Shown: positions 1 to 64,000 of the stretch, one piece after another
How positions within the stretch are numbered: the first letter of the stretch is position 1
Layout: each line of letters opens with the position of its first letter
Source of the DNA: Polyangium mundeleinium
Lineage (GTDB): Bacteria > Myxococcota_A > Polyangia > Polyangiales > Polyangiaceae
Assembly: GCF_028369105.1 (NCBI RefSeq)
Contig: NZ_JAQNDO010000001.1
Coordinates: forward strand, 4,866,501 to 4,930,500
Direction: 5' to 3'
Length of the DNA: 64,000 nucleotides
Made by a program: the position numbers and the translations under genes
Notes under the pieces: generated by a model
What the model saw: only the letters and a program-made list of their open reading frames with translations
What the model was told of the DNA's origin: nothing
Databases searched by the model: none

Positions 1-2165
1 CCGTCCGGCGTCAGCGCCACGGCTTGCACGCCCTCCGCATGGCCGTGCAGGACCCCGAGCGGGATCCGCGCGTCGAGATCCCACATGCGCACCGTGTGAT
101 CCCACGATCCCGAGGCCAAAAAGCGCCCGTCCGGGGTCATGGCCACGCTCGTCACGCCGTCGGTGTGGCCCGCGAGGAGCTCGGGCGGGCTGCCTTCGAG
201 GGGCGCCCAGCAAAGCACGGCGTCCTCGTGCGAGGCCGCCACGAGGACCCGCCCCTCCGCCTTCATCGCCACGGCCGAGCGTGGGGAGCCGGGCGCGTCG
301 GGCGCATTTTCGACGCGCCCCGCATCAACGTCCCATAGCCACAACGCCTCGTCGTCCTCGCCCGCGGACACGCAAGACCGACCGTCCGCCGTAATCGCCA
401 CGCCATGCACGCCGCCCACGTGTCCGTGCAGCGTCCGGACGAGTTCGCCGGTCGAGAGGCTCCACACGCACACGGTCCCGTCCTCGGAGGCCGACACCAC
501 CGTGCCCGCGTCCTCCGCGAGCGCGACCGCATGCACCACGCCCGTATGCCCGCGCAGGTGTCGCGTTACCCGCGCCGTCGCCAGATCCCACACGAAGAGC
601 GAGCCATCCGCCGCCCCCGACGCTGCCGTGCGCCCATCCGCCGAGACCACGACCCCGCGCACGGCCGACACGTGCCCCGTCAGCACGAAGAGCGCCTGCC
701 CGGCTTCGAGATCCCACACGCGCACCGTCCGATCGTCGGAGGCCGAGAGCGCGAGCCGCCCGTCCCGCGTGATTGCGACGGCATTCACCTTCGCCGCGTG
801 CCCTTCGAGCACACGCGCGGAAACCTCCCCGCGGCGGCTCGTCCTCGACCGCACCCGGATCCACGGCGAATGCCGCGCCGCCAAGGCCCCGTCGAGCGCC
901 TCGGTGAAATTCGCCCCTTCGAACGCCTCGGCCCGCGCCCGGAGCTGCTGCAAGAAAAACGCAGGCTCGCGCGACGCATCCCAGCCGACGAGCGCGTTCG
1001 CCTCGAGCTCCAGCGCGCCGCGCATCGACGCGACCCCCCGGGCCCCCGCCGCCCAGGCCGACGAGGCCCGCACGTCTGCAAGCACAGCCGCGATGCCTCG
1101 CTCGGCGACGTCGCGCTCGATGCTCCCGACGTCGCCGAGCGCGCGTTCGAGGTGCGCCGCTGCCTGGACACGGAGTTCGTCCCGAAATACGGGATCGAGC
1201 GCGCCCTCCACGAACGCCCGGACGTCCGGCCAGAGCCTCGCCTGACCGGCTTTGTCCACGTCCACGAGGTTCGTCGCCGCGAGCGCCCGGACCGCCGCCT
1301 GGATCGGCTCTCCCGCCCGTCGCCCTTCCAGCCAGGCGAGCCGCGTCGCCGGCACGAGCGCCTCTCCCTTGCCCATCGAGAGCAGCGCGAGGAGCCGCCG
1401 CGCCTCGCCTTCGGGCACGTCGTCCCACCCGAGCTTCAGCACGGCCGCGCGCGCCGCCGCGACCTCCGCGCCCGCGAGCCGTCGCGCGAGGTCTCCGGCC
1501 GAGCGACCGGGCCGCCGCGCGAGCCAGCCCGCCGCGATCGACACCAGGAGCGGATTCCGCGCGAGCGCCCCGCACACCCGCCGCGCAGCCTCCATCTCCT
1601 CCGCGTCGGGCATCTCCAGCCCGGAGAGCAGGAGCTCGACCCGCGCCTCCTCCGCGAGCGGGCCGAGATCGAACGTGGGGAGCACGAGGTTCCCCGGCGG
1701 CGCGCGCATCGTGAACAGGAGCCTGCACGCGAGCTCCGCCGGGACGAACCCGAGCACGCGCGCCGAGAGCGCGCTCGGAGCCGGGACGCCGTCGATCACG
1801 AGCAACGCATCTGGCCGGAGACGCAGATGCTTGGCGAACGCCTGGACGAGCTGCCTTCTCCGATCGGAGAGCGGCCCCTCGGCCCGGAGCCCGATCGCCG
1901 TGGCGAGCGCCGCGAATCCCTCGTCGCACCCCGAAGGCGCGTCGACCCAATACACGCCCCCTGGATACGCGTGCTGGTATCGATTCGTATAAGCGAACGC
2001 GAGCGCCGTCTTTCCGATCCCGGATCGACCGCAGACGCCAATCGCGCGTTCTTCCCCCTGCAGCACCGCGTGCAGGAGCTCGAGCTCCCGCGCGCGTCCG
2101 ACGAACGCCGGCCCGAGAGGCCGGCGGACGAGAAATGGCACGGGCGCAAACGAGCGAGTCGGCAT
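1..2165 (-). CDS. P-loop NTPase with C-terminal WD-40 propeller (3' end outside window)
   Basis: The product is a signalling-type ATPase fused to a WD-40 repeat domain and is probably cytoplasmic. Reading from ATG at 2165, the N-terminus has FVGRARELELL (about residues 21-31) followed by a Walker A loop GRSGIGKT at 46-53 and a Walker B-like LLVIDG near 115, the order seen in NB-ARC/AAA-type regulators. From about residue 435 to the window edge (residue 721) there are at least seven WD-40 blades, each with a core such as VNAVAITRDG and an end such as TVRVWDL. The frame is still open at base 1, so the C-terminus is missing. It is divergent from the acetyltransferase gene. The family is clear, but the ligand and output are not. 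Several long open frames over the same DNA are out-of-frame shadows caused by high GC. Confidence 0.85.
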   Translation of the reverse strand, partial: MPTRSFAPVPFLVRRPLGPAFVGRARELELLHAVLQGEERAIGVCGRSGIGKTALAFAYTNRYQHAYPGGVYWVDAPSGCDEGFAALATAIGLRAEGPLSDRRRQLVQAFAKHLRLRPDALLVIDGVPAPSALSARVLGFVPAELACRLLFTMRAPPGNLVLPTFDLGPLAEEARVELLLSGLEMPDAEEMEAARRVCGALARNPLLVSIAAGWLARRPGRSAGDLARRLAGAEVAAARAAVLKLGWDDVPEGEARRLLALLSMGKGEALVPATRLAWLEGRRAGEPIQAAVRALAATNLVDVDKAGQARLWPDVRAFVEGALDPVFRDELRVQAAAHLERALGDVGSIERDVAERGIAAVLADVRASSAWAAGARGVASMRGALELEANALVGWDASREPAFFLQQLRARAEAFEGANFTEALDGALAARHSPWIRVRSRTSRRGEVSARVLEGHAAKVNAVAITRDGRLALSASDDRTVRVWDLEAGQALFVLTGHVSAVRGVVVSADGRTAASGAADGSLFVWDLATARVTRHLRGHTGVVHAVALAEDAGTVVSASEDGTVCVWSLSTGELVRTLHGHVGGVHGVAITADGRSCVSAGEDDEALWLWDVDAGRVENAPDAPGSPRSAVAMKAEGRVLVAASHEDAVLCWAPLEGSPPELLAGHTDGVTSVAMTPDGRFLASGSWDHTVRMWDLDARIPLGVLHGHAEGVQAVALTPD

Positions 2166-2392
2166 GTGGTTTCGACGCGGACATGAGAATGCGTCCGTGT
2201 CGCCGTCATCATGCCCTGATCCCGCGCCTCCGTCGAGCGCCGCGGAGCAGAATCGTTGGATGTGCAAGCATTGGACAAACGATTCGCAAAGCATGGCGTC
2301 GTGAACCTGTACGCCAATGGTGGAATCGGCAGGCCACCTCGGCATTCGCGCCCGCGCTCGCGCTCGTTTGTGTTTCCTGTATCCTCGCCCCT

Positions 2393-2965
2393 GTGCTTCC
2401 CCTCCGCGCCATCTTCTCGGGCAAGCGCGTCGCCCTCCGCGCGCCCCGCGTCTCGGACGCGCCGCGCATCGTCGAGATTCGCACCCGGTCGAGAGAATTC
2501 CTGCGAGCCTGGGTGCCCGTGCCCGGCCCGGACGAATTCGACGTCGACCTCGCGCGTACCCGTCTTCTTCGGGATCGCCGTGATATCCGCGCCGACCGCC
2601 ACTACCGATTCTGCATGACCCTCGGCGAGGACGGGCCCGTCATCGGCCGCGTCGCCCTCACCCAGGTCTTTCGCGGCATCTTCCAGAGCGCGTCTCTCGG
2701 CTACTGGGTCGACGTCGAGCACCATGGACAAGGCTTCACCACGGAGGGGGTAAGGCTTGCGCTCGACGTCGCCTTTCGCGAGATCGGCCTGCACCGCATC
2801 CAGGCCGCCATCATGCCCCACAACGCCGCGAGCCTCGCCGTCGCCCGCAAGTGCGGCCTCCGGCACGAAGGCCGCGCCGCGCGGTACCTCCAGATCGACG
2901 GCGCGTGGCAGGATCACCTGCTCTTCGCCGTCACCGCGGAAGACTGGCCCGCCGCGCCGCGGTGA
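2393..2965 (+). CDS. GNAT-family N-acetyltransferase (RimJ/RimL-like)
   Basis: The product is a small acetyltransferase of about 190 residues that would transfer acetyl from acetyl-CoA to an amine, either a protein N-terminus or a small molecule. I chose the GTG at 2393 because homology-like sequence starts there (VLPLRAIFSGKRVALRAPR); upstream in-frame codons overlap the divergent gene and look non-coding. Family features are the initial substrate strand, the SLGYWVDVEHHGQGFTTEG segment, which matches the acetyl-CoA-binding Q/RxxGxG/A region, and HNAASLAVARKCGL, the helix near the C-terminus typical of the RimJ/RimL branch. It converges with the glucokinase gene with a 12-base gap. The substrate cannot be told from sequence. 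Confidence 0.85.
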   Translation: MLPLRAIFSGKRVALRAPRVSDAPRIVEIRTRSREFLRAWVPVPGPDEFDVDLARTRLLRDRRDIRADRHYRFCMTLGEDGPVIGRVALTQVFRGIFQSASLGYWVDVEHHGQGFTTEGVRLALDVAFREIGLHRIQAAIMPHNAASLAVARKCGLRHEGRAARYLQIDGAWQDHLLFAVTAEDWPAAPR

Positions 2966-2977
2966 CGCGCGCTCGTT

Positions 2978-4045
2978 CTACCGAGACGAAGGCTTGCGCC
3001 GCGTGACGCGCTTCGGGCGGGCAGGGGGCGCCGCCTCGCCGTCCGCGAGCAGATCCTTCGCCATCGCCAGCGCGCCGCGCACGCCGACCAGCGGATCCGT
3101 CACCACGACGACCGGGATCTGCGCCATGAGCCCGGCGAATCGGCCTTTCTTGCGGAACCCCGCGAGGAACTGCTCCCGCCGCGCGAGCACGATGTGCCGC
3201 GCGATGTTGCCCGCCACGAACACGCCCCCGAGCCCGAGCAGCTTGAGCGCCAGGTTCCCCGCCTCGGCGCCGTAAATCGAGGCGAAGAGGTCCACGGCCT
3301 TCGCGGCCGGGCGCGACGCACCCGACAAACCGAGCTCCGCGATCGTCGCGTTCCGATCGCCCTCTTCGAGCCGCCGCTCGTTCGCCTTCGTCTCGCGCGC
3401 GCCGCGCGCCACGAAGAAATCGTAGAGCGCCCCGAGCCCGTTGCCCGAGAGCACGCGCTCGTAGCTCACGTGCTCCGGGAATCGCTTCGACAGGAATGCG
3501 AAGAGTTCGGCCTCGATGGCGCCCTGCGCCGCGAAATCCGTGTGCCCTCCCTCGGTCGGCAACACGAGGTGCTTCGACCCGTCCCACACGAGCAGCGCTT
3601 CGCCGAGCCCCGTCCCGGCCGCGATCACGGCCATGTGGTTGCCCTTCGCCTTCGGCCGACCCTCGCCGAGCGGCACCGCGACGTCCGTGGGCAGGTGCAA
3701 GCATCCGCGCGCCGCGACCGCGAGATCGTTCGCGAGGATCACGCGATCGAGCGAGAGGCTGCGCGCGAGCTTCACCTCGTCGAGCTTCCACGAAAGGTTG
3801 GTCACGGTGGCCATGCCATCCCGGATCGGCCCGGCCACGCCGAGGACCGCGACGGACGGGTGCGGGTGATCGGCGCTCCCGAGGAAGCTCCGCGCGATCT
3901 CCTCGAACGACCCGTGCTCGCGGCTCGGCAAGACTGCTTCGAGCAGCAACCTTTTCCCGAGGCCGTCGTAGAGCGAGAGCCGCGTCCGCGTGCCCCCGAT
4001 GTCGCCGACCAGGAGCGAGCCCGTCCCACCACGCTTCTTCATCAT
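2978..4045 (-). CDS. glk: Glucokinase
   Basis: Phosphorylates glucose to glucose-6-phosphate with ATP in the cytoplasm. The chosen start gives 355 residues beginning MMKKRGG, close to the usual length for Glk-type glucokinases. The N-terminal phosphate-1 loop GDIGGTRTRLSLYDG, the AAGTGLGEALL phosphate-2 region and EGGHTDFA substrate-binding segment are all present, as is the GGVFVAGNIA adenosine motif. A longer in-frame extension upstream reaches into the gluconolactonase gene and is low-complexity, so the ATG at 4045, preceded by an AAAGG-like ribosome site, is preferred. It is the last gene of the zwf-opcA-pgl-glk run, 56 bases after pgl, which places production of glucose-6-phosphate and its oxidation under one transcription unit. 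The C-terminal tail is rich in Lys/Arg/Pro. Confidence 0.92.
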   Translation of the reverse strand: MMKKRGGTGSLLVGDIGGTRTRLSLYDGLGKRLLLEAVLPSREHGSFEEIARSFLGSADHPHPSVAVLGVAGPIRDGMATVTNLSWKLDEVKLARSLSLDRVILANDLAVAARGCLHLPTDVAVPLGEGRPKAKGNHMAVIAAGTGLGEALLVWDGSKHLVLPTEGGHTDFAAQGAIEAELFAFLSKRFPEHVSYERVLSGNGLGALYDFFVARGARETKANERRLEEGDRNATIAELGLSGASRPAAKAVDLFASIYGAEAGNLALKLLGLGGVFVAGNIARHIVLARREQFLAGFRKKGRFAGLMAQIPVVVVTDPLVGVRGALAMAKDLLADGEAAPPARPKRVTRRKPSSR

Positions 4046-4101
4046 GACCTTTCGTTGCGGTACGAAGTTCCTCGCAGGAAAGCAAGCTCCCGTGTTGGGG
4101 T

Positions 4102-4842
4102 TCACCCGGTCGGGTAGGCGTCCCGATCCACGAGCCAGACCACCTGGCCCCGCGCCCGAAGGAGCACGCGCGCCGGCACCTCCTCCTCGGGGCCCTCCGA
4201 CCACGCCGACGCGATCGGCCGCTGCTTCGCGGCACCACGCGCGAGAACCAGCACGGTCCTCGCCTCGCAGAGCACCGGCGCCGTGAGCGTGAGTCGCGCT
4301 TCGAGCCCCTTCGCCGGCTGTGCTCCGATCGCCGCGACGAGCCGATCGTCGATCGCCGTCGCGCCCGCCGCCGGGAAGAGCGACGCCGTGTGCCCATCGT
4401 CCCCGATGCCGAGCGTCATCACGTCGAACGCGACCGCGCTCGCCACGCCGAACGTACGCCGCAAGAGCGCCTCGTACCGCGCTGCCGCCGCCGCGAGATC
4501 CGGATCCTCCGCCTCCATCCGGTGCACGCGCGCCGCGACGTCCGCCCGATCGAGCCCGAGATCCGCGCGCGCCGCCCGGAAGTTCGAGCGCGGCGAGGTC
4601 GGATCCCCCGCGCGCTCGTCCACCCAGAACCAGTCGATCCGATCGAGCGGCAGCGCCATTTGCGCCAGCCTCCGGTAGACCGGACCCGGCGTCGATCCGC
4701 CCGAGAGCGCGACCTTCGCCGACCCGCGCGCCCGCACCGCCGCGTCGATCGCCCGCGCGAGGATCTCGGCCCCGAGCGCCGCATGCTCGGCCTCGCTCTC
4801 CGCGACCGTCACCTCGAAACGCGCCGTGGAGACCTCGCTCAT
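4102..4842 (-). CDS. pgl: 6-phosphogluconolactonase
   Basis: Hydrolyses 6-phosphogluconolactone to 6-phosphogluconate, the second step of the oxidative pentose phosphate pathway. The protein is 246 residues from ATG at 4842, the normal size for the DevB/SOL family. Diagnostic segments are VALSGGSTPGPVYRRLA, DWFWVDERAGDPTSPRSN and LGIGDDGHTASLFP, which together form the phosphosugar-binding and catalytic site. The start codon overlaps the stop of opcA in an ATGA, evidence for translational coupling and for this start over a longer one. It sits between opcA and glk. Confidence 0.93.
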   Translation of the reverse strand: MSEVSTARFEVTVAESEAEHAALGAEILARAIDAAVRARGSAKVALSGGSTPGPVYRRLAQMALPLDRIDWFWVDERAGDPTSPRSNFRAARADLGLDRADVAARVHRMEAEDPDLAAAAARYEALLRRTFGVASAVAFDVMTLGIGDDGHTASLFPAAGATAIDDRLVAAIGAQPAKGLEARLTLTAPVLCEARTVLVLARGAAKQRPIASAWSEGPEEEVPARVLLRARGQVVWLVDRDAYPTG

Positions 4843-5879
4843 CGTTCGCTCCACTGCGCCGCGAGGACGAGCGCGTCCCGCAGGACCCGATCTCCCTCCG
4901 TCGCGTCGAGCGCCTTCACCAGCACCCACGCCTCGTCCCGGTGCCCGAGCGCGTGCTCGTGCGAGGTCACGCGCGCCCCGCGCCGCGTCCATGCGACCTG
5001 CTTCGGGTTCTCCCGGTCGCGCACGCACGCGAGTGAGAGCGGCAGTCCTTCGAGCGAAGCCTCGATCCACACGCCCGTGATCTGCCCCGGCGGGAGCCCC
5101 TCCTGCGGATCGTCGCGCAGGGTGACCCGCACCGCCTCGCCGCGTCGATCCCGCGCCCGATCCCGCGCCTCGAAGCCCCAGCCGAGCCTTGATCCGAGCC
5201 AGCCGAGCAAGAGCGCCGCCGGCTCGGTCGCGCCGCCCGGCGTCCGCCCCACCGTGACCTCGCGGATCGCTCCCAGCGCGGCGAGCGCGTCATCGAAGAA
5301 CCGCGCCACGAGCTCCCGCCACTGGTACGTCCGAACGAACTGCCGATCCCCCACGGGGACCGTGCCGTCGTGGAGCATCTCCACGATCCGCGAGGCGCTC
5401 GTGTGCGCCGAGTCGACGATCAGCCGATCGGCCCGCGGCAGCAGCGAGGGCAAGAGCGCGCGCGGCGCCCCGCGGCCGATCTCCACGACGACCGGCACCT
5501 CCGGCAGCGCGAGTGCCGCCACCACCGAGCCGGCGCGCTCGCACGCCATCGCGCCGAACGTCATCTCGATCCAGTCGAAGCAGATCGGCGTCCCTCCGTC
5601 GAGCCGGCACGCGGCCCGCACGTCGTAGCTCACCTCCCAGGGCGCGAGGCGCCCGTCGCTCGTCAGCACGAACGCGCGCCCCGGGTGCGTGTCCGCGAGC
5701 GCGTCCGTCGTCGCGCGCGCATGCTCGACCTCGGACGGGGCTGCGACGGCCACGAAGCTCATCGTGGACGAGCGCACCTTCGTGGTGGACGCGCCGGCCT
5801 GGTCGTCCGGCGACGACCAGAAGGACGTGAGCTCCGCCTCGACCCGCGCGAGCGCCTCGCCGACCGGGAGCGCCGTCAC
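4839..5879 (-). CDS. opcA: Glucose-6-phosphate dehydrogenase assembly protein OpcA
   Basis: OpcA-family proteins assist assembly and redox control of glucose-6-phosphate dehydrogenase, best known in cyanobacteria and actinobacteria. The protein is 346 residues from a GTG at 5879 that shares bases with the TGA of zwf (GTGA), and its own stop forms an ATGA overlap with pgl. Family character comes from the central region (TPICFDWIEMTFGAMACERA, LPEVPVVVEIGRG, DRLIVDSAHTS) and from its position immediately after zwf. The C-terminal third has the Arg/Asp-rich, WIEASLEG-containing region usual for the family. Tight coupling on both sides suggests fixed stoichiometry with Zwf. Confidence 0.88.
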   Translation of the reverse strand: MTALPVGEALARVEAELTSFWSSPDDQAGASTTKVRSSTMSFVAVAAPSEVEHARATTDALADTHPGRAFVLTSDGRLAPWEVSYDVRAACRLDGGTPICFDWIEMTFGAMACERAGSVVAALALPEVPVVVEIGRGAPRALLPSLLPRADRLIVDSAHTSASRIVEMLHDGTVPVGDRQFVRTYQWRELVARFFDDALAALGAIREVTVGRTPGGATEPAALLLGWLGSRLGWGFEARDRARDRRGEAVRVTLRDDPQEGLPPGQITGVWIEASLEGLPLSLACVRDRENPKQVAWTRRGARVTSHEHALGHRDEAWVLVKALDATEGDRVLRDALVLAAQWSER

Positions 5880-7468
5880 GGCTTCCTCCACTTGTCGCCC
5901 GGCACGAGCAGCCGATCCGCCTCCCGCGGGCCCCAGCTCCCGGCCTCGTAGGTCGCGACGGGCGCATCGGCGTCGCTCCAGCCTGCGAGGATCGGATCGA
6001 TGAAGCCCCACTGCGCCTCGACCTCGTCGGCGCGTGTGAACAGCGTCGCATCCCCGCGCATCGCGTCGAGGATGAGCCGCTCGTAGGCCTCGGGCGTGCT
6101 CGATCCGAACGCCGTCCCGTAGCGGAAATCCATGGCCACGTTGCGCATCGTCATCCCGCCGCCCGGCACCTTCGTGGCGAAGCGCAGCGCGATCCCTTCA
6201 TCGGGTTGGATGCGCACCACGAGCACGTTCGGCTCGTCCTCGCCACGGCGGATGCTCGGGGGCGGGCCGCCGTCGAGGCCGTGTGGTGCGTCGCGGAAGA
6301 GCCGGTGCGGCAGCGGCTTGAAGTGCAGCGCCACCTCGGCGCAACGCTTCGCGAGCCGCTTGCCCGAGCGCAGGTAGAACGGCACGCCGCCCCAGCGGAA
6401 GCTGTCGATCCGCAGCGACATCGCGACGTACGTCTCCGTCTTCGAGTTCGGATCCACGTCCGGCTCCTCGCGATAGCCGGGCACCCGGTCGCCGCGCACC
6501 GTGCCCGCCGTGTATTGCGCGCGCACCGTCTTCTCCAGCACCTCGCGTCCGCGGATGGGCCGGAGCGCGCGCAGCACCTTCACCTTCTCGTCACGCACCG
6601 CGTCGGCGTCCCACGACGACGGCGGCTCCATCGTCACCATCGTGAGGAGCTGCAGCGCGTGGTTCTGCACGATGTCGCGCGTGATGCCCGTCTGATCGTA
6701 GAACTTTCCGCGCCCCTCGACGCCGAGCTCCTCGGCCACCGTGATCTGCACGTGGCTCACGTGCTGCCGCGTCCAGAGCGGCTCGAAGATCGTGTTGCCG
6801 AACCGGAAGACGAGCAGGTTCTGCACCGTCTCCTTCCCGAGGTAGTGATCGATCCGGTAGATCTGCCGCTCGTCGAGGCACGCGAGCAGGTCCTTGTTCA
6901 GCGCCCGCGCGCTCGCCAGATCCTCGCCGAACGGCTTCTCCACGACGACCCGCTGGTAGCTCGCGTCCGGCGCGTCCGAGGGAGGCACGACGAGCTTCGC
7001 GTCACACAACCCCCGCACGATCGCGGGCACCTCGGTCGGCGCGACCGCCAGGTAAAAGACCCGGTTTTGCCCCGTCCCGCGCTCCACCTCGAGCCGCCCG
7101 AGCTCCGCCGCGAGCCGCGCGTACGTCGCGGGATCGTTGAAATCCCCCTGCACGTACGCCATGCCCTTTTCGAGCTCGCTCCACGTCGCCTCGTCGAGCG
7201 GCTTGCGGCGCGAGAACTTCGCCACCGCGTCGCGCATCTCGCGGCCGAACTCCGGCTTCGGCCGCCGCGCCACGCCCACCACCGCGAACCCGCCTGGCAA
7301 GAGCCGACTCAACGCGAGGTTGTAGATCGCCGGCAGGAGCTTGCGCCGCGTCAGATCCCCGGACGCCCCGAAGATCACGACCGACGCGGGCCGCACCGTG
7401 CGCTCGTCGGGCATGCCCTCGCGGAGCGGGTTCTCTTCGCCGCTGCCGACGTTCTCCGAAAACGACAT
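5876..7468 (-). CDS. zwf: Glucose-6-phosphate 1-dehydrogenase
   Basis: Oxidises glucose-6-phosphate to 6-phosphogluconolactone with NADP+, the entry step of the oxidative pentose phosphate pathway. The protein has 530 residues, slightly longer than typical because of an N-terminal extension of about 25. The dinucleotide-binding GASGDLTRRKLLPAIYNL follows it, and the catalytic signature RIDHYLGKE lies near residue 204. YLRSGKRL and the KTETYVA region are also conserved. A strong ribosome site, AGGGAGGA, precedes the ATG by a few bases. It heads the zwf-opcA-pgl-glk operon; the promoter probably lies in the 130-base gap to the divergent DUF433 gene, where I could not pick out a convincing -35/-10 pair. 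Confidence 0.95.
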   Translation of the reverse strand: MSFSENVGSGEENPLREGMPDERTVRPASVVIFGASGDLTRRKLLPAIYNLALSRLLPGGFAVVGVARRPKPEFGREMRDAVAKFSRRKPLDEATWSELEKGMAYVQGDFNDPATYARLAAELGRLEVERGTGQNRVFYLAVAPTEVPAIVRGLCDAKLVVPPSDAPDASYQRVVVEKPFGEDLASARALNKDLLACLDERQIYRIDHYLGKETVQNLLVFRFGNTIFEPLWTRQHVSHVQITVAEELGVEGRGKFYDQTGITRDIVQNHALQLLTMVTMEPPSSWDADAVRDEKVKVLRALRPIRGREVLEKTVRAQYTAGTVRGDRVPGYREEPDVDPNSKTETYVAMSLRIDSFRWGGVPFYLRSGKRLAKRCAEVALHFKPLPHRLFRDAPHGLDGGPPPSIRRGEDEPNVLVVRIQPDEGIALRFATKVPGGGMTMRNVAMDFRYGTAFGSSTPEAYERLILDAMRGDATLFTRADEVEAQWGFIDPILAGWSDADAPVATYEAGSWGPREADRLLVPGDKWRKP

Positions 7469-7599
7469 GCGTTCCTCCCTCGCGGGACTCCCCGTCCCGC
7501 GGGGCAGGCTACCAGAGCCCCGGCCGACGCGGCGTGAGGACGCATCCGCTCTCCGATATCTTTGCTACCGGCGCGGCCCTGGCTACCCTCTCGGCACGT

Positions 7600-8085
7600 A
7601 TGGCAGACGCAAGCCTCCCGCGCGTCCGGGTCCCTCATCCGCACGTGCGCTGCGACGCGAGGATCCTCGCAGGCAGCCCCCACGTCGAAGGATCCCGGGT
7701 GCCCGTCCGGCGCCTCTGGGTCTGGCACCGCGGCGGGGCCTCGGTCGAGACCCTCTTGCGCCGCTACCCGAACCTCGGTCCGGCCCGCATCCTCGACGCG
7801 CTCTCCTTCGCGTACGACAACCAGGACCTCATCGACGCCGACCTCGCACGCGAGCAGGCGCTCTTCGAGAAACAAGGCGGCCCCACCGTCGGCGCGCGCC
7901 CCCTCTCGCAGCTCCCGCTTCCTTTCGACGAGGCCGCCCCGGACAGCGCGGCGGCCCGCGCCGCTTTCCGACAGCCCATGCTTCCCGGCATGTCGCCTGC
8001 CCTCGCCCCCACCACGCCTGCTCCTGCTGTATCCGCCCCGACCAAATCGGCGGCGCCCACGACGAAGCCCGCCCGCAAGCGCTAG
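7600..8085 (+). CDS. DUF433-domain protein with Pro/Ala-rich tail
   Basis: The N-terminal 100 residues match the DUF433 pattern (DARILAGSPHVEGSRVPV, then a helix with RRYPNLGPARILDALSFAYDN). DUF433 proteins are small winged-helix-like proteins, some of which act as antitoxins, but no toxin gene is adjacent here. The C-terminal 60 residues are an Ala/Pro/Thr-rich basic tail ending PARKR that looks unstructured. I prefer the ATG at 7600 because the domain begins soon after it; an in-frame ATG at 7534 would add 22 residues. The gene is divergent from zwf. Function is unknown. Confidence 0.75.
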   Translation: MADASLPRVRVPHPHVRCDARILAGSPHVEGSRVPVRRLWVWHRGGASVETLLRRYPNLGPARILDALSFAYDNQDLIDADLAREQALFEKQGGPTVGARPLSQLPLPFDEAAPDSAAARAAFRQPMLPGMSPALAPTTPAPAVSAPTKSAAPTTKPARKR

Positions 8086-8305
8086 GACCGTAGCAAGGCC
8101 CTGGCGATCCAACGGTCTTTACAGCCCGGCGAGACTAGGGCAGAAGGGCGACCGTGCTGGGAGGGATCGACGCGGGGCGTCTGGGCAGTTCTTCGCCCGG
8201 TCGGCTCCGCATGCGGGACCTGCCACTCGGTGGTGACAGGCGGCATGGCGCGGAGCGCCCCCGCACACAGAGAGGCGCCCCCCCGGGGGCCGGAGGGTTA
8301 GTTAG

Positions 8306-9595
8306 ATGAGCGTCAATCGTTGGAAGTTGTTCTCCATGCCGGTCGTCGTGCTCGGCATCGCTTCGCCGCTGCTCTCGAACTGCGGCGGCAAGATCCCCGG
8401 CGTCGGCGGCGTCGAGGTCCCGGGTGCCCTCACCGAGGGCGTCGAGGCCGCGAAGGGCTGTGACGAGTTCAAGACCGGCGATTTCGGCTCCCTCGCGCTC
8501 AAGGGCGACGCGAAGGTCCAGGGCAAGATCAAGTCGTTCCTCCAGGTCTCGTACGACGTGAACAAGACCGTCGTCGACCTCGAGAAGGGCCTCATCTCGT
8601 CGTGCGGCGCGCTCGGCAAGGACCTCGGCATGAAGGACGACGAGCTCCGCGCCGAGGCAGGCGGGGGCAAGGGCGCGGACAAGGTCTGCACCGCGGTCGC
8701 TGCGAAGGTGAAGTCGATGCTCGCCGCGAACGCCGAGGCGAAGATCTCGATCGAGTTCGATCCGCCCAAGTGTTACGCGGACGTCGACGGCATGGCGAAG
8801 TGCCTCGACGCGTGCGGCTCGCCGATCGAGCCGGGCAAGCTCGAGGCGAGCTGCTCGGGCGGCGAGGTGAGCGGCTCGTGCGACGCGCAGTGCAAGGGCA
8901 CGTGCTCCGTCGAGGCGGGCGCGCAGTGCACGGGCACGTGCAAGGCGAGCTGCTCGGGCAAGTGCGAGGCTGGCTTCAAGGGCAGCTGCGGCGGCAAGTG
9001 CGACGGCAAGTGCGACGGCAAGCAGGCGAGCGGCGCGTGCGCCGGCCAGTGCGAGGGCAAGTGCGACGCGAAGGCCGAGGGGACCTGCTCGGGGACCTGC
9101 TCGGGCTCGTGCTCCGCGGCGTGCGAGGTGAAGGCTGCCGCGAAGTGCGAGGGGAGCTGCTCGGGCGGCTGCTCGGTCGCGTACAAGGAGCCGAAGTGCT
9201 CGGGTGAGTTCAAGCCCCCGTCGGTGGACGTCGAGTGCCAGCAGAGCTGCACGAACCGCGCGGCGGCGACGGCGAAGTGCGATCCGCCGGCCGTGCGCGT
9301 CGTGGCGAACGGCAAGGTGAACACCGACGTGCAGAAGCTCGTCAGCGCGCTGAGCCGCAACCTGCCCGGCATCATCAAGCTCTCCGCGGGCTCGGGCGCC
9401 AAGATCAAGGTCGGCGCCGAGGGCCTCGTGAAGACGGGCAAGGGCATGGTCGACGTGGTCGGCGACGCGGGCGGCAAGGCCCTCGCGTGCATCAAGGCGG
9501 GCGTGGACGCGACGGCGAACGCGACGTCCTCGATCGACCTCAACGTCAAGGCGAGCGTCAGCGTGACCGCCTCGGCGAGCGCGAAGACCAACTAG
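8306..9595 (+). CDS. Cysteine-lattice lipoprotein of unknown function
   Basis: A 429-residue exported protein whose N-terminus has a hydrophobic signal ending LLSNC, which fits a lipobox, so the mature protein is probably a lipid-anchored periplasmic or outer-membrane protein. The first 130 residues look globular and alpha-helical. From about residue 155 to 335 cysteines recur mostly in a C-x3-C rhythm (for example CKGTC, CTGTCKASCSGKC, CSGTCSGSCSAAC), with Gly, Ser, Lys and Glu between. I count about 33 Cys in the whole protein. The C-terminal 90 residues are Cys-poor and hydrophilic. A good ribosome site, GGAGGG, sits 8 bases before the ATG. A rhodanese gene follows after a strong hairpin. 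I know of no named function for such proteins; disulfide lattice, metal binding or adhesion are all possible. Confidence 0.8.
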   Translation: MSVNRWKLFSMPVVVLGIASPLLSNCGGKIPGVGGVEVPGALTEGVEAAKGCDEFKTGDFGSLALKGDAKVQGKIKSFLQVSYDVNKTVVDLEKGLISSCGALGKDLGMKDDELRAEAGGGKGADKVCTAVAAKVKSMLAANAEAKISIEFDPPKCYADVDGMAKCLDACGSPIEPGKLEASCSGGEVSGSCDAQCKGTCSVEAGAQCTGTCKASCSGKCEAGFKGSCGGKCDGKCDGKQASGACAGQCEGKCDAKAEGTCSGTCSGSCSAACEVKAAAKCEGSCSGGCSVAYKEPKCSGEFKPPSVDVECQQSCTNRAAATAKCDPPAVRVVANGKVNTDVQKLVSALSRNLPGIIKLSAGSGAKIKVGAEGLVKTGKGMVDVVGDAGGKALACIKAGVDATANATSSIDLNVKASVSVTASASAKTN

Positions 9596-9613
9596 CACGC
9601 CCTCACCCCCCAA

Positions 9614-9639
9614 CCCCCTCTCCCTTGCGGGAGAGGGGG
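9614..9639. terminator. Perfect 11-bp hairpin between Cys-rich lipoprotein and rhodanese genes
   Basis: Arms CCCCCTCTCCC (9614-9624) and GGGAGAGGGGG (9629-9639) enclose a TTGC loop. It lies 18 bases after the lipoprotein stop and about 20 bases before the rhodanese start. There is no long T-run, so it may be a factor-assisted terminator or an RNA-stabilising hairpin. Hairpins of this CCCTCTCCC/GGGAGAGGG type are common dispersed intergenic repeats in high-GC bacteria, which is the alternative reading. Confidence 0.7.
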
Positions 9640-9659
9640 AGTTTGAGCACCAACCATTG

Positions 9660-9983
9660 GTGTCCCAAATTTCTCCCCGGGAGCTCGCCGACGTGATCGC
9701 CGCGGGCAAGCCCGTCTACCTGATCGACGTCCGCAAGCCGTGGGAGCACGAACGATCGGCGCTGCCGGGCAGCCTGCTCGTCCCGCTCGACGAGCTCACC
9801 GAGCGCGCCGACGAGATCGAGCCCCCGCCCGGCGCGCTCGTGGTCGCCTATTGCCACCACGGCGTGCGTAGCCTCTCGGCCGCCGCGCTGCTCGATCGCC
9901 TGGGTCTGCCCGGTGTCGCCTCGCTCCGCGGCGGCATCGACGCCTGGTCGCGCGAGATCGACCCGAGCATCCCCCGCTACTGA
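9660..9983 (+). CDS. Single-domain rhodanese
   Basis: A compact cytoplasmic rhodanese of about 107 residues, expected to carry sulfur as a persulfide on its active-site Cys. It has the LIDVRKPWEHE motif of strand/helix 1 and the active loop YCHHGVRS with the catalytic Cys first, followed by GGIDAWSREID near the C-terminus, which is the standard ending of the GlpE/PspE-like group. The start is GTG 9660 or the adjacent in-frame TTG 9657; no clear ribosome site separates the two. It has the same orientation as the Cys-rich lipoprotein gene, so a link to thiol chemistry is possible but unproven. Confidence 0.88.
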   Translation: MSQISPRELADVIAAGKPVYLIDVRKPWEHERSALPGSLLVPLDELTERADEIEPPPGALVVAYCHHGVRSLSAAALLDRLGLPGVASLRGGIDAWSREIDPSIPRY

Positions 9984-9990
9984 CGTCGCT

Positions 9991-11373
9991 TCACGCGGGC
10001 ACCCACGCCGCGTGGAACCCGTACGGCACGCGCCTCGGCATTCGCACGCGCGCCAGAGGCCCGCGCCCGATCTCCCGCGCGTCGAGCACGATCATCTCCG
10101 ATTCCCCCGTCCCCTCGTCGTGCACGAACCCCACGACGTACCCGTCGTCTTCCGACGTGGCACCTTCCCGCGGCGCAAACACCATTTCGCCGCCGAAGCG
10201 GTTTTTTCCGAACACGTGCGTATCGCTCCGGCCCTTGTCGAAATCGTACCGCACGACCCCGTCGATCCACGGCAGAGCCGAGCCCTGCACGAAACGCGCT
10301 GCCGTGCCGAACCGATTTTTCTTCCCCGTCAGCCGGTCGTCGATGCGCGTGAAATCCGCCTGTGCATCGTCGAGCTGCTCCTCCTTGGCCTCGCCCGTCG
10401 CGAGATCAAACGTGAATCGCCACGCGCGCCCGCCGTCGTAATCGCCCCTCTTCTGCGCGGACGACGCCCCCATCACGTCGGTATGGGAGAGCCGACTCGC
10501 GAGCAGCACCACGCGCGAGCCCTCCTCGTACGCATTCCACACGTGAAAGACGAAGCACGCCGGCAGCTCGAACCATCGCATCTGCGACGCGTCGCCCCGC
10601 CGCGGCAGGATCCCGAATCGGCTCGGCCGATCCCGCTCGAAGGCGAGCGGCACCTCCCCGCGCTCCATGCGCTCCAGCCGGAACGTGTAGGGCAGGTGAA
10701 AGAAGATCGAGTAATGTTCCGTGATCGCGAAGTCGTGCATCATCACGGGCACGTCGAGCGGAATCTGCACGTAGTGGTCGAGCCGCCGATCCGGCCCGAC
10801 GACGCCATATTTGATATACGGCATCCAGAGCGTGTACCCGAAAAACACCATCTCCCCCGTCCCCTCGTCCACCTTCGGGTGCGCGGTGAACGGGTAATCG
10901 AGCTGGCCCTCGAAATCGACCTGTCCCACCGTCTCCAGATCAGGCAAACGGATCTCGTGCGGCGCGCCTCCCTCCCACGTCGCATGAAGCCGCGACCCGT
11001 GCAGGGCAAACGCCGTGTTCGCCACGTTCTTGTAGATCATCCCGTGCGGCGGCTCGGCCACGTTCGGCGGCTCCGCGAAGCCGGTCCAGAGCGCCCGGCC
11101 CGCCTCGCGTTCGAACGCGAACCCTTTCGTACGGACCCAGCGGTTCCGGTATGACGCGCGCCCGTCTTCGATGCGCACCGCGTGCACCATCCCATCGCCG
11201 TCGAAGAAATGGTACCGCCCGATCGGCGCGAACTGCGCATTCGGGCCATTGCGCACGAACGTACCGCGCAGGTCCCGCGGGATCTCGCCGATCACATGCA
11301 AATTCGGCACGTCGAGCTCGTCGTGCACCGGTCCCCAGTTTCCTTCGAGATAAGCGCTCGTGACGATTTGCAT
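9991..11373 (-). CDS. Carotenoid oxygenase (carotenoid cleavage dioxygenase family)
   Basis: A non-haem iron enzyme that cleaves a double bond of a carotenoid or a related olefin to give aldehydes. From ATG 11373, preceded by GGAGGAG at ideal spacing, the protein is 460 residues, normal for the family. The four His that bind Fe(II) can be assigned to FTAHPKVD, MMHDFAITEH, FVFHVWNAYEEG and GFHAAW near the C-terminus. The FVRNGPNAQF and HFFDGDGMVHAV segments near the N-terminus are also typical. It stands alone, converging with the rhodanese gene, and no carotenoid-synthesis gene is seen nearby. The substrate is unknown; stilbene or lignostilbene cleavage is an alternative. Confidence 0.92.
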   Translation of the reverse strand: MQIVTSAYLEGNWGPVHDELDVPNLHVIGEIPRDLRGTFVRNGPNAQFAPIGRYHFFDGDGMVHAVRIEDGRASYRNRWVRTKGFAFEREAGRALWTGFAEPPNVAEPPHGMIYKNVANTAFALHGSRLHATWEGGAPHEIRLPDLETVGQVDFEGQLDYPFTAHPKVDEGTGEMVFFGYTLWMPYIKYGVVGPDRRLDHYVQIPLDVPVMMHDFAITEHYSIFFHLPYTFRLERMERGEVPLAFERDRPSRFGILPRRGDASQMRWFELPACFVFHVWNAYEEGSRVVLLASRLSHTDVMGASSAQKRGDYDGGRAWRFTFDLATGEAKEEQLDDAQADFTRIDDRLTGKKNRFGTAARFVQGSALPWIDGVVRYDFDKGRSDTHVFGKNRFGGEMVFAPREGATSEDDGYVVGFVHDEGTGESEMIVLDAREIGRGPLARVRMPRRVPYGFHAAWVPA

Positions 11374-11470
11374 GCACTCCTCCGGCGGCGTCTCGCGCTG
11401 CGACGGCAGGAGTAACCGCGGGCACATCGCTCTGTCAAGCCGCCCGCCCGGTTCAAAGAAGCCGCCCTGA

Positions 11471-11628
11471 CATGTCGGGATCGGTGTCCGGAGCTCCTGC
11501 GCGTCATCCCAACGCGTCCGGATCGGTCTCCAGAGCTCCTTTGCGCCATCCCGACGCGTCTGGATCGGCCTCCAGAGCCCCGCCGCGCCATCCCGATGCG
11601 TCCGGATCGGTCTTTAGAGCTCCTGCGA
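11471..11628. repeat. 42-bp tandem repeat, four imperfect copies
   Basis: The anchor GATCGG recurs at 11479, 11521, 11563 and 11605, exactly 42 bases apart. The consensus unit runs CATCCCGACGCGTCCG, then GATCGGTCTCCAGAGCTCCT and GCGC, with 3-8 differences between copies. The unit is a multiple of three and open in some frames, but no start site or family supports coding. It abuts the hairpin array that begins near 11,660. Confidence 0.85.
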
Positions 11629-11659
11629 CGCACCCGAGCGTCGGGCGCTCGTTTCTCGG

Positions 11660-11998
11660 AGGCGGGGCGTCGCCCCGCACCCCAGCAGGGGGCTGTCCGC
11701 CCCCTGCACCCCGGACCAGGCACGGCCTGGACCGAAGGTGGAAGAACTGCGCGATGCGCAGTTCTTCCAACGGGCCGGTGGCAAGACCATCGACGTGCGT
11801 CTCAAGCAGGCGATGGGCACGTTGCAGGTTGAACCTGCAGCGCCGCGGTTTTGGTTGGCAAGGTCGTTGAGGGTCTTGCCAGCGGCTGTTCGATGAACTG
11901 CGCATCGCGCAGTTCATCGACCCCGAGTCCAGCGCTTGCGCTGGTCCGGGTCCAGGGGCGGATAGCCCCGGTGGGGCCTGGGGCAACGCCCCAGCGCA
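11660..11998. repeat. Mirror-symmetric array of paired hairpins
   Basis: About 340 bases built from hairpins placed symmetrically around 11,830. Outermost: GCGGGGC/GCCCCGC (11662-11678) and CTGGGGC/GCCCCAG (11978-11994). Next: GCAGGGGGC/GCCCCCTGC (11685-11707) and GGGGC/GCCCC (11955-11969). Next: CCAGGC/GCCTGG (11716-11730) and CCAGCGC/GCGCTGG (11929-11944). Next: two 14-bp stems at 11739-11769 and 11890-11920. TGGCAAGACC (11779-11788) mirrors GGTCTTGCCA (11872-11881), and TGCAGGTT/AACCTGCA sits at the centre (11823-11839). The two halves are therefore diverged inverted copies in which stem pairing has been kept. No gene is supported here. It could be a structured RNA, a mobile repeat inserted twice head to head, or a bidirectional terminator array. 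Confidence 0.85.
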
Positions 11999-12066
11999 GC
12001 GCCTTCGACAAGAAACCGAGGTTCGTCCCTGGAATGCGCCTCGCGCGTTTGGCGTTTCGCGCCCCC

Positions 12067-14547
12067 ATGCGACGCCCGCGTGACGCCATCCTCCTTCTCG
12101 CGGTGTTTCTTTTTGTCCTCGGCCTCGGCGCCCTCGCTGCCGCCGCGCCGCCGGAACCAAAAGAATCCAAAGGCACCGTAACGCTCCCGTTATCGCGGTG
12201 GCGAGCCCTCGAAGACGACCTCGCCGCCCCTGCGCCTCCGCATCCCGCCGCCGAGGGCGTCTTATGGGTCTCGCGGCGTATCGAGGGCCGCTTCCGCAAA
12301 GGCCTCTGGACGGGCCGCCTCGTCGCCCGCTTCGACGTCCTGCCTGGCGGCCCGGTCCGCGTCCCTGTCCTCGATCATCGCGCCGTCCTCGGCGAGGTCA
12401 CGCTCGACGGCGAGCCGGCCGCGTTGCTCGAAGACGGCGCGCGATATGCCCTCCCGCTCGACCACGCGGGCCGTCACGAACTCACCGTCGATTTCCACTG
12501 GGGCCGCGAGACCGAGCGATTCACCCGCACGCTCGACCTCTCGCTCCCCGAGGGCGGCCCTGTCGCGCTCGAGGCTCGCATCGCCGAGCGTGGCATCACG
12601 CCGACCCTCGCCGGCGGCGCGCTCGCCTCGTTCACCGAGCAAGGCGGCGACACCGTCGTCACGGGCCACCTCGACGGAAGCGGCGAGCTTCGTTTGTCCT
12701 GGAAACAAAGCAAGTCGAGCGAGCCCCGCGGCGAGGCGCGCATCGAGGCCCGCGAACACACGCTTTTCCGCGTCAGCGAGGCGCTCGTCACCGGCCAGAG
12801 CCGGATCGACCTCCACGTCCTCGAAGGCGAGACCGACACGATCCGGCTCTCCTTGCCCCCCGGCGTGGAGGTGCTTCGTGTCGAGGGCGACGCCGTCCTG
12901 CAATGGCACCCCCTCGCGACCGAAAAGGAGGGCCGCGTCCTCGTCGTCCTTCTCCGCCACCTCGTCGCCGACGAGGCGCGGATTCGTGTCGATTTCCAGC
13001 TCGCGAACCAGCCGCAGGCGCCCATCGAGCTCGTGATGCCCCTGCCGAGCGCACCGATTCCCACCGTGGGTTCGCTCGGCGTGCTCGGGCCACCGGGATT
13101 GCGCCTGGATCCGCGTAGTGTCGAGGCTGCCGAGCGCCTCGCCCCGCGCGAGATCCCCGAGGAGCTCCAGGCGCTCGGCACGGGCCCCGTGCTCTTCGGG
13201 TATCGATTCGACAAATCGCCGCGGATCGTCCTTTCGGCCTCGCCTTTGCCCGAGCTCGAGCTCGCGCGCACGGTCGTGGACGAGCTCTCGGCGTCCACGG
13301 TTGTCCTCGGCGACGGCACCGAGCGCACGAAGGTCGCGCTCCGCATTCGCAACGACGGCCGGCAATACGTCGAGCTCGCCTTGCCCGAGGGCGCGCGGCC
13401 CCTGCGCTCGTTCATCGACGGCCGCGAGGTGCGTCCCGCCCTGCTCGGCCAGCGCCTTCTCTTGCCGCTTCGCCAGAGCGAGCGCCTCGCCGCCGACCAG
13501 ACCCGCATTCATACCGTGCGCGCCGGCGAGACCCTGAGCGACGTCGCGAACCTCTATTACGCCGACCCCTCCGCCTGGCAGCGGATCTCCGCGAAAAACC
13601 GCGCCGTCATCCCGGAGAGCGGCTCCCTTGTCGAAGGCACGCGCCTCGAAATTCCTCCCGCGGCCGAGGCCACGAAGGAGGCCTTTTTCGTCATCGAGGT
13701 CGCCTACGAGCGCCCGCTCCACGCGCTCGGCGCGTTTGGTCTGGAAAAACTCCGCCTCCCCGGCCTCGACGTCGACACCACGAAGGCCGTCTGGCATGTC
13801 TACTTCCCGTCTTCGCACGAGCCGCTCGAATTCCGGGGCAACCTCCGCCAGGCGTCCCGCATCAAATACGACCCGTTCCGCCGGCTGCAATGGTACCTGC
13901 AATCGGCGCTCGGCGTCTCGACCGCGTCGGCGGGCGGATACGAAAACATTCTCCAGAAGCGCCGCGCCATCTATAACGATGAGGCCACGGGCGGCGGCGA
14001 GCCCTTCGCCGCGCTGACCGAGTTCCCCCTCGTCGGCGAGCGTTATCGCTTCCGCCGTATCCTCCTCGGCCGCGAGATCCCCGAGATCACCGTCGTCTAC
14101 GCGTCGAACGGCCTGCTCTCCTGGGTCCGGCACGGCGCGCTCGTGGCCGCGTTCGTCGCGGCGGCCTTCGCGCTCCGGCGCCGGGGACGCGCGCCTCTCC
14201 TCGCGCTCGTCGGTACGCTCGTGCTCCTCGTCTGCCTCGCCCATTTCGTTCCCGGCATTCACCGCCGCATTCTGTGGGGCCTCGATTTCGCGCTCTTCCT
14301 CGCGCTCGCGCGCCGCGCGTGGCCCCGCGTCCGCCGCCTCGCGCGCGCCTTCGCCCGCGCGCCGTGGCTCCTCGCCCGGATGATCACCGCCCGCAGGCTC
14401 GTCGCAGCCGCGGGTTTTTCCTGGCTCCTCGGCGAGCTCGCCGCTCACCCGATGCTCCTCTCCCTGGCCGCGCTCGTGTCCTTGTCCGCCGTGTGGTTCC
14501 GCCTGCGGATCCTCGCGGAGCGGCGGAGGTCTCGTCATGCAACGTAA
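12067..14547 (+). CDS. Large membrane-anchored protein with internal LysM domain
   Basis: I do not recognise a named function. From ATG 12067 the protein is 826 residues with an N-terminal signal (RRPRDAILLLAVFLF and onwards). A long beta-rich exported part follows, a LysM-like domain at about 480-535 (HTVRAGETLSDVANLYYADP to SLVEGTRLEIPP), and several transmembrane helices after about residue 685. LysM modules bind peptidoglycan, so the exported part may contact the cell wall. The order of segments (PLSRWRALEDD, then a strand block ending LDGEPAALLEDG, then an HVYFPSSHEPLEF segment before the membrane part) parallels the next gene, which looks like a paralogue without LysM. An upstream in-frame ATG at 12034 is an alternative start. 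The 3' end overlaps the next gene by 11 bases. Confidence 0.8.
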   Translation: MRRPRDAILLLAVFLFVLGLGALAAAAPPEPKESKGTVTLPLSRWRALEDDLAAPAPPHPAAEGVLWVSRRIEGRFRKGLWTGRLVARFDVLPGGPVRVPVLDHRAVLGEVTLDGEPAALLEDGARYALPLDHAGRHELTVDFHWGRETERFTRTLDLSLPEGGPVALEARIAERGITPTLAGGALASFTEQGGDTVVTGHLDGSGELRLSWKQSKSSEPRGEARIEAREHTLFRVSEALVTGQSRIDLHVLEGETDTIRLSLPPGVEVLRVEGDAVLQWHPLATEKEGRVLVVLLRHLVADEARIRVDFQLANQPQAPIELVMPLPSAPIPTVGSLGVLGPPGLRLDPRSVEAAERLAPREIPEELQALGTGPVLFGYRFDKSPRIVLSASPLPELELARTVVDELSASTVVLGDGTERTKVALRIRNDGRQYVELALPEGARPLRSFIDGREVRPALLGQRLLLPLRQSERLAADQTRIHTVRAGETLSDVANLYYADPSAWQRISAKNRAVIPESGSLVEGTRLEIPPAAEATKEAFFVIEVAYERPLHALGAFGLEKLRLPGLDVDTTKAVWHVYFPSSHEPLEFRGNLRQASRIKYDPFRRLQWYLQSALGVSTASAGGYENILQKRRAIYNDEATGGGEPFAALTEFPLVGERYRFRRILLGREIPEITVVYASNGLLSWVRHGALVAAFVAAAFALRRRGRAPLLALVGTLVLLVCLAHFVPGIHRRILWGLDFALFLALARRAWPRVRRLARAFARAPWLLARMITARRLVAAAGFSWLLGELAAHPMLLSLAALVSLSAVWFRLRILAERRRSRHAT

Positions 14548-16858
14548 TCGAACCGCTGCGTTTTTCGCGCTTCTCCTGCTCGTGCTCTCGTCCTTCGTGG
14601 CCACGCATGCCGTGGCCGAGGAGGGCGAGGGCGAACAGGCATCGGAAGAAGAGTCCCAAGGCTCCGAAGGCGAGGGCAACGAGGAAGGGAAGGGGAGCGA
14701 GGGGGAGGAGGGTGAATCAAAAAAGCCCGAGGCCCCCACCTCGCAATTCGACGAGGTCATGAAGCTCAACGCGCCCCCCAAGGCCGCGAGTGAGGCGAAG
14801 GCCGAGGCGACCGAAGCGGCGCCCGCCGTGGAGGGCGGCACCGCTACGGTTCCACTCGCAGAATACAGCGATCTCGCTCGCCGCGCCGCGCGTGTCCGGA
14901 AAGACCGCGCGACGTTCGCGGCGGCGCCCGTGGTGCTCGGCGCCGCGTCGTACGAAGGCGAGGTCGAGGGCGGCGTGCTCGCGCTCCGGGAAAAACTCGT
15001 CGTCACGCTCGCCGGCGACGGCCTCAAATTCGTGCCGCTCGTGGGCGACGACGTCGCGCTCGTCTCGGCCACCGCGAACGGCGAGCCCATCGGCGTCACG
15101 CGCAGGCCCGGGTACCACGTTTGGGTCACGGATCAAAAAGGCGTCGTGACGGTCGAGCTCTCCTTGCTCGTGGGCCCGCGCGGCGGCCGTGGATCCATCG
15201 AATACGCATTTCGATCCGCGCGCACGCCGAGCACCCGCGTCGCCATTCGCCTCCCCTCGGAGGGCCTCTCGCCTCGCTTCGACGGCGCCGTCGTGAGCGA
15301 GGTCCGCGCCGAGCGCGGCGGCACGACCGCGCGCGCCACGCTCGCGCCCACGACCGAGATCCGGGTCGTCGGCTTCCGCGACGTCGGCGGCGTCGAGGCC
15401 CCGGGCGCCGCGCGCGCCGTCGCCGAGACGGTCTCGCTCCTCAGCATCGACGAGCGCGCCGTCGAGCTCTTCACCGTCGTCCGCTACACCATTCTCCGCG
15501 GCGCCATGCAATCGTTCGAGGTCGCGCTCCCCGAGGGCGTCGAGGTCGTCTCCGCCGAGGGCGAAGGCGCCTTCCATTCCACGACCGAACGCAAAGACGA
15601 CGGCGTCCTCCTCCGCGGCGAGACCGCCTTCCCGATCGAGGGCACCTACGAGCTCTCGCTCCGCCTGCGCCTGCGCAGCGGCCCCGACAAGAATCGCCCG
15701 ATGGTCCGCCTCCCGCATTGCATCGGCGTCGAGCGCGAGCACGGCTGGCTCGCCGTCGAGGTCCCGGGCAAGCTCCGCATCAGCGCGACCTCGCGCGAGG
15801 GCCTCGTCGCCGTCGCCGTCCCCGAGCTTCCGACCGAGGCACGCGCGAGCGCGGTGAGCCCGATCCTCGAAGCCTATCGCTATCACGCGGCGTCGCCCGC
15901 GCTCGGCCTCTCCATCGAGCGTTTGCCCGAGCAGGAGCTCGAAGAGGGCGCGATCGACGTCGTCGAGGCCACGAGCGTCCTCGCGGCCGAAGGCAAGCTC
16001 GTCACGGATCTCCGTGTCGTCCTGCGGAATGCCTCGCGCCCGAGCCTCGCGCTCGGATTGCCCCCGAACACCGAGGTCCGCGCCGTCCGCCTCGACGGCG
16101 AGCCCGCGCGGCCGAGCCGCGGCGAAGACGGCAAACTCCTCCTGCCGCTGCAGCGCTCCCGCGGGGCCGATCACGAGGAGCCCATCACGCTCGACATCGT
16201 CCTCGAATCGAGCCTGCCCCCGCTCGGCCTCTTCGGCGCCCCCGAGCTCGCGCTCCCGACGCTCGACCTCGGCGCGGCCGCATGGCGGTGGCGGCTTTAT
16301 TTACCGGCCCACAACGAATACATGGACCTCCGGACCGATGTCCCCGCCGAGGTCTACGCCGGCGCGGCGAGCTGGCACAAGCCGCCCCATTTGAAGCGCG
16401 CGGTGCGCTGGAACGAGACGGGGGAAGGCGAGCAACGCGCTGCGCCGGCCGTCGCGCCCACGTGGACCGAGCTCATCGCCGCGAGCACCGAAAAATCGCA
16501 CGTGCGGTACTGGGTCGGACCCGGCACCGTCGTCCGCGCCCGCGTCCCGTTTGTTCGGGCGTCTCTCCTGCTCCCGCTGAAATTCGCTTTCGTGCTCACC
16601 CTCTTCGCGGGGGTCGGCTCGTTCTTGTACCGGCGCGCCGGGCGGAATCGCGCCGCCGCGGGAAAGCCGCGCGTCTCGCTCGTCGAGCTCGCCCTGCGTT
16701 TGCCCGGGCGCATCAAGGCCTTCTGGAAACGACAAACGTTTTCGCGACCCCTCGCCGCGCGCCTGGTTCTGCTCTCGCTCGGCTTTCTCGGCGTCGCCGG
16801 CCTCTTCGTGGATCGGTTCGGCAAGCTCGTGCGGGTGATCCTCGCGTCTTCCGGCTGA
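14537..16858 (+). CDS. Exported membrane-anchored protein, paralogue of the preceding gene
   Basis: A 773-residue protein of unknown function. It has a signal peptide (AAFFALLLLVLSSFV), then an acidic Glu/Gly/Ser-rich stretch to about residue 65 that is likely disordered. A long beta-rich region follows, and a C-terminal membrane part (LLPLKFAFVLTLFAGVGSFL and LVLLSLGFLGVAGLFV) ends it. The region starting VPLAEYSDLARRA and the later WRLYLPAHNEYMDLRTDVP match segments of the preceding protein in order. GGAGGT lies 6 bases before the ATG, inside the end of the upstream gene, so the pair is almost certainly translated together. The two products may form one envelope complex; that is inference. 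Confidence 0.8.
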   Translation: MQRNRTAAFFALLLLVLSSFVATHAVAEEGEGEQASEEESQGSEGEGNEEGKGSEGEEGESKKPEAPTSQFDEVMKLNAPPKAASEAKAEATEAAPAVEGGTATVPLAEYSDLARRAARVRKDRATFAAAPVVLGAASYEGEVEGGVLALREKLVVTLAGDGLKFVPLVGDDVALVSATANGEPIGVTRRPGYHVWVTDQKGVVTVELSLLVGPRGGRGSIEYAFRSARTPSTRVAIRLPSEGLSPRFDGAVVSEVRAERGGTTARATLAPTTEIRVVGFRDVGGVEAPGAARAVAETVSLLSIDERAVELFTVVRYTILRGAMQSFEVALPEGVEVVSAEGEGAFHSTTERKDDGVLLRGETAFPIEGTYELSLRLRLRSGPDKNRPMVRLPHCIGVEREHGWLAVEVPGKLRISATSREGLVAVAVPELPTEARASAVSPILEAYRYHAASPALGLSIERLPEQELEEGAIDVVEATSVLAAEGKLVTDLRVVLRNASRPSLALGLPPNTEVRAVRLDGEPARPSRGEDGKLLLPLQRSRGADHEEPITLDIVLESSLPPLGLFGAPELALPTLDLGAAAWRWRLYLPAHNEYMDLRTDVPAEVYAGAASWHKPPHLKRAVRWNETGEGEQRAAPAVAPTWTELIAASTEKSHVRYWVGPGTVVRARVPFVRASLLLPLKFAFVLTLFAGVGSFLYRRAGRNRAAAGKPRVSLVELALRLPGRIKAFWKRQTFSRPLAARLVLLSLGFLGVAGLFVDRFGKLVRVILASSG

Positions 16859-16913
16859 GCACGTCGGTCTTCCTCGCGCCTGGCGGCGACCGCGGTTACC
16901 CTCCGCCTCGGGC

Positions 16914-17945
16914 ATGCGTACTTTCCTCCCGCCGCTCTTCGCCTCCCTCACGCTCGTGGCCGCCGCCGTCGCGGCTTGCGCCGGTGGCCCGTCCCCGACC
17001 GTGGGGGGCGCGGCCCCGCCCGTGGCCGACGCGGGGCCGGTGGAGGCGGGCCCCGACGCCGAACCCCCCGCGGTCGCCGTGCCGAAGGCCGCTCCGGCCG
17101 AGGATCCAGAGCTCGCGCGGATCGCGGCGCTCCCCGAGGCCGAGCGGATCGCCTACGCCCGCGCCCGGCTTCCCGACCTCGACGATCTCCGAAGCGGCGT
17201 GACCCCGCCGGATTTTTCGCGTTTCGTCAAAGCCGGCCCCACGCTCGCCCTCTTCGTCCCGGAAGAGCTGATCCCGTACGGCGTCCCGTCGCAGAGGCTT
17301 TGCCGGCGTGTCGTGTTCGAGGTGTCCCCCGAATCCCTCCATGCAGAGGTCCCGCTCGACGGCGGCGAGGGCCGCCCGACGCTCACGCGCTCCGGCTCCT
17401 TCGAGAATCTCTTGCTCGATGGGACTGTCACCTTCTCTGGGCCCCACACGCGGACGATCGAAACGAATGCGCGCGGCCAGAAGACCGAATCGATGTCCGC
17501 GATCGGCTCGGCGTGGTCTCCCCCCGGCATCCTCCTCGAAATTCGTGACGACGCGATTCTTTATGGCGCGACGCCCGTCTCCGCGCAGGCCGTGTGCGCG
17601 GTCTTCGAGGATCACCCGTGCGCGGAGGCTGGCGGCGGCGTGGGTGTCTGCACGCGATGCACGCGCCTGGCGGCGCACTTGCGCTCCCACGAGCCGGGGC
17701 ATGGATTCGCTATCGCGAGCTCCGCGCGGGGGGGGCGGGGGGTGGCCGCAGGCGAGGTGCTGCCCGCCTGCACGGCTTGCCCCGCGGATGCGCTCGCTGC
17801 GGAGATTCCCCGGATCAACCGCGCGCTCGCCGGGCTCGACTTCGAATCCGTACCGGACCAACCGTGGCCGGCGTTTTTCACGAAACGAGAGGCTTGTGTC
17901 GCGATGGCCCGGAAACGCGCGGCGGAGGCGCAGCGGGCGCAATGA
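16914..17945 (+). CDS. Lipoprotein of unknown function
   Basis: 343 residues beginning with a signal sequence and lipobox (LVAAAVAACAGG), so probably lipid-anchored. Residues 20-60 are an Ala/Pro/Gly-rich linker. The globular part has scattered Cys, including CTRCTR and LPACTACPAD, and no motif I can place. Short spacing to the upstream membrane-protein pair (55 bases, same strand) leaves it open whether it belongs to that operon. It converges with the STAS-like gene. Confidence 0.75.
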   Translation: MRTFLPPLFASLTLVAAAVAACAGGPSPTVGGAAPPVADAGPVEAGPDAEPPAVAVPKAAPAEDPELARIAALPEAERIAYARARLPDLDDLRSGVTPPDFSRFVKAGPTLALFVPEELIPYGVPSQRLCRRVVFEVSPESLHAEVPLDGGEGRPTLTRSGSFENLLLDGTVTFSGPHTRTIETNARGQKTESMSAIGSAWSPPGILLEIRDDAILYGATPVSAQAVCAVFEDHPCAEAGGGVGVCTRCTRLAAHLRSHEPGHGFAIASSARGGRGVAAGEVLPACTACPADALAAEIPRINRALAGLDFESVPDQPWPAFFTKREACVAMARKRAAEAQRAQ

Positions 17946-17978
17946 CGGGCGGCCGGGGGAGACCTCGGCCGGGCCCCT

Positions 17979-18419
17979 TCAGCGGAACCGGATCGACGGC
18001 GGGGGGCTGTCGTGCTCCTCGTCGAGGAACCACTCGATCCACGGCATCGCGGCCTGCTCCGAGGCGAAGAGCTTCGTCGGCACGGCGGGCTTCGAGACCG
18101 TGATCACGAAGTTGCCGATCATGTTGCTGACCGGCGAGCTGCCCGTGATCACCGCGACGCATTTGCAGACGGCCGGGACGTCGGGGCTCACCCAGAACTT
18201 GCGTACCGAGTGATCGGCGCCACGCAGGCCCCGCTCGTCCACGAGCAGGGGGCGCGGCTGGCCGCCGCCGAGCTTTTTGGCCGCCTCGAAATCCTCTTCG
18301 GCGTCCTGCAGCGTGTATTCCGCGCCGTCCTTCGTCACCTTTTTGACGTATCCGCGCGGATCGTACGATAGCACGGCCCCTCGCGTCTCTATCTCGACCG
18401 GAACGTCGCTCGAAACCAT
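17979..18419 (-). CDS. Small STAS/SpoIIAA-like protein
   Basis: 146 residues from ATG 18419. The C-terminal half (KCVAVITGSSPVSNMIGNF, then KPAVPTKLFASEQAAMPWI) resembles a family of STAS-like small proteins often found near sensor or anti-sigma-type regulators, where the tail region reads GSPVSRVIGNF in other members I recall. The start codon overlaps the upstream stop as TAATG, so it is translationally coupled to the PAS-STAS gene and the two products probably work together. Assignment to the STAS-like group rests on recalled sequence pattern and is moderate. An upstream extension of 27 residues would run into the preceding gene and is not favoured. Confidence 0.65.
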   Translation of the reverse strand: MVSSDVPVEIETRGAVLSYDPRGYVKKVTKDGAEYTLQDAEEDFEAAKKLGGGQPRPLLVDERGLRGADHSVRKFWVSPDVPAVCKCVAVITGSSPVSNMIGNFVITVSKPAVPTKLFASEQAAMPWIEWFLDEEHDSPPPSIRFR

Positions 18420-19567
18420 TATGAACTTCTCCTGGGAGCCTCGGCCTTCTGTGCCTTGCGGTTCATCGAGAGCGCAATGCCGCTCTTCAGCGTGCTGCAC
18501 GTCCTGACACCGGGCAAATCGAGCCCCATGTCGACGAGGGTCTTCGCCACTTCGGCGCGCAGGCCCGTGAGGACCACGTCCACGCCGAGCAAGCGCGCCG
18601 CGTGCGCCGCGCGGACGAGCGCGCTCGCCACGTCCGCGTCCACCACGGGCACCGCCGTGATGTCGAGGATCGCGACGCGCGGCTGGATCGCCGCGATGCC
18701 TCGCAAGAGGGACTCGATCACCTGATCCGCCCGCTCGCAGTCCAGCGTGCCCACGAGCGGCATGACCACGATCTCGTCCGTGATCGGGATGAGCGGCGTG
18801 CTCATCGTCCGGATGAGATCGTTCTTCGCGCGGATCGCCTCCTCGAGGCGCATGCGCTCTTCCTCGGCGCGTTTCCGATCCGTGATGTCACGCAGCACGC
18901 ACACGAACCCCTCGCTCGTGCTGCCGTTCTGGAGCGGCGAGGACGACACCGAGGCCTCGAGGACCGCGCCCGACTTCGTCAAGCACTGCATCTCGTGCCC
19001 GTGGAGTGCGAGGATTTGCGCGGGATCGAGCTCCTCCAGGAAGAGCGTGCTCACGGGCTTGCCGACGAGCTCCCGATCGGTGAAGCCAAGCAGCTCCGTC
19101 GTCGCGCGGTTCACGGTCCGGACGAGGCCCGACGCGTCGACCACGACGAGCGCATCCGCCATCGAGGCGAAGACGCTGTCGAGGTACGTCCGCGAGACCG
19201 TCGAGCTCTGCAGCTCCTCGCGCAGCATGTTCAGGCCCGCGGCGATCCCGTCGAGTTTGTCGTGCCCCGGGCTGATGGCGGCGCGCGCCTCGAAGTTCAG
19301 CGCGGCGAGCTGCACGACCACGTGCGTCAGCGTGGCGATCCGCTCGTCCTCGGCCTTGCGCTCCGAGAGGACCTTGCTCCCGAGGGCCTCGATCTCACGG
19401 AGGATCTCGCCGATGAGCCCACCACGCTCGCGGCTCGGGAACACGAGATCCCCGGCGCGCAGGCGGCGCAGCATGGTCACGGCCTCGCGTAGACCGGCGT
19501 CGCTCGGCGGCCCCGCGCTCGGGGGCGGCCAATCTCGTCGTCCGTCGTCACGATCGTCTGTTCCCAT
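18419..19567 (-). CDS. PAS-STAS regulator (RsbR-like)
   Basis: A cytoplasmic signalling protein of 382 residues from ATG 19567. The N-terminal 120 residues are helical. A PAS domain follows (about 122-235, with VFASMADALVVVDASGLVR and the closing CVLRDITDRKRAEEE), then a linker helix and a C-terminal STAS domain (about 252-370) containing VAILDITAVPVVDADVASAL. This is the layout of RsbR co-antagonists of the stressosome, with PAS in place of the globin-like sensor. I see no RsbS, RsbT or PP2C gene beside it, only the coupled small STAS-like gene. The PAS cofactor, if any, is not evident. Confidence 0.85.
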   Translation of the reverse strand: MGTDDRDDGRRDWPPPSAGPPSDAGLREAVTMLRRLRAGDLVFPSRERGGLIGEILREIEALGSKVLSERKAEDERIATLTHVVVQLAALNFEARAAISPGHDKLDGIAAGLNMLREELQSSTVSRTYLDSVFASMADALVVVDASGLVRTVNRATTELLGFTDRELVGKPVSTLFLEELDPAQILALHGHEMQCLTKSGAVLEASVSSSPLQNGSTSEGFVCVLRDITDRKRAEEERMRLEEAIRAKNDLIRTMSTPLIPITDEIVVMPLVGTLDCERADQVIESLLRGIAAIQPRVAILDITAVPVVDADVASALVRAAHAARLLGVDVVLTGLRAEVAKTLVDMGLDLPGVRTCSTLKSGIALSMNRKAQKAEAPRRSS

Positions 19568-19655
19568 CGGTGTCTGGCGGGGACCGAGCTGCTCGACGCG
19601 GGAGCATATACCGACACCGCGGCCCTTGGCTAGCCGCGCCTCACCCGGGCCGTGA

Positions 19656-20213
19656 TCAGCCGACGCGCGCGGCGAAGGCCGCAAGCGAGAGCACCTCGCC
19701 GAGGAACGGGCGCGTCACGTCGACGAACGACATCAGGTTCGAGGGGGCATCTGACGCACCAATCATCGGCCAGGGCGGTGGCGGCTTCTGGAACGTACCG
19801 TCCGGCAGGCGCATGTGTGAGCGGTCCGAGGTGAACGTCCGGGCGAAGAGATCGGCCGGGATGACGCGGAACGAGGGCAAGTACGGCGGCGGCACGCCGG
19901 GATGGAAGCTTTGCTGGAGCCATGTGATCGCGGGCAGGGGCACGCCGAGGGTGCAGTCCACGTCCCATATCTCCAGGGGATCCCAGGTCAACAGGACGAC
20001 GTGGTAATCCCAGACGATGGGTTTGCCCCGGCCAGCCTTCTGGAACCACATCGGGCAGGCGCGCTCGGCGTTCGAGACGAACACCACGTCGCGCTTCCTG
20101 TCCGCGAGCGCCGGCTCCTGGCAGAGCTGCCAGACGTTCTCCTCACAATAAAAGGGCTGGCGCAGGAGGCGCGGCGCTCGGGTTTCTTCGCGCGGATCCG
20201 CGCGTCGTTTCAT
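19656..20213 (-). CDS. Protein N-terminal glutamine amidohydrolase (NTAQ1 family)
   Basis: Converts an N-terminal Gln of a protein to Glu, the tertiary-destabilising step of the eukaryotic Arg/N-degron pathway. The 185-residue protein follows the human NTAQ1 order closely. It has FYCEENVWQLCQE near the start, VWDYHVVLLTWDP and WDVDCTLGVPLP in the middle, and FRVIPADLFARTF followed by SDRSHM and PPPPWP near the end. The catalytic Cys-His-Asp triad can be assigned to C23, H71 and D86, with spacing close to the human enzyme. The start is ATG 20213; ATG 20237 would add eight residues. It is divergent from the frame-broken TPR locus. The bacterial role is unknown, since Glu-tRNA-independent degradation signals differ in bacteria. 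Confidence 0.9.
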   Translation of the reverse strand: MKRRADPREETRAPRLLRQPFYCEENVWQLCQEPALADRKRDVVFVSNAERACPMWFQKAGRGKPIVWDYHVVLLTWDPLEIWDVDCTLGVPLPAITWLQQSFHPGVPPPYLPSFRVIPADLFARTFTSDRSHMRLPDGTFQKPPPPWPMIGASDAPSNLMSFVDVTRPFLGEVLSLAAFAARVG

Positions 20214-20344
20214 GGCAAGGGCCTCGAAGGCAATCATCGTAACCCGGACGGGCCCGGATGCGGAAGGGCGAACGACGGCTCGGCCCGCGCAAATCGCGAA
20301 AGCGCGTTCCGTGCGTGTGGCCTGCCGTGCTAGCGTGGCGGGCG

Positions 20345-22864
20345 ATGGCCGCCCCGCCCCTGCCGCTGCCGATTGCGGCGCTCGTCCGACGCGTGCGCAA
20401 CGCCACGGATCCGACAAAGAAGCACCTCGCGTCGTATTACGCCTGGGAGGCGAGCATCCGCCTCACGGTGGCGGCCGAGCCGCCCGCGGACGTGAGCACG
20501 CTCGGCATGCCCTCGACGGGGCACTGGGTGAAGGCCATGCCGCCGCGGCCGGGGAGCCTCACGGATCCGGCGCTTCTTGCGCTGCACGCGCTGCTCGCGG
20601 AGGACGCGGAACGACGCGTTCAATCAAGAGGCGGCGCGCGTGTTCCTCGAAGCGATCGAGCCCGCGTGGCGCGCCGGCGTGTTTGTCCCGACGGACAGCG
20701 GGCTCGTCTGTCGTGGAGAAGGGGGAGATCGGCGCCGGGGGCGACCGAAAGGCGCAGATCGTGCGGCTCGAAGGCCGCGCGTCCGAGCGTGAGGGCGAGG
20801 CGCAGGCGGCGGAGGACGTCCTGCCGGGCCGGGTGTACCTGCGCAAGGACGGCCAGTTCGCGTCGCTCCACCCGTGGGTGCTCTTCGAGGGCGGCGACGA
20901 GCGGGAGCGCGCTCTCTTCTTCAATGGATATCGCAGCGCGGCCGAGGTCCTCGATGATGCGAGCGGCGACGTGGTGAAGAGCAAGGCGCTCGCGGCCGCG
21001 GTCCCGGCGCTCGACGCCGACGTCGCGGCGCTCGTGGGCGGCGGGGACAAACGCCCGCCCGGGCCGTCGATCCGCAAGACGCCCGCGCCGCGCCCGGCCG
21101 AAGGGGAAGGGGGAGGCGGAGGAAAAACCCGCGGCGGGTGAGGTCGTGGCGGCCGGGAGCCAGGTAAAACCCGTTGTCGCCCCGAAGACCTCGCGGCCCG
21201 CGTGGCTGTTCCCGGGGATCGGGGCCGTGGCATTGTCGCTCGGCGGGGTCGGCGTTGGCTCGGTACGAAGGGATCTTTGGGGACGAACCCGCCCACGGGC
21301 GTGTGCGGTGAGCGCGGCCGGCGCCCCGGCCGAGGAGCCGGTGATCCCGCAGATCTCCAGGATCCTGCCCTCCAGGCGGAGTTCCGGCGCGGGATGGAGA
21401 GCCTGCTCCAGGCGGACGTGTACGGCGCGGAGACGGCGCTGCTCACCGGGCGGGACAAGGCGCCGCGCGAGCCTTGGCCGCACGTGGGGCTCGCCATGAT
21501 CGCCGCATTGCAGAACCATTTCGAGGACTCGACGCGCGAGCTCGACGCGGCGATCGGGCTCGTCCGCGGGGCCACCGGCCGTGACGCCGAGCTCATCGCG
21601 AGCCTCGACATGTCGGACGAAGACGCCGCGAAGGGGCTCGCGGCCTGGGAGACGGTCCGGGCCAAATCCCCGAAGGTGTTCCTGGCACACCTCTGCAGCG
21701 CCTAGTGATTTCATGGATCGAGGGACGGGTGCCGGAGGGCGTGGCGCGGTACGAGGCGGCCCGGGCGATCGACGGCCAGCACGCGCTCACCCAGGTCCTC
21801 GCGTCGGCGCTCGACATGGAAACGGGGAAATACCCCGAGGCGCTTGCCGAGGTGGGCAAGGCGCTCGAAATTCAGGGCGCTTCCCCCTGGATCCTGGCGC
21901 AGCGCGGGATGGTGCGGAGGCGCAGGGGCGACACCACGGCCGCGAGGGCCGACCTCGAACAGGCGAGTGCCCGGCGCGGCCCGTTCTCTGCCCACGGGAC
22001 GTATGCGCTCTCCCTGCTGACGACGGGGAAAAGCGAGGACGAGGCGCTGTTCGCGCGCGAGCGCCAGACCTTGCGCGACACGAAGAACATCGACGACCGG
22101 CTCTCGTGCAGGTGCGCGCATCCGCTCGTGCGCCTGCGCGAGGGGCGCGCGAAAGAGGCCGACGCGTGGATCCAGGAGGCCGGCGCGTTCGCCGCGGACA
22201 AGGGCGAGCAGGGCACGCTCCTCCGCTGCGGGCGCTTGCCTTCGTATGCCGACGGGGTGCGCGGCCGCTTCGAGCAAGCCGAGGTGAAGGTCGCCATGTT
22301 ATCGAGCGTATGGGAAGGTTTTGGGGCTCGCGAAGACGGACGAGGAGCGGGCCAAGATCAGGCTGAAGGGCCTGAAGGGCATGCGGGCGCTCGAAAAAGG
22401 GGACCTCGCCCGCGCCGAGACCGAGCTCGCCGAGCTGAAGCGCCTCGCCTCCGGCGGGAATGACGAGCTCGTGTACGCCATCGCCGCCGCCCGGAAGGAG
22501 GACATCGTCATTCCGGACGCGCCCGAGGCGCGAGGCAACCTGCCGCGATTTCGGCGCATGCATCTGCAAGCCCACGCCGTCGAGATCCGGGGCAAACTCG
22601 CCGAGGCGGAGCGCGCCTACGAGCGGCTCTTCGACGAGCGGGAGAAATGCGGGAAACGCGTCTTCGACAGGCACCTGCTCTGCGGGCCTTACATCGCCGA
22701 CGGCCTCGTCCGACGCGCGGAGCTTCAGCACAAGCGCGGCGAGAATGCCGAGGCCCTCACGACGCTCGACGCGGGTGGCTGCGTTCTGGCCTCGGGCCGA
22801 CGCGGACCTTGCGCCGATGAAGCGCGCGGCCGCGCTGCGCAAAAAGCTCCCTGCGGGCAAGTGA
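20345..22864 (+). pseudogene. Frame-broken gene for TM/TPR protein of the kinase-accessory type
   Basis: The sequence reads as one protein only if the frame is changed at least six times, near 20,610, 20,715, 21,140, 21,355, 21,703, 22,310 and 22,775. In order the pieces are: an N-terminal domain (MAAPPLPLPIAALVRRVRNA) that I recall from the N-termini of Polyangium-type Ser/Thr kinases; NDAFNQEAARVFLEAIEPAW; a segment with LHPWVLFEGGDERE; a transmembrane stretch (AWLFPGIGAVALSLGG); and tetratricopeptide-like helices to a C-terminus reading AALRKKLPAGK. No kinase catalytic motifs were found. Each piece has coding character and the pieces are collinear, so the locus is either a decaying gene or an intact gene with consensus errors. 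The two following loci are broken in the same way. Confidence 0.7.
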
Positions 22865-22880
22865 GCGCCGCGGCGCCTCA

Positions 22881-23751
22881 TCAATAGGCGCAGAGCGGGG
22901 CGGTCGGCGCGCAGTGTTGTCGCTGGGTTTGGTTTGCCCCCGTCGTTCCCGGGCGTCGCAGCCCGCGTCGGGGTCGTCGCTGTCGACGCCGCCGACGAAA
23001 CCCGCGGCCCCGGCGGGCTTGGTGTCCCCTCTCGGGATCGGGCTCGCCGGCCGCTGGAGCTCGATCCTGCGCGCGTCGTCGGCCCCCATGTGCAGCGCCA
23101 CGAGGTCCATCGAGACGAGCGCGCCGCAGCCCGCGGGCGGCGTCGTCGCATTCGCCGCGCCCTTCGCGCAGGCCGCCGCGGCGCCGGCCTTGTCCACCGT
23201 GGCGCCGGACGCCGCCTCGCCACCTCGAAGGCGCCGATCGTGTATCCGCGGACGACGTGCGTCGCCTCCGTGCACGCCTGCGTGGCCTCGGGGCTCGCGG
23301 TCGCGCCGCCGAACGTGAATCGTCCCGCCGGCGCGACCTTCACGGGGACCGCGTGGCCGCCGTTCATGACGACGCCGAGCCGACCCTTGCCGAGCGGCAC
23401 CTCCCGCGCGACGGCCGCCTCGCTCGACAAGGTGAACGAACCCTCCTCGCGCGCGGCCGTGTACTGCGCCGCGGCGCGTAGCTCGCACCCCGGGACGACC
23501 ACGAGCTTGCACCCTTCGAGCGTCACGGCGACGGGCCCTTCTTCGAGCCGCTTCTCCAGCGCCTCGCGCGCGGCGGCGGGCATCCCCACGACGCGCTGGC
23601 TCGCGGGGGTGTCCGGGAGCGGGCTGCACACGGCCGCCGCCGCGCGCGGCGGACCCATCGTCGGCGCGGGCGCGGCGTGCTCCTGCGACGCGCCGCACCC
23701 GGCGAGGAGGACGAGGGGAATCGGGGCGACGAGGAGCGAGAGGAGTCGCAC
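22881..23751 (-). pseudogene. Frame-broken lipoprotein gene
   Basis: From a GTG at 23751 the first 170 residues read cleanly: a lipobox signal (PIPLVLLAGCGAS), an Ala/Pro linker, then a beta-rich domain with VAVTLEGCKLVVVPGCELR and THVVRGYTIGAFEV. One base appears to be missing near 23,215, after which the sequence resumes in another frame (GATVDKAGAAAACAKG, then LVSMDLVALHMGADDARRI). A second break before the end is implied by the most protein-like C-terminus, which ends LCAY at 22881. Function unknown. It starts 12 bases after the end of the vWA-like gene, so the two probably form one unit. Confidence 0.6.
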
Positions 23752-23763
23752 AGGCGGACCGTA

Positions 23764-25910
23764 TCAGGGCCCGCGCGGGGGGCTCAAGGCCGACTCAATG
23801 CGCGGGCAGGACAGGAACACGGTGGCGGGGGAGCCGAACTCGGTGTCGCCGGTGATGCGGATCCGCCTTTTTTGGGTTCCGGGCAAGCCGAGACGAGCTC
23901 CGGGGTTCCCACCGGCGGAGACGCCGTGGCGTCGACGGAACACCAGCCGTGGACGGGATTCCCCTGGGCGATCGGCGGATCGGAGACGTCCTCCTGGCAA
24001 GCCGGCCGCGCTGTGCCCTCCGCGGCCTGCATGACCAGGCAGAGGCAATCCCACGGCGCGCTCGCCGCGAGGGGGATCGCTCTTGAGGCGGGGGATGAGC
24101 GAGGCGTGCTCCGGCGGGATCGCGAGCCGCCCCGTCGTCGAATCACAGGTGCACACACCGCCCTGCACGTTCTGCGCCTCGATCAGCACGCACGGCAGGC
24201 CGCCCGCCGGATCGGGTTCGAGGCTCCGGGGCAGGCACGCCTCGTCGAAGCTCGTCGTCATTTTCTGGCGGAGCGCTGAAAGGGCCGGGCGATAACCGCG
24301 ACGGGCCCGCTCGCCTCCTCGATGCTGGCCGGACAAACCGACGCCACGACGGCCTGCGCTTCGAGACCTCGCAGCACCGCGAGCTGCCGGAGGCTGGGAT
24401 AGGCCGTCGCGCGGACCTGCAACGTGGGCGCGCCGCCGCTCGCCGGATTTGTCCGCGCAGAGGGGATTGGCGTGTCGGTCGCCTTGCAATCGCAGGCGGC
24501 GAGGTTTTCGTCCGTGCAATCGCGCTCCTGCCCGCCGGCAGAGGGAAGATACACGCGTATTGCAGGGCGTCCCCGGCGAGCGTCCGCTCGTGCCCGTTGA
24601 TCGGGGGTTGTTCGAGGGCGCATTCGCGGCGACCAGGACGTCGCCCGTGATCGGGTTCGGCCCCGGGCGCTGTCGCGACGGACTCGATCATCAGCGATCG
24701 AGCGGCTGCAGGTAGGTCGGGGGATCCCCGGGATCACGTTCCAGGGCGTGGCGCCGGGCGCGTCGATCGGCGCCGCGAGCTCCGCCGCGGTGCTGCAAGC
24801 CCGTTCCGAGGGCGAGTGGAGCCCGGGCGACGGCCTGCCAGGGCACGCCGACGATCCCGGCGAGAAAAACAGGACGAGGTTCGCGGGGTTGTCGGACAGC
24901 GTCATTCGGATCGGGGGTCCGTGAAGAGGGGGGTTCGGGACGAGGTTCCCCGCGCGGTCCTGGAGTTGCGGGCGACGTGAAGGCCTGCACGTAGCGAGCG
25001 ACCGGATAGAGGAAAGCGAGGCCGAAGCGGCGGTGTCTGATCCCAGCACCGGAGGGTTTTGGGGTCCTCCTCGGGCGCGAGCAACGCGGGGGGGCCGCTG
25101 GGGCAGGAACGCCGCGCGTTGCTGGAGGAGCGCCGTGTCCTCGCCCTCGGGCGTCGCGCGGTTGTTGACGACCGAGATCGACGCGTAGGGCGCGGGATCG
25201 ACGAGAAAACGGTACACGCTTTCGAGCTGGGATTCGTATTCGCAGCCGAGCGGCCCGACGCCGGCCACCATGTCCCGCAGGGACCCGCCGAGCGCCTGGA
25301 TGTCGCTCTCGCCCGCCGGAACGAGCGATTGCGCCGGATCCCAGGCCAAAAAACCACGGTCTCCATAGGTCGGCGCCGCGGCGTCGCCGCAGGGATCGAG
25401 GCGCGCGACGAGGTGGCCTTTGTCGTTGTTCGTCGTGTTCGCCTTGCCTGCGCACGTTTTTTCGTCGGGCACGAGGTCGGGGCACGTGTCCGCGCCGTGG
25501 CCGCCGAGGCTCGAGCTGAGCACGCCGATATGGATGTCGAGCACGGGGCGCATGACGCGCTGGGTGCCCGCCGGGCAAGGATCGAGGGGATGCCCCGGCT
25601 GCTGCATGGCCGTCTCGCCCTTGTCATCGACGCAAGGCGGGTTCACGAGGCCGAGGACGAGGTCGGGCACCGCGCTCGCGAGCAGGGCTTGTTTGTCGGC
25701 CATCGAGCGCGAATTGTCGATTGCGAGCAGGAGGTCGATTTTCTCGATGGGGGACGCTGCAAGTCGCGCAATCCAGGGGTCGGAGGGGCAGTCCGGCCCT
25801 TCGCATCGGAGGGGCGTCACCGCGTTGTCGCAAGCGACGAGACCGGACGCGACGAGGACGAAGGAAGGCGCGACGAGGGCAAGCGAGGTACGGAAAGGGC
25901 GAGACCGCAT
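23764..25910 (-). pseudogene. Frame-broken gene for vWA-like lipoprotein
   Basis: ATG 25910 has a good GGAGGA site. The first 220 residues are clean: a lipobox signal (FVLVASGLVACDN), then KIDLLLAIDNSRSMADKQ, in which DNSRS fits the metal-ion-dependent adhesion site of a von Willebrand A-type domain. After about 25,100 the frame changes repeatedly (at least eight times), with collinear pieces such as FLYPVARYVQAF, GNLVPNP, VFLAGIVGVPWQ, YACIFPLPAG, RDCTDENLAACDC and a C-terminus with VHGWCSVDATASPPVG. These match the order of a myxobacterial vWA protein family I recall. The gene could be truly decayed or the consensus could be faulty here. Confidence 0.7.
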
Positions 25911-26009
25911 ATGTCCTCCGCGAGCGTCGTGGGCCGGTGATTCGGCCCACGGCGAATTTGGATGGTGTGGCAATCGATATGCCAACCCGCGGAGGCGGTC
26001 CGGCGAGAA

Positions 26010-27833
26010 CTACCGGCCGCGGCGCCGCGTGCCCCGGAGCGCGGCGAGCGCGAGGAGCCCGAAGGCCGCGGTCGCGCCGCCCGCAGGCGCAGTTTGTCCC
26101 GGCACGGAGCAATCGCAGCTCCCGGACTCGCCGACGCCGCCGTCGCTGCCGCCCGCGGCCGCGCCGCCCGCGCCGCCGGCACCCCCCGCGTCGCCGCCCG
26201 CGTCGCCGCCCGCGCCACCCGCGCCGCCCGCGCCGCCTGCGCCGCCCGCGCCGCCCGCGCCACCTGCGCCGCCCGCGCCGCCGCCGCCCGCGTACTGGAC
26301 GAGCTTCGATTGCGAGAACGACTCCGTCACGAGCGGCTTGTTCGGGCAAACCTCGAAGCCGTAGCCCCACTTCGCCTTGAGGAAATAGCCCGCGAGCTGC
26401 GGCGCGCTCTTCACTTCGAGGTCGAGCGTCACCGACTTCGTCTTGCCGGCCGGCAGATCCCCGACCGGCACGCCGGCCGTGAGCTTCGCGCTGTCAACGG
26501 GGTTGCCAGTGGCGTCACCGGGGGTGCCGTCGACCGCGAACGACACGAGGCCGAGGCTCGCATCCAGCGGGAGCGAAAAGTCGATCTGCTCCGCCGCGAC
26601 GTCGCCGTTGTTCGCGAGGATCGCCGTGACCGTGAACGTGTCGCCGAGCGAGACCGAGCTCGGCGCGTCGATGACGCTGCTCGCCACGCCCTTGAAGTTC
26701 GGCGCATTCACGTCGATGGAGAACGCCGCGAGGATCGGGGCATACGAGTCGCCCGTGGTGAGCGTGCGGATGACGGCCGAGCTCTGCCCATTCTGGAGCT
26801 GCTCATCCAGCGAGCTCAGGGGCACGGTGGTCACGTCCCAGCCCTGGCGGCCGCCGCTCACGTTCTTGCCGCCCATCGCGTCCTGGTTCCGCGTGCCGAA
26901 CGTGCCCTGGGTGTCGAGGTTGCCGTCTCCGTCGTTGATCTGCGAGCAGAAGAAATTGTCCGAGGGATTGTTCGGCCCCGAAAGGTTCTTGAACGGCCCG
27001 GCCGCCGTGGGCGCGATGCGGAGCTGATCGCCGACGAAGTTCGCGTCGCCCTCGATCGCGCTCACGATGACGGCGCCCTCGACGACGCCCGCCGGCGGCG
27101 CGCAGAAGCCGCTCACCGTGTAGTCCTGGGTCGTGTTCTCGTCGACGAACGAGCCGCCCACGAAGATGCTGAGGTTGCGCATGGGGACGCCCTCGTCGCG
27201 GTAGGCGACGACGAGCGTCCAGCCCGCGGCGCTCAAGTTGTTGATCGCGGTCGTCTGCGTGGCCGGGACGCCCGAGACCTCGTACGTGCCCTTGCCGGCC
27301 TGCTTGACGAAATCCGTCACGTCTGCCGAGCGCATGTAATAACGGACCGCGAAGCCCGAGGCGGCCGTCTCGTTCATCGTGAGCGCCGTCGCGGGGTCGG
27401 GCGTGACCATCATCGTCGCTCCGTTCGCCGCGATGGTGACCGCGGTCTCGAGCATCGACGTGACGTTCTCCCCACCATAGTCGTAGCTGCCACCCCAGAG
27501 CAGCTCCGCGTAGAGCACCTCGGCCTCGGGGAGCGAGAGCACGGCGCTCGATCCATTCATCTTCCAGTCCGCCGTGGTGCCCATCGGCCAGGGGTTCTGC
27601 GGGTCCGTGGGGGGCTCGTCGACGGTATTGCCGAGGGACGTGAACGTGCCGATGGAGTCGCGCTCTCCCGGGCCGTTCGCATTGGTGGCCTTGCTCAGGC
27701 CAAGCGCGTTGCCCGTGCCAGCGATTCCGCCCGGCACCGTTGCGGTGAAGCGGAGCTGTTGCGCGGACGCAGACGACGCAGGGGCGAGCGCCGCGCAGGT
27801 GAATGCAAGGAGGAGAGGTGCACGAAGCTTCAT
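26010..27833 (-). CDS. Secreted protein with Gly-rich linker and MYXO-CTERM-type tail
   Basis: 607 residues from ATG 27833 with a cleavable signal ending ASSASAQQ. The exported part is beta-rich. The middle contains DUF11-like repeats (SVSLGDTFTVTAILANNGDV and LPAGKTKSVTLDLEVKS), the kind of immunoglobulin-like domain seen in adhesins and surface proteins. A long GGAGGA repeat links this to a C-terminal CDCSVPGQ, a short hydrophobic helix and a basic end (RGTRRRGR), the arrangement of MYXO-CTERM sorting signals. The protein is therefore probably processed and anchored at the cell surface. It is divergent from the STAS-like gene. Specific function is unknown. Confidence 0.85.
   Translation of the reverse strand: MKLRAPLLLAFTCAALAPASSASAQQLRFTATVPGGIAGTGNALGLSKATNANGPGERDSIGTFTSLGNTVDEPPTDPQNPWPMGTTADWKMNGSSAVLSLPEAEVLYAELLWGGSYDYGGENVTSMLETAVTIAANGATMMVTPDPATALTMNETAASGFAVRYYMRSADVTDFVKQAGKGTYEVSGVPATQTTAINNLSAAGWTLVVAYRDEGVPMRNLSIFVGGSFVDENTTQDYTVSGFCAPPAGVVEGAVIVSAIEGDANFVGDQLRIAPTAAGPFKNLSGPNNPSDNFFCSQINDGDGNLDTQGTFGTRNQDAMGGKNVSGGRQGWDVTTVPLSSLDEQLQNGQSSAVIRTLTTGDSYAPILAAFSIDVNAPNFKGVASSVIDAPSSVSLGDTFTVTAILANNGDVAAEQIDFSLPLDASLGLVSFAVDGTPGDATGNPVDSAKLTAGVPVGDLPAGKTKSVTLDLEVKSAPQLAGYFLKAKWGYGFEVCPNKPLVTESFSQSKLVQYAGGGGAGGAGGAGGAGGAGGAGGAGGAGGDAGGDAGGAGGAGGAAAGGSDGGVGESGSCDCSVPGQTAPAGGATAAFGLLALAALRGTRRRGR
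26150..26290 (-). repeat. In-frame Gly/Ala-rich coding repeat
   Basis: Repeats of a nine-base unit coding GGA and longer variants (with GGD and AAA steps) form the linker before the MYXO-CTERM tail of the gene at 26010-27833. Repeats of this kind can change copy number without breaking the frame. Confidence 0.8.
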
Positions 27834-27894
27834 GAGACCATGGCTAACCCGGGGGCGCGTGAGGGTCAAATCCTGTATTCTAGCGTCGAGCGGC

Positions 27895-28320
27895 ATGCAG
27901 ACCCGGGCGAAGTACGGTCTTAGCGAGATGATCATCGAGCCGCCCGACACGGTCGTGATGAAGCCGCGTGGAGACTTTGACGGGGAGACCGCGGCTACGA
28001 TGATGGAGGCGCTCATCACCTGGGCGCAGGCGCGGCCCTTTGTGCTCCTGCTCATGGATCTGACGTACGTCGGAGCGATCTCGCCGGCGGCGCGGCACGC
28101 GCTCACTTCGAACGGGCACAAACTGCCGCCGCGCGCGCTCGCGATCCATGGCGGGAGCTTCACGGTGCGCGTGCTATCGCAGATGATGGACCGGGCGAGC
28201 TGGCTCCGCGGGAGCCGCAATCGCTGGGTATGGCATGCGCCCGACGAGGCGACCGCGCGGGCGTGGCTCGACGAGAAACGGAAGGTGCTCGCGGCGGGCG
28301 TCCGTCCCTCGGAACGGTAA
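27895..28320 (+). CDS. STAS-like small protein
   Basis: 141 residues from ATG 27895. MIIEPPDTVVMKPRGDFDG at the start, VLLLMDLTYVGAISPAAR in the middle and EATARAWLDEKR at the end follow the strand-helix order of SpoIIAA-like/STAS-like proteins, and the middle segment parallels the STAS core where a Ser or Asp is usually placed. A candidate -10 (TATTCT, about 27,875) precedes it. It resembles the small protein at 17979-18419 in size and in its TSNGHKLPP-type central segment. Partner proteins are unknown; no anti-sigma kinase lies beside it. Confidence 0.65.
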   Translation: MQTRAKYGLSEMIIEPPDTVVMKPRGDFDGETAATMMEALITWAQARPFVLLLMDLTYVGAISPAARHALTSNGHKLPPRALAIHGGSFTVRVLSQMMDRASWLRGSRNRWVWHAPDEATARAWLDEKRKVLAAGVRPSER

Positions 28321-28411
28321 TGGCTGGCATCCCGCTTGCCCAGCCAGGACGGAGCGAGGTTGGGCTGTGCAAATGGGAACCAGGTGGGCGACGCCGAGCA
28401 GGAGCGATCGA

Positions 28412-29104
28412 ATGGGTCTTTGTGCGCGCCTCGCAGGGCTGTGCGTGGCCCTCGCGTTCGTCGCGGGCTGCGGCGGGGCGACGATCGGGGCCACGGTGCC
28501 GCTCGGATATGGGTCCATCTACGGATATACCGTCGTCGACGCGGGCGGCGTTCCGTACGACATTTACGATTACCCGAGCTACTACTGGAACGGGAGCTAC
28601 GCCTATCTCGTCGGTTCGTCCTGGTATTATCCGATGGGCGGCGGCTGGGTGGTCTTCCAGGACGAGCCCTGGGATCTCTACCAGTACCGGACATCCCGGC
28701 CGGTCCAGGTCGCGCCGCCGGCCGTGCAATATCCAGCGTATCCGGCCTACCGCGGGAGCCCTGGGTATCGCAGCCCGGCTTATCGTACGTATCCGGCCTA
28801 CCGCGAGCCGGCCTACCCGGCGGGGCCTCCCGTGCAGGTCGCGCCTCCGGCTCTGCGAAGGCCTGCCGAGGTCGCGCCGCCCGTGCAGGTCGCGCCGCCC
28901 GCGCGTGTGGAGAGGCCGACGCAAATCGCGCCGCCCGTGCAAGTCGCGCCGCCGGCCCCGCGCGGGGAGACCTACCGCAGGAGCGCGCCGTCTGCGCCCG
29001 CCGTGATCCAAAGCCCCGCGCCGGAAGGAACACGTCTCCCCTCGGCGCCGCCGCCTTCGCGTGGCAGGGCCGTGCAATCGGCGCCGCCTGCGCCGAGGCG
29101 GTAG
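28412..29104 (+). CDS. Pro/Tyr-rich lipoprotein
   Basis: 230 residues with a lipobox signal (LCVALAFVAGCGG). Residues 35-95 are rich in Tyr, Trp and Gly (YDYPSYYWNGSYAYLVG, WYYPMGGGWVVF), a composition seen in small outer-membrane or surface proteins. The rest is a low-complexity tail built on PVQVAPPA and related units, repeated about five times. A GGAGCG site lies upstream of ATG 28412. It is followed after 62 bases by the Hsp70-like gene on the same strand. Function is unknown. Confidence 0.75.
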   Translation: MGLCARLAGLCVALAFVAGCGGATIGATVPLGYGSIYGYTVVDAGGVPYDIYDYPSYYWNGSYAYLVGSSWYYPMGGGWVVFQDEPWDLYQYRTSRPVQVAPPAVQYPAYPAYRGSPGYRSPAYRTYPAYREPAYPAGPPVQVAPPALRRPAEVAPPVQVAPPARVERPTQIAPPVQVAPPAPRGETYRRSAPSAPAVIQSPAPEGTRLPSAPPPSRGRAVQSAPPAPRR

Positions 29105-29166
29105 CGGTCCTTTCGTATCGCGGCGCGGGGAGGTGGTGGTAGCATCGCGCGGCTTTCGGGCCGACC

Positions 29167-31980
29167 ATGAACGACACCGCCACGCAGACCCCCGCGCCCG
29201 AGCGCGCGACCCCCTCGCCCCGCGTCCGCATCGACGTCATTTCCACGGTGGTCCAGCGCGCCCTGCCGAACGGCGTGCGCATGGAAATCCGCCCGCCGCG
29301 CCCGGTGACGGCGGCGTGGGATCAGGCGCTCCCGCTCTTCGAAGGCTGGATGCAAAGCGCCGAGCTCCGCGTTCGCGTTTCGGGTTTGACGGACAGCCCG
29401 TTCTTCGCGGCGCTCGAGATCGAGGGCACGAAGGCCGGAGCGGCCGTCGCCGCGTCGATCGGATCCACGCCCGGAGAAGCGGGCGCAGGGCCGCTCTCGC
29501 CGTTCTCCGTCGAGCTCGTCGTGCCGCTCGCGCTCCTCGCGCCGCACGCGGGCAAACGCTGCGCGCTCCGGCTGATCCTGTCGCCGCAGAGCTCGCTCGC
29601 GGGCGGGCGGAAGGTGACGCTCGCGCGGGCGATCTTCGTGGGCATCCCGGGCTACGGGCCGCTGCTCTCCGCGCTGGATCTGCTCGAATCGACGGACTCG
29701 GTCCTCGTCGACGCGCCCGAGCGGCGCCTCTTCGATCTGCAAAACCCCGAGGAAGGGCTCTGGATCGGCACGGGCAAGTGGCGCCTGCGGCTCTTCGCAG
29801 ACTGGGCGAAGCTCGAAGGCGAGCCGTTCGTCATCGACACGAAGCCCGCGCACGTCCTGCACCGCTTCCAGCGCGACGACGACGCGCCTGCCGTGGTGGT
29901 CGAGGACGCGACGCGGCGCGCGGGCGGGCGGCGCACGTACACCGAGCTCGTCCTGGATTCCTCGCATCCGGACCTCCTGCCGATCCCCGAGGAGGGCAAG
30001 GACGTGGCGCTCGATCTGACGGTCGAGCACGCGCTCACGTACGGCGAGCACACGGGCGTATGCACGTGGCACGCGGCGCTGCCGGTGCGCCTGCGGGATC
30101 CGCGGCCGCTTCTGAAATCGTTCCAGCGCCTCTCGGCCGTGGGCATCGATTTCGGCACGACCGCGACCGTCGCGGCGCTCTACCAGAAGGGCTACCGCGC
30201 GCTGCTCCGCCTCGGCAGTGGCAGCGCGCCGGCCGCGAAATCGGCGGAGAACCCGACGTACCTGCTCGTCGAGGATCACGAGCGCCTGTGGGCCGAGGTC
30301 GAGCGCGCCGCGGCGGGCGACGCGCGCTTCCCGAACCTCCTGCGCGTCGTGCGAGGCAGCCACGCGGCGCGCGAGGCGATGACGGATTCGCCGAGCGCGG
30401 TCGTGGGCGAGCTCAAGAGCCTGCCCGAGCGCGTCCTCAGCCTCGATCAGTCGCCGCAGCTCCGCGACCGCGAGCGTCGCCGCGACTTCCTGCTCGACGA
30501 GAACCGCGTCCGCATCCTCGTGCGGGCGTACGCCTACCTGCTCTCGCGCGCGATCAACCGCCCGGGGCAGGACGTGTACCTGCGCTACTGGCTCACGCAC
30601 CCCGCGAAGTTCGACGAGCGCGCGCGCAAGCTGCTCGAAGAAGAGATCCGCCGCGGGATCTTGCTCGGCATCCCGGAGGGGATCCCGGCCGAGGAGATCG
30701 TCGTGGAGATGAGCGCGAGCGAGCCGGAGGCGTTCGCCGCCGAGGTTTGTCCCGAGCTCGCGACGTACGCGGAGCTCGAGCCGGTGATCTCGAAGTTCGG
30801 CGAGATGCGTTTCGCGGTCTTCGATTTCGGCGGCGGCACGCTCGACATCGCCTGCGGCCGTTTCCGGCCCGCGACCGAGCAGGAGGCCGAGGAGCTCGGG
30901 AGCCGGACGGTGATCGAGACGCTCCAGGTGAGCGGCGACGATCACCTCGGCGGCGACTACCTCACGCACGAGCTCGTGTGGCTCACGCACCAGCACGACA
31001 AGCACCTGCCCGAGATGGAGGACAAGGAGGTGCCGATGATGCGGCCGCAGACGGTGCCTCCGAACAACCTCGCGAACAAGCCGCACCTCTACAAGCGCAG
31101 CCTGGCCGGGCGGCAGAACCGCTTCCGCTTCGAGCGCGAGCTCGGCCTCGAAGCGGTGAAGTTCGCGCCGGAGAACGAGCCGCGCCGCGCCGCGGACCTC
31201 TCCGCCGCGCGCCTCGACGGGAGCGAGGTGCGGCTCGAATCGATGGCCACGGATGTGCCAGCGCTGCACGCGAAGCTGAAGGATCATCTGCAGACGCGCA
31301 TCCGCGACGGCGTGAAGCTCATGAAGAGCATGCTCGCGATCGCGCCGTGGGGAACCGAGGGAGATTGGCGTGAGCAGGGCGTGACGATCTTGCTCGCGGG
31401 CAACTCCTCGCGCAGCGCGTTCGTGGAGCAGGCGCTCGCGGACGAGCTCGGGATCCCGGGGCTCAAGGTCTGGCGGCCGGGCAGCAGCGATCCGTTCCAG
31501 CAGGTGGTGCTCTACGAGACGCCGCAACGCACCGAGCGCGGCGTGACGATCGTGGGCGTGACGCCGAAGACGGCCGTGGCGCTCGGCGCGCTGAAGATCG
31601 CGAACCGCGAGGTGCACCTCGTGCGGCGGGCGCAGGGGTTTTCCTACTTCGTGGGCGATCTGCGTGGCTTCCCGCCGAAGTTCGTGGCGCTCGTGCAGAT
31701 GGGCACGCCCGTCTCGGATCCGAGCGCGTTCGGGCCGCATTACGTGGACTTCGGCAAGTGGGACACGAAGACGCCGCTGCGCGTGGCGCAGGAGTACGTG
31801 CCCGGGAAGATGACGTCGAACGATCCGCGCGTGTCGATGATCCCGACGGGCCTCGCCGCCGGGCTCGTGGGCAGGCTGTTCGTGTGCGTCTCGGGCCCGG
31901 ACGAGCTCACGCTGGCCTTGCAGCGCGACGGGCAGGACCCGCTCGTGACGACCTTGAACCTCGCGAAGTACATGCGGTGA
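29167..31980 (+). CDS. Hsp70/actin-fold ATPase with long N-terminal extension
   Basis: A 937-residue cytoplasmic protein. The first 320 residues are a domain of mainly beta strands with no assignment. The ATPase follows with VGIDFGTTATVAALY (about 325-340, phosphate loop 1), FAVFDFGGGTLDIACG (about 551-566, phosphate loop 2) and VTILLAGNSSRSAFVEQAL (about 739, adenosine motif), all in Hsp70 order. There is no standard DnaK substrate-binding domain or lid; the C-terminal 150 residues are unassigned. The next gene, 7 bases on, encodes a coiled coil, which could act as a partner or exchange factor. It is not DnaK itself. Whether it is a chaperone or a filament-forming or scaffolding ATPase is open. 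Confidence 0.85.
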   Translation: MNDTATQTPAPERATPSPRVRIDVISTVVQRALPNGVRMEIRPPRPVTAAWDQALPLFEGWMQSAELRVRVSGLTDSPFFAALEIEGTKAGAAVAASIGSTPGEAGAGPLSPFSVELVVPLALLAPHAGKRCALRLILSPQSSLAGGRKVTLARAIFVGIPGYGPLLSALDLLESTDSVLVDAPERRLFDLQNPEEGLWIGTGKWRLRLFADWAKLEGEPFVIDTKPAHVLHRFQRDDDAPAVVVEDATRRAGGRRTYTELVLDSSHPDLLPIPEEGKDVALDLTVEHALTYGEHTGVCTWHAALPVRLRDPRPLLKSFQRLSAVGIDFGTTATVAALYQKGYRALLRLGSGSAPAAKSAENPTYLLVEDHERLWAEVERAAAGDARFPNLLRVVRGSHAAREAMTDSPSAVVGELKSLPERVLSLDQSPQLRDRERRRDFLLDENRVRILVRAYAYLLSRAINRPGQDVYLRYWLTHPAKFDERARKLLEEEIRRGILLGIPEGIPAEEIVVEMSASEPEAFAAEVCPELATYAELEPVISKFGEMRFAVFDFGGGTLDIACGRFRPATEQEAEELGSRTVIETLQVSGDDHLGGDYLTHELVWLTHQHDKHLPEMEDKEVPMMRPQTVPPNNLANKPHLYKRSLAGRQNRFRFERELGLEAVKFAPENEPRRAADLSAARLDGSEVRLESMATDVPALHAKLKDHLQTRIRDGVKLMKSMLAIAPWGTEGDWREQGVTILLAGNSSRSAFVEQALADELGIPGLKVWRPGSSDPFQQVVLYETPQRTERGVTIVGVTPKTAVALGALKIANREVHLVRRAQGFSYFVGDLRGFPPKFVALVQMGTPVSDPSAFGPHYVDFGKWDTKTPLRVAQEYVPGKMTSNDPRVSMIPTGLAAGLVGRLFVCVSGPDELTLALQRDGQDPLVTTLNLAKYMR

Positions 31981-31987
31981 GCTCGCC

Positions 31988-32758
31988 ATGAAAGAGACGT
32001 TTGCCACGGCGCTGCGCGCCGAGATCGAGGCGATCGTGCTGCGCTACGAGGCGCTCGTGTCGTCGCGCGTGGAGGCGGCCGAGCGCGAGGGCGCGCGGGG
32101 CACGGAGGCGGCCGAGCGTGAGCTCGCCACGCTGCGCGCGGAGCGAGACGGGATGGCGCGGGAGCTCTCGACGCTGCGATCGGAGCGGGACACGCTCGCG
32201 CGGGAGCTCTCGGCGCTGCGCGCGGAGCGGGATGGAATCGCGGCGCAGTTCGAGGCGTCGCGCGGGCGGATCGAGTCGCTCGAAGCCGAGGTGCGCGCGG
32301 GCGCGGCGGTCGCTTCGGCGCTGGAGGAGCAGTTCTCCGCGGAAAAGCGATTCGTCGCGGCGTGCGCCGACGTGAGCGGGACGATGCTGGAGAGCGCGCT
32401 GCGCGCGGCGCTCGGGCGTGACCTCGAGGCGAGCCCGGCGCTTTATGCGGCGCTCAAGGCGAAGGGGCTCGAGGGCGTGCTGGTCGGCGCGTTCAAGGAG
32501 CGAGGTCGCACGATAGCGCACGCGCCCTTGCTGGAGCGCGAGCGCACGCCGCTCGCGGCGCTCGCGTCCGCGGCCGGCTGCGAGCTCGTCACGCCCACGC
32601 CCGGCACGCGGTTCTCGGCGTCGTCGATGGAGAAAGCGGCGACGACGAGTGATCCCGCGGAGGAAGGCAACGTGGTGGAGTGCATGCTGCCCGGGCTGCG
32701 CCGGGCGGGGACCGAAGGAATGCTGGTGTTCCCGCGGGTGCGTGTGGCGACGGGCTGA
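31988..32758 (+). CDS. Coiled-coil protein paired with the Hsp70-like ATPase
   Basis: 256 residues. Residues 15-110 are an almost unbroken heptad coiled coil with the repeat ELxTLRxERDxLA. A shorter globular region follows (EKRFVAACADVSGTMLESAL onward) and ends VFPRVRVATG. The 7-base gap to the Hsp70-like gene points to co-translation. A coiled-coil dimer next to an Hsp70-type ATPase recalls GrpE, but no GrpE motif is visible, so this is only an analogy. Confidence 0.75.
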   Translation: MKETFATALRAEIEAIVLRYEALVSSRVEAAEREGARGTEAAERELATLRAERDGMARELSTLRSERDTLARELSALRAERDGIAAQFEASRGRIESLEAEVRAGAAVASALEEQFSAEKRFVAACADVSGTMLESALRAALGRDLEASPALYAALKAKGLEGVLVGAFKERGRTIAHAPLLERERTPLAALASAAGCELVTPTPGTRFSASSMEKAATTSDPAEEGNVVECMLPGLRRAGTEGMLVFPRVRVATG

Positions 32759-32777
32759 GGGACCCCCGGACAGCCTG

Positions 32778-34325
32778 CTAGCGGCGCCTTCTCATCGCGA
32801 GGAGCCCGAGCGCGAGCGCCGTGAAGAGCCCGGCCGCGCCAGGCGCCTTCGAGCCTGCGCCGCCGACACTGCATCCGTCGCCGCCGCCGTTGTTGCCGCC
32901 GCCGCCTTCGCCACCGGAGCCACCTTCGCCACCTTCGCCGCCCGAGCCACCTTCACCGCCCGAGCCACCTTCACCGCCCGAACCGCCTTCGCCGCCCGAA
33001 CCGCCTTCGCCGCCTTCGCCGCCTTCGCCGCCCGCGCCACCTTCGCCACCCGCGCCGCCTTCGCCGCCCGCGCCGCCTTCACCACCCGCGCCGCCTTCAC
33101 CGCCCCCGCCGCCCGAGCCGCTTCCTGCATTCGTGCATTGGCCGCTCTCGCAGACCCCGCTCGTACATTCGTCCCCGATCACGCACGCCGTCTCCGCCGC
33201 GGCATTCCCCAGCGGATAGATCTCCACGCTGTTCAGGCTGTCGTCCTCCGCCGTGCCGCCCGCGATGACCACGCCATGTCCGGCCACGTACGTCGCTGTG
33301 TGGTACGACCGCGGCGATGCCATGGCCGGCAGCGAGGTCCACGTATCGAGGTCGGGATCGTAGACCTCCACGCCCGCGGTCTCGCCGCCCGAGATATCCC
33401 CGCCCGACACCATCACGCGGCCGCTCGGCAGCGCCGTCATCACGTGATGCCACCGCCCCTGGCTCATCGGAGCGACCGTGGCCCACGTATTCGTCGCCGG
33501 GTCGTAGATCTCCGCCGTCGCCGAGTGGGTGTCCGCGATGCCGCCCGCGACCAGCACCTTGCCCGAGGACAAGAGCGTCGACGTGTGCCCCTTTCGGCCC
33601 GTCGCCATCGGCGCGACGAGCGTCCACGTGTCCGTCGCCGGATCGAAGATCTCCGCGCTCGTGAGGGATACGTGCGACTCGTCCGGCCCCCACGCCCAGC
33701 CGCCCGTCACGAGGAACCGCCCGTCCGATAACGTCGTCCCCGCGTGCGCGGCTCGAAATGCCTTCATCTTCGGGGTGCTCGTCACGGCATGCGCGGTGGG
33801 GTCGTAGCGGACCGCCTTGCTCGAGACGTCCTCGCTTTCCCCGCCGCCCGCGAAGATCACGTCGCCCCCCGGAAGTGCGCCGAGCACGCCGCTGGCCTCG
33901 TAGTTCGACACGAGCGCGGCCTCGTCCGTCCAGGTATCCGTCGCCGGATCGTAGGTGGCGGCGTTCCCGGCATCGACGACGAAGATGCGGCCATCCGGCA
34001 GCACCACGCTGCGCCCATAGTAGATCCCGTTCGGCGGCGGGCTCAGGGGCGACCACGTGCCGGTGCCGAGATCGAGGCGCTCGGCCGTCTGGAGGGCCGT
34101 GTCGTCGGGGAACGTCTGCGCATATCCTCCGGCGATGAGGAGCCCCTTCCCGGGGACGAAGTGCGCCACATGCCCGCGGCGCTTGGAGGTCATGGCCGAA
34201 ATGGGCTGCCACGTGGCCGACGATATCGACGGCCCCTTCGGCGCGGCCCCGACCTCGGGCAGGGAGATGAAAAAGGGCAGCGAGGCGAGAAGGGCGACGG
34301 CCCATGTACGTGTGCGGTGGATCAT
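32778..34325 (-). CDS. Secreted Kelch-repeat protein with MYXO-CTERM-type tail
   Basis: 515 residues with a signal peptide (WAVALLASLPFFISLPEVGA). At least six Kelch blades follow, visible through repeated units such as YDPATDTW, TSAEIFDPATDTWT and LLSSGKVLVAGG, which form a beta-propeller usually involved in protein or carbohydrate binding. A small Cys-rich segment (CVIGDECTSGVCESGQCTN) is followed by a GGEGGA/GGEGGS repeat of about 75 residues and a sorting tail (DGCSVGGAG, a hydrophobic helix, MRRRR). The protein is therefore probably surface-anchored. It converges with the coiled-coil gene. Confidence 0.9.
   Translation of the reverse strand: MIHRTRTWAVALLASLPFFISLPEVGAAPKGPSISSATWQPISAMTSKRRGHVAHFVPGKGLLIAGGYAQTFPDDTALQTAERLDLGTGTWSPLSPPPNGIYYGRSVVLPDGRIFVVDAGNAATYDPATDTWTDEAALVSNYEASGVLGALPGGDVIFAGGGESEDVSSKAVRYDPTAHAVTSTPKMKAFRAAHAGTTLSDGRFLVTGGWAWGPDESHVSLTSAEIFDPATDTWTLVAPMATGRKGHTSTLLSSGKVLVAGGIADTHSATAEIYDPATNTWATVAPMSQGRWHHVMTALPSGRVMVSGGDISGGETAGVEVYDPDLDTWTSLPAMASPRSYHTATYVAGHGVVIAGGTAEDDSLNSVEIYPLGNAAAETACVIGDECTSGVCESGQCTNAGSGSGGGGGEGGAGGEGGAGGEGGAGGEGGAGGEGGEGGEGGSGGEGGSGGEGGSGGEGGSGGEGGEGGSGGEGGGGNNGGGDGCSVGGAGSKAPGAAGLFTALALGLLAMRRRR
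32890..33115 (-). repeat. In-frame 9/18-bp repeat coding a Gly/Glu linker
   Basis: The coding repeat of the Kelch protein: units of 18 bases for GGEGGA or GGEGGS, with shorter GGE steps between. The repeat is a multiple of three, so gain or loss of units lengthens or shortens the surface linker. Confidence 0.8.
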
Positions 34326-34462
34326 TCTGTAGGCTCCGGAAAAAGGACGAATAGGGGAGACTACGCGCTTTAAGACAGTTGGGGCACAAACGCAACGGCG
34401 AAGCAGGATGTCCTCTGCGCGCCGCCTGTCTGCAGCGCGCCGGACGCATCGGACCTGCCGCT

Positions 34463-36283
34463 TCAGGGCAAGGCCTGGACGAGATCCACGGCGGGCGGCG
34501 AAATCGGCGAGCTCGCGACGAAATGAGCCTGGAGCGCGTCGATGTCGAGCGCGCCGCCGAGGCGATCCGTGCCAAGCGTCAGAATGGAAAACCCGTCTCC
34601 GCCGGCCGCATTGTAGCTGTTCACCGCGACCCGGTACGTCTTGCCCATGTCGATGGGCATGCCGTCGATGAGGATCGACGCGGGATCGACCTTCGACCCG
34701 GGCGGCGCGCTTGCGCTGTACGCATATCGGAAATTGCTCGACGGCTGCAGCAGGTAGATGAAGGGGGCGCCGCTTGGATCAACCCCGAATTGCTGCTCCA
34801 GCAAGGCGTCGAGCTGCGCGCCCGTCAGGCTCATGACCACGATCGAATTGGCAAAAGGCACGACCGAGAAGAGCTCCTTGTAGGTGACGATCCCGTTCGT
34901 GGCCTCTCCCGCGGCCGCCATGAACGGCAGGTTCGCCCGCACGCCGCCCGCGTTCATGAGGGCAAGTTGTGCGCCTCCCTGGATCGGATCCTTCGTCGCC
35001 GCCAGCATCGAATCGGCGACCACCACGCCCAGCGTGAACACGCTCGCGCCGAGGGGCGGCTGCCCCCGATTCAGCGTCGCCGTGATGGTGCCGACCTGCT
35101 TTTCCGCGAGCGGCGCCACCTGCGCCGCATATCCATTCACATACGTCTCGACCTGCGTATCGGCCGTGTCGCGGGTGACGACCACGTTCTTCGCCTCCTT
35201 TTTGATCACGTCCCCGGTGAGGTGGCTGAGCTCCAGATCGATGTCCGTGATCAGGCGGCCATTCGAAGCCCCGCTCGTGACGAGCTTGCCCCCGATCATG
35301 CAGTTGTAGGCCGCGTGCGTGTGTCCGCTGAGGATGACGTCGACGGCGTCGGACATGTTCGTCGCGATCTGGACGACGGGCCCCGAGATGCCCGCGCATT
35401 CGTCGAAATGGCCCGTGGTGGCGCCGCCCTCGTGGAGGAGCACCACGATCGCCTCGATTCCCTGCGCCTGGAGCTCGGGCACGAGCGCATTGACGGTCTC
35501 GACCTCGTCGAGGAAGGAGAGGTCCTGGATCCCGCTGGGATCGACGATGGTCGGGGTCGCTTTCAGCGTCATCCCGACGAACGCGACCTTGGTGGTCTCG
35601 AACGTGCGAATGGTGTACGGGGGAAAGAGGGGTTTTCCCGTCGTCTCGTCGAGGATGTTCGCCGCGAGGAACGCGAAGCTCGCGCCGGGGAAATTGTTGC
35701 TGCCCTGGCAGCCGTCCTTGGGGTGGCAGCCGCCGTTTTGCATGCGCAAGAGCTCGTTCTTGCCCTCGTCGAGCTCGTGGTTGCCGACGGCGTTCATGTC
35801 GAGCCCGATCAGGTTCATCGCGCCGATCGTCGGTTCGTCGTGGAAGAGCGCGGAGAGGAGCGGGCTGCCGCCGATGAGGTCTCCGGCGGAGGCGACGACG
35901 GTGTTCGGGTTTTCGGCGCGCAGGGAGGCGACGTGCTGCGCGAAATAGGCAGCGCCGCCGGCGTCGACGGTGGTGTTATCGGGGAGGGTGATCTGGCCCG
36001 CGCTGCCCGGCGGCGGTTCGAGGTTGCCGTGGAAATCATTGAACCCGAGGATCTGCACGCGAACCGGAGGCTCGGGGGCGCCGCCTGCGCCGCCTGCGCC
36101 GCCCATCCCGCCTGCGCCGCCTGCGCCGCCCATCCCGCCCGCGCCGCCTGCGCCGGCCATGCCGCCGGTGCCGGACGACGTGCTGTCCGGCGGCCGTGCT
36201 TCGGTGCCGCCGCAGCCGGCGACGACGACCAGACCCAGGAGACCCGCAGAGACCCATCCACGAACGGAAAGCACACGCCGCAT
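34463..36283 (-). CDS. Bifunctional metallophosphatase / 5'-nucleotidase lipoprotein (UshA-like)
   Basis: An exported hydrolase for nucleotides or related phosphate esters. The signal ends VVVAGCGG, a lipobox, and residues 30-70 are a Gly/Ala/Met linker. The metallophosphoesterase domain shows all family landmarks: ILGFNDFHGNLEP, SAGDLIGGSP, AVGNHELDEG and LSGHTHAAY. The C-terminal 5'-nucleotidase domain has LMNAGGVRANLP and YRVAVNSYNAAGGDGF, the substrate-binding region. At 606 residues it is complete. As a lipid-anchored enzyme it would act in the periplasm or at the surface, salvaging phosphate or nucleosides. The start is ATG 36283. Confidence 0.92.
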   Translation of the reverse strand: MRRVLSVRGWVSAGLLGLVVVAGCGGTEARPPDSTSSGTGGMAGAGGAGGMGGAGGAGGMGGAGGAGGAPEPPVRVQILGFNDFHGNLEPPPGSAGQITLPDNTTVDAGGAAYFAQHVASLRAENPNTVVASAGDLIGGSPLLSALFHDEPTIGAMNLIGLDMNAVGNHELDEGKNELLRMQNGGCHPKDGCQGSNNFPGASFAFLAANILDETTGKPLFPPYTIRTFETTKVAFVGMTLKATPTIVDPSGIQDLSFLDEVETVNALVPELQAQGIEAIVVLLHEGGATTGHFDECAGISGPVVQIATNMSDAVDVILSGHTHAAYNCMIGGKLVTSGASNGRLITDIDLELSHLTGDVIKKEAKNVVVTRDTADTQVETYVNGYAAQVAPLAEKQVGTITATLNRGQPPLGASVFTLGVVVADSMLAATKDPIQGGAQLALMNAGGVRANLPFMAAAGEATNGIVTYKELFSVVPFANSIVVMSLTGAQLDALLEQQFGVDPSGAPFIYLLQPSSNFRYAYSASAPPGSKVDPASILIDGMPIDMGKTYRVAVNSYNAAGGDGFSILTLGTDRLGGALDIDALQAHFVASSPISPPAVDLVQALP

Positions 36284-36345
36284 GCGCCAAGAATGCGCTC
36301 CGGGACGGAATCCGCTAACGAAATTTCGGCGCGTGAGCGATCACC

Positions 36346-37599
36346 TCACGCGGCAAGGGCCGCGTGGCGGGAGCCACGAAAGCCGAAGTGGACGATGTAG
36401 ACGTAGCAGAGCGCGGGCAGGAGGAAGGCCTGGTGGACGCCGAGCGCGTCGGCGAGCCAGCCGAAGAGCACGGGGACGATCGCGCCGCCGACGATCGACA
36501 TGACGAGGATGCTCGACCCCTGGCTCGTGAGCTTGCCGAGGCCCTCGATGCCCAGCGTGAAGATGGTCGGGAACATGATGGAGTTGAAGAGCCCGACCAC
36601 GAGGATGGTCCCCATCGCCACGGGCCCGTCGAGCAAGACGGTCGCCGTCACGAGCAGCGCCGCGACGATCGCGCTCGCCCCGAGCACCCGCCCCGGATCG
36701 TGCTTGCGCAGGATCGCCGCGCCGATGAAGCGGCCCACCATCGCCCCGCCCCAGTAGAGGGACACGTATTTCGCCGCCTGTGCTTCGGTCATCGCCCCGA
36801 TCGCGGCGAGCCCGAAGAAATTGACGAGGAAGCTGCCAATCGAGACCTCGGCGCCGACGTAAAGAAAGATGCCGAGGGCGGCGCGTCGCAAATGCGAAAA
36901 GCGGAGCGCGTCGAGGAATGAGCCGTGTTTCGCCTCTTCGCCCTCGACCGCCGAAATCGTCGGGAGCTTGAGGAGCGCGAGCGCGAAGGCGAGCACGAAG
37001 AGCATGACCGCGAGGCCGAGGTAGGGCATGCGGACGGCGTGCGCCTCGGCGAGCGGGTTCTCCGCTTGTTTCACGGCGCCGAGGATGAAGTGTCCGCCGA
37101 AATAGGGCGCCACCGTGGTGCCGAGCGAGTTGAAGGCCTGCGTGAGGTTCAGGCGGCTCGACGCGGTGGCCGACGGGCCGAGCACGGCGACGTAGGGATT
37201 CGCGGTGACCTGGAGGATCGTGATTCCCGTCGCGAGCACGAAGAGCGCGGCCAGGAAAAACGGATACGAGGGCAAGCTGGCGGCCGGATAAAACAGGAGC
37301 GCGCCGACGCCGCCGGTCGCGAGGCCGAGCGGGAGGCCTCGTTTGTAGCCGATCCGCGCGACGAGCTTGCCGGCCGGCAGCGACATCAGGAAATAGGCCG
37401 AGAAAAATGAGAATTGGACGAGCGCGCCCTCGGCATACCCGAGGTGGAACACGTTCTTCAGGTGCGGGATGAGGATGTCGTTCATGCAGGTCATGAAGCC
37501 CCACATGAAAAAGATCGTGGTCACGACGCCGAGCGCGCCGACGTGGGTCCGGGAAGGCACGTCCGCGACCGCCGTCGTCCGAGGGGTCGATACCTCCAT
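36346..37599 (-). CDS. Sugar MFS transporter, FucP/GluP type
   Basis: A 417-residue inner-membrane protein with about 12 hydrophobic segments. FFMWGFMTCMNDILIPHLK near the N-terminus is the hallmark of the L-fucose/glucose/galactose:H+ symporter branch, and ILQVTANPYVAVLG and RLNLTQAFNSLGT are equally typical. It would take up hexose or deoxyhexose with protons. There is no sugar-catabolic gene next to it, so the substrate is not fixed by context; glucokinase is far away in this window. An AAGGGC site precedes the ATG. Confidence 0.9.
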   Translation of the reverse strand: MEVSTPRTTAVADVPSRTHVGALGVVTTIFFMWGFMTCMNDILIPHLKNVFHLGYAEGALVQFSFFSAYFLMSLPAGKLVARIGYKRGLPLGLATGGVGALLFYPAASLPSYPFFLAALFVLATGITILQVTANPYVAVLGPSATASSRLNLTQAFNSLGTTVAPYFGGHFILGAVKQAENPLAEAHAVRMPYLGLAVMLFVLAFALALLKLPTISAVEGEEAKHGSFLDALRFSHLRRAALGIFLYVGAEVSIGSFLVNFFGLAAIGAMTEAQAAKYVSLYWGGAMVGRFIGAAILRKHDPGRVLGASAIVAALLVTATVLLDGPVAMGTILVVGLFNSIMFPTIFTLGIEGLGKLTSQGSSILVMSIVGGAIVPVLFGWLADALGVHQAFLLPALCYVYIVHFGFRGSRHAALAA

Positions 37600-37710
37600 G
37601 CCCTTGTCTTCTCACGGCCGGCGCAGGCGCGCCACGAACAATCACGCCGCGCTGGCTCGTCTCCAGGGCACGCGCGAGCAGCCTGGACATCTTTGTCGCG
37701 AAGCTCGGCC

Positions 37711-38400
37711 TTACGCGGGTCGGGCGAATGCGTGCAGCACGTACGAGGTGGGGCTCAGGCTGAACGGGTAGGCGCCGGCGCCATAACATTGCACGAGCGG
37801 AAAGAAGGGATTGGCGTCGAGGCGGTCGTGGTTCTCGGCGAGCTGCCATTCGAGGCAATCGATGAAATCCACATTCGCATATAAGAGATACCACTCTGCC
37901 GCCTTGACGCGGTCGGGGGGCAGCGCGGCGCGCAGGTCCACCACGGCGTACGCGTTCCACACCACGGTGGTGGCGACCTTCACGATGAGGTCGCCGGTGC
38001 GGGGGCGAGGGCCATCTTTCCACACGAGCGGCCGCGCATGCGCCTTGCGATCCCAGCCCTGCGCCTCCATGTGCCGGCGCGAGAGGGGCTTGAGCACCCC
38101 GTACTTCCAGTCCCATGTTTCGATGGATGCGCTCGCTTGCTCGCACAACGTCGAGAAGTGGGAGCCGTCGCCGATGGACGGACGCACCTCGAAACGCTCG
38201 GAGAGCAACGCCGGCTGGTACGACCTCACCAGGGTGTGGTGTTCGCGCAAAAGCCTCACGGCGCGCTCCACGTCAGAATCGTGGCGCGGCGGCTCGAACC
38301 AATCCACGGACGCCCATTCGTGGAGGATCCGCCGGATCGCTCCGGTGGCAGGGCCACAATCACATTGCTCGGGATCAAAATACGGGAACGTTCCCCTCAT
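37711..38400 (-). CDS. Hypothetical protein
   Basis: 229 residues with no motif I recognise. It has normal codon use and clear globular character, with many Trp and aromatic residues (VDWFEPPRHDSD, ETWDWKYGVLKPLSRRHM, ANVDFIDCLEWQLAENHDR) and no signal peptide or membrane helix. It starts at ATG 38400, divergent from terC across a 339-base gap. I can offer no function. Confidence 0.65.
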   Translation of the reverse strand: MRGTFPYFDPEQCDCGPATGAIRRILHEWASVDWFEPPRHDSDVERAVRLLREHHTLVRSYQPALLSERFEVRPSIGDGSHFSTLCEQASASIETWDWKYGVLKPLSRRHMEAQGWDRKAHARPLVWKDGPRPRTGDLIVKVATTVVWNAYAVVDLRAALPPDRVKAAEWYLLYANVDFIDCLEWQLAENHDRLDANPFFPLVQCYGAGAYPFSLSPTSYVLHAFARPA

Positions 38401-38739
38401 GGAGAGAGCCTCCCCAGCGTCGTGATCCGACCCTCCCGGGCCACACGAACGATGAGGGCGCCCGCCTCCGCCGGGGCGATCCCGACGCCCGAAGTCGGTT
38501 CGGGAACGGAAACCATGGTTCCTGCTTACCCGATCCAGGCCCGATCGTGTAGCGCCTCACTTGGGGCAGCACCTTCCGAGCGATCGTCCCGGGGGGGCAG
38601 GGGAGCGGAGGTGGGCGCGCGCTCTTCCCTTCGCGCAAGCGCGCCCTAGAACCGAGAACCCCGGCGCGCGCCGCCGATGGTTGGTGTAGAAACGGGTTCA
38701 TGTCGCCCGCCATGAGGCAGGAAAGGGACGTGTGAGAGG
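38401..38739. other. Divergent intergenic region upstream of terC-like gene
   Basis: No gene is supported here. A 10-bp palindrome AACCATGGTT sits at 38511-38520 within GGA...TCC flanks and might be an operator. TerC-family genes are often preceded by a manganese-sensing yybP-ykoY riboswitch; I looked for it and could not find its conserved GGGGAGUAG-type and paired elements. The terC-side ribosome site is a weak GAGAGG just before the ATG. Confidence 0.4.
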
Positions 38740-39516
<777 letters not shown>

Positions 39517-39612
39517 CGAACGGAAAGGCCCCCGAAACGCGCCCGATGGCATGGAGATCGCAACGGAAGGATTTGGTGGACGAGGACACGCGTGGTCCCG
39601 CAGAATCACCAT

Positions 39613-41295
39613 ATGTCCTTCTTGGATCGCATCGGCCTTCCGCAGCACGCGACCGACGGCGAGGCGCGGAAGGAGCGCATCGCGCGGACCCGGCGGCTCT
39701 ACGAATACGAGCCGCGTGATCCCGAGACACACTGGCTGTACCCCGTCCCGACCGCAAAACGCTTCCCGCTCCGCGAATGGTACAGCCCGGCGTGGGTGCT
39801 GAAGCTTTTGCCCGTGCTCCTGCCGTCGCTGACGCGCCGGGCCCTGCAGACCGGGCTCGGCCGCGCCGCGGAGGCGCTTGGCCTGCTGCGCGACGGGGAT
39901 CGGTTTCGCTTGCTCTCGCTGGGCGTCCCGCGGCCGAACTGGGTCGACGCCGCCGACGCGCTCGATGACGCGTTCGCGCGGCAGCGCCTGGACGGCCCCT
40001 GTCCCGTGTTGATCGAGCGCGTCCAGGATCCCGCCCACCTCACAGCCCTCTTCTCGCCCGACGCTGCATTCGCCCCATCGCTCGCGCCCGAGGTCGAGGT
40101 CGAGGCCGGACGCCTGTTCGCCGTCGATTTTTCCTTGCTCCGGCGCGCCCTGCACCCGCGACGGCCCCGCGATTCGCGCTGGCGTGATCGCTACATGGCC
40201 GCTCCGCGGGTGCTTTTCCAGATGCGCCCCGAAAAAGGGGCCCTCTGCGATCTCCACCCCATCGCCATTCAGCTCGACGGCCCGGACGCGCCCGCGCCGA
40301 ACCCCGTGTACCGCCCCGGCGACGGGGCCACGTGGGAAATGGCGAAGCTCTACGCCCAGGCCGCCGAGATGAACGTGCATATCTTCGGGAGCCACCTGGG
40401 CCAGGTCCATACGATCATCGAGGCCTTCGCGATGGCGACGCCGCGTTGCCTGGCCGCCGAGCATCCGGTGCATGTCCTGCTCGAGCCGCACCTGCGCTGG
40501 ACGCTCCAGGTCAATGCGGACGGCAACGATCTTCTGCGTGATACCTCCAGCCATTTCGGCACCATCTACGGCGGCACGCTGGCCGAGATGCGCGCCGTGC
40601 TGGTGGAGGCGCGGACCAGCAGCACGTTCTACGACCTGGAGCTGGAGCGTGATCTCACCCGGCGCGGGGTCGCCGCATCCCCCCTCGATTACCCCTATCG
40701 CGACGACGCGCGCCTGCACGTCGCGGCCATTCGGCGTTTCGTGGCCTCGTACGTAGAGCTGTTTTATCGCGGCGACGCCGATGTGGCGGACGATCACGAG
40801 CTGCAAGCCTGGTTCGCCGAGCTCTTGGCGCCCGAGGGCGGCGATCTCGGGCGGGTGACGGAAGACGGCCGGCTGGGCACACGGGAGGCGCTGGTCGAGG
40901 TCCTGACGCAGGCGCTGTTCACCGCGGGCCCCAAGCATTCGGCGCTGCATTATGCGCAGCCCGATTTCTACTCGCTGATCGAGGGGTTCCCCGCCGCCAT
41001 CTATCGCCCGCCCCCCCGCGACGGCGCGCCCCTCTCCTTCGAGTCGCTTTTCCCACCCCTCACGTCGGCGGCCACGCAAGTTCATTACAGCGCCATCGCC
41101 GTCCACCGCGCCAGCCGCTTTGGGGAATACCGGTCGTCGCGCCTCGGGCGCTCGCTTCCGGCGCGGTCCGCGCTCCAGCGGTTCCAGCGTGATTTGGCGG
41201 CGATCGAGGTGGAGATCGAAGAACGCAACCGGCGTCGTCCCCGGCCTTATCGTTACCTCCTCCCCAGCTTGGTCCCGGGCAGCGTCCATTTCTAG
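39613..41295 (+). CDS. Lipoxygenase
   Basis: Inserts O2 into polyunsaturated fatty acids with a non-haem iron. The protein has 560 residues and no N-terminal PLAT domain, as in many bacterial lipoxygenases. The iron ligands are readily placed: H261 and H266 in GSHLGQVHTIIEAF, then H442 and H446 in GPKHSALHYAQ. The second pair is His-x3-His as in mammalian 15-lipoxygenase, not the His-x3-Asn of many plant and bacterial enzymes. The region reading AEHPVHVLLEPHLRWTLQVN is also diagnostic. The last residue, normally Ile, is Phe here (LLPSLVPGSVHF), although its carboxylate could still bind iron. The FAD oxidase gene follows after 6 bases. An alternative start is GTG 39592. Confidence 0.92.
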   Translation: MSFLDRIGLPQHATDGEARKERIARTRRLYEYEPRDPETHWLYPVPTAKRFPLREWYSPAWVLKLLPVLLPSLTRRALQTGLGRAAEALGLLRDGDRFRLLSLGVPRPNWVDAADALDDAFARQRLDGPCPVLIERVQDPAHLTALFSPDAAFAPSLAPEVEVEAGRLFAVDFSLLRRALHPRRPRDSRWRDRYMAAPRVLFQMRPEKGALCDLHPIAIQLDGPDAPAPNPVYRPGDGATWEMAKLYAQAAEMNVHIFGSHLGQVHTIIEAFAMATPRCLAAEHPVHVLLEPHLRWTLQVNADGNDLLRDTSSHFGTIYGGTLAEMRAVLVEARTSSTFYDLELERDLTRRGVAASPLDYPYRDDARLHVAAIRRFVASYVELFYRGDADVADDHELQAWFAELLAPEGGDLGRVTEDGRLGTREALVEVLTQALFTAGPKHSALHYAQPDFYSLIEGFPAAIYRPPPRDGAPLSFESLFPPLTSAATQVHYSAIAVHRASRFGEYRSSRLGRSLPARSALQRFQRDLAAIEVEIEERNRRRPRPYRYLLPSLVPGSVHF

Positions 41296-41301
41296 GATCC
41301 T

Positions 41302-42633
41302 ATGCAAACATCGTGGGAAAACTGGAGCGGGAACCTGCGCTGCACGGCACACGTGGTGGAGCCGGAGAGCCTCTCGGAGCTCACGCGCGCGGTGAAACAG
41401 GGCGCGTCCCGAGGTCGGGTGCGGCTCTGTGGCGGGGGGTATTCGTGGAGCCCGCTCGTGCCGACGCGGGACACCTTGATCCACATGCGGCGCCTGGATC
41501 GCTGTCTATCACTCGACGAGGGCGGGGATCCTCCCACGGTCCGGGTCGAGGCGGGCATCACGATCCGGGCGCTCACGCGTATCTTGCGCGCCAAAGGCCT
41601 CTCGCTGATCAGCCCGCCGATGTTCGATCTCGTGACGGTGGGAGGGGCCGCCGCGACGGGATCCCACGGGACGCGGCTCACCGCGGGATGTTTTTCCGAT
41701 GGCATCGAGTCGCTTTCGCTCATCACCGCGCGGGGCGAGGTGGTGGAGATCGACCGGACGGACCTGTCCGCGCTGCGCGCCGCGCGGGTGAGCCTCGGCG
41801 CGCTGGGCGTGGTCCATGCGGTCACGTTGCGCTGCGAGCCGGCGTTCCGCGTGAAGGTGGAGCAGCGCTATCACCCGCTCGATCATGTGATCGCGGAGCT
41901 CTCCGATCTGACGTCCACCTACGAGTTTGCCGAGCTGATGTGGATGCCGGGCGAGGCGGACGTGCTGGTGCGGGGGCTCGAGCGGACGACGGCGCCCGAG
42001 ACGCCCGAATTATGGCCCAGCGCTGTGCTGCATCCCTTGCGAATGCGGACGGGGGTCCTGGCCGGAGAGGTGCTGATGCCCGGGATCGAGCGATTGCGCC
42101 CGGATCTGGCACCCCGGCTGATGCGGTTTGGCCGGGTGGTGATGTTCGCCGAGGGGGCGTGGGTGCGAGACGCGACCCGGGAGTGGCACCATATCGATCA
42201 GTATCCACGTTGCCTGGATTTCTCGTGCTCGGTGCCGATCGAGTCGGCTGCGCGGGCGTTCCAGATCCTCCGGGCCGCGCTGGAGGACGACCGGGCGAGG
42301 GGACGTTATCCGGTGAACCTGGGGCTCCTGGCGCGGTTCACGGGGCCGAGTGATTCGTACCTCGCGGCGTGCGAGGGCCGCGCGAGCTGCTTCATCGAGG
42401 TGGCGACGGTGCGAGGGACGCCTGCCTTCGATCGTTTTCGCCAGGAGGCGCATGACCGGCTGATCGACGCGATTCCTGCCATGCGACCGCACTGGGGGAA
42501 GCTCTTGCTCGCGCCGGCCACATGGCGGCATCGATTCGATCGGATGGGGGATTTCCTGGTGCAGCGGGCGCGATTCGATCCGGAGGGGGTGTTCTTGAAC
42601 GAGTTTTTGGAGCGCGAGGTGTTCGGGCTCTGA
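41302..42633 (+). CDS. FAD-linked oxidase (sugar-lactone oxidase-like, VAO family)
   Basis: 443 residues. The N-terminal FAD domain shows RLCGGGYSWSPLVPTRDT, VRVEAGITIRALTRIL, VTVGGAAATGSHGTRLTAG and LSLGALGVVHAVTLRC, the order of the PCMH-type flavin fold. The C-terminal part ends with RPHWGK, typical of the gulonolactone/arabinonolactone oxidase branch, where HWGK contacts the flavin. Those enzymes oxidise a sugar lactone or alditol with O2. Here it is 6 bases behind a lipoxygenase, so a lipid or other small-molecule substrate is possible. It converges with the P450 gene, 4 bases apart. Confidence 0.88.
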   Translation: MQTSWENWSGNLRCTAHVVEPESLSELTRAVKQGASRGRVRLCGGGYSWSPLVPTRDTLIHMRRLDRCLSLDEGGDPPTVRVEAGITIRALTRILRAKGLSLISPPMFDLVTVGGAAATGSHGTRLTAGCFSDGIESLSLITARGEVVEIDRTDLSALRAARVSLGALGVVHAVTLRCEPAFRVKVEQRYHPLDHVIAELSDLTSTYEFAELMWMPGEADVLVRGLERTTAPETPELWPSAVLHPLRMRTGVLAGEVLMPGIERLRPDLAPRLMRFGRVVMFAEGAWVRDATREWHHIDQYPRCLDFSCSVPIESAARAFQILRAALEDDRARGRYPVNLGLLARFTGPSDSYLAACEGRASCFIEVATVRGTPAFDRFRQEAHDRLIDAIPAMRPHWGKLLLAPATWRHRFDRMGDFLVQRARFDPEGVFLNEFLEREVFGL

Positions 42634-42637
42634 GCCT

Positions 42638-44092
42638 TCACCCGGGGATCGGCTCGCGTCGCCGCACCCGCATCGGCAAATCCCACGCAGGTCGCAGGGT
42701 GATGAACGGGAGCGGATCCACGGGGCGATCCTCGACCCGCTCGAAGCGAAACCGCTGCAGGAGCGTCGCCAGGACCAGCGTCCCTTCGAGGTGGGCAAAT
42801 GCGGCGCCCACGCAGACGCGTGGTCCCGCGCCGAAGGGCATCCAGGCGAGGCGCGGGCGCGCCGCCTCGGCCTCGGGCGTGAAGCGGGCGGGATCAAAGC
42901 GCTCCGGATCGGGATACAGCGCGGGATCACGGTGGATCATGTACGGCGCGATGTAGACCGACGTCCCCGCCGGGACGTGGTAGCGCCCGATCACCACGTC
43001 TTCCACGCTCTCTCGTGCGAACAGGTAAATGGGCGGATACAGGCGCAAGGCTTCCTTGAATGCCTGCGCGCAGAGCGCCAGGCGAGGAAGATCCTCCACC
43101 GTGGGCCGCCGGCCTCCGAGCGCGTCCACCTCGCGCTCCAGCGCCGAAAGCACCGCAGGATTTCGATCGAGCAGAGAAAGCGCCCACGTGATTCCCGAGG
43201 CGGTGGTCTCGTTGCCCGCGACGAAAAACGTGACCACCTCGTCGCGCAGCTCCCGATCGCTCAGGTGCCCTTCCTGTTCGCAGGCGCGGAGCAAAAGCTC
43301 CAGCAGATCGGACTTGGTCCCTCCCGCGGCGCGACGGGCGGTGACGAGCGGGAGCAGACGTTCCTCGATCCGGGCCAGATCGGCCCGCATCGCCGACGTG
43401 CGCGCCCCTGGCACGAGAAACGGCTGCTCCAGCCACGCGCCGAGCTTTTCCAGCCGCGCGGCGGCGCTCCCGTCGAGCCGCCGCGAGAGCCCCCGGAGCA
43501 AATTGTGCGCGACGAGCTGCCCCATCATGGCGGGCGAGGTGCCGTAATGCCCGGTCCACTCCAGCGCGCCGGTCAAGGGTTTGCTGATCGTATCGGCGAG
43601 CTCCAGATCCTCGGTCGAGAACAGGCACGCCGTGATCACCGCCATTGCGATGCGTGTGGCCTCGCGCATCACGGGGATCACCGCGCCCTCGTTCCACCGC
43701 GACGCCACTTGCACCGCGGAATGGACCATCACCTCGCCGAAGCGCGCGGACTCCGCATGCGAGAAGAGCGGGGCCACGATGCGACGTCGCCGCCGCCAGC
43801 GCGTGTCCGTTTTGCTGGAGAGCAGGCCGTCGCCCACGAGGGGCGTCAGGCTGACGCGCGTGGCGAGCGGCTTGTCGAAGCTCTTTGCCTTCTCGACCAG
43901 CACCTCGTGGACGAGCGCGGGCGTGTTGAGCAGCAGCACGTGGCGGTGCAGGAATCGGAGGCGCCCGATGTCGTCGAGCTCGCGCGCGGCGCGCCGCAGA
44001 AGGGTGAGACGATCCTCGCGCATCTCCGCCACGTGCCCGAGCAGGCCGCGGGAACCCGAGAGGACCGGTATGGCCGTGATGTTCATGGTCAT
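42638..44092 (-). CDS. Cytochrome P450
   Basis: A haem-thiolate monooxygenase of 484 residues. The I-helix oxygen-binding motif is FVAGNETTAS, the K-helix ExxR is EALR in FKEALRLYPP, and the haem loop is FGAGPRVCVG with C427 as the iron ligand. The meander PDPERFDPARF is also present. The N-terminus is soluble, so it would use ferredoxin or another reductase, none of which is adjacent. It faces the lipoxygenase/oxidase pair with a 4-base gap, so it shares a location but not a transcript with them. The second Met (44086) is an alternative start. The substrate is unknown; a fatty-acid hydroperoxide or terpenoid is possible. Confidence 0.92.
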   Translation of the reverse strand: MTMNITAIPVLSGSRGLLGHVAEMREDRLTLLRRAARELDDIGRLRFLHRHVLLLNTPALVHEVLVEKAKSFDKPLATRVSLTPLVGDGLLSSKTDTRWRRRRRIVAPLFSHAESARFGEVMVHSAVQVASRWNEGAVIPVMREATRIAMAVITACLFSTEDLELADTISKPLTGALEWTGHYGTSPAMMGQLVAHNLLRGLSRRLDGSAAARLEKLGAWLEQPFLVPGARTSAMRADLARIEERLLPLVTARRAAGGTKSDLLELLLRACEQEGHLSDRELRDEVVTFFVAGNETTASGITWALSLLDRNPAVLSALEREVDALGGRRPTVEDLPRLALCAQAFKEALRLYPPIYLFARESVEDVVIGRYHVPAGTSVYIAPYMIHRDPALYPDPERFDPARFTPEAEAARPRLAWMPFGAGPRVCVGAAFAHLEGTLVLATLLQRFRFERVEDRPVDPLPFITLRPAWDLPMRVRRREPIPG

Positions 44093-44131
44093 GGGCGGTG
44101 GGGAAGGGAAGATGCGGGCGTCTGCGCGGTG

Positions 44132-44420
44132 CCGCGGGGGTCGACGCGTGTCGAGGGGGGCTGGTCAGGTTGGACCGCGGGGGTCGACGCGCGTCAATGG
44201 GCGTCGGAGAGATGGGACCGCGGGGGTCGCCGCGCGTCGAGGGGCTCGGGTCAGGTTGGACCGCGGGGGTCGCCGCGCGTCGAGGGGGTCGGGTCAGGTT
44301 GGACCGCGGGGGTCGCCGCGCGTCGAGGGGGTCGGGTCAGGTTGGACCGCGGGGGTCGCCACGCGTCGAGGGGGTCGGGTCAGGTTGGACTGCGGGGGTC
44401 GACACGTGTCGAGGGGCTCG
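44132..44420. repeat. 43-bp tandem repeat, six full copies and a partial seventh
   Basis: Units begin at 44132, 44175, 44218, 44261, 44304, 44347 and 44390, always 43 bases apart. The consensus is CCGCGGGGGTCGCCGCGCGT, then CGAGGGGGTCGGGTCAGGTT and GGA. Copies 4 and 5 are identical over most of their length; the outer copies differ more and carry GGTCGACGCG. No spacers are present, so it is a minisatellite. 43 is not a multiple of three and no protein is supported. It fills the gap between the P450 and SRPBCC genes. Confidence 0.93.
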
Positions 44421-44461
44421 GCCCTCGATGCGCAGCCTCTGGGCGCACGCGCCGCCGCCGA

Positions 44462-44926
44462 TCAGCGACCCCGCTCCATGTAGGTTTTCAGCGCGTCCAG
44501 GTCCTTGTCACACGCCTTCTTGAAGGCGCCGCCCATGAGCTTGCCCATGATCTTCGTGAACAGGCCGCCGGGCATGTCGATGACCGCGCTGGTCCGCACG
44601 AGCGTCCCCGTGCCGGCGGGCTCGAAATCGTAATCGAAGCGGTATTCGCCTTTGCCCGTGGTCCCCTTGGTCCCGTCGACCTTGAGGCCGAGGCGTTTTC
44701 CCGGCACGCAGGTGGTGACCTCGAAATGCTCGGTGGCCTCCTTGCCGAACATCTTGCGCGTCTCGCGGAACGTGGTGCCGACACCGAATTCGCCGGGCGT
44801 GAGGCGTTCGGCCCGCACGAAGCCCTTCATCCAGTCGCCGAAGCCCTCGGGGTTGGTCATCGCCTCGAAGACACGCTCGGGCGGCGCGTCGATCCGGTGC
44901 TCGGAGGTGAACGAGAGTCGGTGCAT
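44462..44926 (-). CDS. SRPBCC (START-like) family protein
   Basis: 154 residues. The start FTSEHRIDAPPERVFEAMTNP and the following FGDWMKGFVRAERL are typical of the polyketide-cyclase/CoxG-like hydrophobic-pocket fold; later strands read VTTCVPGKRLGLKVDG and LVRTSAVIDMPGG, followed by the C-terminal helix KACDKDLDALKTYM. Such proteins bind lipids or other hydrophobic small molecules, or carry out cyclisation. It could serve the neighbouring oxidative genes, but a 43-bp repeat separates it from them. No catalytic residue can be named. Confidence 0.85.
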   Translation of the reverse strand: MHRLSFTSEHRIDAPPERVFEAMTNPEGFGDWMKGFVRAERLTPGEFGVGTTFRETRKMFGKEATEHFEVTTCVPGKRLGLKVDGTKGTTGKGEYRFDYDFEPAGTGTLVRTSAVIDMPGGLFTKIMGKLMGGAFKKACDKDLDALKTYMERGR

Positions 44927-45079
44927 GGCGAAAGGCTGCCCGATCTCGCACCGGGTTGCACCTCCATGCGCGTACGAGCCGACGCGGCGCGGGGGCCAAC
45001 CATGCGAACTGGTTGCACGAAACAGCCTCGCCTGCCTCGCGGGCCGTCGAGGAACCCGGACGGTCTTGGATGGTGACTG

Positions 45080-45085
45080 TTGACA
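45080..45085 (+). promoter_or_regulatory. Candidate -35 box before the Cys-rich/membrane/Fur genes
   Basis: TTGACA matches the sigma-70 -35 consensus exactly. The -10 is not clear; a poor CATCAT-like match lies about 17 bases on. The dyad motif at 45088-45100 falls within the expected spacer, where a repressor would block polymerase. Confidence 0.45.
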
Positions 45086-45087
45086 AC

Positions 45088-45100
45088 GCGAGTCATTCGC
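45088..45100 (+). promoter_or_regulatory. Operator-like dyad GCGAGTCATTCGC, copy 1
   Basis: The arms GCGA and TCGC are perfectly inverted around GTCAT. Its reverse complement shares AATGACTCGC with a site before the siderophore-interacting protein gene (46163-46177). Both sites flank a gene for a Fur-family regulator and both resemble the AATGA half of a Fur box, so they are candidate binding sites for that regulator. Confidence 0.5.
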
Positions 45101-45126
45101 ACCATCATCGCCGACCAGAGGACCTC

Positions 45127-45348
45127 ATGCACGCGCCCCCCTGCCATCAAGTGACGCTCGCAAGGAACGACATCGCCCACGTGCAGCAGTGCGCCGCGTG
45201 CGAGTGCGTATCGATCCATCTCGGCACCACCACCGTGCGCGTCGACCCGCTGGCCCTCGAAGCGTTGTGGGTCGTCCTCGGCGAAGCGGCGGCGACGGTG
45301 TATGCGCAACGGAATGCCGAGCTCGGCTCGTCGCGAGGGCTCGCGTGA
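45127..45348 (+). CDS. Small Cys-rich protein
   Basis: 73 residues from ATG 45127. Five Cys lie in the first 35 residues, including QCAACECVSIHLG, plus His at several positions (MHAPPCHQ, IAHVQQC), a make-up suited to metal binding. The rest is a helical tail (VDPLALEALWVVLGEAAATV). I know of no named function. The stop overlaps the next gene's start as GTGA. With the dyad motif and TTGACA just upstream and a Fur-family gene in the same operon, a role in metal sensing or storage is a reasonable inference. Confidence 0.6.
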   Translation: MHAPPCHQVTLARNDIAHVQQCAACECVSIHLGTTTVRVDPLALEALWVVLGEAAATVYAQRNAELGSSRGLA

Positions 45349-45629
45349 AGACGCGCCGCTGGTGTTGCCGCTGCATCGAGCGCTGGTCCGCCTGCGTCCT
45401 CGGGCTCGGCCTCTTCGGGATGGTCGGCTTCGTGGCCAGCCTCGGGGCGGTCGCGGCAGGTTGGGTGGGGACCCGCGGGTTCTTCGGCATCGCGAGCGTC
45501 TCTCTCGCCTCGTACGCCGTGAGCCTGCTGGTCGGCCACCTCGGCGACCCGTTCGAGCTCCGCCCTCGCGACCCGCCCGAAGACAGGCCACCCGCGCCGC
45601 GGATCACGCGCCGCTCGTGGGCCTATTGA
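45345..45629 (+). CDS. Small inner-membrane protein
   Basis: 94 residues from GTG 45345, coupled to the preceding gene by the GTGA overlap. The N-terminal WCCRCIERW carries three Cys in a basic stretch. Two hydrophobic segments follow (VLGLGLFGMVGFVASLGAVAA and FFGIASVSLASYAVSLLVG) and then a polar Pro/Arg-rich cytoplasmic tail. It is probably a two-helix membrane hairpin. Function is unknown; the Cys-rich end and its neighbours suggest metal handling. Confidence 0.6.
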   Translation: MKTRRWCCRCIERWSACVLGLGLFGMVGFVASLGAVAAGWVGTRGFFGIASVSLASYAVSLLVGHLGDPFELRPRDPPEDRPPAPRITRRSWAY

Positions 45630-45660
45630 GGATCTTGCGAAGCGCTCGCACGATAGGACC

Positions 45661-46152
45661 ATGCGCAGGGCAGCCCAACCTCCCGTCCTCGACTCCGTCG
45701 GCATCCACCGAGCCCTCGAACAGCTCCACGGCGTCGTGCGCGCCAAGGGGCTGAAGAACTCGGAGGTTCGTGACGCCGTGGCCCGCGTGGCCCTCGCGTA
45801 CGACGGGCACTTCACGGTCGAAGACCTGGTGAAGACGCTCCGAGAGACGGGCACGGTCGAAGCGCACCCGGCCACGGTCTACCGCATCGTGCCCTTGCTG
45901 GTGGAAGCGGGGCTCCTTCAGGAAACGATGGTCTCGGCGGGCGAAGGACACCGCTACGAGCGCGCGTTCGAACGCGACCACCACGACCACCTCATCTGCA
46001 CCTCCTGCGGCAAGGTCGTCGAGTTCGAGTTCGAGGCCATCGAGGTGCTTCAGCGCAACATCGCCGAGCAGTTCGGCTTTTTCCTGACGGGACACGTGCA
46101 CGAGCTCTTCGGCCTTTGCTCCAGGTGCGCGCCCAAAGGGGGCGCGCGTTGA
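45661..46152 (+). CDS. Fur-family metalloregulator
   Basis: 163 residues. A winged-helix DNA-binding domain (NSEVRDAVARVALAYDGHFT, then EAHPATVYRIVPLLVEAGLL) is joined to a metal-binding dimerisation domain with FERDHHDHLICTSCGKVVEF, the diagnostic His-rich and CxxC segment, and a second CSRC at the C-terminus; together these can form the structural zinc site. Which metal it senses (Fe, Zn or peroxide via Fe) is not settled by sequence. It lies 31 bases after the membrane-protein gene and before the siderophore-interacting protein gene, so iron is the likely signal. Candidate operators flank the group. Confidence 0.92.
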   Translation: MRRAAQPPVLDSVGIHRALEQLHGVVRAKGLKNSEVRDAVARVALAYDGHFTVEDLVKTLRETGTVEAHPATVYRIVPLLVEAGLLQETMVSAGEGHRYERAFERDHHDHLICTSCGKVVEFEFEAIEVLQRNIAEQFGFFLTGHVHELFGLCSRCAPKGGAR

Positions 46153-46162
46153 TCGAGGACGA

Positions 46163-46177
46163 TGCAAATGACTCGCA
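46163..46177 (+). promoter_or_regulatory. Operator-like dyad TGCAAATGACTCGCA, copy 2
   Basis: An imperfect inverted repeat between the Fur-family gene and the siderophore-interacting protein gene. It shares AATGACTCGC with the reverse complement of the site at 45088-45100, and 10 of 15 positions agree with the inner Fur consensus TGATAATGATTATCA by eye. It is a candidate binding site for the neighbouring regulator. Confidence 0.5.
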
Positions 46178-46289
46178 GGATGGTCCCACGGCGCGGGCGA
46201 GCTCAAGAAGACGCTGCTGGACGATGTGAACCAGATCGAAGGGCTTCGTCGCCCACGACCCACCGACACACGTATTGGGAGGCAATGAC

Positions 46290-46991
46290 ATGAGCGCCAT
46301 CAAGCAAGCCCTCGGCGGGCTCCTCAAGCCGATTTTACGCGCCGTTCGGGTCGAGCACGTCACCGACGTGGCAGCGCGTTTTCGCCTCATCGTGCTCGCG
46401 GGCGAGGCGCTCACCGGGCCGCGCTGCGCGCCGGGGGACAAGGTGCAGGTGATGATCGACGGGGACTTCCGTACCTACACGCCCTTTGCGTTCGATGCGG
46501 CCGCGGGGCGCGCGAGCCTGCTCGCGTTTCTGCACGGGGACGGGCCGGGGGCGCGTTGGGGGCGCGCCGTCCGCGCAGGCGACGAGGTGTTTCTCTTCGG
46601 GCCGCGGGGCTCGTTGCCGCTCCGGGCGCTCCCGTCTCCGGCGGTGCTGGTCGGGGACGAGACCTCGCTCGCGGTGGGTCGCTCGCTCGGGGAGCTGGGC
46701 AGGCCCAGCACGGTGGTGCTCGAGGTCGACGACGTCGCCGCCACACAGGCCGCAGCGGATGCCATCGGCCTTCGCGACGCCTCGTTCGTGGCCCGTGCCG
46801 CCGGAGACGCGCACGTCGATGCGCTGTGGTCCGCCGTGAAGGCGGCCTCGCAGACGTCGAGCGCGCTGGTCTTGACCGGCAAAGCACAGACCATCCAGGC
46901 GATCCGGCGGCTGGCCCAGAGGGATCGCGTCGCGTTCGCGGCGCAGAAGAACAAGGCTTACTGGGCTCCGGGCAAGCGTGGTCTCGATTGA
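46290..46991 (+). CDS. Siderophore-interacting flavoreductase (SIP family)
   Basis: Reduces ferric-siderophore complexes to release iron in the cytoplasm. The protein has 233 residues from ATG 46290, with GGGAGG 7 bases upstream. Family motifs are FRTYTPFAFD (FAD binding), VLVGDETSLAVGRSLGEL (NAD(P)H-binding-domain start) and the C-terminal AYWAPGKRGLD, close to the signature YWRRGR/ YWKxGK tail. The chain is somewhat shorter than average (usually 250-280). Its place behind the Fur-family gene and a candidate operator fits iron-regulated expression. No siderophore synthesis or TonB receptor gene is present in this window. Confidence 0.88.
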   Translation: MSAIKQALGGLLKPILRAVRVEHVTDVAARFRLIVLAGEALTGPRCAPGDKVQVMIDGDFRTYTPFAFDAAAGRASLLAFLHGDGPGARWGRAVRAGDEVFLFGPRGSLPLRALPSPAVLVGDETSLAVGRSLGELGRPSTVVLEVDDVAATQAAADAIGLRDASFVARAAGDAHVDALWSAVKAASQTSSALVLTGKAQTIQAIRRLAQRDRVAFAAQKNKAYWAPGKRGLD

Positions 46992-47110
46992 AGCTGGCAA
47001 GGGGCCGGCTCACACGGCCCGTCGAACCACGGCTCCCGCCCCGGCACTTGCGCCTGCTCCCGCTCCCGCAACCGCTTCCCTGTTGACACCCTCGGCCCGA
47101 TTGGCTTGCC

Positions 47111-49735
47111 ATGTCGGCCATGTGGAGCCCTGAAGGCCGCAAGGAAAACGCTCGTGAGCTCCGCAGGATCGCCGACAAGGTCCTGCGCTACCGGCAGCTC
47201 TGCGACCGCTTCGCGAGTTACTTCCAGCCCGAGAGCGACAACGCCCGCCAGCTCCGCCAGATCCGCGGCAAGCTCGAGGATCTGCGCGGCCGCGCGCTCG
47301 ATCGGGAGAAGCGGCTCGCCAAGGGCGTCGTGAAGATCGGCGTCGTCGGCCTGGAGAAGCAGGGCAAGAGCGCGTTCCTGTCGGCGTGGCTGAAAAGTGA
47401 AAAACTCCTGCCGAGCGAGGCCGAGCGCTGCACCTGGAGCACCACGGTCATCGAGCCAGGCGAGGCCGGGCAGTTCGCCGCGACCGTCACCTACTACAAC
47501 GAGGCCGATTTCAAGGCCCGCATCCAGAGCTACTTCGACGCGCTGGAGCCCGGCAGCGTCGAGCGCTGGCAGGGCCTGAACCAGGCCGAGATCCTCCGGC
47601 TCAAGGCGAGCTTCAAGACGCGCGAAGGCTACGACGTCGACGATCCGGATCGCGCAGGGCGGCGCGAGCAGACGGCGCTCGCCGAGCTCGTGGAGATCAG
47701 CGCCGGGCTCTCCGAGATCAAGGCGCGGCTCGGTCGGGCGCCCGAGAAGATCACGGCGAGTAGCCTCGACGCGCTCGCCGAGCAGATCCGGCCCTACATC
47801 GCGCTGAAGGACACGAAGAACGGGAACAGGCCCTACCCGGGCGTGCGGGCCGTGAAGATCGTCACGGTCACGATCCCCGTCGAGGGCGCGATGCCCGGCG
47901 TCGAGCTGATGGATCTGCCCGGCATCGACGCGCCCTCGGACAAGGCGCGGCGCGACACCGAGGAGGCGCTCGCGAACGAGGTCGACGTCACGATCTTCGT
48001 CAAGGACATCACCCGGCCCTCGCTCGTGCGCAACGAGGTCGAGCTGCTCCGCATGGCGCAGACGGCCGACCGGAGCATCTCGCTGAAGGACCGGATCTTC
48101 GTGGTGCTGACGAAGGTGGATCTCTTCGATCACGCCGACGAGAACGGCAACTGGCACTGGTCGCTCGCGGCGCGGAACTTCCGCGAGCAGGGCGTCGATC
48201 GCATCTTCCCGTACTCGAAGGTGTGGGTGCACCAGGGCGTGGACACGCAGCACCCGGTGGCGCGCCAGCTCATGGACTTCTTCAGCGCGACGACGCCCGT
48301 GAACGGGCTCGACAAACTGAAGGACGCGGTGGAGCGCTACCTGTCGACCGACGTCGAGGCGCTCGATCGCAAGGTCACGCAGGCGATCAACGCGGAGTTC
48401 GGCGAGGTCGAGGCGCTGCTCCGCGGCGTGCTCGTGACGGTGAAGGACGGGCTCAGCGATCGGGAGTTCGATCGGCGCGCCGAGCAGGTCTTCGATCTGC
48501 ACTACGAGCACATCCAGTCGGGCGAGGATCCGACGGGGCTCTTGCCCGAGATCCGCAAGCGCATGTCGGGCTTCATGGACTTCGAGATGAGCGACACGCA
48601 GCGATCGGCCCGGGCCGCGCGCGCGGACGTTCGAATCGATCAGATCCGGAGCGATCTGCTCGCGCGGCTCACGCCCGAGGAGGCGGAGGCGAAGCGGCGG
48701 CAGATGCCGAGCCCGGGGCTCATGAACGAGACCGCCGTCGAGATCGAGATGCGCAAGCAGATGCGCGAGCGCGTGGCGTCGCGGATCGCGGGGCTCGGCG
48801 AGGATTTCCGCAACACGGCGCGCGAGAGCGTGGAGCGGATGCTGCACGAGATGTTCATCGAGGCGACCTACGAGGGCGGGCGAATGGAGGTGCTGCTCGC
48901 GTCGGGCAAGACGCTGATCGAGCGGATCGACGCGCTCGGCCGGTCGGGGCACGTCTCGGAGAGCGTGGTTCGTTACCAGAACCAGGAGATGGCCAAGGCC
49001 GACGTCGCGTTCGAGGTGCTCTCCCGGTACTTCGCGCGGCAGATCGTGGACATCCTCGACGCGACGGATCCCTACGATCGCGAGATCCGCGAGCGCGAGA
49101 TGCGCGGGCTCGAGCAGTTCTTCGGGATGGGGATCGCCGACAAGGCGCAAGGGTCGGCGACGGGCGCGGCCGCGGCCGCGAGCGGCGTCATCGGCTCGGT
49201 GAAGGCGAAGCTCGGGTTCGGAGAGCCCGACGGCAACGCGGCGGCGGGAGCGGCGCCTGCGCCTGCGCCTGCGCCCGCGATCGGAGGTTTTCCCACGGTG
49301 GGCGCGGCGATGCCCGTGCCGAGACAGCAGGCCCCGCAAGCAGGCGCGGCGCCGGCCGGCAGTACAAAACCCCCGCAGACCAACCCCGGCGCGGCGGCGG
49401 CGCCCGCGGCGACGGCGAACGGGCGCGACTGGTCGAAGATGCTGTCGCGGGTGCGCGTGGACGTGGAGCGGATCTGCGACTTCCTCGAAGCGCTGGCGAA
49501 GCACCCGCGGGGCCTGCAGAAGTACCACGAGGAGGCGGTGCGCACGGTGCACGACTCGTGGCTCGATCGCGAAGGGGAGCAGTCGCTAAGGCGGTGGGTG
49601 CGCAGCGAGTGCGCGCGGATCTGGCCGCACAAGTTCGCCGCGATCGAAGCGGAGAAGGAGCGGGCGCGCGCGGACATCGAGGCGCTCGAGGAGCTCTTCG
49701 GTGGGAACGCCCCGCCCCAGAAAGCAGGAGCCTAG
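47111..49735 (+). CDS. Dynamin-like large GTPase
   Basis: An 874-residue GTPase. G1 is GLEKQGKSAF (about 80-88), G3 is DLPG in ELMDLPGIDAP (about 267-270) and G4 is TKVD (about 336). A long N-terminal helix precedes G1, and residues 450-690 are mainly helical, as in the stalk of dynamin-like proteins and virulence factor SrfC-type GTPases. Residues 700-790 are an Ala/Pro-rich linker before a final helical region. Membrane remodelling or scaffold assembly is the usual role of this class. The next gene (4 bases on) encodes a coiled-coil protein and is very likely its partner. I cannot name a pathway. Confidence 0.85.
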   Translation: MSAMWSPEGRKENARELRRIADKVLRYRQLCDRFASYFQPESDNARQLRQIRGKLEDLRGRALDREKRLAKGVVKIGVVGLEKQGKSAFLSAWLKSEKLLPSEAERCTWSTTVIEPGEAGQFAATVTYYNEADFKARIQSYFDALEPGSVERWQGLNQAEILRLKASFKTREGYDVDDPDRAGRREQTALAELVEISAGLSEIKARLGRAPEKITASSLDALAEQIRPYIALKDTKNGNRPYPGVRAVKIVTVTIPVEGAMPGVELMDLPGIDAPSDKARRDTEEALANEVDVTIFVKDITRPSLVRNEVELLRMAQTADRSISLKDRIFVVLTKVDLFDHADENGNWHWSLAARNFREQGVDRIFPYSKVWVHQGVDTQHPVARQLMDFFSATTPVNGLDKLKDAVERYLSTDVEALDRKVTQAINAEFGEVEALLRGVLVTVKDGLSDREFDRRAEQVFDLHYEHIQSGEDPTGLLPEIRKRMSGFMDFEMSDTQRSARAARADVRIDQIRSDLLARLTPEEAEAKRRQMPSPGLMNETAVEIEMRKQMRERVASRIAGLGEDFRNTARESVERMLHEMFIEATYEGGRMEVLLASGKTLIERIDALGRSGHVSESVVRYQNQEMAKADVAFEVLSRYFARQIVDILDATDPYDREIREREMRGLEQFFGMGIADKAQGSATGAAAAASGVIGSVKAKLGFGEPDGNAAAGAAPAPAPAPAIGGFPTVGAAMPVPRQQAPQAGAAPAGSTKPPQTNPGAAAAPAATANGRDWSKMLSRVRVDVERICDFLEALAKHPRGLQKYHEEAVRTVHDSWLDREGEQSLRRWVRSECARIWPHKFAAIEAEKERARADIEALEELFGGNAPPQKAGA

Positions 49736-49738
49736 ACC

Positions 49739-51441
49739 GTGGCCTACGATCTCGCGCGTTTGTCGAGTTACGTTCGGTTCTACGAGACGGTCGTGAACCA
49801 GCTCGGCGCGGCCTGGCAGAACCTGACGCGCCTGCACCTCACGGCGAAGGACGCGCTCGCGCCGCTCGCCGAGCCGCTCGCGCCCGTCGCCTACGCGCCG
49901 CTCCTCGCCGCGCTGGAAGATCCCGCGCCGTCCGAGCAAGCGCTCGCCGCGTTGTGGAGGCCGGTCGACGGGAAAGACCTCTCGGATATGAACGACATCT
50001 ACGAGGTCGCCGGGCGGTTCGGTTTCCAGGGCGAGGACAACGAGAACCTCGCGCGCGTGCAGCGGCTCGTCGCGTCCGCGCGGAACGAGATCCTCGGGCA
50101 CCGGCGCAGGCTCTCCGATCTGCGGGAGCTGCCGAACGCGGCGCGCACCGCGGCGGCGCGTCTGCGCGCGGAGGAAGAGGCGCGCGCCGCCGCCGAGCGG
50201 GCCGAGAAGATGGCGGCGTTTGGTCCGCTCGCCGAGACCGTGGTGATCCGCGCGAAGCAGACGATCGACGCCGTGCGCACCGTGCCGTTCCCGGACCTCT
50301 CGAACGCCGAGACCGCGGCCGAGGAGTACCGCAAGTACGCGGCGAAGCTCGATCACGTCTACCAGACGTGCCTGCCCTTCCTGCGCAAGGCGATCCAGAA
50401 CCTCTACGCGTTCGTGAACGCCGAGCCGACCGCGTCGTGGCCCGACACGCTGCCGATCACGAAGGATCTGCCGCCGGAGCTCGTCACGGTGCCGCCGGCC
50501 GGATCGGTGGAGCTCACGCAGGCGCGCGCGAGCGTCACGTCGCTCGCCGAGGAGGAGACGAGCTGCGGCGGAGGCACGCCGAGCTCGGGGCGCTCGAAGC
50601 GCAGCTCGTGGAGACGCGCAAGGACGAGCCCGTGCTGTTCGGCAAGGACGAGTGGCGCGCGAAGGTCGCCGCGATGGAGGAGCAGAAGGCCCAGCAGCAG
50701 GCGACGTACGGGCAGCGGCTCGCGACGCTGCAGCAGTTCCAGATCGATCACTCGAGCGTGTCGGTCGAGGTGCAGACGGAGCAGCAGAAGCAAGCGCTGC
50801 TCGAGCGGCAGATCGGGGAGGCGCAGAGCAAGGCCGCGACGCTGGAGCTCACGATCCGGGAGATCGGGACGAAGCTCGGGGCGTCGCGGCCGTCGCGGGC
50901 GGTGTCGGCGGACGACGCGCGCAAGGCGCTCGGCTCGCTGCAGCAGGTGAAGCTCGGCGTGGCCGAGCGGATGGAGGCGCTCAAGGCCGAGATGCGGCGG
51001 CAGAAGGACGAAGCCGTGCGCGTGCTTGCCCGCATGAAGCAGATCGGCGTGGAGCGGCAGCACGTGACCGCGATGGTGCAGAGCGCGGAGACGGCCGCGA
51101 CGCAGGGCCGCGAGGAGGCGCTGCGGCAGCTCGCGCGCGAGCGGCGGGCCGGCGTGGAGCGGCACGTGGGCGAGGTGCTGGCGACGCTGGAGAAGTCGAT
51201 CGCGCACGTGGGGCCGGTCTTCGTGGATCCGGCGCGGGAGCTGCTGGTGGCCGCGACGGAGCCAAAGACCGAGGTGACGACGCGCGTGCTCGAAGCCGCC
51301 GAGGCGGCCGTGCCCGTGGTGGATCGGCTCTTCAAGGAGCTCGATCCGGATCTGCTCGCGCAGGACGCGACGCTCGGGCAGATCCAGCGCGAGTTCTGCG
51401 ACGTGGCCGAAGCCGCGTGTGTCACGGCGTGGGGAGGATGA
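49739..51441 (+). pseudogene. Coiled-coil partner of the dynamin-like GTPase, one frame break
   Basis: Starts at GTG 49739, 4 bases after the GTPase stop. The first 272 residues (AYDLARLSSYVRFYETVV onward, with a helical region) are in one frame. Near 50,558, inside GAGGAGGAGAC, one base is missing and the protein resumes one frame over (ELRRRHAELGALEAQLVETR) and continues cleanly to 51441 (AEAACVTAWGG), giving about 567 residues if repaired. The second half is a long coiled coil (ALLERQIGEAQSKAATLEL and so on). A single break in an otherwise perfect gene suggests a consensus error or a recent mutation. The 3' end overlaps the convergent kinase gene by 20 bases. Confidence 0.75.
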
Positions 51442-54400
51442 TCAGGCGGCGGTTCGGGTCGTCGCCCGGCTCGTCCGCGAGCCACTCCTTGCAGAGCTGA
51501 AGCAGGCGGGCGTTCGCGGCGCGTCCCTTGAGGAACGAGCTCCGTAGCTCGTCGTCGAGGAGGGTCGCCGCGCGCTTGTGGATGTCGGCGCGGGCCGCGG
51601 CGAGCGTCGCGCGCGCTTCGTGGTGCGCGCCGAGGAGGAGGAGCGCCTCGACGCGCAGGAGCGTGAGCTCGGGCGGCGCCGGGGCCGGGTGCGCGCCGCG
51701 GGAAGGGCGCAAGGCGAGCGCGCGATCGAGGAGCGTGAGCGTCTTGTCCGGTTTCTTCGAGGCCAGGAAAAACGCCGCGCGTACGCCGTAGAGCGCGCCC
51801 GGGGGCGTCGAGGCGGCCCGGAGCGCGCCGAGCATCCGATCGGCCTTGTCGAGCTCGCCGAGCGCGATGCTCGCGCGCGCCGCGAGCAGGAGCGCCCGCC
51901 GCGCCGCGAGGCGCTCGCCCCGGGATTCGGCCTGGGCGGCCACGTCCTCGGCCATCGCCCGCGCCGGGACGAACGCGCCGCGCTCCAGGCTGCGCAGGGC
52001 CTCGAACGTGCTGCCCACGATCGAGGTCAGGCTGCCCTCGGGCTCCTGATCGAGGCCCTCCCGGAGCGCCTTGTCCGCCTGCTCGTGCGCGCCGAGCAGC
52101 AGGAGATCGAGGCCGACGTGGATGCGCGCATAAGGGAGATAGCGGCGGTCGCCGATCGTCTTGAAGCGCAGGACGCTCTCGCGATCGAGCCCGAGCGCGG
52201 CCCCCGGATCCTGCTCGACCGCGCGTGTCCAGTGGGCGTGGGTGTGCAGCATCCACGCGGCGACGACGGGCTCTCGCTCGGCGGCGGCGGCCGTGACGAG
52301 CCGCATGCGCTCGAGGTAGGGCAGGGCCGCGGCCGGCTCGTGATCGAGGAGCGCGTCGATCGTGGCGCTGAAGGCCCACGAGAGCGCGAGGACCGCGTCG
52401 GGCGCGGGGCGCTCGTCGAGGAGCTTGTGGAAGAGCTCGGCCGTGCCTTGCGCGTCGCCCTGGGCGAGCGCGGAGCGGATCGCGCCGCCGAGGGCGCGGG
52501 CGTGGTGGCGGCTGCCCGGGCGCGCGAAGAGGAAGGCGCAGCGGGCGGCCTCGTAGGCGCGGGCGTGGCTCGATCGCCAGCTCTGCGCGTCCGTGGCGAT
52601 GGCCCAGAGCTCGGCGGCGGCCTCGCCGTCGGCGCCGAGAGCGAGGCCTCGCTTGGCGAGGTCGATCGCCGCTTCGAGGGCGCCGCCCGAGAGGGCTTGC
52701 TCGGCCGCGTGTACGTAAAACTCGACCGCGCGGGGGCCGTCGCCGGCGCGCTCGAAGTGGAGCGCGAGCACGCTCTTGTCGCTCTCGCCCGCCGCGAGCA
52801 ACCACTCGGCCGCGCGCTTGTGGCCGAGCTGGAGATCGTCGTCCGTCAGGCGCGCGTACGCCGCCTCGCGCAGGAGCGGGTGGCGGAAGGCGTACTCGGT
52901 CTCGCCCGCGAAGCGGCTCTGCCGCCTCCGCGTGAGCAGCTCGCAATTGCAGAGTTTGTCGAGCGTCTTGCCGAGCGACCCCGTGGGCTCGTTGTGCCCG
53001 AAGACGATCGGCCCGAGCGCCCCCTCCCACGCCGCCTCGCCGAAGATGCTCGCGGCGCGCAGGACCCGCCGCGCCTCGTCGTCGAGCGACTTCGAATCGA
53101 TCCGCGCGTCCACCATGCCGAGCACCGACTCGGGCAGGGCGCCGCCGCGGCCCTCGTTCACCGCGCGGATGAGCTCTTCCAGGTAAAACGCGTTGCCGGC
53201 GCCGAGCTCGACGATCCGGTCGACCACGGCGCGCGGAGTCTGCGGGCCGAGCGCGCTCCGGACGATCCGCGCGGCGTCGTCCTTGTGGAGCGGGTGGAGC
53301 CGGACGTCTTGCACCTCGCGGCCTTCCCAGAGGCCGGGCAGCCGCTCGCGGACGTCGGGCCGCGAAAGCGCGAGCACCGCGAAGTCCCGATCCCGGAGCG
53401 CGTCGAGCGCGGCGTCCACGAGCTTCAGCGACGCGGCGTCGCTCCACTCGAGCTCCTCGAGCACGAGCAGGAAGGGCGTCTTGTCCGTGAGGGCGCGGAC
53501 GAAATCGAAGAACGCTTCCTTGATGTGATCGGCCATGAGGGCCGCGTCGCTGCGCGCGGCCCGGAGCTCGGTGCGCCCCTCGTCGGGGAAATGCAGACCC
53601 ACGACCTCGCCCAGAAACTCCGTCACGCGCCGTTTGTCGCTGCCGGCGAGGTAGGTCCCGACGAGCGCGCGGAGCTTCTCCTGGCTCGCGTCGGGCGGCT
53701 CGCCGGCCGAGATCCCGGCGGCGCTGCGGAGCGCCGAGCCGACGATGGAGAAGGCCGATCCGGCGCGGAGCGGATCGCCGCGGCCAAGGACGACGCTGAG
53801 GTTCGGCTTTTCGAGGGAGAGGCGCTCGACGAGCTCGAAGCGAAGGCGCGACTTGCCGGCGCCCGGCTCGCCGAGCACGAGCACGGCCCGCGGCCTCCTG
53901 CCCTGGAGCGCCTGCTCGACGTACTTGCAGACGGTGTCGAGCTCCTGGTCGCGCCCGATGTAGGGGCTCTTCTTGCCGAGCAGCGTGCGCACGGCACGCG
54001 TGGTCTCGCGCTCGCTGCGCAGCCAGAACTCGCCGAGGTAACTCGTCACGTCGAAGCGCGCGTCGAGGAAGGCGCACGCGACGTCGTTGACGCGCACGGG
54101 CCTCGGCCCCTTGCCCCCATCGAGGGTGGGCATGTCGAGCAAGTGAAAGACACCGTCGAGCATCTTGCCCACGGGCGCCTTGTCGTTCGCCTCGGCGTAC
54201 GCCGCGAAGATGGCCACGCGCGAGCCCTTCGCGAGCCCCGCGATCTCGAGCGCGAGCCTCGCTGCGCGTCGGGCGATCTCGGCGGGGTTGCCCCGGCCTT
54301 GGATCTTGATGAGCAGCGCGACGCCCGGCAGCTCGTGGAGCTGCTCGTTTTTCTTCGGATCGACCTCGGCGCGGATCGCGGCGACGACCTCGGGCGGCAG

Positions 54401-55471
54401 ACCACGCGGGGGCTTGTCGGCGAGGAGATCGTCGACGTCGGGGACGGGCTTCGCCGCGACCACGAAATGGAGCTGTTTTTCCAGCGGGCTCATCCGCTCG
54501 CTCGCGGGGACGGGCGGCGCCGGCGGGATCGGCGTGAACCTGCGGGCCCAGGGGTCGCTCGGCGAGGCGGGCGGGTAGGTCGTGATGACCGGGTTCGTGC
54601 GCCGCTCCGGGAGCGGCGGCCTCGTCGAGGCTTTTTTGGCGATGCCCTCGAGCGTGTTCGCGACGGTGGTGCCGTTCTGCGGCCGCTGCGAGGGATCCTT
54701 CGAGAGCATGCGGGCGATGAGCTCCGAGAGCGCGAACGGCACCTCGGGGCGGATCTCCGCGACGCGCGGCACCTCGGCCATCACGATTTTCGCGAGCACG
54801 ACGTGCTGCGGGCCGCCCTCGAAGGCCCTGCGGCCGGTGAGGCATTCGAAGAGCACGGCGCCGAGGCAAAAGATGTCGGCCGTCGCGTCCACGTTCCCGC
54901 CGTAGTCGATTTGCTCGGGCGCCATGTAGCCCACGGTCCCGATGACCACGCCGGTCGAGGTCATGTGGCCGCCCGCGAGGAGCGCGATGCCGAAATCGAT
55001 CACCTTCACCCGCTCGACGTCGGAGCCGACGAGGTGGATGTTCGAGGGCTTGATGTCGCGGTGCACGACGTCCGCCGCGTGCGCGGCGCCGAGGGCCTGC
55101 GCGACGCGATGGCCGAGCTTGAGCGTGTCCTCGATGCGCAGCGGGCCATTTTCGAGCACCTTGTCGAGGCCCCGGCCTTCGAGCCACTCCGTGGCGAGCC
55201 AGGGCTCGTTGTCGATCCTGCCGTGGTCGACGTAACGGACGATGTGCGGGTGGTTGCGCAGGTGCCGGGAGAGGATCTCGATCTCGCCGCGAAACCTCCG
55301 GAGCAAGCTCTCTTTGGGCGTGGAGCCGTCCCGGGGCTCCGCGACGAACTTGATCGCGACGCGCCCCCGCGTGTCCTTGTCGTAGGCGGGCCAGACGATG
55401 CCCATCCCTCCGTGGATGGCCGGCTCCTCCAGCACGAAACGACCGCCGATCACGTCACCTGATTTGTGCAC
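51422..55471 (-). CDS. Ser/Thr protein kinase fused to AAA ATPase and TPR-like region
   Basis: 1349 residues from GTG 55471; a TAG codon two triplets upstream rules out an earlier start. The kinase domain (about 10-285) has VAIK, HRDIKPSN, DFG in VIDFGIALL and GTVGYMAPEQ, a full active set. Residues 500-800 form an STAND-type ATPase with Walker A GEPGAGKS (about 530) and Walker B PFLLVLEELEW. The C-terminal 500 residues are tandem helical hairpins, TPR-like. This kinase-plus-STAND layout is common in myxobacteria, where it links a signal or protein complex to phosphorylation. Its 3' end overlaps the convergent coiled-coil gene of the GTPase operon. Confidence 0.93.
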   Translation of the reverse strand: MHKSGDVIGGRFVLEEPAIHGGMGIVWPAYDKDTRGRVAIKFVAEPRDGSTPKESLLRRFRGEIEILSRHLRNHPHIVRYVDHGRIDNEPWLATEWLEGRGLDKVLENGPLRIEDTLKLGHRVAQALGAAHAADVVHRDIKPSNIHLVGSDVERVKVIDFGIALLAGGHMTSTGVVIGTVGYMAPEQIDYGGNVDATADIFCLGAVLFECLTGRRAFEGGPQHVVLAKIVMAEVPRVAEIRPEVPFALSELIARMLSKDPSQRPQNGTTVANTLEGIAKKASTRPPLPERRTNPVITTYPPASPSDPWARRFTPIPPAPPVPASERMSPLEKQLHFVVAAKPVPDVDDLLADKPPRGLPPEVVAAIRAEVDPKKNEQLHELPGVALLIKIQGRGNPAEIARRAARLALEIAGLAKGSRVAIFAAYAEANDKAPVGKMLDGVFHLLDMPTLDGGKGPRPVRVNDVACAFLDARFDVTSYLGEFWLRSERETTRAVRTLLGKKSPYIGRDQELDTVCKYVEQALQGRRPRAVLVLGEPGAGKSRLRFELVERLSLEKPNLSVVLGRGDPLRAGSAFSIVGSALRSAAGISAGEPPDASQEKLRALVGTYLAGSDKRRVTEFLGEVVGLHFPDEGRTELRAARSDAALMADHIKEAFFDFVRALTDKTPFLLVLEELEWSDAASLKLVDAALDALRDRDFAVLALSRPDVRERLPGLWEGREVQDVRLHPLHKDDAARIVRSALGPQTPRAVVDRIVELGAGNAFYLEELIRAVNEGRGGALPESVLGMVDARIDSKSLDDEARRVLRAASIFGEAAWEGALGPIVFGHNEPTGSLGKTLDKLCNCELLTRRRQSRFAGETEYAFRHPLLREAAYARLTDDDLQLGHKRAAEWLLAAGESDKSVLALHFERAGDGPRAVEFYVHAAEQALSGGALEAAIDLAKRGLALGADGEAAAELWAIATDAQSWRSSHARAYEAARCAFLFARPGSRHHARALGGAIRSALAQGDAQGTAELFHKLLDERPAPDAVLALSWAFSATIDALLDHEPAAALPYLERMRLVTAAAAEREPVVAAWMLHTHAHWTRAVEQDPGAALGLDRESVLRFKTIGDRRYLPYARIHVGLDLLLLGAHEQADKALREGLDQEPEGSLTSIVGSTFEALRSLERGAFVPARAMAEDVAAQAESRGERLAARRALLLAARASIALGELDKADRMLGALRAASTPPGALYGVRAAFFLASKKPDKTLTLLDRALALRPSRGAHPAPAPPELTLLRVEALLLLGAHHEARATLAAARADIHKRAATLLDDELRSSFLKGRAANARLLQLCKEWLADEPGDDPNRRLIILPTP

Positions 55472-55527
55472 CGCCTACGAGGATGCACCAGCGGTGGGGG
55501 AGGAAAGCAAGGGGGACGGGGGCGGGT

Positions 55528-56814
55528 TCACGGCGGAGCCGGATTTTCCGGCAGCGTGGTCCCCGTCGTCGAGCAGGCTTCGGTGTACCCCTGCTGGCAG
55601 GCGCGCTCGCGCAGGTCGCGCTCCCACGGCGGGTAGGGCCGGAGGCCGCCCAGGCTCTCGTGGTGCATCCGGGCGAGGGCCGCGCAGGACTTGCCATGGG
55701 CCCTGTCGCAGGCGATCCGGTGGTATTGCACGGCGAGGTTGAGGTCCTGCGGGGCGGGGAAGAAATTTCCCTCCTCGTAGATGCGGCCGAGGTTGTGGCA
55801 GGCGAGCGGCTCCTTCTTGTCGCAGGCGAAGCGGTAGAGCTCGAGCGCCCGGCTGAGATCCTGCGGGACGTCCTCGCCGCGCTCCAGGGCGGCGGCGTAG
55901 TTGTTGCAGCCGAGGGGTTCGTCCTGGTCGCAGGCGCGGGCGTGCAGGGCGAGCGCGCGGCGCGTGTCTTTGGGCAGGCAGGCGCCTTTCTCGTAGGCAT
56001 GACCGAGGTTCGTGCATCCGAGCTGCTCGCCGCCCTTGCAGGTGCGCTCGTACGCGGCGACGGCCTTGCACATGTCCTTCGGGACGCCGAGCCCTTTTTC
56101 GTAGAGGAATCCGAGGTTGTTGCAGCCGAGCAGATCGCCGCCGTCGCAGGCCTGCGTGAAGAGCTGGCGCGCGCGGTCGAAGTCGACCGGGCCGCCGCGC
56201 CCCTGGCGGACGAGGTTGCCGAGGTTTACGCACGAGCCGGCATCGCCGAGCTTGCAGCCGCGCGCGTAGCACTTGCGGGCCCAGGACGGGTCCTCGCCGA
56301 CGCGCCCGAAATGCGTTTCGCGGATCAGGCCCTCGTTGCGGCAGCCGACGGCGAACCCGAGTTCACACGCTCGGATATAAAGCAGGCCCGCCGAGAAGGT
56401 ATCCTCCAGCACGCCGAGCCCGTGCTCGTAGAGGTTGCCGAGGTTCGTGCAGGCCTGGCCGCTGTCGAGGTTGCATCCGATGCGATAGAAGTCCGCCGCG
56501 CGCGACAGGTCGACGGGCACGCCTTTGCCATTGTGGAGGAGCCACCCGAGGTTGTTGCAACTGCTCGCGTCGCGGTAGGAGCAGCCCTTTTCGTAGTACG
56601 AGGCGGCCGTCTCGCTCTCGCTCCCGCCGAGGTCGCCTCGCTCGATCCGGACGCCGAGCTCGGTGCAGCTCGGCCCATCGCCCTTGGCGCAACGCGCGCG
56701 GAGCGTTTGGGGGGATGCGGCTGCGACGGCCACAGGGGCCTGCACCTGCGGGATCGCCGGCGTGGCGCAGCCGAGGAGCGCCGCGACGGGGAGGGCGAGG
56801 AGGACAGATCGCAT
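55528..56814 (-). CDS. Sel1-repeat, Cys-rich lipoprotein
   Basis: 428 residues with a lipobox signal (LLALPVAALLGCATP). About ten Sel1-like repeats follow, each with a paired-Cys pattern such as YEKGCSYRDASSCNNLGWLL or YRIGCNLDSGQACTNLG. The two Cys of a repeat would form a disulfide, as in Helicobacter Hcp proteins. Sel1 repeats mediate protein interactions, so this may be an outer-membrane or periplasmic scaffold. The start is ATG 56814. It is divergent from the desaturase gene. Confidence 0.9.
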   Translation of the reverse strand: MRSVLLALPVAALLGCATPAIPQVQAPVAVAAASPQTLRARCAKGDGPSCTELGVRIERGDLGGSESETAASYYEKGCSYRDASSCNNLGWLLHNGKGVPVDLSRAADFYRIGCNLDSGQACTNLGNLYEHGLGVLEDTFSAGLLYIRACELGFAVGCRNEGLIRETHFGRVGEDPSWARKCYARGCKLGDAGSCVNLGNLVRQGRGGPVDFDRARQLFTQACDGGDLLGCNNLGFLYEKGLGVPKDMCKAVAAYERTCKGGEQLGCTNLGHAYEKGACLPKDTRRALALHARACDQDEPLGCNNYAAALERGEDVPQDLSRALELYRFACDKKEPLACHNLGRIYEEGNFFPAPQDLNLAVQYHRIACDRAHGKSCAALARMHHESLGGLRPYPPWERDLRERACQQGYTEACSTTGTTLPENPAPP

Positions 56815-56983
56815 GGCAGGGTCGGAGCTAGCCGAGCCGCGCCCAGGATCCAAGAGGCTCGGCGCGTAGCTTTTTGCGCAGCCAAGAAGCCCTTGCGGAC
56901 CTTGCCACGGCGCGCGAGGTTGGATAAGAGCACGCGCACCGAAGCTTCTTCTTCGCCCGGATTCACGGGTCATCTTTCGGACC

Positions 56984-57985
56984 ATGCAGGGAAACGAGCT
57001 CGTCGCCGTCACGCGGCCCTTTGCCTCCGAGAATCGGGCCCGCAGCGTTTATCACGTCGCCTCGACGTTCGCGGTCCTCGCGCTCGCGACGGCCGTGGCC
57101 GCGGCCGCGCCGTACAAGCCGCTCCGGATCCTCGGCAGCGTGATCGAGGGGCTCGTGATCGTGCGCGCGTTCATCCTGTCGCACGACTTCCATCACGGCG
57201 CGCTCCTGCGCAAGTCCAAGGTGGGCAGCGTGATCTTCGGCCTCTACGGCGCGCTCGTGCTCACGCCGCCTCGGGTCTGGCGGCAGACGCACAACTACCA
57301 CCACGCGCACACGGCGAAGATCGTGGGCGCGCAGATCGGCTCGTACCCGGTGATGACGGTGGAGATGTGGAAGCGGGCGCCGCGCAGCAAGCGGATCGCG
57401 TATGCGCTCGCCCGCCACCCGCTGACGATCCTCTTCGGCTACGTGACGATCTTCCTCGCCGGGATGTGCATCTCGGCCTTCCTGCGCAATCCCAAGGAGA
57501 ACTGGGATTCGGCGGCGGCGTTCGTCCTGCACGCGGCGCTCGTCTCGACGATCACGTATTTCTTCGGCTGGGAGATGACGCTGCTCGTCCTCGTGGGCCC
57601 GCTGTTCATCGCGTGCGCGCTCGGCTCGTATCTCTTTTATGCGCAGCACAACTTCCCGGGCGTGCACATGCAGCCGCGGCAAACCTGGACGTTCGCGCGC
57701 GCGGCCGTGGAGTCATCGAGCTTCATGCGCTGCGGGCCGATCATGAGTTATTTCACGGGGGACATCGGGTATCACCACGTGCACCACCTGAACGCGGCGA
57801 TCCCGTTCTACCGGCTGCGCGAGGCGATGGCCGCGATCCCCGAGCTCCAGGTCGAGCCGCAGACGAGCCTGTCGCCGCGCGACATCCTGCATTGCTTCTC
57901 GCTGAAGTTGTGGGACCCGCAGACCGGCAAGATGGTGCCGTACCCGAAGGACGCACCCCCGGAAGAAGTGGCGGAGCCGGCCTGA
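56984..57985 (+). CDS. Membrane fatty acid desaturase
   Basis: Introduces a double bond into a lipid acyl chain with a di-iron centre. The 333-residue integral membrane protein has the three His boxes HDFHHG, HNYHHAH and GYHHVHH at the usual spacing, with hydrophobic segments between them. The C-terminal box HVHH with preceding QHNFPG resembles acyl-lipid or acyl-CoA desaturases. Regioselectivity cannot be predicted. It converges with the membrane cytochrome gene with a single base between them. A promoter probably lies in the 169 bases to the divergent Sel1 gene. Confidence 0.92.
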   Translation: MQGNELVAVTRPFASENRARSVYHVASTFAVLALATAVAAAAPYKPLRILGSVIEGLVIVRAFILSHDFHHGALLRKSKVGSVIFGLYGALVLTPPRVWRQTHNYHHAHTAKIVGAQIGSYPVMTVEMWKRAPRSKRIAYALARHPLTILFGYVTIFLAGMCISAFLRNPKENWDSAAAFVLHAALVSTITYFFGWEMTLLVLVGPLFIACALGSYLFYAQHNFPGVHMQPRQTWTFARAAVESSSFMRCGPIMSYFTGDIGYHHVHHLNAAIPFYRLREAMAAIPELQVEPQTSLSPRDILHCFSLKLWDPQTGKMVPYPKDAPPEEVAEPA

Positions 57986-57986
57986 T

Positions 57987-58772
57987 CTAGCGGGCCATGC
58001 GGCGGACGTAGGCTCGCAGCGCCTGCACGTCGGCGTCCGTGAGATCGGTGTTCGAGGGCATCATCATGCTCTTGCCCACGGCGCGGCCGCCCAAGCGGAT
58101 GATGCGCTCGATCGATTCGTCCTTCGTGGCGGTTTGCCATTCCGGATCGCCGAAATCACGCGGCCGCGGGAGGAGGTTCACCGCGGCCGGGCCGTCGCCG
58201 CGCCCGTTCACCCCATGGCACGGGGCGCATCGGAGCTCGTAGAGCTTGCGCGTCTCTTCGAGCGCGGCGCCCGTGAGCGCTTGCCGCGGTGCCTCCTGCT
58301 CCACGGAGAGCCGCGCGAGCGGGCGGGCATAAGGCATGAACGGCCAGGGGATCCCCACGAGAAGACACACGAGCGCGAGGCCCGCGCCCCACGCAGCGCG
58401 CTTGTGCTTGTCGCCGTCGCTCGTGCTTCGCCGCACGCGCACGCGGCCGACGTGGGCGCAGGCGAGCGCGAGCACCATGGAGAAGGCGTGCTCCACGAGG
58501 AAAAACCGGAGCGCCGAGGAGCGCATCGCGCCCGCGGGATCCTGGAAGGCGAGGTGCGTCATGGGGCTCAGCCACAGGTACATCACGAGGCCGAGCGTGA
58601 TCTGGAGGTCGAGCGAGGCGACGAAGAAGAGGCCGAGGCGGTCGTGGAGACGCTCGTACGCGCCGGATCGCCCGCGCGCGGCGTTGGCAGACGCGACGGT
58701 GGCGGCGAGGCCGAGCCCGAGGACGATCCAGCGGAGCCACGAGTGGAGCGTGAGGACGATCGGATAGAGCAT
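57987..58772 (-). CDS. Membrane-anchored mono-haem cytochrome c
   Basis: 261 residues from ATG 58772. The N-terminal half has four to five hydrophobic segments beginning LYPIVLTLHSWLRWIVLGLG, with His residues that could bind haem b or quinone. The C-terminal half is a cytochrome c domain with CAPCH (ELRCAPCHGVNGRGDG) and a downstream MMMP segment that can supply the Met ligand. The domain would lie on the periplasmic side. The HSWLRW start is shared by a small family of uncharacterised membrane proteins I recall from Bacteroidetes and others. It could deliver or accept electrons for a membrane oxidase; the adjacent desaturase suggests but does not prove a link. Confidence 0.8.
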   Translation of the reverse strand: MLYPIVLTLHSWLRWIVLGLGLAATVASANAARGRSGAYERLHDRLGLFFVASLDLQITLGLVMYLWLSPMTHLAFQDPAGAMRSSALRFFLVEHAFSMVLALACAHVGRVRVRRSTSDGDKHKRAAWGAGLALVCLLVGIPWPFMPYARPLARLSVEQEAPRQALTGAALEETRKLYELRCAPCHGVNGRGDGPAAVNLLPRPRDFGDPEWQTATKDESIERIIRLGGRAVGKSMMMPSNTDLTDADVQALRAYVRRMAR

Positions 58773-58929
58773 TCCCGCGGGCGCACCTTGCCACGCGCGT
58801 GCTCGTTGGGCAGGACGATCGAGCGGGCGCGGCGGCGAACGTCGCCCGATCGAGGCCTCAGCGGGCTTGCAGAGCAGAGGGCGAGAGGCGCAGACTCGCG
58901 CCCGCCCCAAGGGGCGCGGAGGGCAGCCG

Positions 58930-59566
58930 GTGGGACGTTTTATCGAGGTCTCGACAGAGATCGGGGGCACGACGGTCGTGGCCCGGTGTGCGTCGGAGCA
59001 GGCGCTCGAAGCGCGCACGATGATCGAGCGGGGGTTCGGCCCGCTCGCCGGACGAAAGCCGGCTCGAAGGCGCGGTGGTCGTGTTCGGCTGGGCCGCCTA
59101 CCGGCTCGAACGGCGCGAGGGCCAGCTCCTCGTGTGCGAGCCCAACTTCGACGAGGATCCGCGGCAATTTCGGCCCGACGTGACCGCGTCGCTCCGGGTC
59201 GTGGCGCGGCAGGTGGGGCTCGTGAAGATGCTCGGGGTCAAGCCGGAGGGGTGCCGCTTCGACGACAAGATCGTCGCGGACCGGGCGGCCTTGCGCGCCC
59301 CGGCGGTGGTTCTGCATCGGACGGGGATCGCGAAGGGCGGGGACGCCGGCTGGTACATGGGCCGCGCGGAGGCCAAGGGAAAACCGTCCGCCGAGGAGCT
59401 CGCCGGGTTCATGAGCTGCGGGCTCGTGCGGCTCGGCCGCGAGCGGCTGCTCGACGTGCTGGCGCTGCCCGTCGGGTACATCGCGCGATTCGACGGCGAT
59501 ACGCTGCTCGGGATCGCCGACGCGCGGAATCGCGAAGTGTATTCACCGAAGCGCGCGCGGACCTGA
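58930..59566 (+). pseudogene. Small protein with one frame break
   Basis: Starts at GTG 58930 (GRFIEVSTEIGGTTVVARC) and runs well to FGPLAG near 59,050, where one extra G appears to shift the frame. The protein resumes as DESRLEGAVVVFGWAAYRLERR and ends at 59566, giving about 211 residues if repaired. No in-frame start codon serves the second part upstream of GTG 59075. VVARQVGLVKMLGVKPEG and ADARNREVYSPKRART have clear coding character. I do not recognise the family. Confidence 0.6.
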
Positions 59567-59625
59567 CCGGCCTCTCTCCCGTGGCGCTTGGCAGGACCTT
59601 CGAGGCGCGGTAAGCCGCCGGGACC

Positions 59626-60261
59626 ATGCCGGATTCGATCACGCGCCCGAGGAGACTGTGGACCGTGCTTTTCGTGGCGAGCCTCGCCGCGTGCAGCCGC
59701 GGATCCGCGCCGTCGGAGGTGTCCTCGCCGTCGGGCGGTTCGTCGGGGTCGACCGAGGCGGCCGCGGGCTCAGGGGCGTCTGCTTCAGCGAACACGCCGC
59801 CGCGGAGGAGCCCGCGGCTCGACGATCCGCGCTGGCAGCGGGCGATGGATGACGATCCGGCGGGACTTCAAGCGCTCGCGGACGCGCTCGGCGCGGCGGG
59901 GCTCGTGGAGGCGCTCGGGGACGGCGGGGCGATCCTGAGGACGGCGCTCTCCGCCTTGCCGCTCGCGGACGACGCGGATCTCGCGCTCGGCGTGCTCGGC
60001 AAGCGGGCGCTCGCGGCGACGGACGAGGAGCGCGGGCCCACGCTCGAAGCCGTCCTCGGCGTGGCGGGCCGGCCCGCGACGGCGCGGGACCCGCTCGATC
60101 CGGAGGGCGCGTCGGAGGCGGGCGCGGCCGTGCTCTCGATCGCGGCAAACCCTGCGCTCCCGCGCGAGCACCGGGCGCTCGCGGTCTCGGCCGCGCGGGC
60201 GCTTGCCGAAAAGAAGATCCTCGACCCGGCGAAGATCCCCGGCGATCTCGATCCGCCCTGA
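59626..60261 (+). CDS. Lipoprotein of unknown function
   Basis: 211 residues with a lipobox signal (WTVLFVASLAACSRG). Residues 25-65 are a Ser/Gly/Ala linker. The remainder is all-helical with Ala/Leu-rich repeats (LQALADALGAAGLVEALG, ALLGVLGKRALA-like) that might be HEAT-type. No motif gives a function. It lies 60 bases after the frame-broken gene, on the same strand. Confidence 0.7.
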   Translation: MPDSITRPRRLWTVLFVASLAACSRGSAPSEVSSPSGGSSGSTEAAAGSGASASANTPPRRSPRLDDPRWQRAMDDDPAGLQALADALGAAGLVEALGDGGAILRTALSALPLADDADLALGVLGKRALAATDEERGPTLEAVLGVAGRPATARDPLDPEGASEAGAAVLSIAANPALPREHRALAVSAARALAEKKILDPAKIPGDLDPP

Positions 60262-60413
60262 CCCGAAAACCCTGGAAGACCGGGAGCGCCCGGGTTTGGC
60301 GCGCCGACCGGGCTTTCCATTCCGGCGGGTAAGCACATTTCTGGCAGCTTCGCGCCCGATATCGATGCGGGTCGCGCTTGAGTGGACCGGGTTTGCCGGG
60401 CGAAGCTCCGTGC

Positions 60414-61913
60414 ATGACAAACGGATGGACGCTTCGCCGTGGGGTCGTGGCGGGGTTTTTCGGGGCGACGCTCTTGCTTTCGCCTTTCGCATTCGCCACG
60501 ACGTATCAGGTCGGGCCGGGCAAACCCCATGCGAGTCTGAAAGCGGTGGCGTCACTGCTACAGCCGGGCGACGTGGTGGAGGTCGCCGGAAATACGACGT
60601 ACGCGGGCGACGTGAAGCTCACGAAGTCGGGGACGAATTCGAACAAGATCACGATCCGAGGCGTGCGCGTGAACGGCAAGCGCCCGGTGCTCTCGGGCGG
60701 GACGAACACGCTGGAGGTCGGGGCCGACCATTATGTGATCGAGGGCTTCGAGGTGGTGGGGGGCAGCTCGCGTTGCGTGTTCCACCGCGGGCACGACATC
60801 CGGATCCGGGACACGGCGGTCCATGATTGCCCCTCGCACGGCATCCTCGGCGCGATGGACGGCTCCGGCTCGCTGACGCTCGAATACGTGGAGGTCTACA
60901 AGGCGGGGGCAGGCGACAAGCGCCACCCCATTTACATGGACACGGACGAGCACGCGCACCCGGGCGCCGTGTTCCGCATGCAGCATTGCTACGTGCACGA
61001 CGGCCTCGGCGGGCACGCGGTGAAGAGCCGGGCCGAGCGGAACGAGATTTATTACAACTGGATCGAGGGCGCGTATTACCGCGAGCTCGAGCTCGTGGCG
61101 CCGGACGGCGAGGCCGAGGACGTGGCGCGCGAGGACGGCGACATCGTGGGGAACGTCTTCCGCAAGACGGGGACGTTTTACACCGTGCGCATCGGGAGCG
61201 ACGCGACGGGCGGATCCACGAACGGCCGCTACCGCTTCGTGAACAACACGTTCCTCCTCGCGCAGGGATCGAAGCCGGTGGTGGAGATTTTCTGGGGCAT
61301 CGAGAGCATCGAGATGCACAACAACGCGTTTTACCGGGTCGGGGGAGGCGCGGTCTCGATCCTGAAGCTCACGGACGTGGAATGGGCGACGGGCAAGGCG
61401 GTGATCGGCGGCCAGAAGAACTGGGTGCCGCAGGGGAGCACGGTGCCGACGCAATGGCAGGGGACGATCCAGGGGAGCAATCCGAAATTCGCGGACCTCG
61501 CGGCGTTCGACCTGCGCCCCGCGGCGGACAGCCCTTTGCGGGATGCAGGCGCGGCCGCCCCGGCGAGCCCGGCCGGGTCTCCCTTCCCGTCGCCGCTCGC
61601 GACGCCGCTCTTCGTGCCGCCGGCAAAGAAGGTCGTGACGGAACTGGGGCAGCTCGGGCGGGTCCCGGCAGGCGCGATCGATATCGGCGCGTACGAGGGG
61701 GCAGGGCTCGGGGGGGGCAAGGAAGAGGCGGGAGCGGACGAGGGAGCGGAGGAAGGGGCGGGAGCGGGCGCGGACGCGGATGCGGAGATCGGCGAGGAAA
61801 ACGCCGCTGGCATTACGTGCGCGGTCGGGCCCGGACGAACGACGGGCGCGGCTTGGATGGGCGCGCTCCTGGCGGGGATGGCGTTGCTTTGGGGGAGGCG
61901 GCGGCGGGGGTGA
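60414..61913 (+). CDS. Secreted right-handed beta-helix protein with MYXO-CTERM-type tail
   Basis: 499 residues from ATG 60414. A signal peptide (GVVAGFFGATLLLSPFAFA) precedes a parallel beta-helix of the pectate-lyase/polysaccharide-binding type, visible as repeated short strands ending in Asn or Gly (DHYVIEGFEVVGG, HDIRIRDTAVHDCPSHGI, NEIYYNWIEGAYYRE, GRYRFVNNTFLL). No pectate-lyase catalytic Asp/Arg set was assigned. After a DIGAYEG end cap comes an acidic Glu/Gly/Ala linker, then TCAVGPG, a hydrophobic helix and WGRRRRG, a sorting tail for the surface. It may bind or cut a polysaccharide. Confidence 0.88.
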   Translation: MTNGWTLRRGVVAGFFGATLLLSPFAFATTYQVGPGKPHASLKAVASLLQPGDVVEVAGNTTYAGDVKLTKSGTNSNKITIRGVRVNGKRPVLSGGTNTLEVGADHYVIEGFEVVGGSSRCVFHRGHDIRIRDTAVHDCPSHGILGAMDGSGSLTLEYVEVYKAGAGDKRHPIYMDTDEHAHPGAVFRMQHCYVHDGLGGHAVKSRAERNEIYYNWIEGAYYRELELVAPDGEAEDVAREDGDIVGNVFRKTGTFYTVRIGSDATGGSTNGRYRFVNNTFLLAQGSKPVVEIFWGIESIEMHNNAFYRVGGGAVSILKLTDVEWATGKAVIGGQKNWVPQGSTVPTQWQGTIQGSNPKFADLAAFDLRPAADSPLRDAGAAAPASPAGSPFPSPLATPLFVPPAKKVVTELGQLGRVPAGAIDIGAYEGAGLGGGKEEAGADEGAEEGAGAGADADAEIGEENAAGITCAVGPGRTTGAAWMGALLAGMALLWGRRRRG

Positions 61914-61947
61914 GGCCTCGCCCGACTTGCGTTACCGTGACGACCCC

Positions 61948-63003
61948 GTGACGACCCCCTACGCGAGCGAGGCGTTCCTCCACCAGATCCTGGCCAAGGC
62001 GCAAGCGGCCCAGGCGAGCGACATCCACCTGCGCGTGGGGCAGCCGCCCGGGGCCCGGGTGCACGGAGACATCGTCTACTTCCGCGCCGAGCCCCTCAAG
62101 CCCGAGGACACCGAGGCCGTCGCGCGGCTCGTGCTCACCCGGCGGCCCGCGGTCCTCGGCGCGCTCGGATCGCTCCGCGAGGTCGATGTCTCCTACGAGG
62201 CCGAAGGCCTCGGGCGCTTCCGCGTCCACGTCTACCTGCAGCGCGGGACGATCGCCCTCGTCCTGCGGCTGATCCCCGCGAAGATCCCTTCGTTCGAGGC
62301 GCTCGGCGTGCCGCCCGCCGCGCGCGGGTTCGCCGACAAGAGCCGCGGGCTCGTGCTCGTCGCGGGCGCCGCGGGGCAAGGCAAGACCACGACGCTCGCG
62401 TCGATGCTCGCGCACATCGTCGAGGCGCACCCGAGGCACGTGGTCACCGTCGAAGATCCGATCGAGTTCGTCCACGAGGGCGGCCGCGCGACCGTGAGCC
62501 AGCGCGAGGTCGGCAGCGACACGGAGTCGTTCGCGTCGGGCGTTCACGCGGCCCTCCGGCAGGATCCGAACGTGCTGCTCGTCGGCGAGATCCGCGACGC
62601 GGCGACGATGGAGGCCGTGCTGCAAGCGGCCGAGACCGGGCACCTCGTGCTCTCGTCGCTGCCCACGCCGGACGTGGGCCGGACCGTGAAACGGCTCCTC
62701 TCGATGAGCCCGACGCCAGCGGAGACGCGCGACCGGCTGAGCGCGTGTTTGCAGGGGATCGTGGCGCAACGCCTGCTCCCGCGACGCGAAGGGGGCGGGC
62801 TCGTGCTCGCGTCGGAGGTGCTCGTCGCGACGGGCGCGGTGCGCGGCGCGATCGAGCGTCCGGAAGGCCATCCGTCGCTTCGTGAGCTGATGGAGAAGGG
62901 CGTGACGCCCTACGGGATGCAGACGTTCGCTATGCACATCGAGCGCCTCGTCGCGGAGGGGCTCGTGGACGCGGACGTCGCGCGCTCAGCGACGCAGGTC
63001 TAG
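61948..63003 (+). CDS. PilT-type twitching motility ATPase
   Basis: A hexameric ATPase of the type II/IV secretion family, about 351 residues from GTG 61948, close to PilT length. N-terminal ASDIHLRVGQPPGARV is the PilT/PilU signature, Walker A is GAAGQGKTTTLASM (about 141-149), the Asp box is VTVEDPIEFVHE, Walker B is VLLVGEIRDAATMEAV, and the His box is AAETGHLVLSSLPT. PilT drives retraction of type IV pili, which powers social gliding in myxobacteria. The usual neighbours of pilT are absent, so it may be one of several paralogues. Confidence 0.92.
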   Translation: MTTPYASEAFLHQILAKAQAAQASDIHLRVGQPPGARVHGDIVYFRAEPLKPEDTEAVARLVLTRRPAVLGALGSLREVDVSYEAEGLGRFRVHVYLQRGTIALVLRLIPAKIPSFEALGVPPAARGFADKSRGLVLVAGAAGQGKTTTLASMLAHIVEAHPRHVVTVEDPIEFVHEGGRATVSQREVGSDTESFASGVHAALRQDPNVLLVGEIRDAATMEAVLQAAETGHLVLSSLPTPDVGRTVKRLLSMSPTPAETRDRLSACLQGIVAQRLLPRREGGGLVLASEVLVATGAVRGAIERPEGHPSLRELMEKGVTPYGMQTFAMHIERLVAEGLVDADVARSATQV

Positions 63004-63007
63004 TCCC

Positions 63008-63032
63008 GAGGGGGACGCCTCGCGTCCCCCTC
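63008..63032. terminator. Hairpin 1 of 4 after pilT-like gene
   Basis: Arms GAGGGGGACGC (63008-63018) and GCGTCCCCCTC (63022-63032) enclose a CTC loop. It begins 4 bases after the stop and is a strong candidate terminator, although no T-run follows. Confidence 0.75.
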
Positions 63033-63036
63033 TCGT

Positions 63037-63051
63037 CCGGGCAAAGCCCGG
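63037..63051. repeat. Hairpin 2 of 4 (CCGGGC/GCCCGG)
   Basis: Arms CCGGGC (63037-63042) and GCCCGG (63046-63051) with an AAA loop. It is a short stem between two longer ones in the convergent pilT/CBS gap. Confidence 0.6.
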
Positions 63052-63068
63052 CCGATTCACCCCCCGAG

Positions 63069-63089
63069 GAAGATCGCGTCGCGATCTTC
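63069..63089. terminator. Hairpin 3 of 4
   Basis: Arms GAAGATCGCG and CGCGATCTTC around a single T, a perfect 10-bp inverted repeat. It can serve either strand. Confidence 0.7.
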
Positions 63090-63114
63090 AGAGCATCGAA
63101 CGGGTCGATGCTCT
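63090..63114. terminator. Hairpin 4 of 4, reaching the stop of the CBS-domain gene
   Basis: Arms AGAGCATCGA (63090-63099) and TCGATGCTCT (63105-63114) with loop ACGGG. It overlaps the last bases of the CBS-domain gene's stop codon. Confidence 0.7.
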
Positions 63115-64000
63115 AGCTGGCGCGGCGATACGGCATCGGCGGGAAGAGGTCCTTCATCGCGGCGGGCAGCTCCGAGCGGACGTCCTCGATCTCGCCCGCG
63201 GAGACGCTGTCGGCGATGACCTCGCACGTCGCGTAGAGCACGTCCGTCGCGGCCTCGGGCGAGAGCTGGAGCGCGCGGCGCAGCTCCGCCTCGATCGTGT
63301 CGGGCGTGATGCCCTTGTTCGAGCCGCCGAGCGTCGCGTCGAGCTGCGGGACGAGCTTCGACGGGAGCTGCGCGAGCAGGTGCTGCGCCTCGTCCTCCGT
63401 GAGGCGGCTGCACAGGTTCGAGAGCACGATGAGCAGCGCGCGCTCGGCCTGCTCGCGCGTGGAGAGGCCCGTCTGGCGCATGCAGGCGTGCAGGAGGCGC
63501 CCGTAGGTATTTTCCGCGCGCGCGGCGCGGCGCTGGCGTGCGCGTTCGCCGCCGCGGCCTGGCGTCACGCCGGCCGGGCTCGTCGCGCCTGCCGGCTTGA
63601 AGCGCGCGGCGACTTCGAGCTGCGCCGTGATGATCGAGCGGGCGGTGTCGAGGTTGATGGCGCGTTCGAGGAAGAGGTCGTCGAGCGTGACGATGCCGAC
63701 GGGCCGGCCCGCTTCGAGCACGGGGACGCGGCGGCAGGCGTGCTCGCGCATGACGCGCACGACGTCTTCGACCGTGTCGTCGATGTCCACGGGGGTGACC
63801 TCGTCGCTCATGACGTCGCGCAGGGGCGTCGTGCGCGGGTCGAGGCCGGCCGCCACGACGTCGAGGGCGAGGTCGCGGTCGGTCGCGATGCCGACGAGGC
63901 GCTGGTCCTCGACGACCAGGACGGCGCCGACGTGGTTGTCGGCCATGGCACGGGCGGCCTCGTAGGTCGTGGAGCGGGGGTGGAGGACGATCAACCGGGG
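63113..64000 (-). CDS. CBS-domain pair plus DUF2267-like protein (5' end outside window)
   Basis: The frame is open to the window edge, so the true N-terminus lies beyond it; a TTG at 63994 is the only possible start inside. Two CBS motifs form a ligand-binding pair (AMADNHVGAVLVVEDQRLVG, then EHACRRVPVLEAGRPVGIVT), which bind adenine nucleotides in many proteins. The C-terminal half (LSNLCSRLTEDEAQHLLAQL, AELRRALQLSPEAATDVLY) resembles DUF2267, a helical domain. The output is unknown. Convergent with the PilT-type gene across four hairpins. Confidence 0.85.
   Translation of the reverse strand, partial: PRLIVLHPRSTTYEAARAMADNHVGAVLVVEDQRLVGIATDRDLALDVVAAGLDPRTTPLRDVMSDEVTPVDIDDTVEDVVRVMREHACRRVPVLEAGRPVGIVTLDDLFLERAINLDTARSIITAQLEVAARFKPAGATSPAGVTPGRGGERARQRRAARAENTYGRLLHACMRQTGLSTREQAERALLIVLSNLCSRLTEDEAQHLLAQLPSKLVPQLDATLGGSNKGITPDTIEAELRRALQLSPEAATDVLYATCEVIADSVSAGEIEDVRSELPAAMKDLFPPMPYRRAS

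Follow-up and report, generated by a model that had tools for sequence, protein, structure and literature searches.

Short palindromic repeats that crowd the ends of genes have long been known and are poorly explained. According to PMC3733652, REPs, each a single palindrome of 20-40 bp, are located immediately beyond gene 3' ends, where the genes are convergent or co-directional. Insertion sequences (IS), including the IS4-family ISRm22, are known to insert into REPs (PMC1525189), and template switching can rewrite hairpin stems without intermediates (PMC8794818). The repeat family described here, found in a 64,000-nucleotide stretch of the Polyangium mundeleinium genome (the window), shares features with several such systems. 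Like the REP, BIME and REPIN arrangements of PMC3733652, it consists of high-copy extragenic inverted pairs, often hetero-dimers, located past 3' ends, but its half-unit spans ~120-130 bp and has four hairpins where a REP is one palindrome. Unlike REPs and REPINs, it lacks a general GTAG/CGTC tag, has no RAYT gene in its own genome (G000), and bears IS4/Tn5-type ends on a subset of copies. As with ISRm22, an IS4-family insertion sequence has landed within palindromic repeats; unlike the ISRm22 case as presented in PMC1525189, the repeat carries the terminal repeat of the IS itself in a minority of copies, and target and cargo are therefore related. The family also recalls bacterial MITEs in its short non-coding units, with IS terminal repeats on a minority of copies and, at locus L050, a target duplication, but in most copies the terminal repeat is missing, whether lost or never acquired, and the inner hairpins are conserved and mosaic. 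Finally, it resembles template-switch hairpins, which PMC8794818 describes for rRNA genes, in showing several compensatory changes at once with no wobble intermediate.

Positions 11,660-11,998 of the window are a single copy of this repeat, ~340 bp long, made of two inverted half-units, A and B, that are ~75% alike. Each comprises four hairpins and a covarying pseudoknot-like pairing, and the arms at 11701-11771 and 11888-11958 are 75% complementary. The preliminary description had reported four mirrored hairpin pairs around a central palindrome, and all nine stems were found where it placed them; the hairpins are spaced as mirror images because the whole element is one inverted repeat. Half-unit A occupies 11663-11788 on the plus strand (profile match, L062:2408-2533). 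Its hairpins are A-H1 at 11662-11678 (7-bp stem, 3-nt loop), A-H2 at 11685-11707 (9-bp stem, with a TGTCC loop that covaries, pseudoknot-like, with the GGAC before H3), A-H3 at 11716-11730 (6-bp stem, the point of IS insertion in several other copies) and A-H4 at 11739-11769 (14-bp stem, 3-nt loop). Half-unit B is inverted, on the minus strand at 11873-12005 (profile match, L062:2618-2750), with B-H4 at 11890-11920 (14-bp stem), B-H3 at 11929-11944 (6 bp), B-H2 at 11955-11969 (5 bp) and B-H1 at 11978-11994 (7 bp). Between the halves lies a variable centre of 84 bp (11789-11872) holding the palindrome, 11823-11839, with a 7-bp stem. This palindrome is present here but only loosely kept in other copies, where, over 50 units, the best central stem averages 5.0, compared to 3.7 once the centres are shuffled; with a mean identity of 79%, compared to 94% for A and 90% for B (50 units), the centre is the part that changes fastest. 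The folding energy of the region on one strand is -266 against a shuffled mean of -186 (z -13.3), far beyond chance, and the other strand has a z-score of -12.0. Genes in the window, judged by eye, presumably include one that is carotenoid-oxygenase-like and one that is LysM-like.

The window site was compared in four other Polyangium genomes, G002, G003, G004 and G005; a fifth, G001, was not alignable there. G002, G004 and G005 align across the site with essentially nothing in between. The segment they lack runs from 11450 to 12024, has the 5-bp direct repeat GGTTC at its edges (11450-11454 and 12020-12024), and measures 570 bp with one GGTTC copy counted. It is thus larger than the hairpin element, and includes, to the left of the hairpins, a 42-bp tandem array of 4.1 copies (11474-11642). 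G003, taken as Polyangium fumosum DSM 14668, has at least the left part, as far as H3 of half A; an IS is inserted at that point, and the contig stops there. By eye, the tandem array is shorter in this orthologue. The empty site in three relatives shows the window copy to be an insertion, and the family to be mobile; loss of the segment from three lineages, rather than one gain, is the less likely history.

The same repeat occurs at 102 sites (clusters) in G000, a genome of 13.25 Mb, where arm-pattern matches were merged with places from a DNA search. That search, in which 40 of 233 candidates were scored, gave at least 84 matches on both strands in 41 distinct places. G000 has 177 occurrences of the core hairpin, GAACTGCGC-NNN-GCGCAGTTC, compared to 0 for a reversed control, and strand-specific patterns find 70 A-type and 97 B-type arms. 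Loci were found through an exact match to one H4 arm, so that divergent copies are under-sampled. A profile search of 100 of the 102 clusters, the remaining two entering neither the half-unit nor the context counts, yielded 212 half-units and 88 convergent pairs: 83 A/B, 4 B/B and 1 A/A. Paired halves are most commonly separated by 84 bp, with a minor class near 64 bp. Hairpin alleles are mixed in many combinations across halves, and the arrangement is BIME-like, with palindromic units that alternate, are mosaic and are extragenic. At three loci (L084, L095, L096), a further B half lies after an A/B unit, with 523-524 bp between B starts and a common spacer repeat. The search for the half-element that the preliminary description had proposed, in its own and related genomes, therefore found halves at many other places. 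With at most 18 candidates considered per genome, all 5 other Polyangium genomes searched carry the family and none of 19 other genomes from the same taxonomic family matched; in the order beyond, 1 of 14 further genomes gave a marginal match (E 9.9e-4). Among titles and abstract openings of the literature on Polyangium palindromic intergenic repeats, we found no description of the family. That the element is a chance or decaying repeat can for practical purposes be dismissed: although spacer, linkers and terminal repeats do decay, the 177 core hairpins against 0 in the control and the intact stems (316 of 350 H4 stems perfect) rule it out, both halves exist elsewhere, and compensatory changes are abundant.

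For 88 paired of 124 units, genomic context was taken from genes called by a simple codon score. Neighboring genes are convergent for 48 units, co-directional for 36, and divergent for 4, one of which is the window copy. Gene 3' ends face units 132 times, with a median distance of 20.5 nt to the hairpin core; for the 44 gene 5' ends that face units, the median is 143.5 nt. Solo half-units behave similarly: in 18 of the 27 that passed filtering, the outer side faces a 3' end. In the loci surveyed, convergent gaps that hold no element are short, with a median of 5.5 nt (n=20). The repeats may have a role at gene 3' ends.

Pairing was examined over 33 pairs in five helices, using 75 halves selected from 352 so as to be diverse; they come from six genomes. 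Paired cells make up 99.1%, compared to 90.7% in shuffles and at most 45.8% when the halves are slid, and double-sided changes are seen in 204 cells, compared to 57 in shuffles. Further pair types, at 24, are not above the shuffled 22.6, as 129 of 500 shuffles reach 24. The compensated differences first pointed out between the two halves of the window copy are therefore genuine and general across copies. G-U occupies only two cells among the 75 halves. In H4, scored in 350 of the 352 halves, there are 4,860 Watson-Crick cells, 5 G-T, 12 A-C and 23 other; the 111 halves lacking the search anchor, counted apart, give 1,529 Watson-Crick, 4 G-T, 10 A-C and 11 other. Selection on an RNA should leave G-U in excess of A-C. 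The near absence of G-U and G-T therefore makes the pairing look DNA-level rather than RNA-selected, and we infer from the missing wobble pairs that the hairpins are probably kept by DNA-level processes. Descriptively, the preliminary reading is correct in that copies retain the pairing and not the sequence, but the same pattern could arise with no selection for structure, through template switching or the swapping of entire hairpins. One position of the H2 loop covaries with the sequence before H3 (62 C-G, 11 T-A, 2 G-C), reflecting few independent events, and RNAalifold offers an alternative pairing of the G and C runs of H1 and H2. Loops are strongly oriented: GAT outnumbers ATC by 131 to 8, TCC outnumbers GGA by 103 to 8, and GGT outnumbers ACC by 62 to 0. 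Inverted loops, one footprint of template switching, are thus rare in the family, a point of difference from the hairpins of PMC8794818. Many copies in six related genomes constitute a natural test of whether hairpins are kept by RNA selection, by DNA structure, or by errors of replication and recombination; near-absent wobble pairs are a discriminating result, applicable to other repeat families.

The family is linked to an insertion sequence through its ends. Of 196 half-ends, 32 have the 18-bp CTGAGCATGGGTCTCATC, or a version of it with up to 5 mismatches, beyond the hairpins and almost always at one register; the other 164 have no terminal repeat at that threshold, with a weak excess at that register. 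The window copy has no end of the CTGAGCATGGGTCTCATC type, and the repeat at its edges measures 5 bp instead of 9. In G000, an insertion sequence of 1,504 bp ends in nearly the same 18 bp (CTGAGCATGGGTCTCATC with one or few mismatches), and its 475-aa product is an IS4/Tn5-type transposase, scoring over cut-off to PF14706, PF01609, PF02281 and NF033590. G000 contains 25 sites within one mismatch of the terminal-repeat pattern. Of these, 14 are ends of hairpin elements, two remnants included, another 8 bound the IS or related cargo units, and 3 lie elsewhere. A 1,011-bp unit at L050 has both terminal repeats and a perfect 9-bp target duplication. A hybrid at L068:1398-2430, with no target duplication, carries a hairpin half-unit at one of its ends and, at the opposite end, 49 residues from the C-terminus of the transposase. 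Of the four full copies of the IS in G000, three lie inside the family's own half-units, those in L075 and L133 within H3 of half A, with the duplication GGCACGGCC, and that in L094 between H2 and H3, without a 9-bp duplication; the fourth (L241) is outside the family. The shared ends in a minority of copies and the one 9-bp duplication suggest that a Tn5/IS4-type transposase moves the family. Several facts weigh against this reading. Its weak point is that most copies, the window copy among them, have no recognizable terminal repeat; in addition, the window segment exceeds the hairpin element in size, the 9-bp duplication is missing from the IS in L094 and from the L068 unit, the IS in L241 is in no half-unit, and G004, with 131 matches to the half-unit pattern, has none to the transposase. 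An autonomous form of the element with a long spacer was considered and rejected, as neither L129, with two A halves, nor L117, with a long spacer, shows any match to the L075 transposase. The inverted A halves of L129 (2413-3782) are ~1.1 kb apart, and the gene between them we take, by eye, to encode a HAD-type hydrolase. A 2,090-bp unit at L096:374-2463 has IS-type terminal repeats, a GGCACGGCC duplication in H3 of an A half, and a 537-aa ORF with no match to the transposase, and may be a cargo transposon.

Comparison of orthologous sites reveals turnover. At 23 of 60 G003 loci, one of which (L192) may match through a repeat common to long forms, the flank adjoining the element matches an element-adjoining flank in G000, in 16 cases on both sides. 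A relative locus of uncertain genome, L026, was dropped from the comparison. Twelve G000-G003 pairs have full units and flanks 88-96% identical, yet in eleven of them the elements are only 81-91% alike, about the level of paralogues taken at random (means 82-88%); the remaining pair, of B/B units, stands at 97%. Elements are more similar in direct orientation in 10 of 11 informative pairs, L063/L163 being closer in reverse and the B/B pair being uninformative, and independent insertion at the same site in G000 and G003 is accordingly not favored. Among 8 informative comparisons of G000 or G003 with G004, 6 show a flip, although two of these involve a single G004 locus, and independent insertion is therefore possible between these genomes. 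The single G002 pair and the single G004-G005 pair are unflipped. In many of the pairs compared, the short linker from stop codon to element is not the same in the two species. Simple descent explains these observations less well than exchange between copies at scattered sites. The turnover and flips seen at individual sites show that dispersed palindromes undergo recombination. A separate segment of ~870 bp in G000, L092:3260-4129, has no hairpin-family match and is missing at the aligned place in G003.

We think it probable, with appreciable room for doubt, that the family is a genus-specific, high-copy mosaic in the manner of BIMEs and REPs, built of non-autonomous Tn5/IS4-type elements whose palindromes are maintained by DNA processes. 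Of the explanations put forward in the preliminary description, the one that fits best is a mobile repeat with hairpin ends that occurs twice in inverted order, given the copy number, the empty sites, the ends shared with the IS on a subset of copies, and the paired A and B halves. The elements would be non-autonomous derivatives (MITEs), moved in trans by a Tn5/IS4-type transposase, and would collect at gene 3' ends if the enzyme favors GC palindromes and insertions there are tolerated. Once fixed, they may lose their terminal repeats and then be rewritten and flipped by recombination among copies. Stems would stay perfect by DNA-level processes rather than RNA selection, candidates being palindrome correction by template switching, whole-hairpin exchange, and selection as folded DNA or as a transposase target. 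The family would then tie gene-end palindromic repeats to a Tn5/IS4-type transposon rather than to a RAYT.

Selection for folding is the core of the strongest competing account, in which the half-unit is a folded single-stranded DNA, comparable to attC sites or the ends of IS200/IS605, whose recognition by a protein drives spread and enforces strict Watson-Crick pairing. The 99.1% of paired cells, the 204 double-sided changes with two G-U cells, the lack of any G-T excess over A-C, the strand bias of loops (GAT 131, ATC 8) and the three-allele covariation between the H2 loop and the sequence before H3 all agree with it, but no Y1 transposase is found in G000 or G004, and the pseudoknot signal comes from few allele types; we consider this account possible, though rather unlikely. 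A bolder version deserves about the same tentative standing: four hairpins plus a pseudoknot-like contact would form a module read by a putative protein, defining a new structure-defined class of mobile or 3'-end DNA, Tn5-type- instead of Y1-associated. If that were true, strict Watson-Crick pairing would be kept genus-wide while sequence, orientation and copy are constantly exchanged. Selection for the same fold in a transcribed RNA would likewise explain the covariation and the z-scores (-13 and -12 on the two strands), but not the two G-U cells against 204 double-sided changes, nor the near symmetry of the whole element on both strands. The structured RNA that the preliminary description had entertained is accordingly not favored, and we hold it improbable: G-T is almost absent (5 against 12 A-C in ~4,900 H4 cells), and no Rfam family reaches its gathering score in the window, where matches are sub-threshold only. 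One of these, RF00883 (MIR820; E 1.7e-6, 45.8 bits against a gathering score of 196), we read as a chance match to a long hairpin.

Placement invites a different proposal, that the element is a bidirectional 3'-end device, a terminator or mRNA stabilizer, with each half working for the gene transcribed towards it. The 48 of 88 units between convergent genes, with 4 divergent, the 132 nearby 3' ends, and the 18 of 27 solo halves with a 3' end on the outer side are in its favor. However, gene-end placement follows from tolerance alone and is reported for REPs generally in PMC3733652, wobble pairs are almost absent, and the window copy itself lies between divergent genes with no T run after its stems, so that we judge such a device unlikely. 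A search of 11400-12150, covering the window copy only, found no intrinsic terminator (a stem, then a T run), and a Rho-independent terminator is ruled out for that copy by the missing T run. A REPIN moved by a RAYT (Y1) transposase would account for paired inverted palindromic units, high copy number, and location at 3' ends, but the units are far larger than REPs, and in the 13 nt before H1 the expected tags are not general (CGTC in 75 and GTAG in 13 of 349 halves). Moreover, among four genomes searched, the RAYT family PF01797 (Y1_Tnp) has one match in G003 and one in G005, and is absent from G000 and G004 despite their abundant copies. With no RAYT gene and no general tag, this mechanism is largely ruled out for G000, and for the family as a whole we regard it as very improbable.

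Along the G000 chromosome, copies are unevenly distributed. The GC skew of the fetched loci was too noisy for placing the terminus; dnaA lies at 11.65 Mb, and 13 of the 102 clusters are within a quarter chromosome of it. The origin side appears strongly avoided, all clusters lying outside the intervals between 10.0 and 13.2 Mb and below 1.3 Mb.
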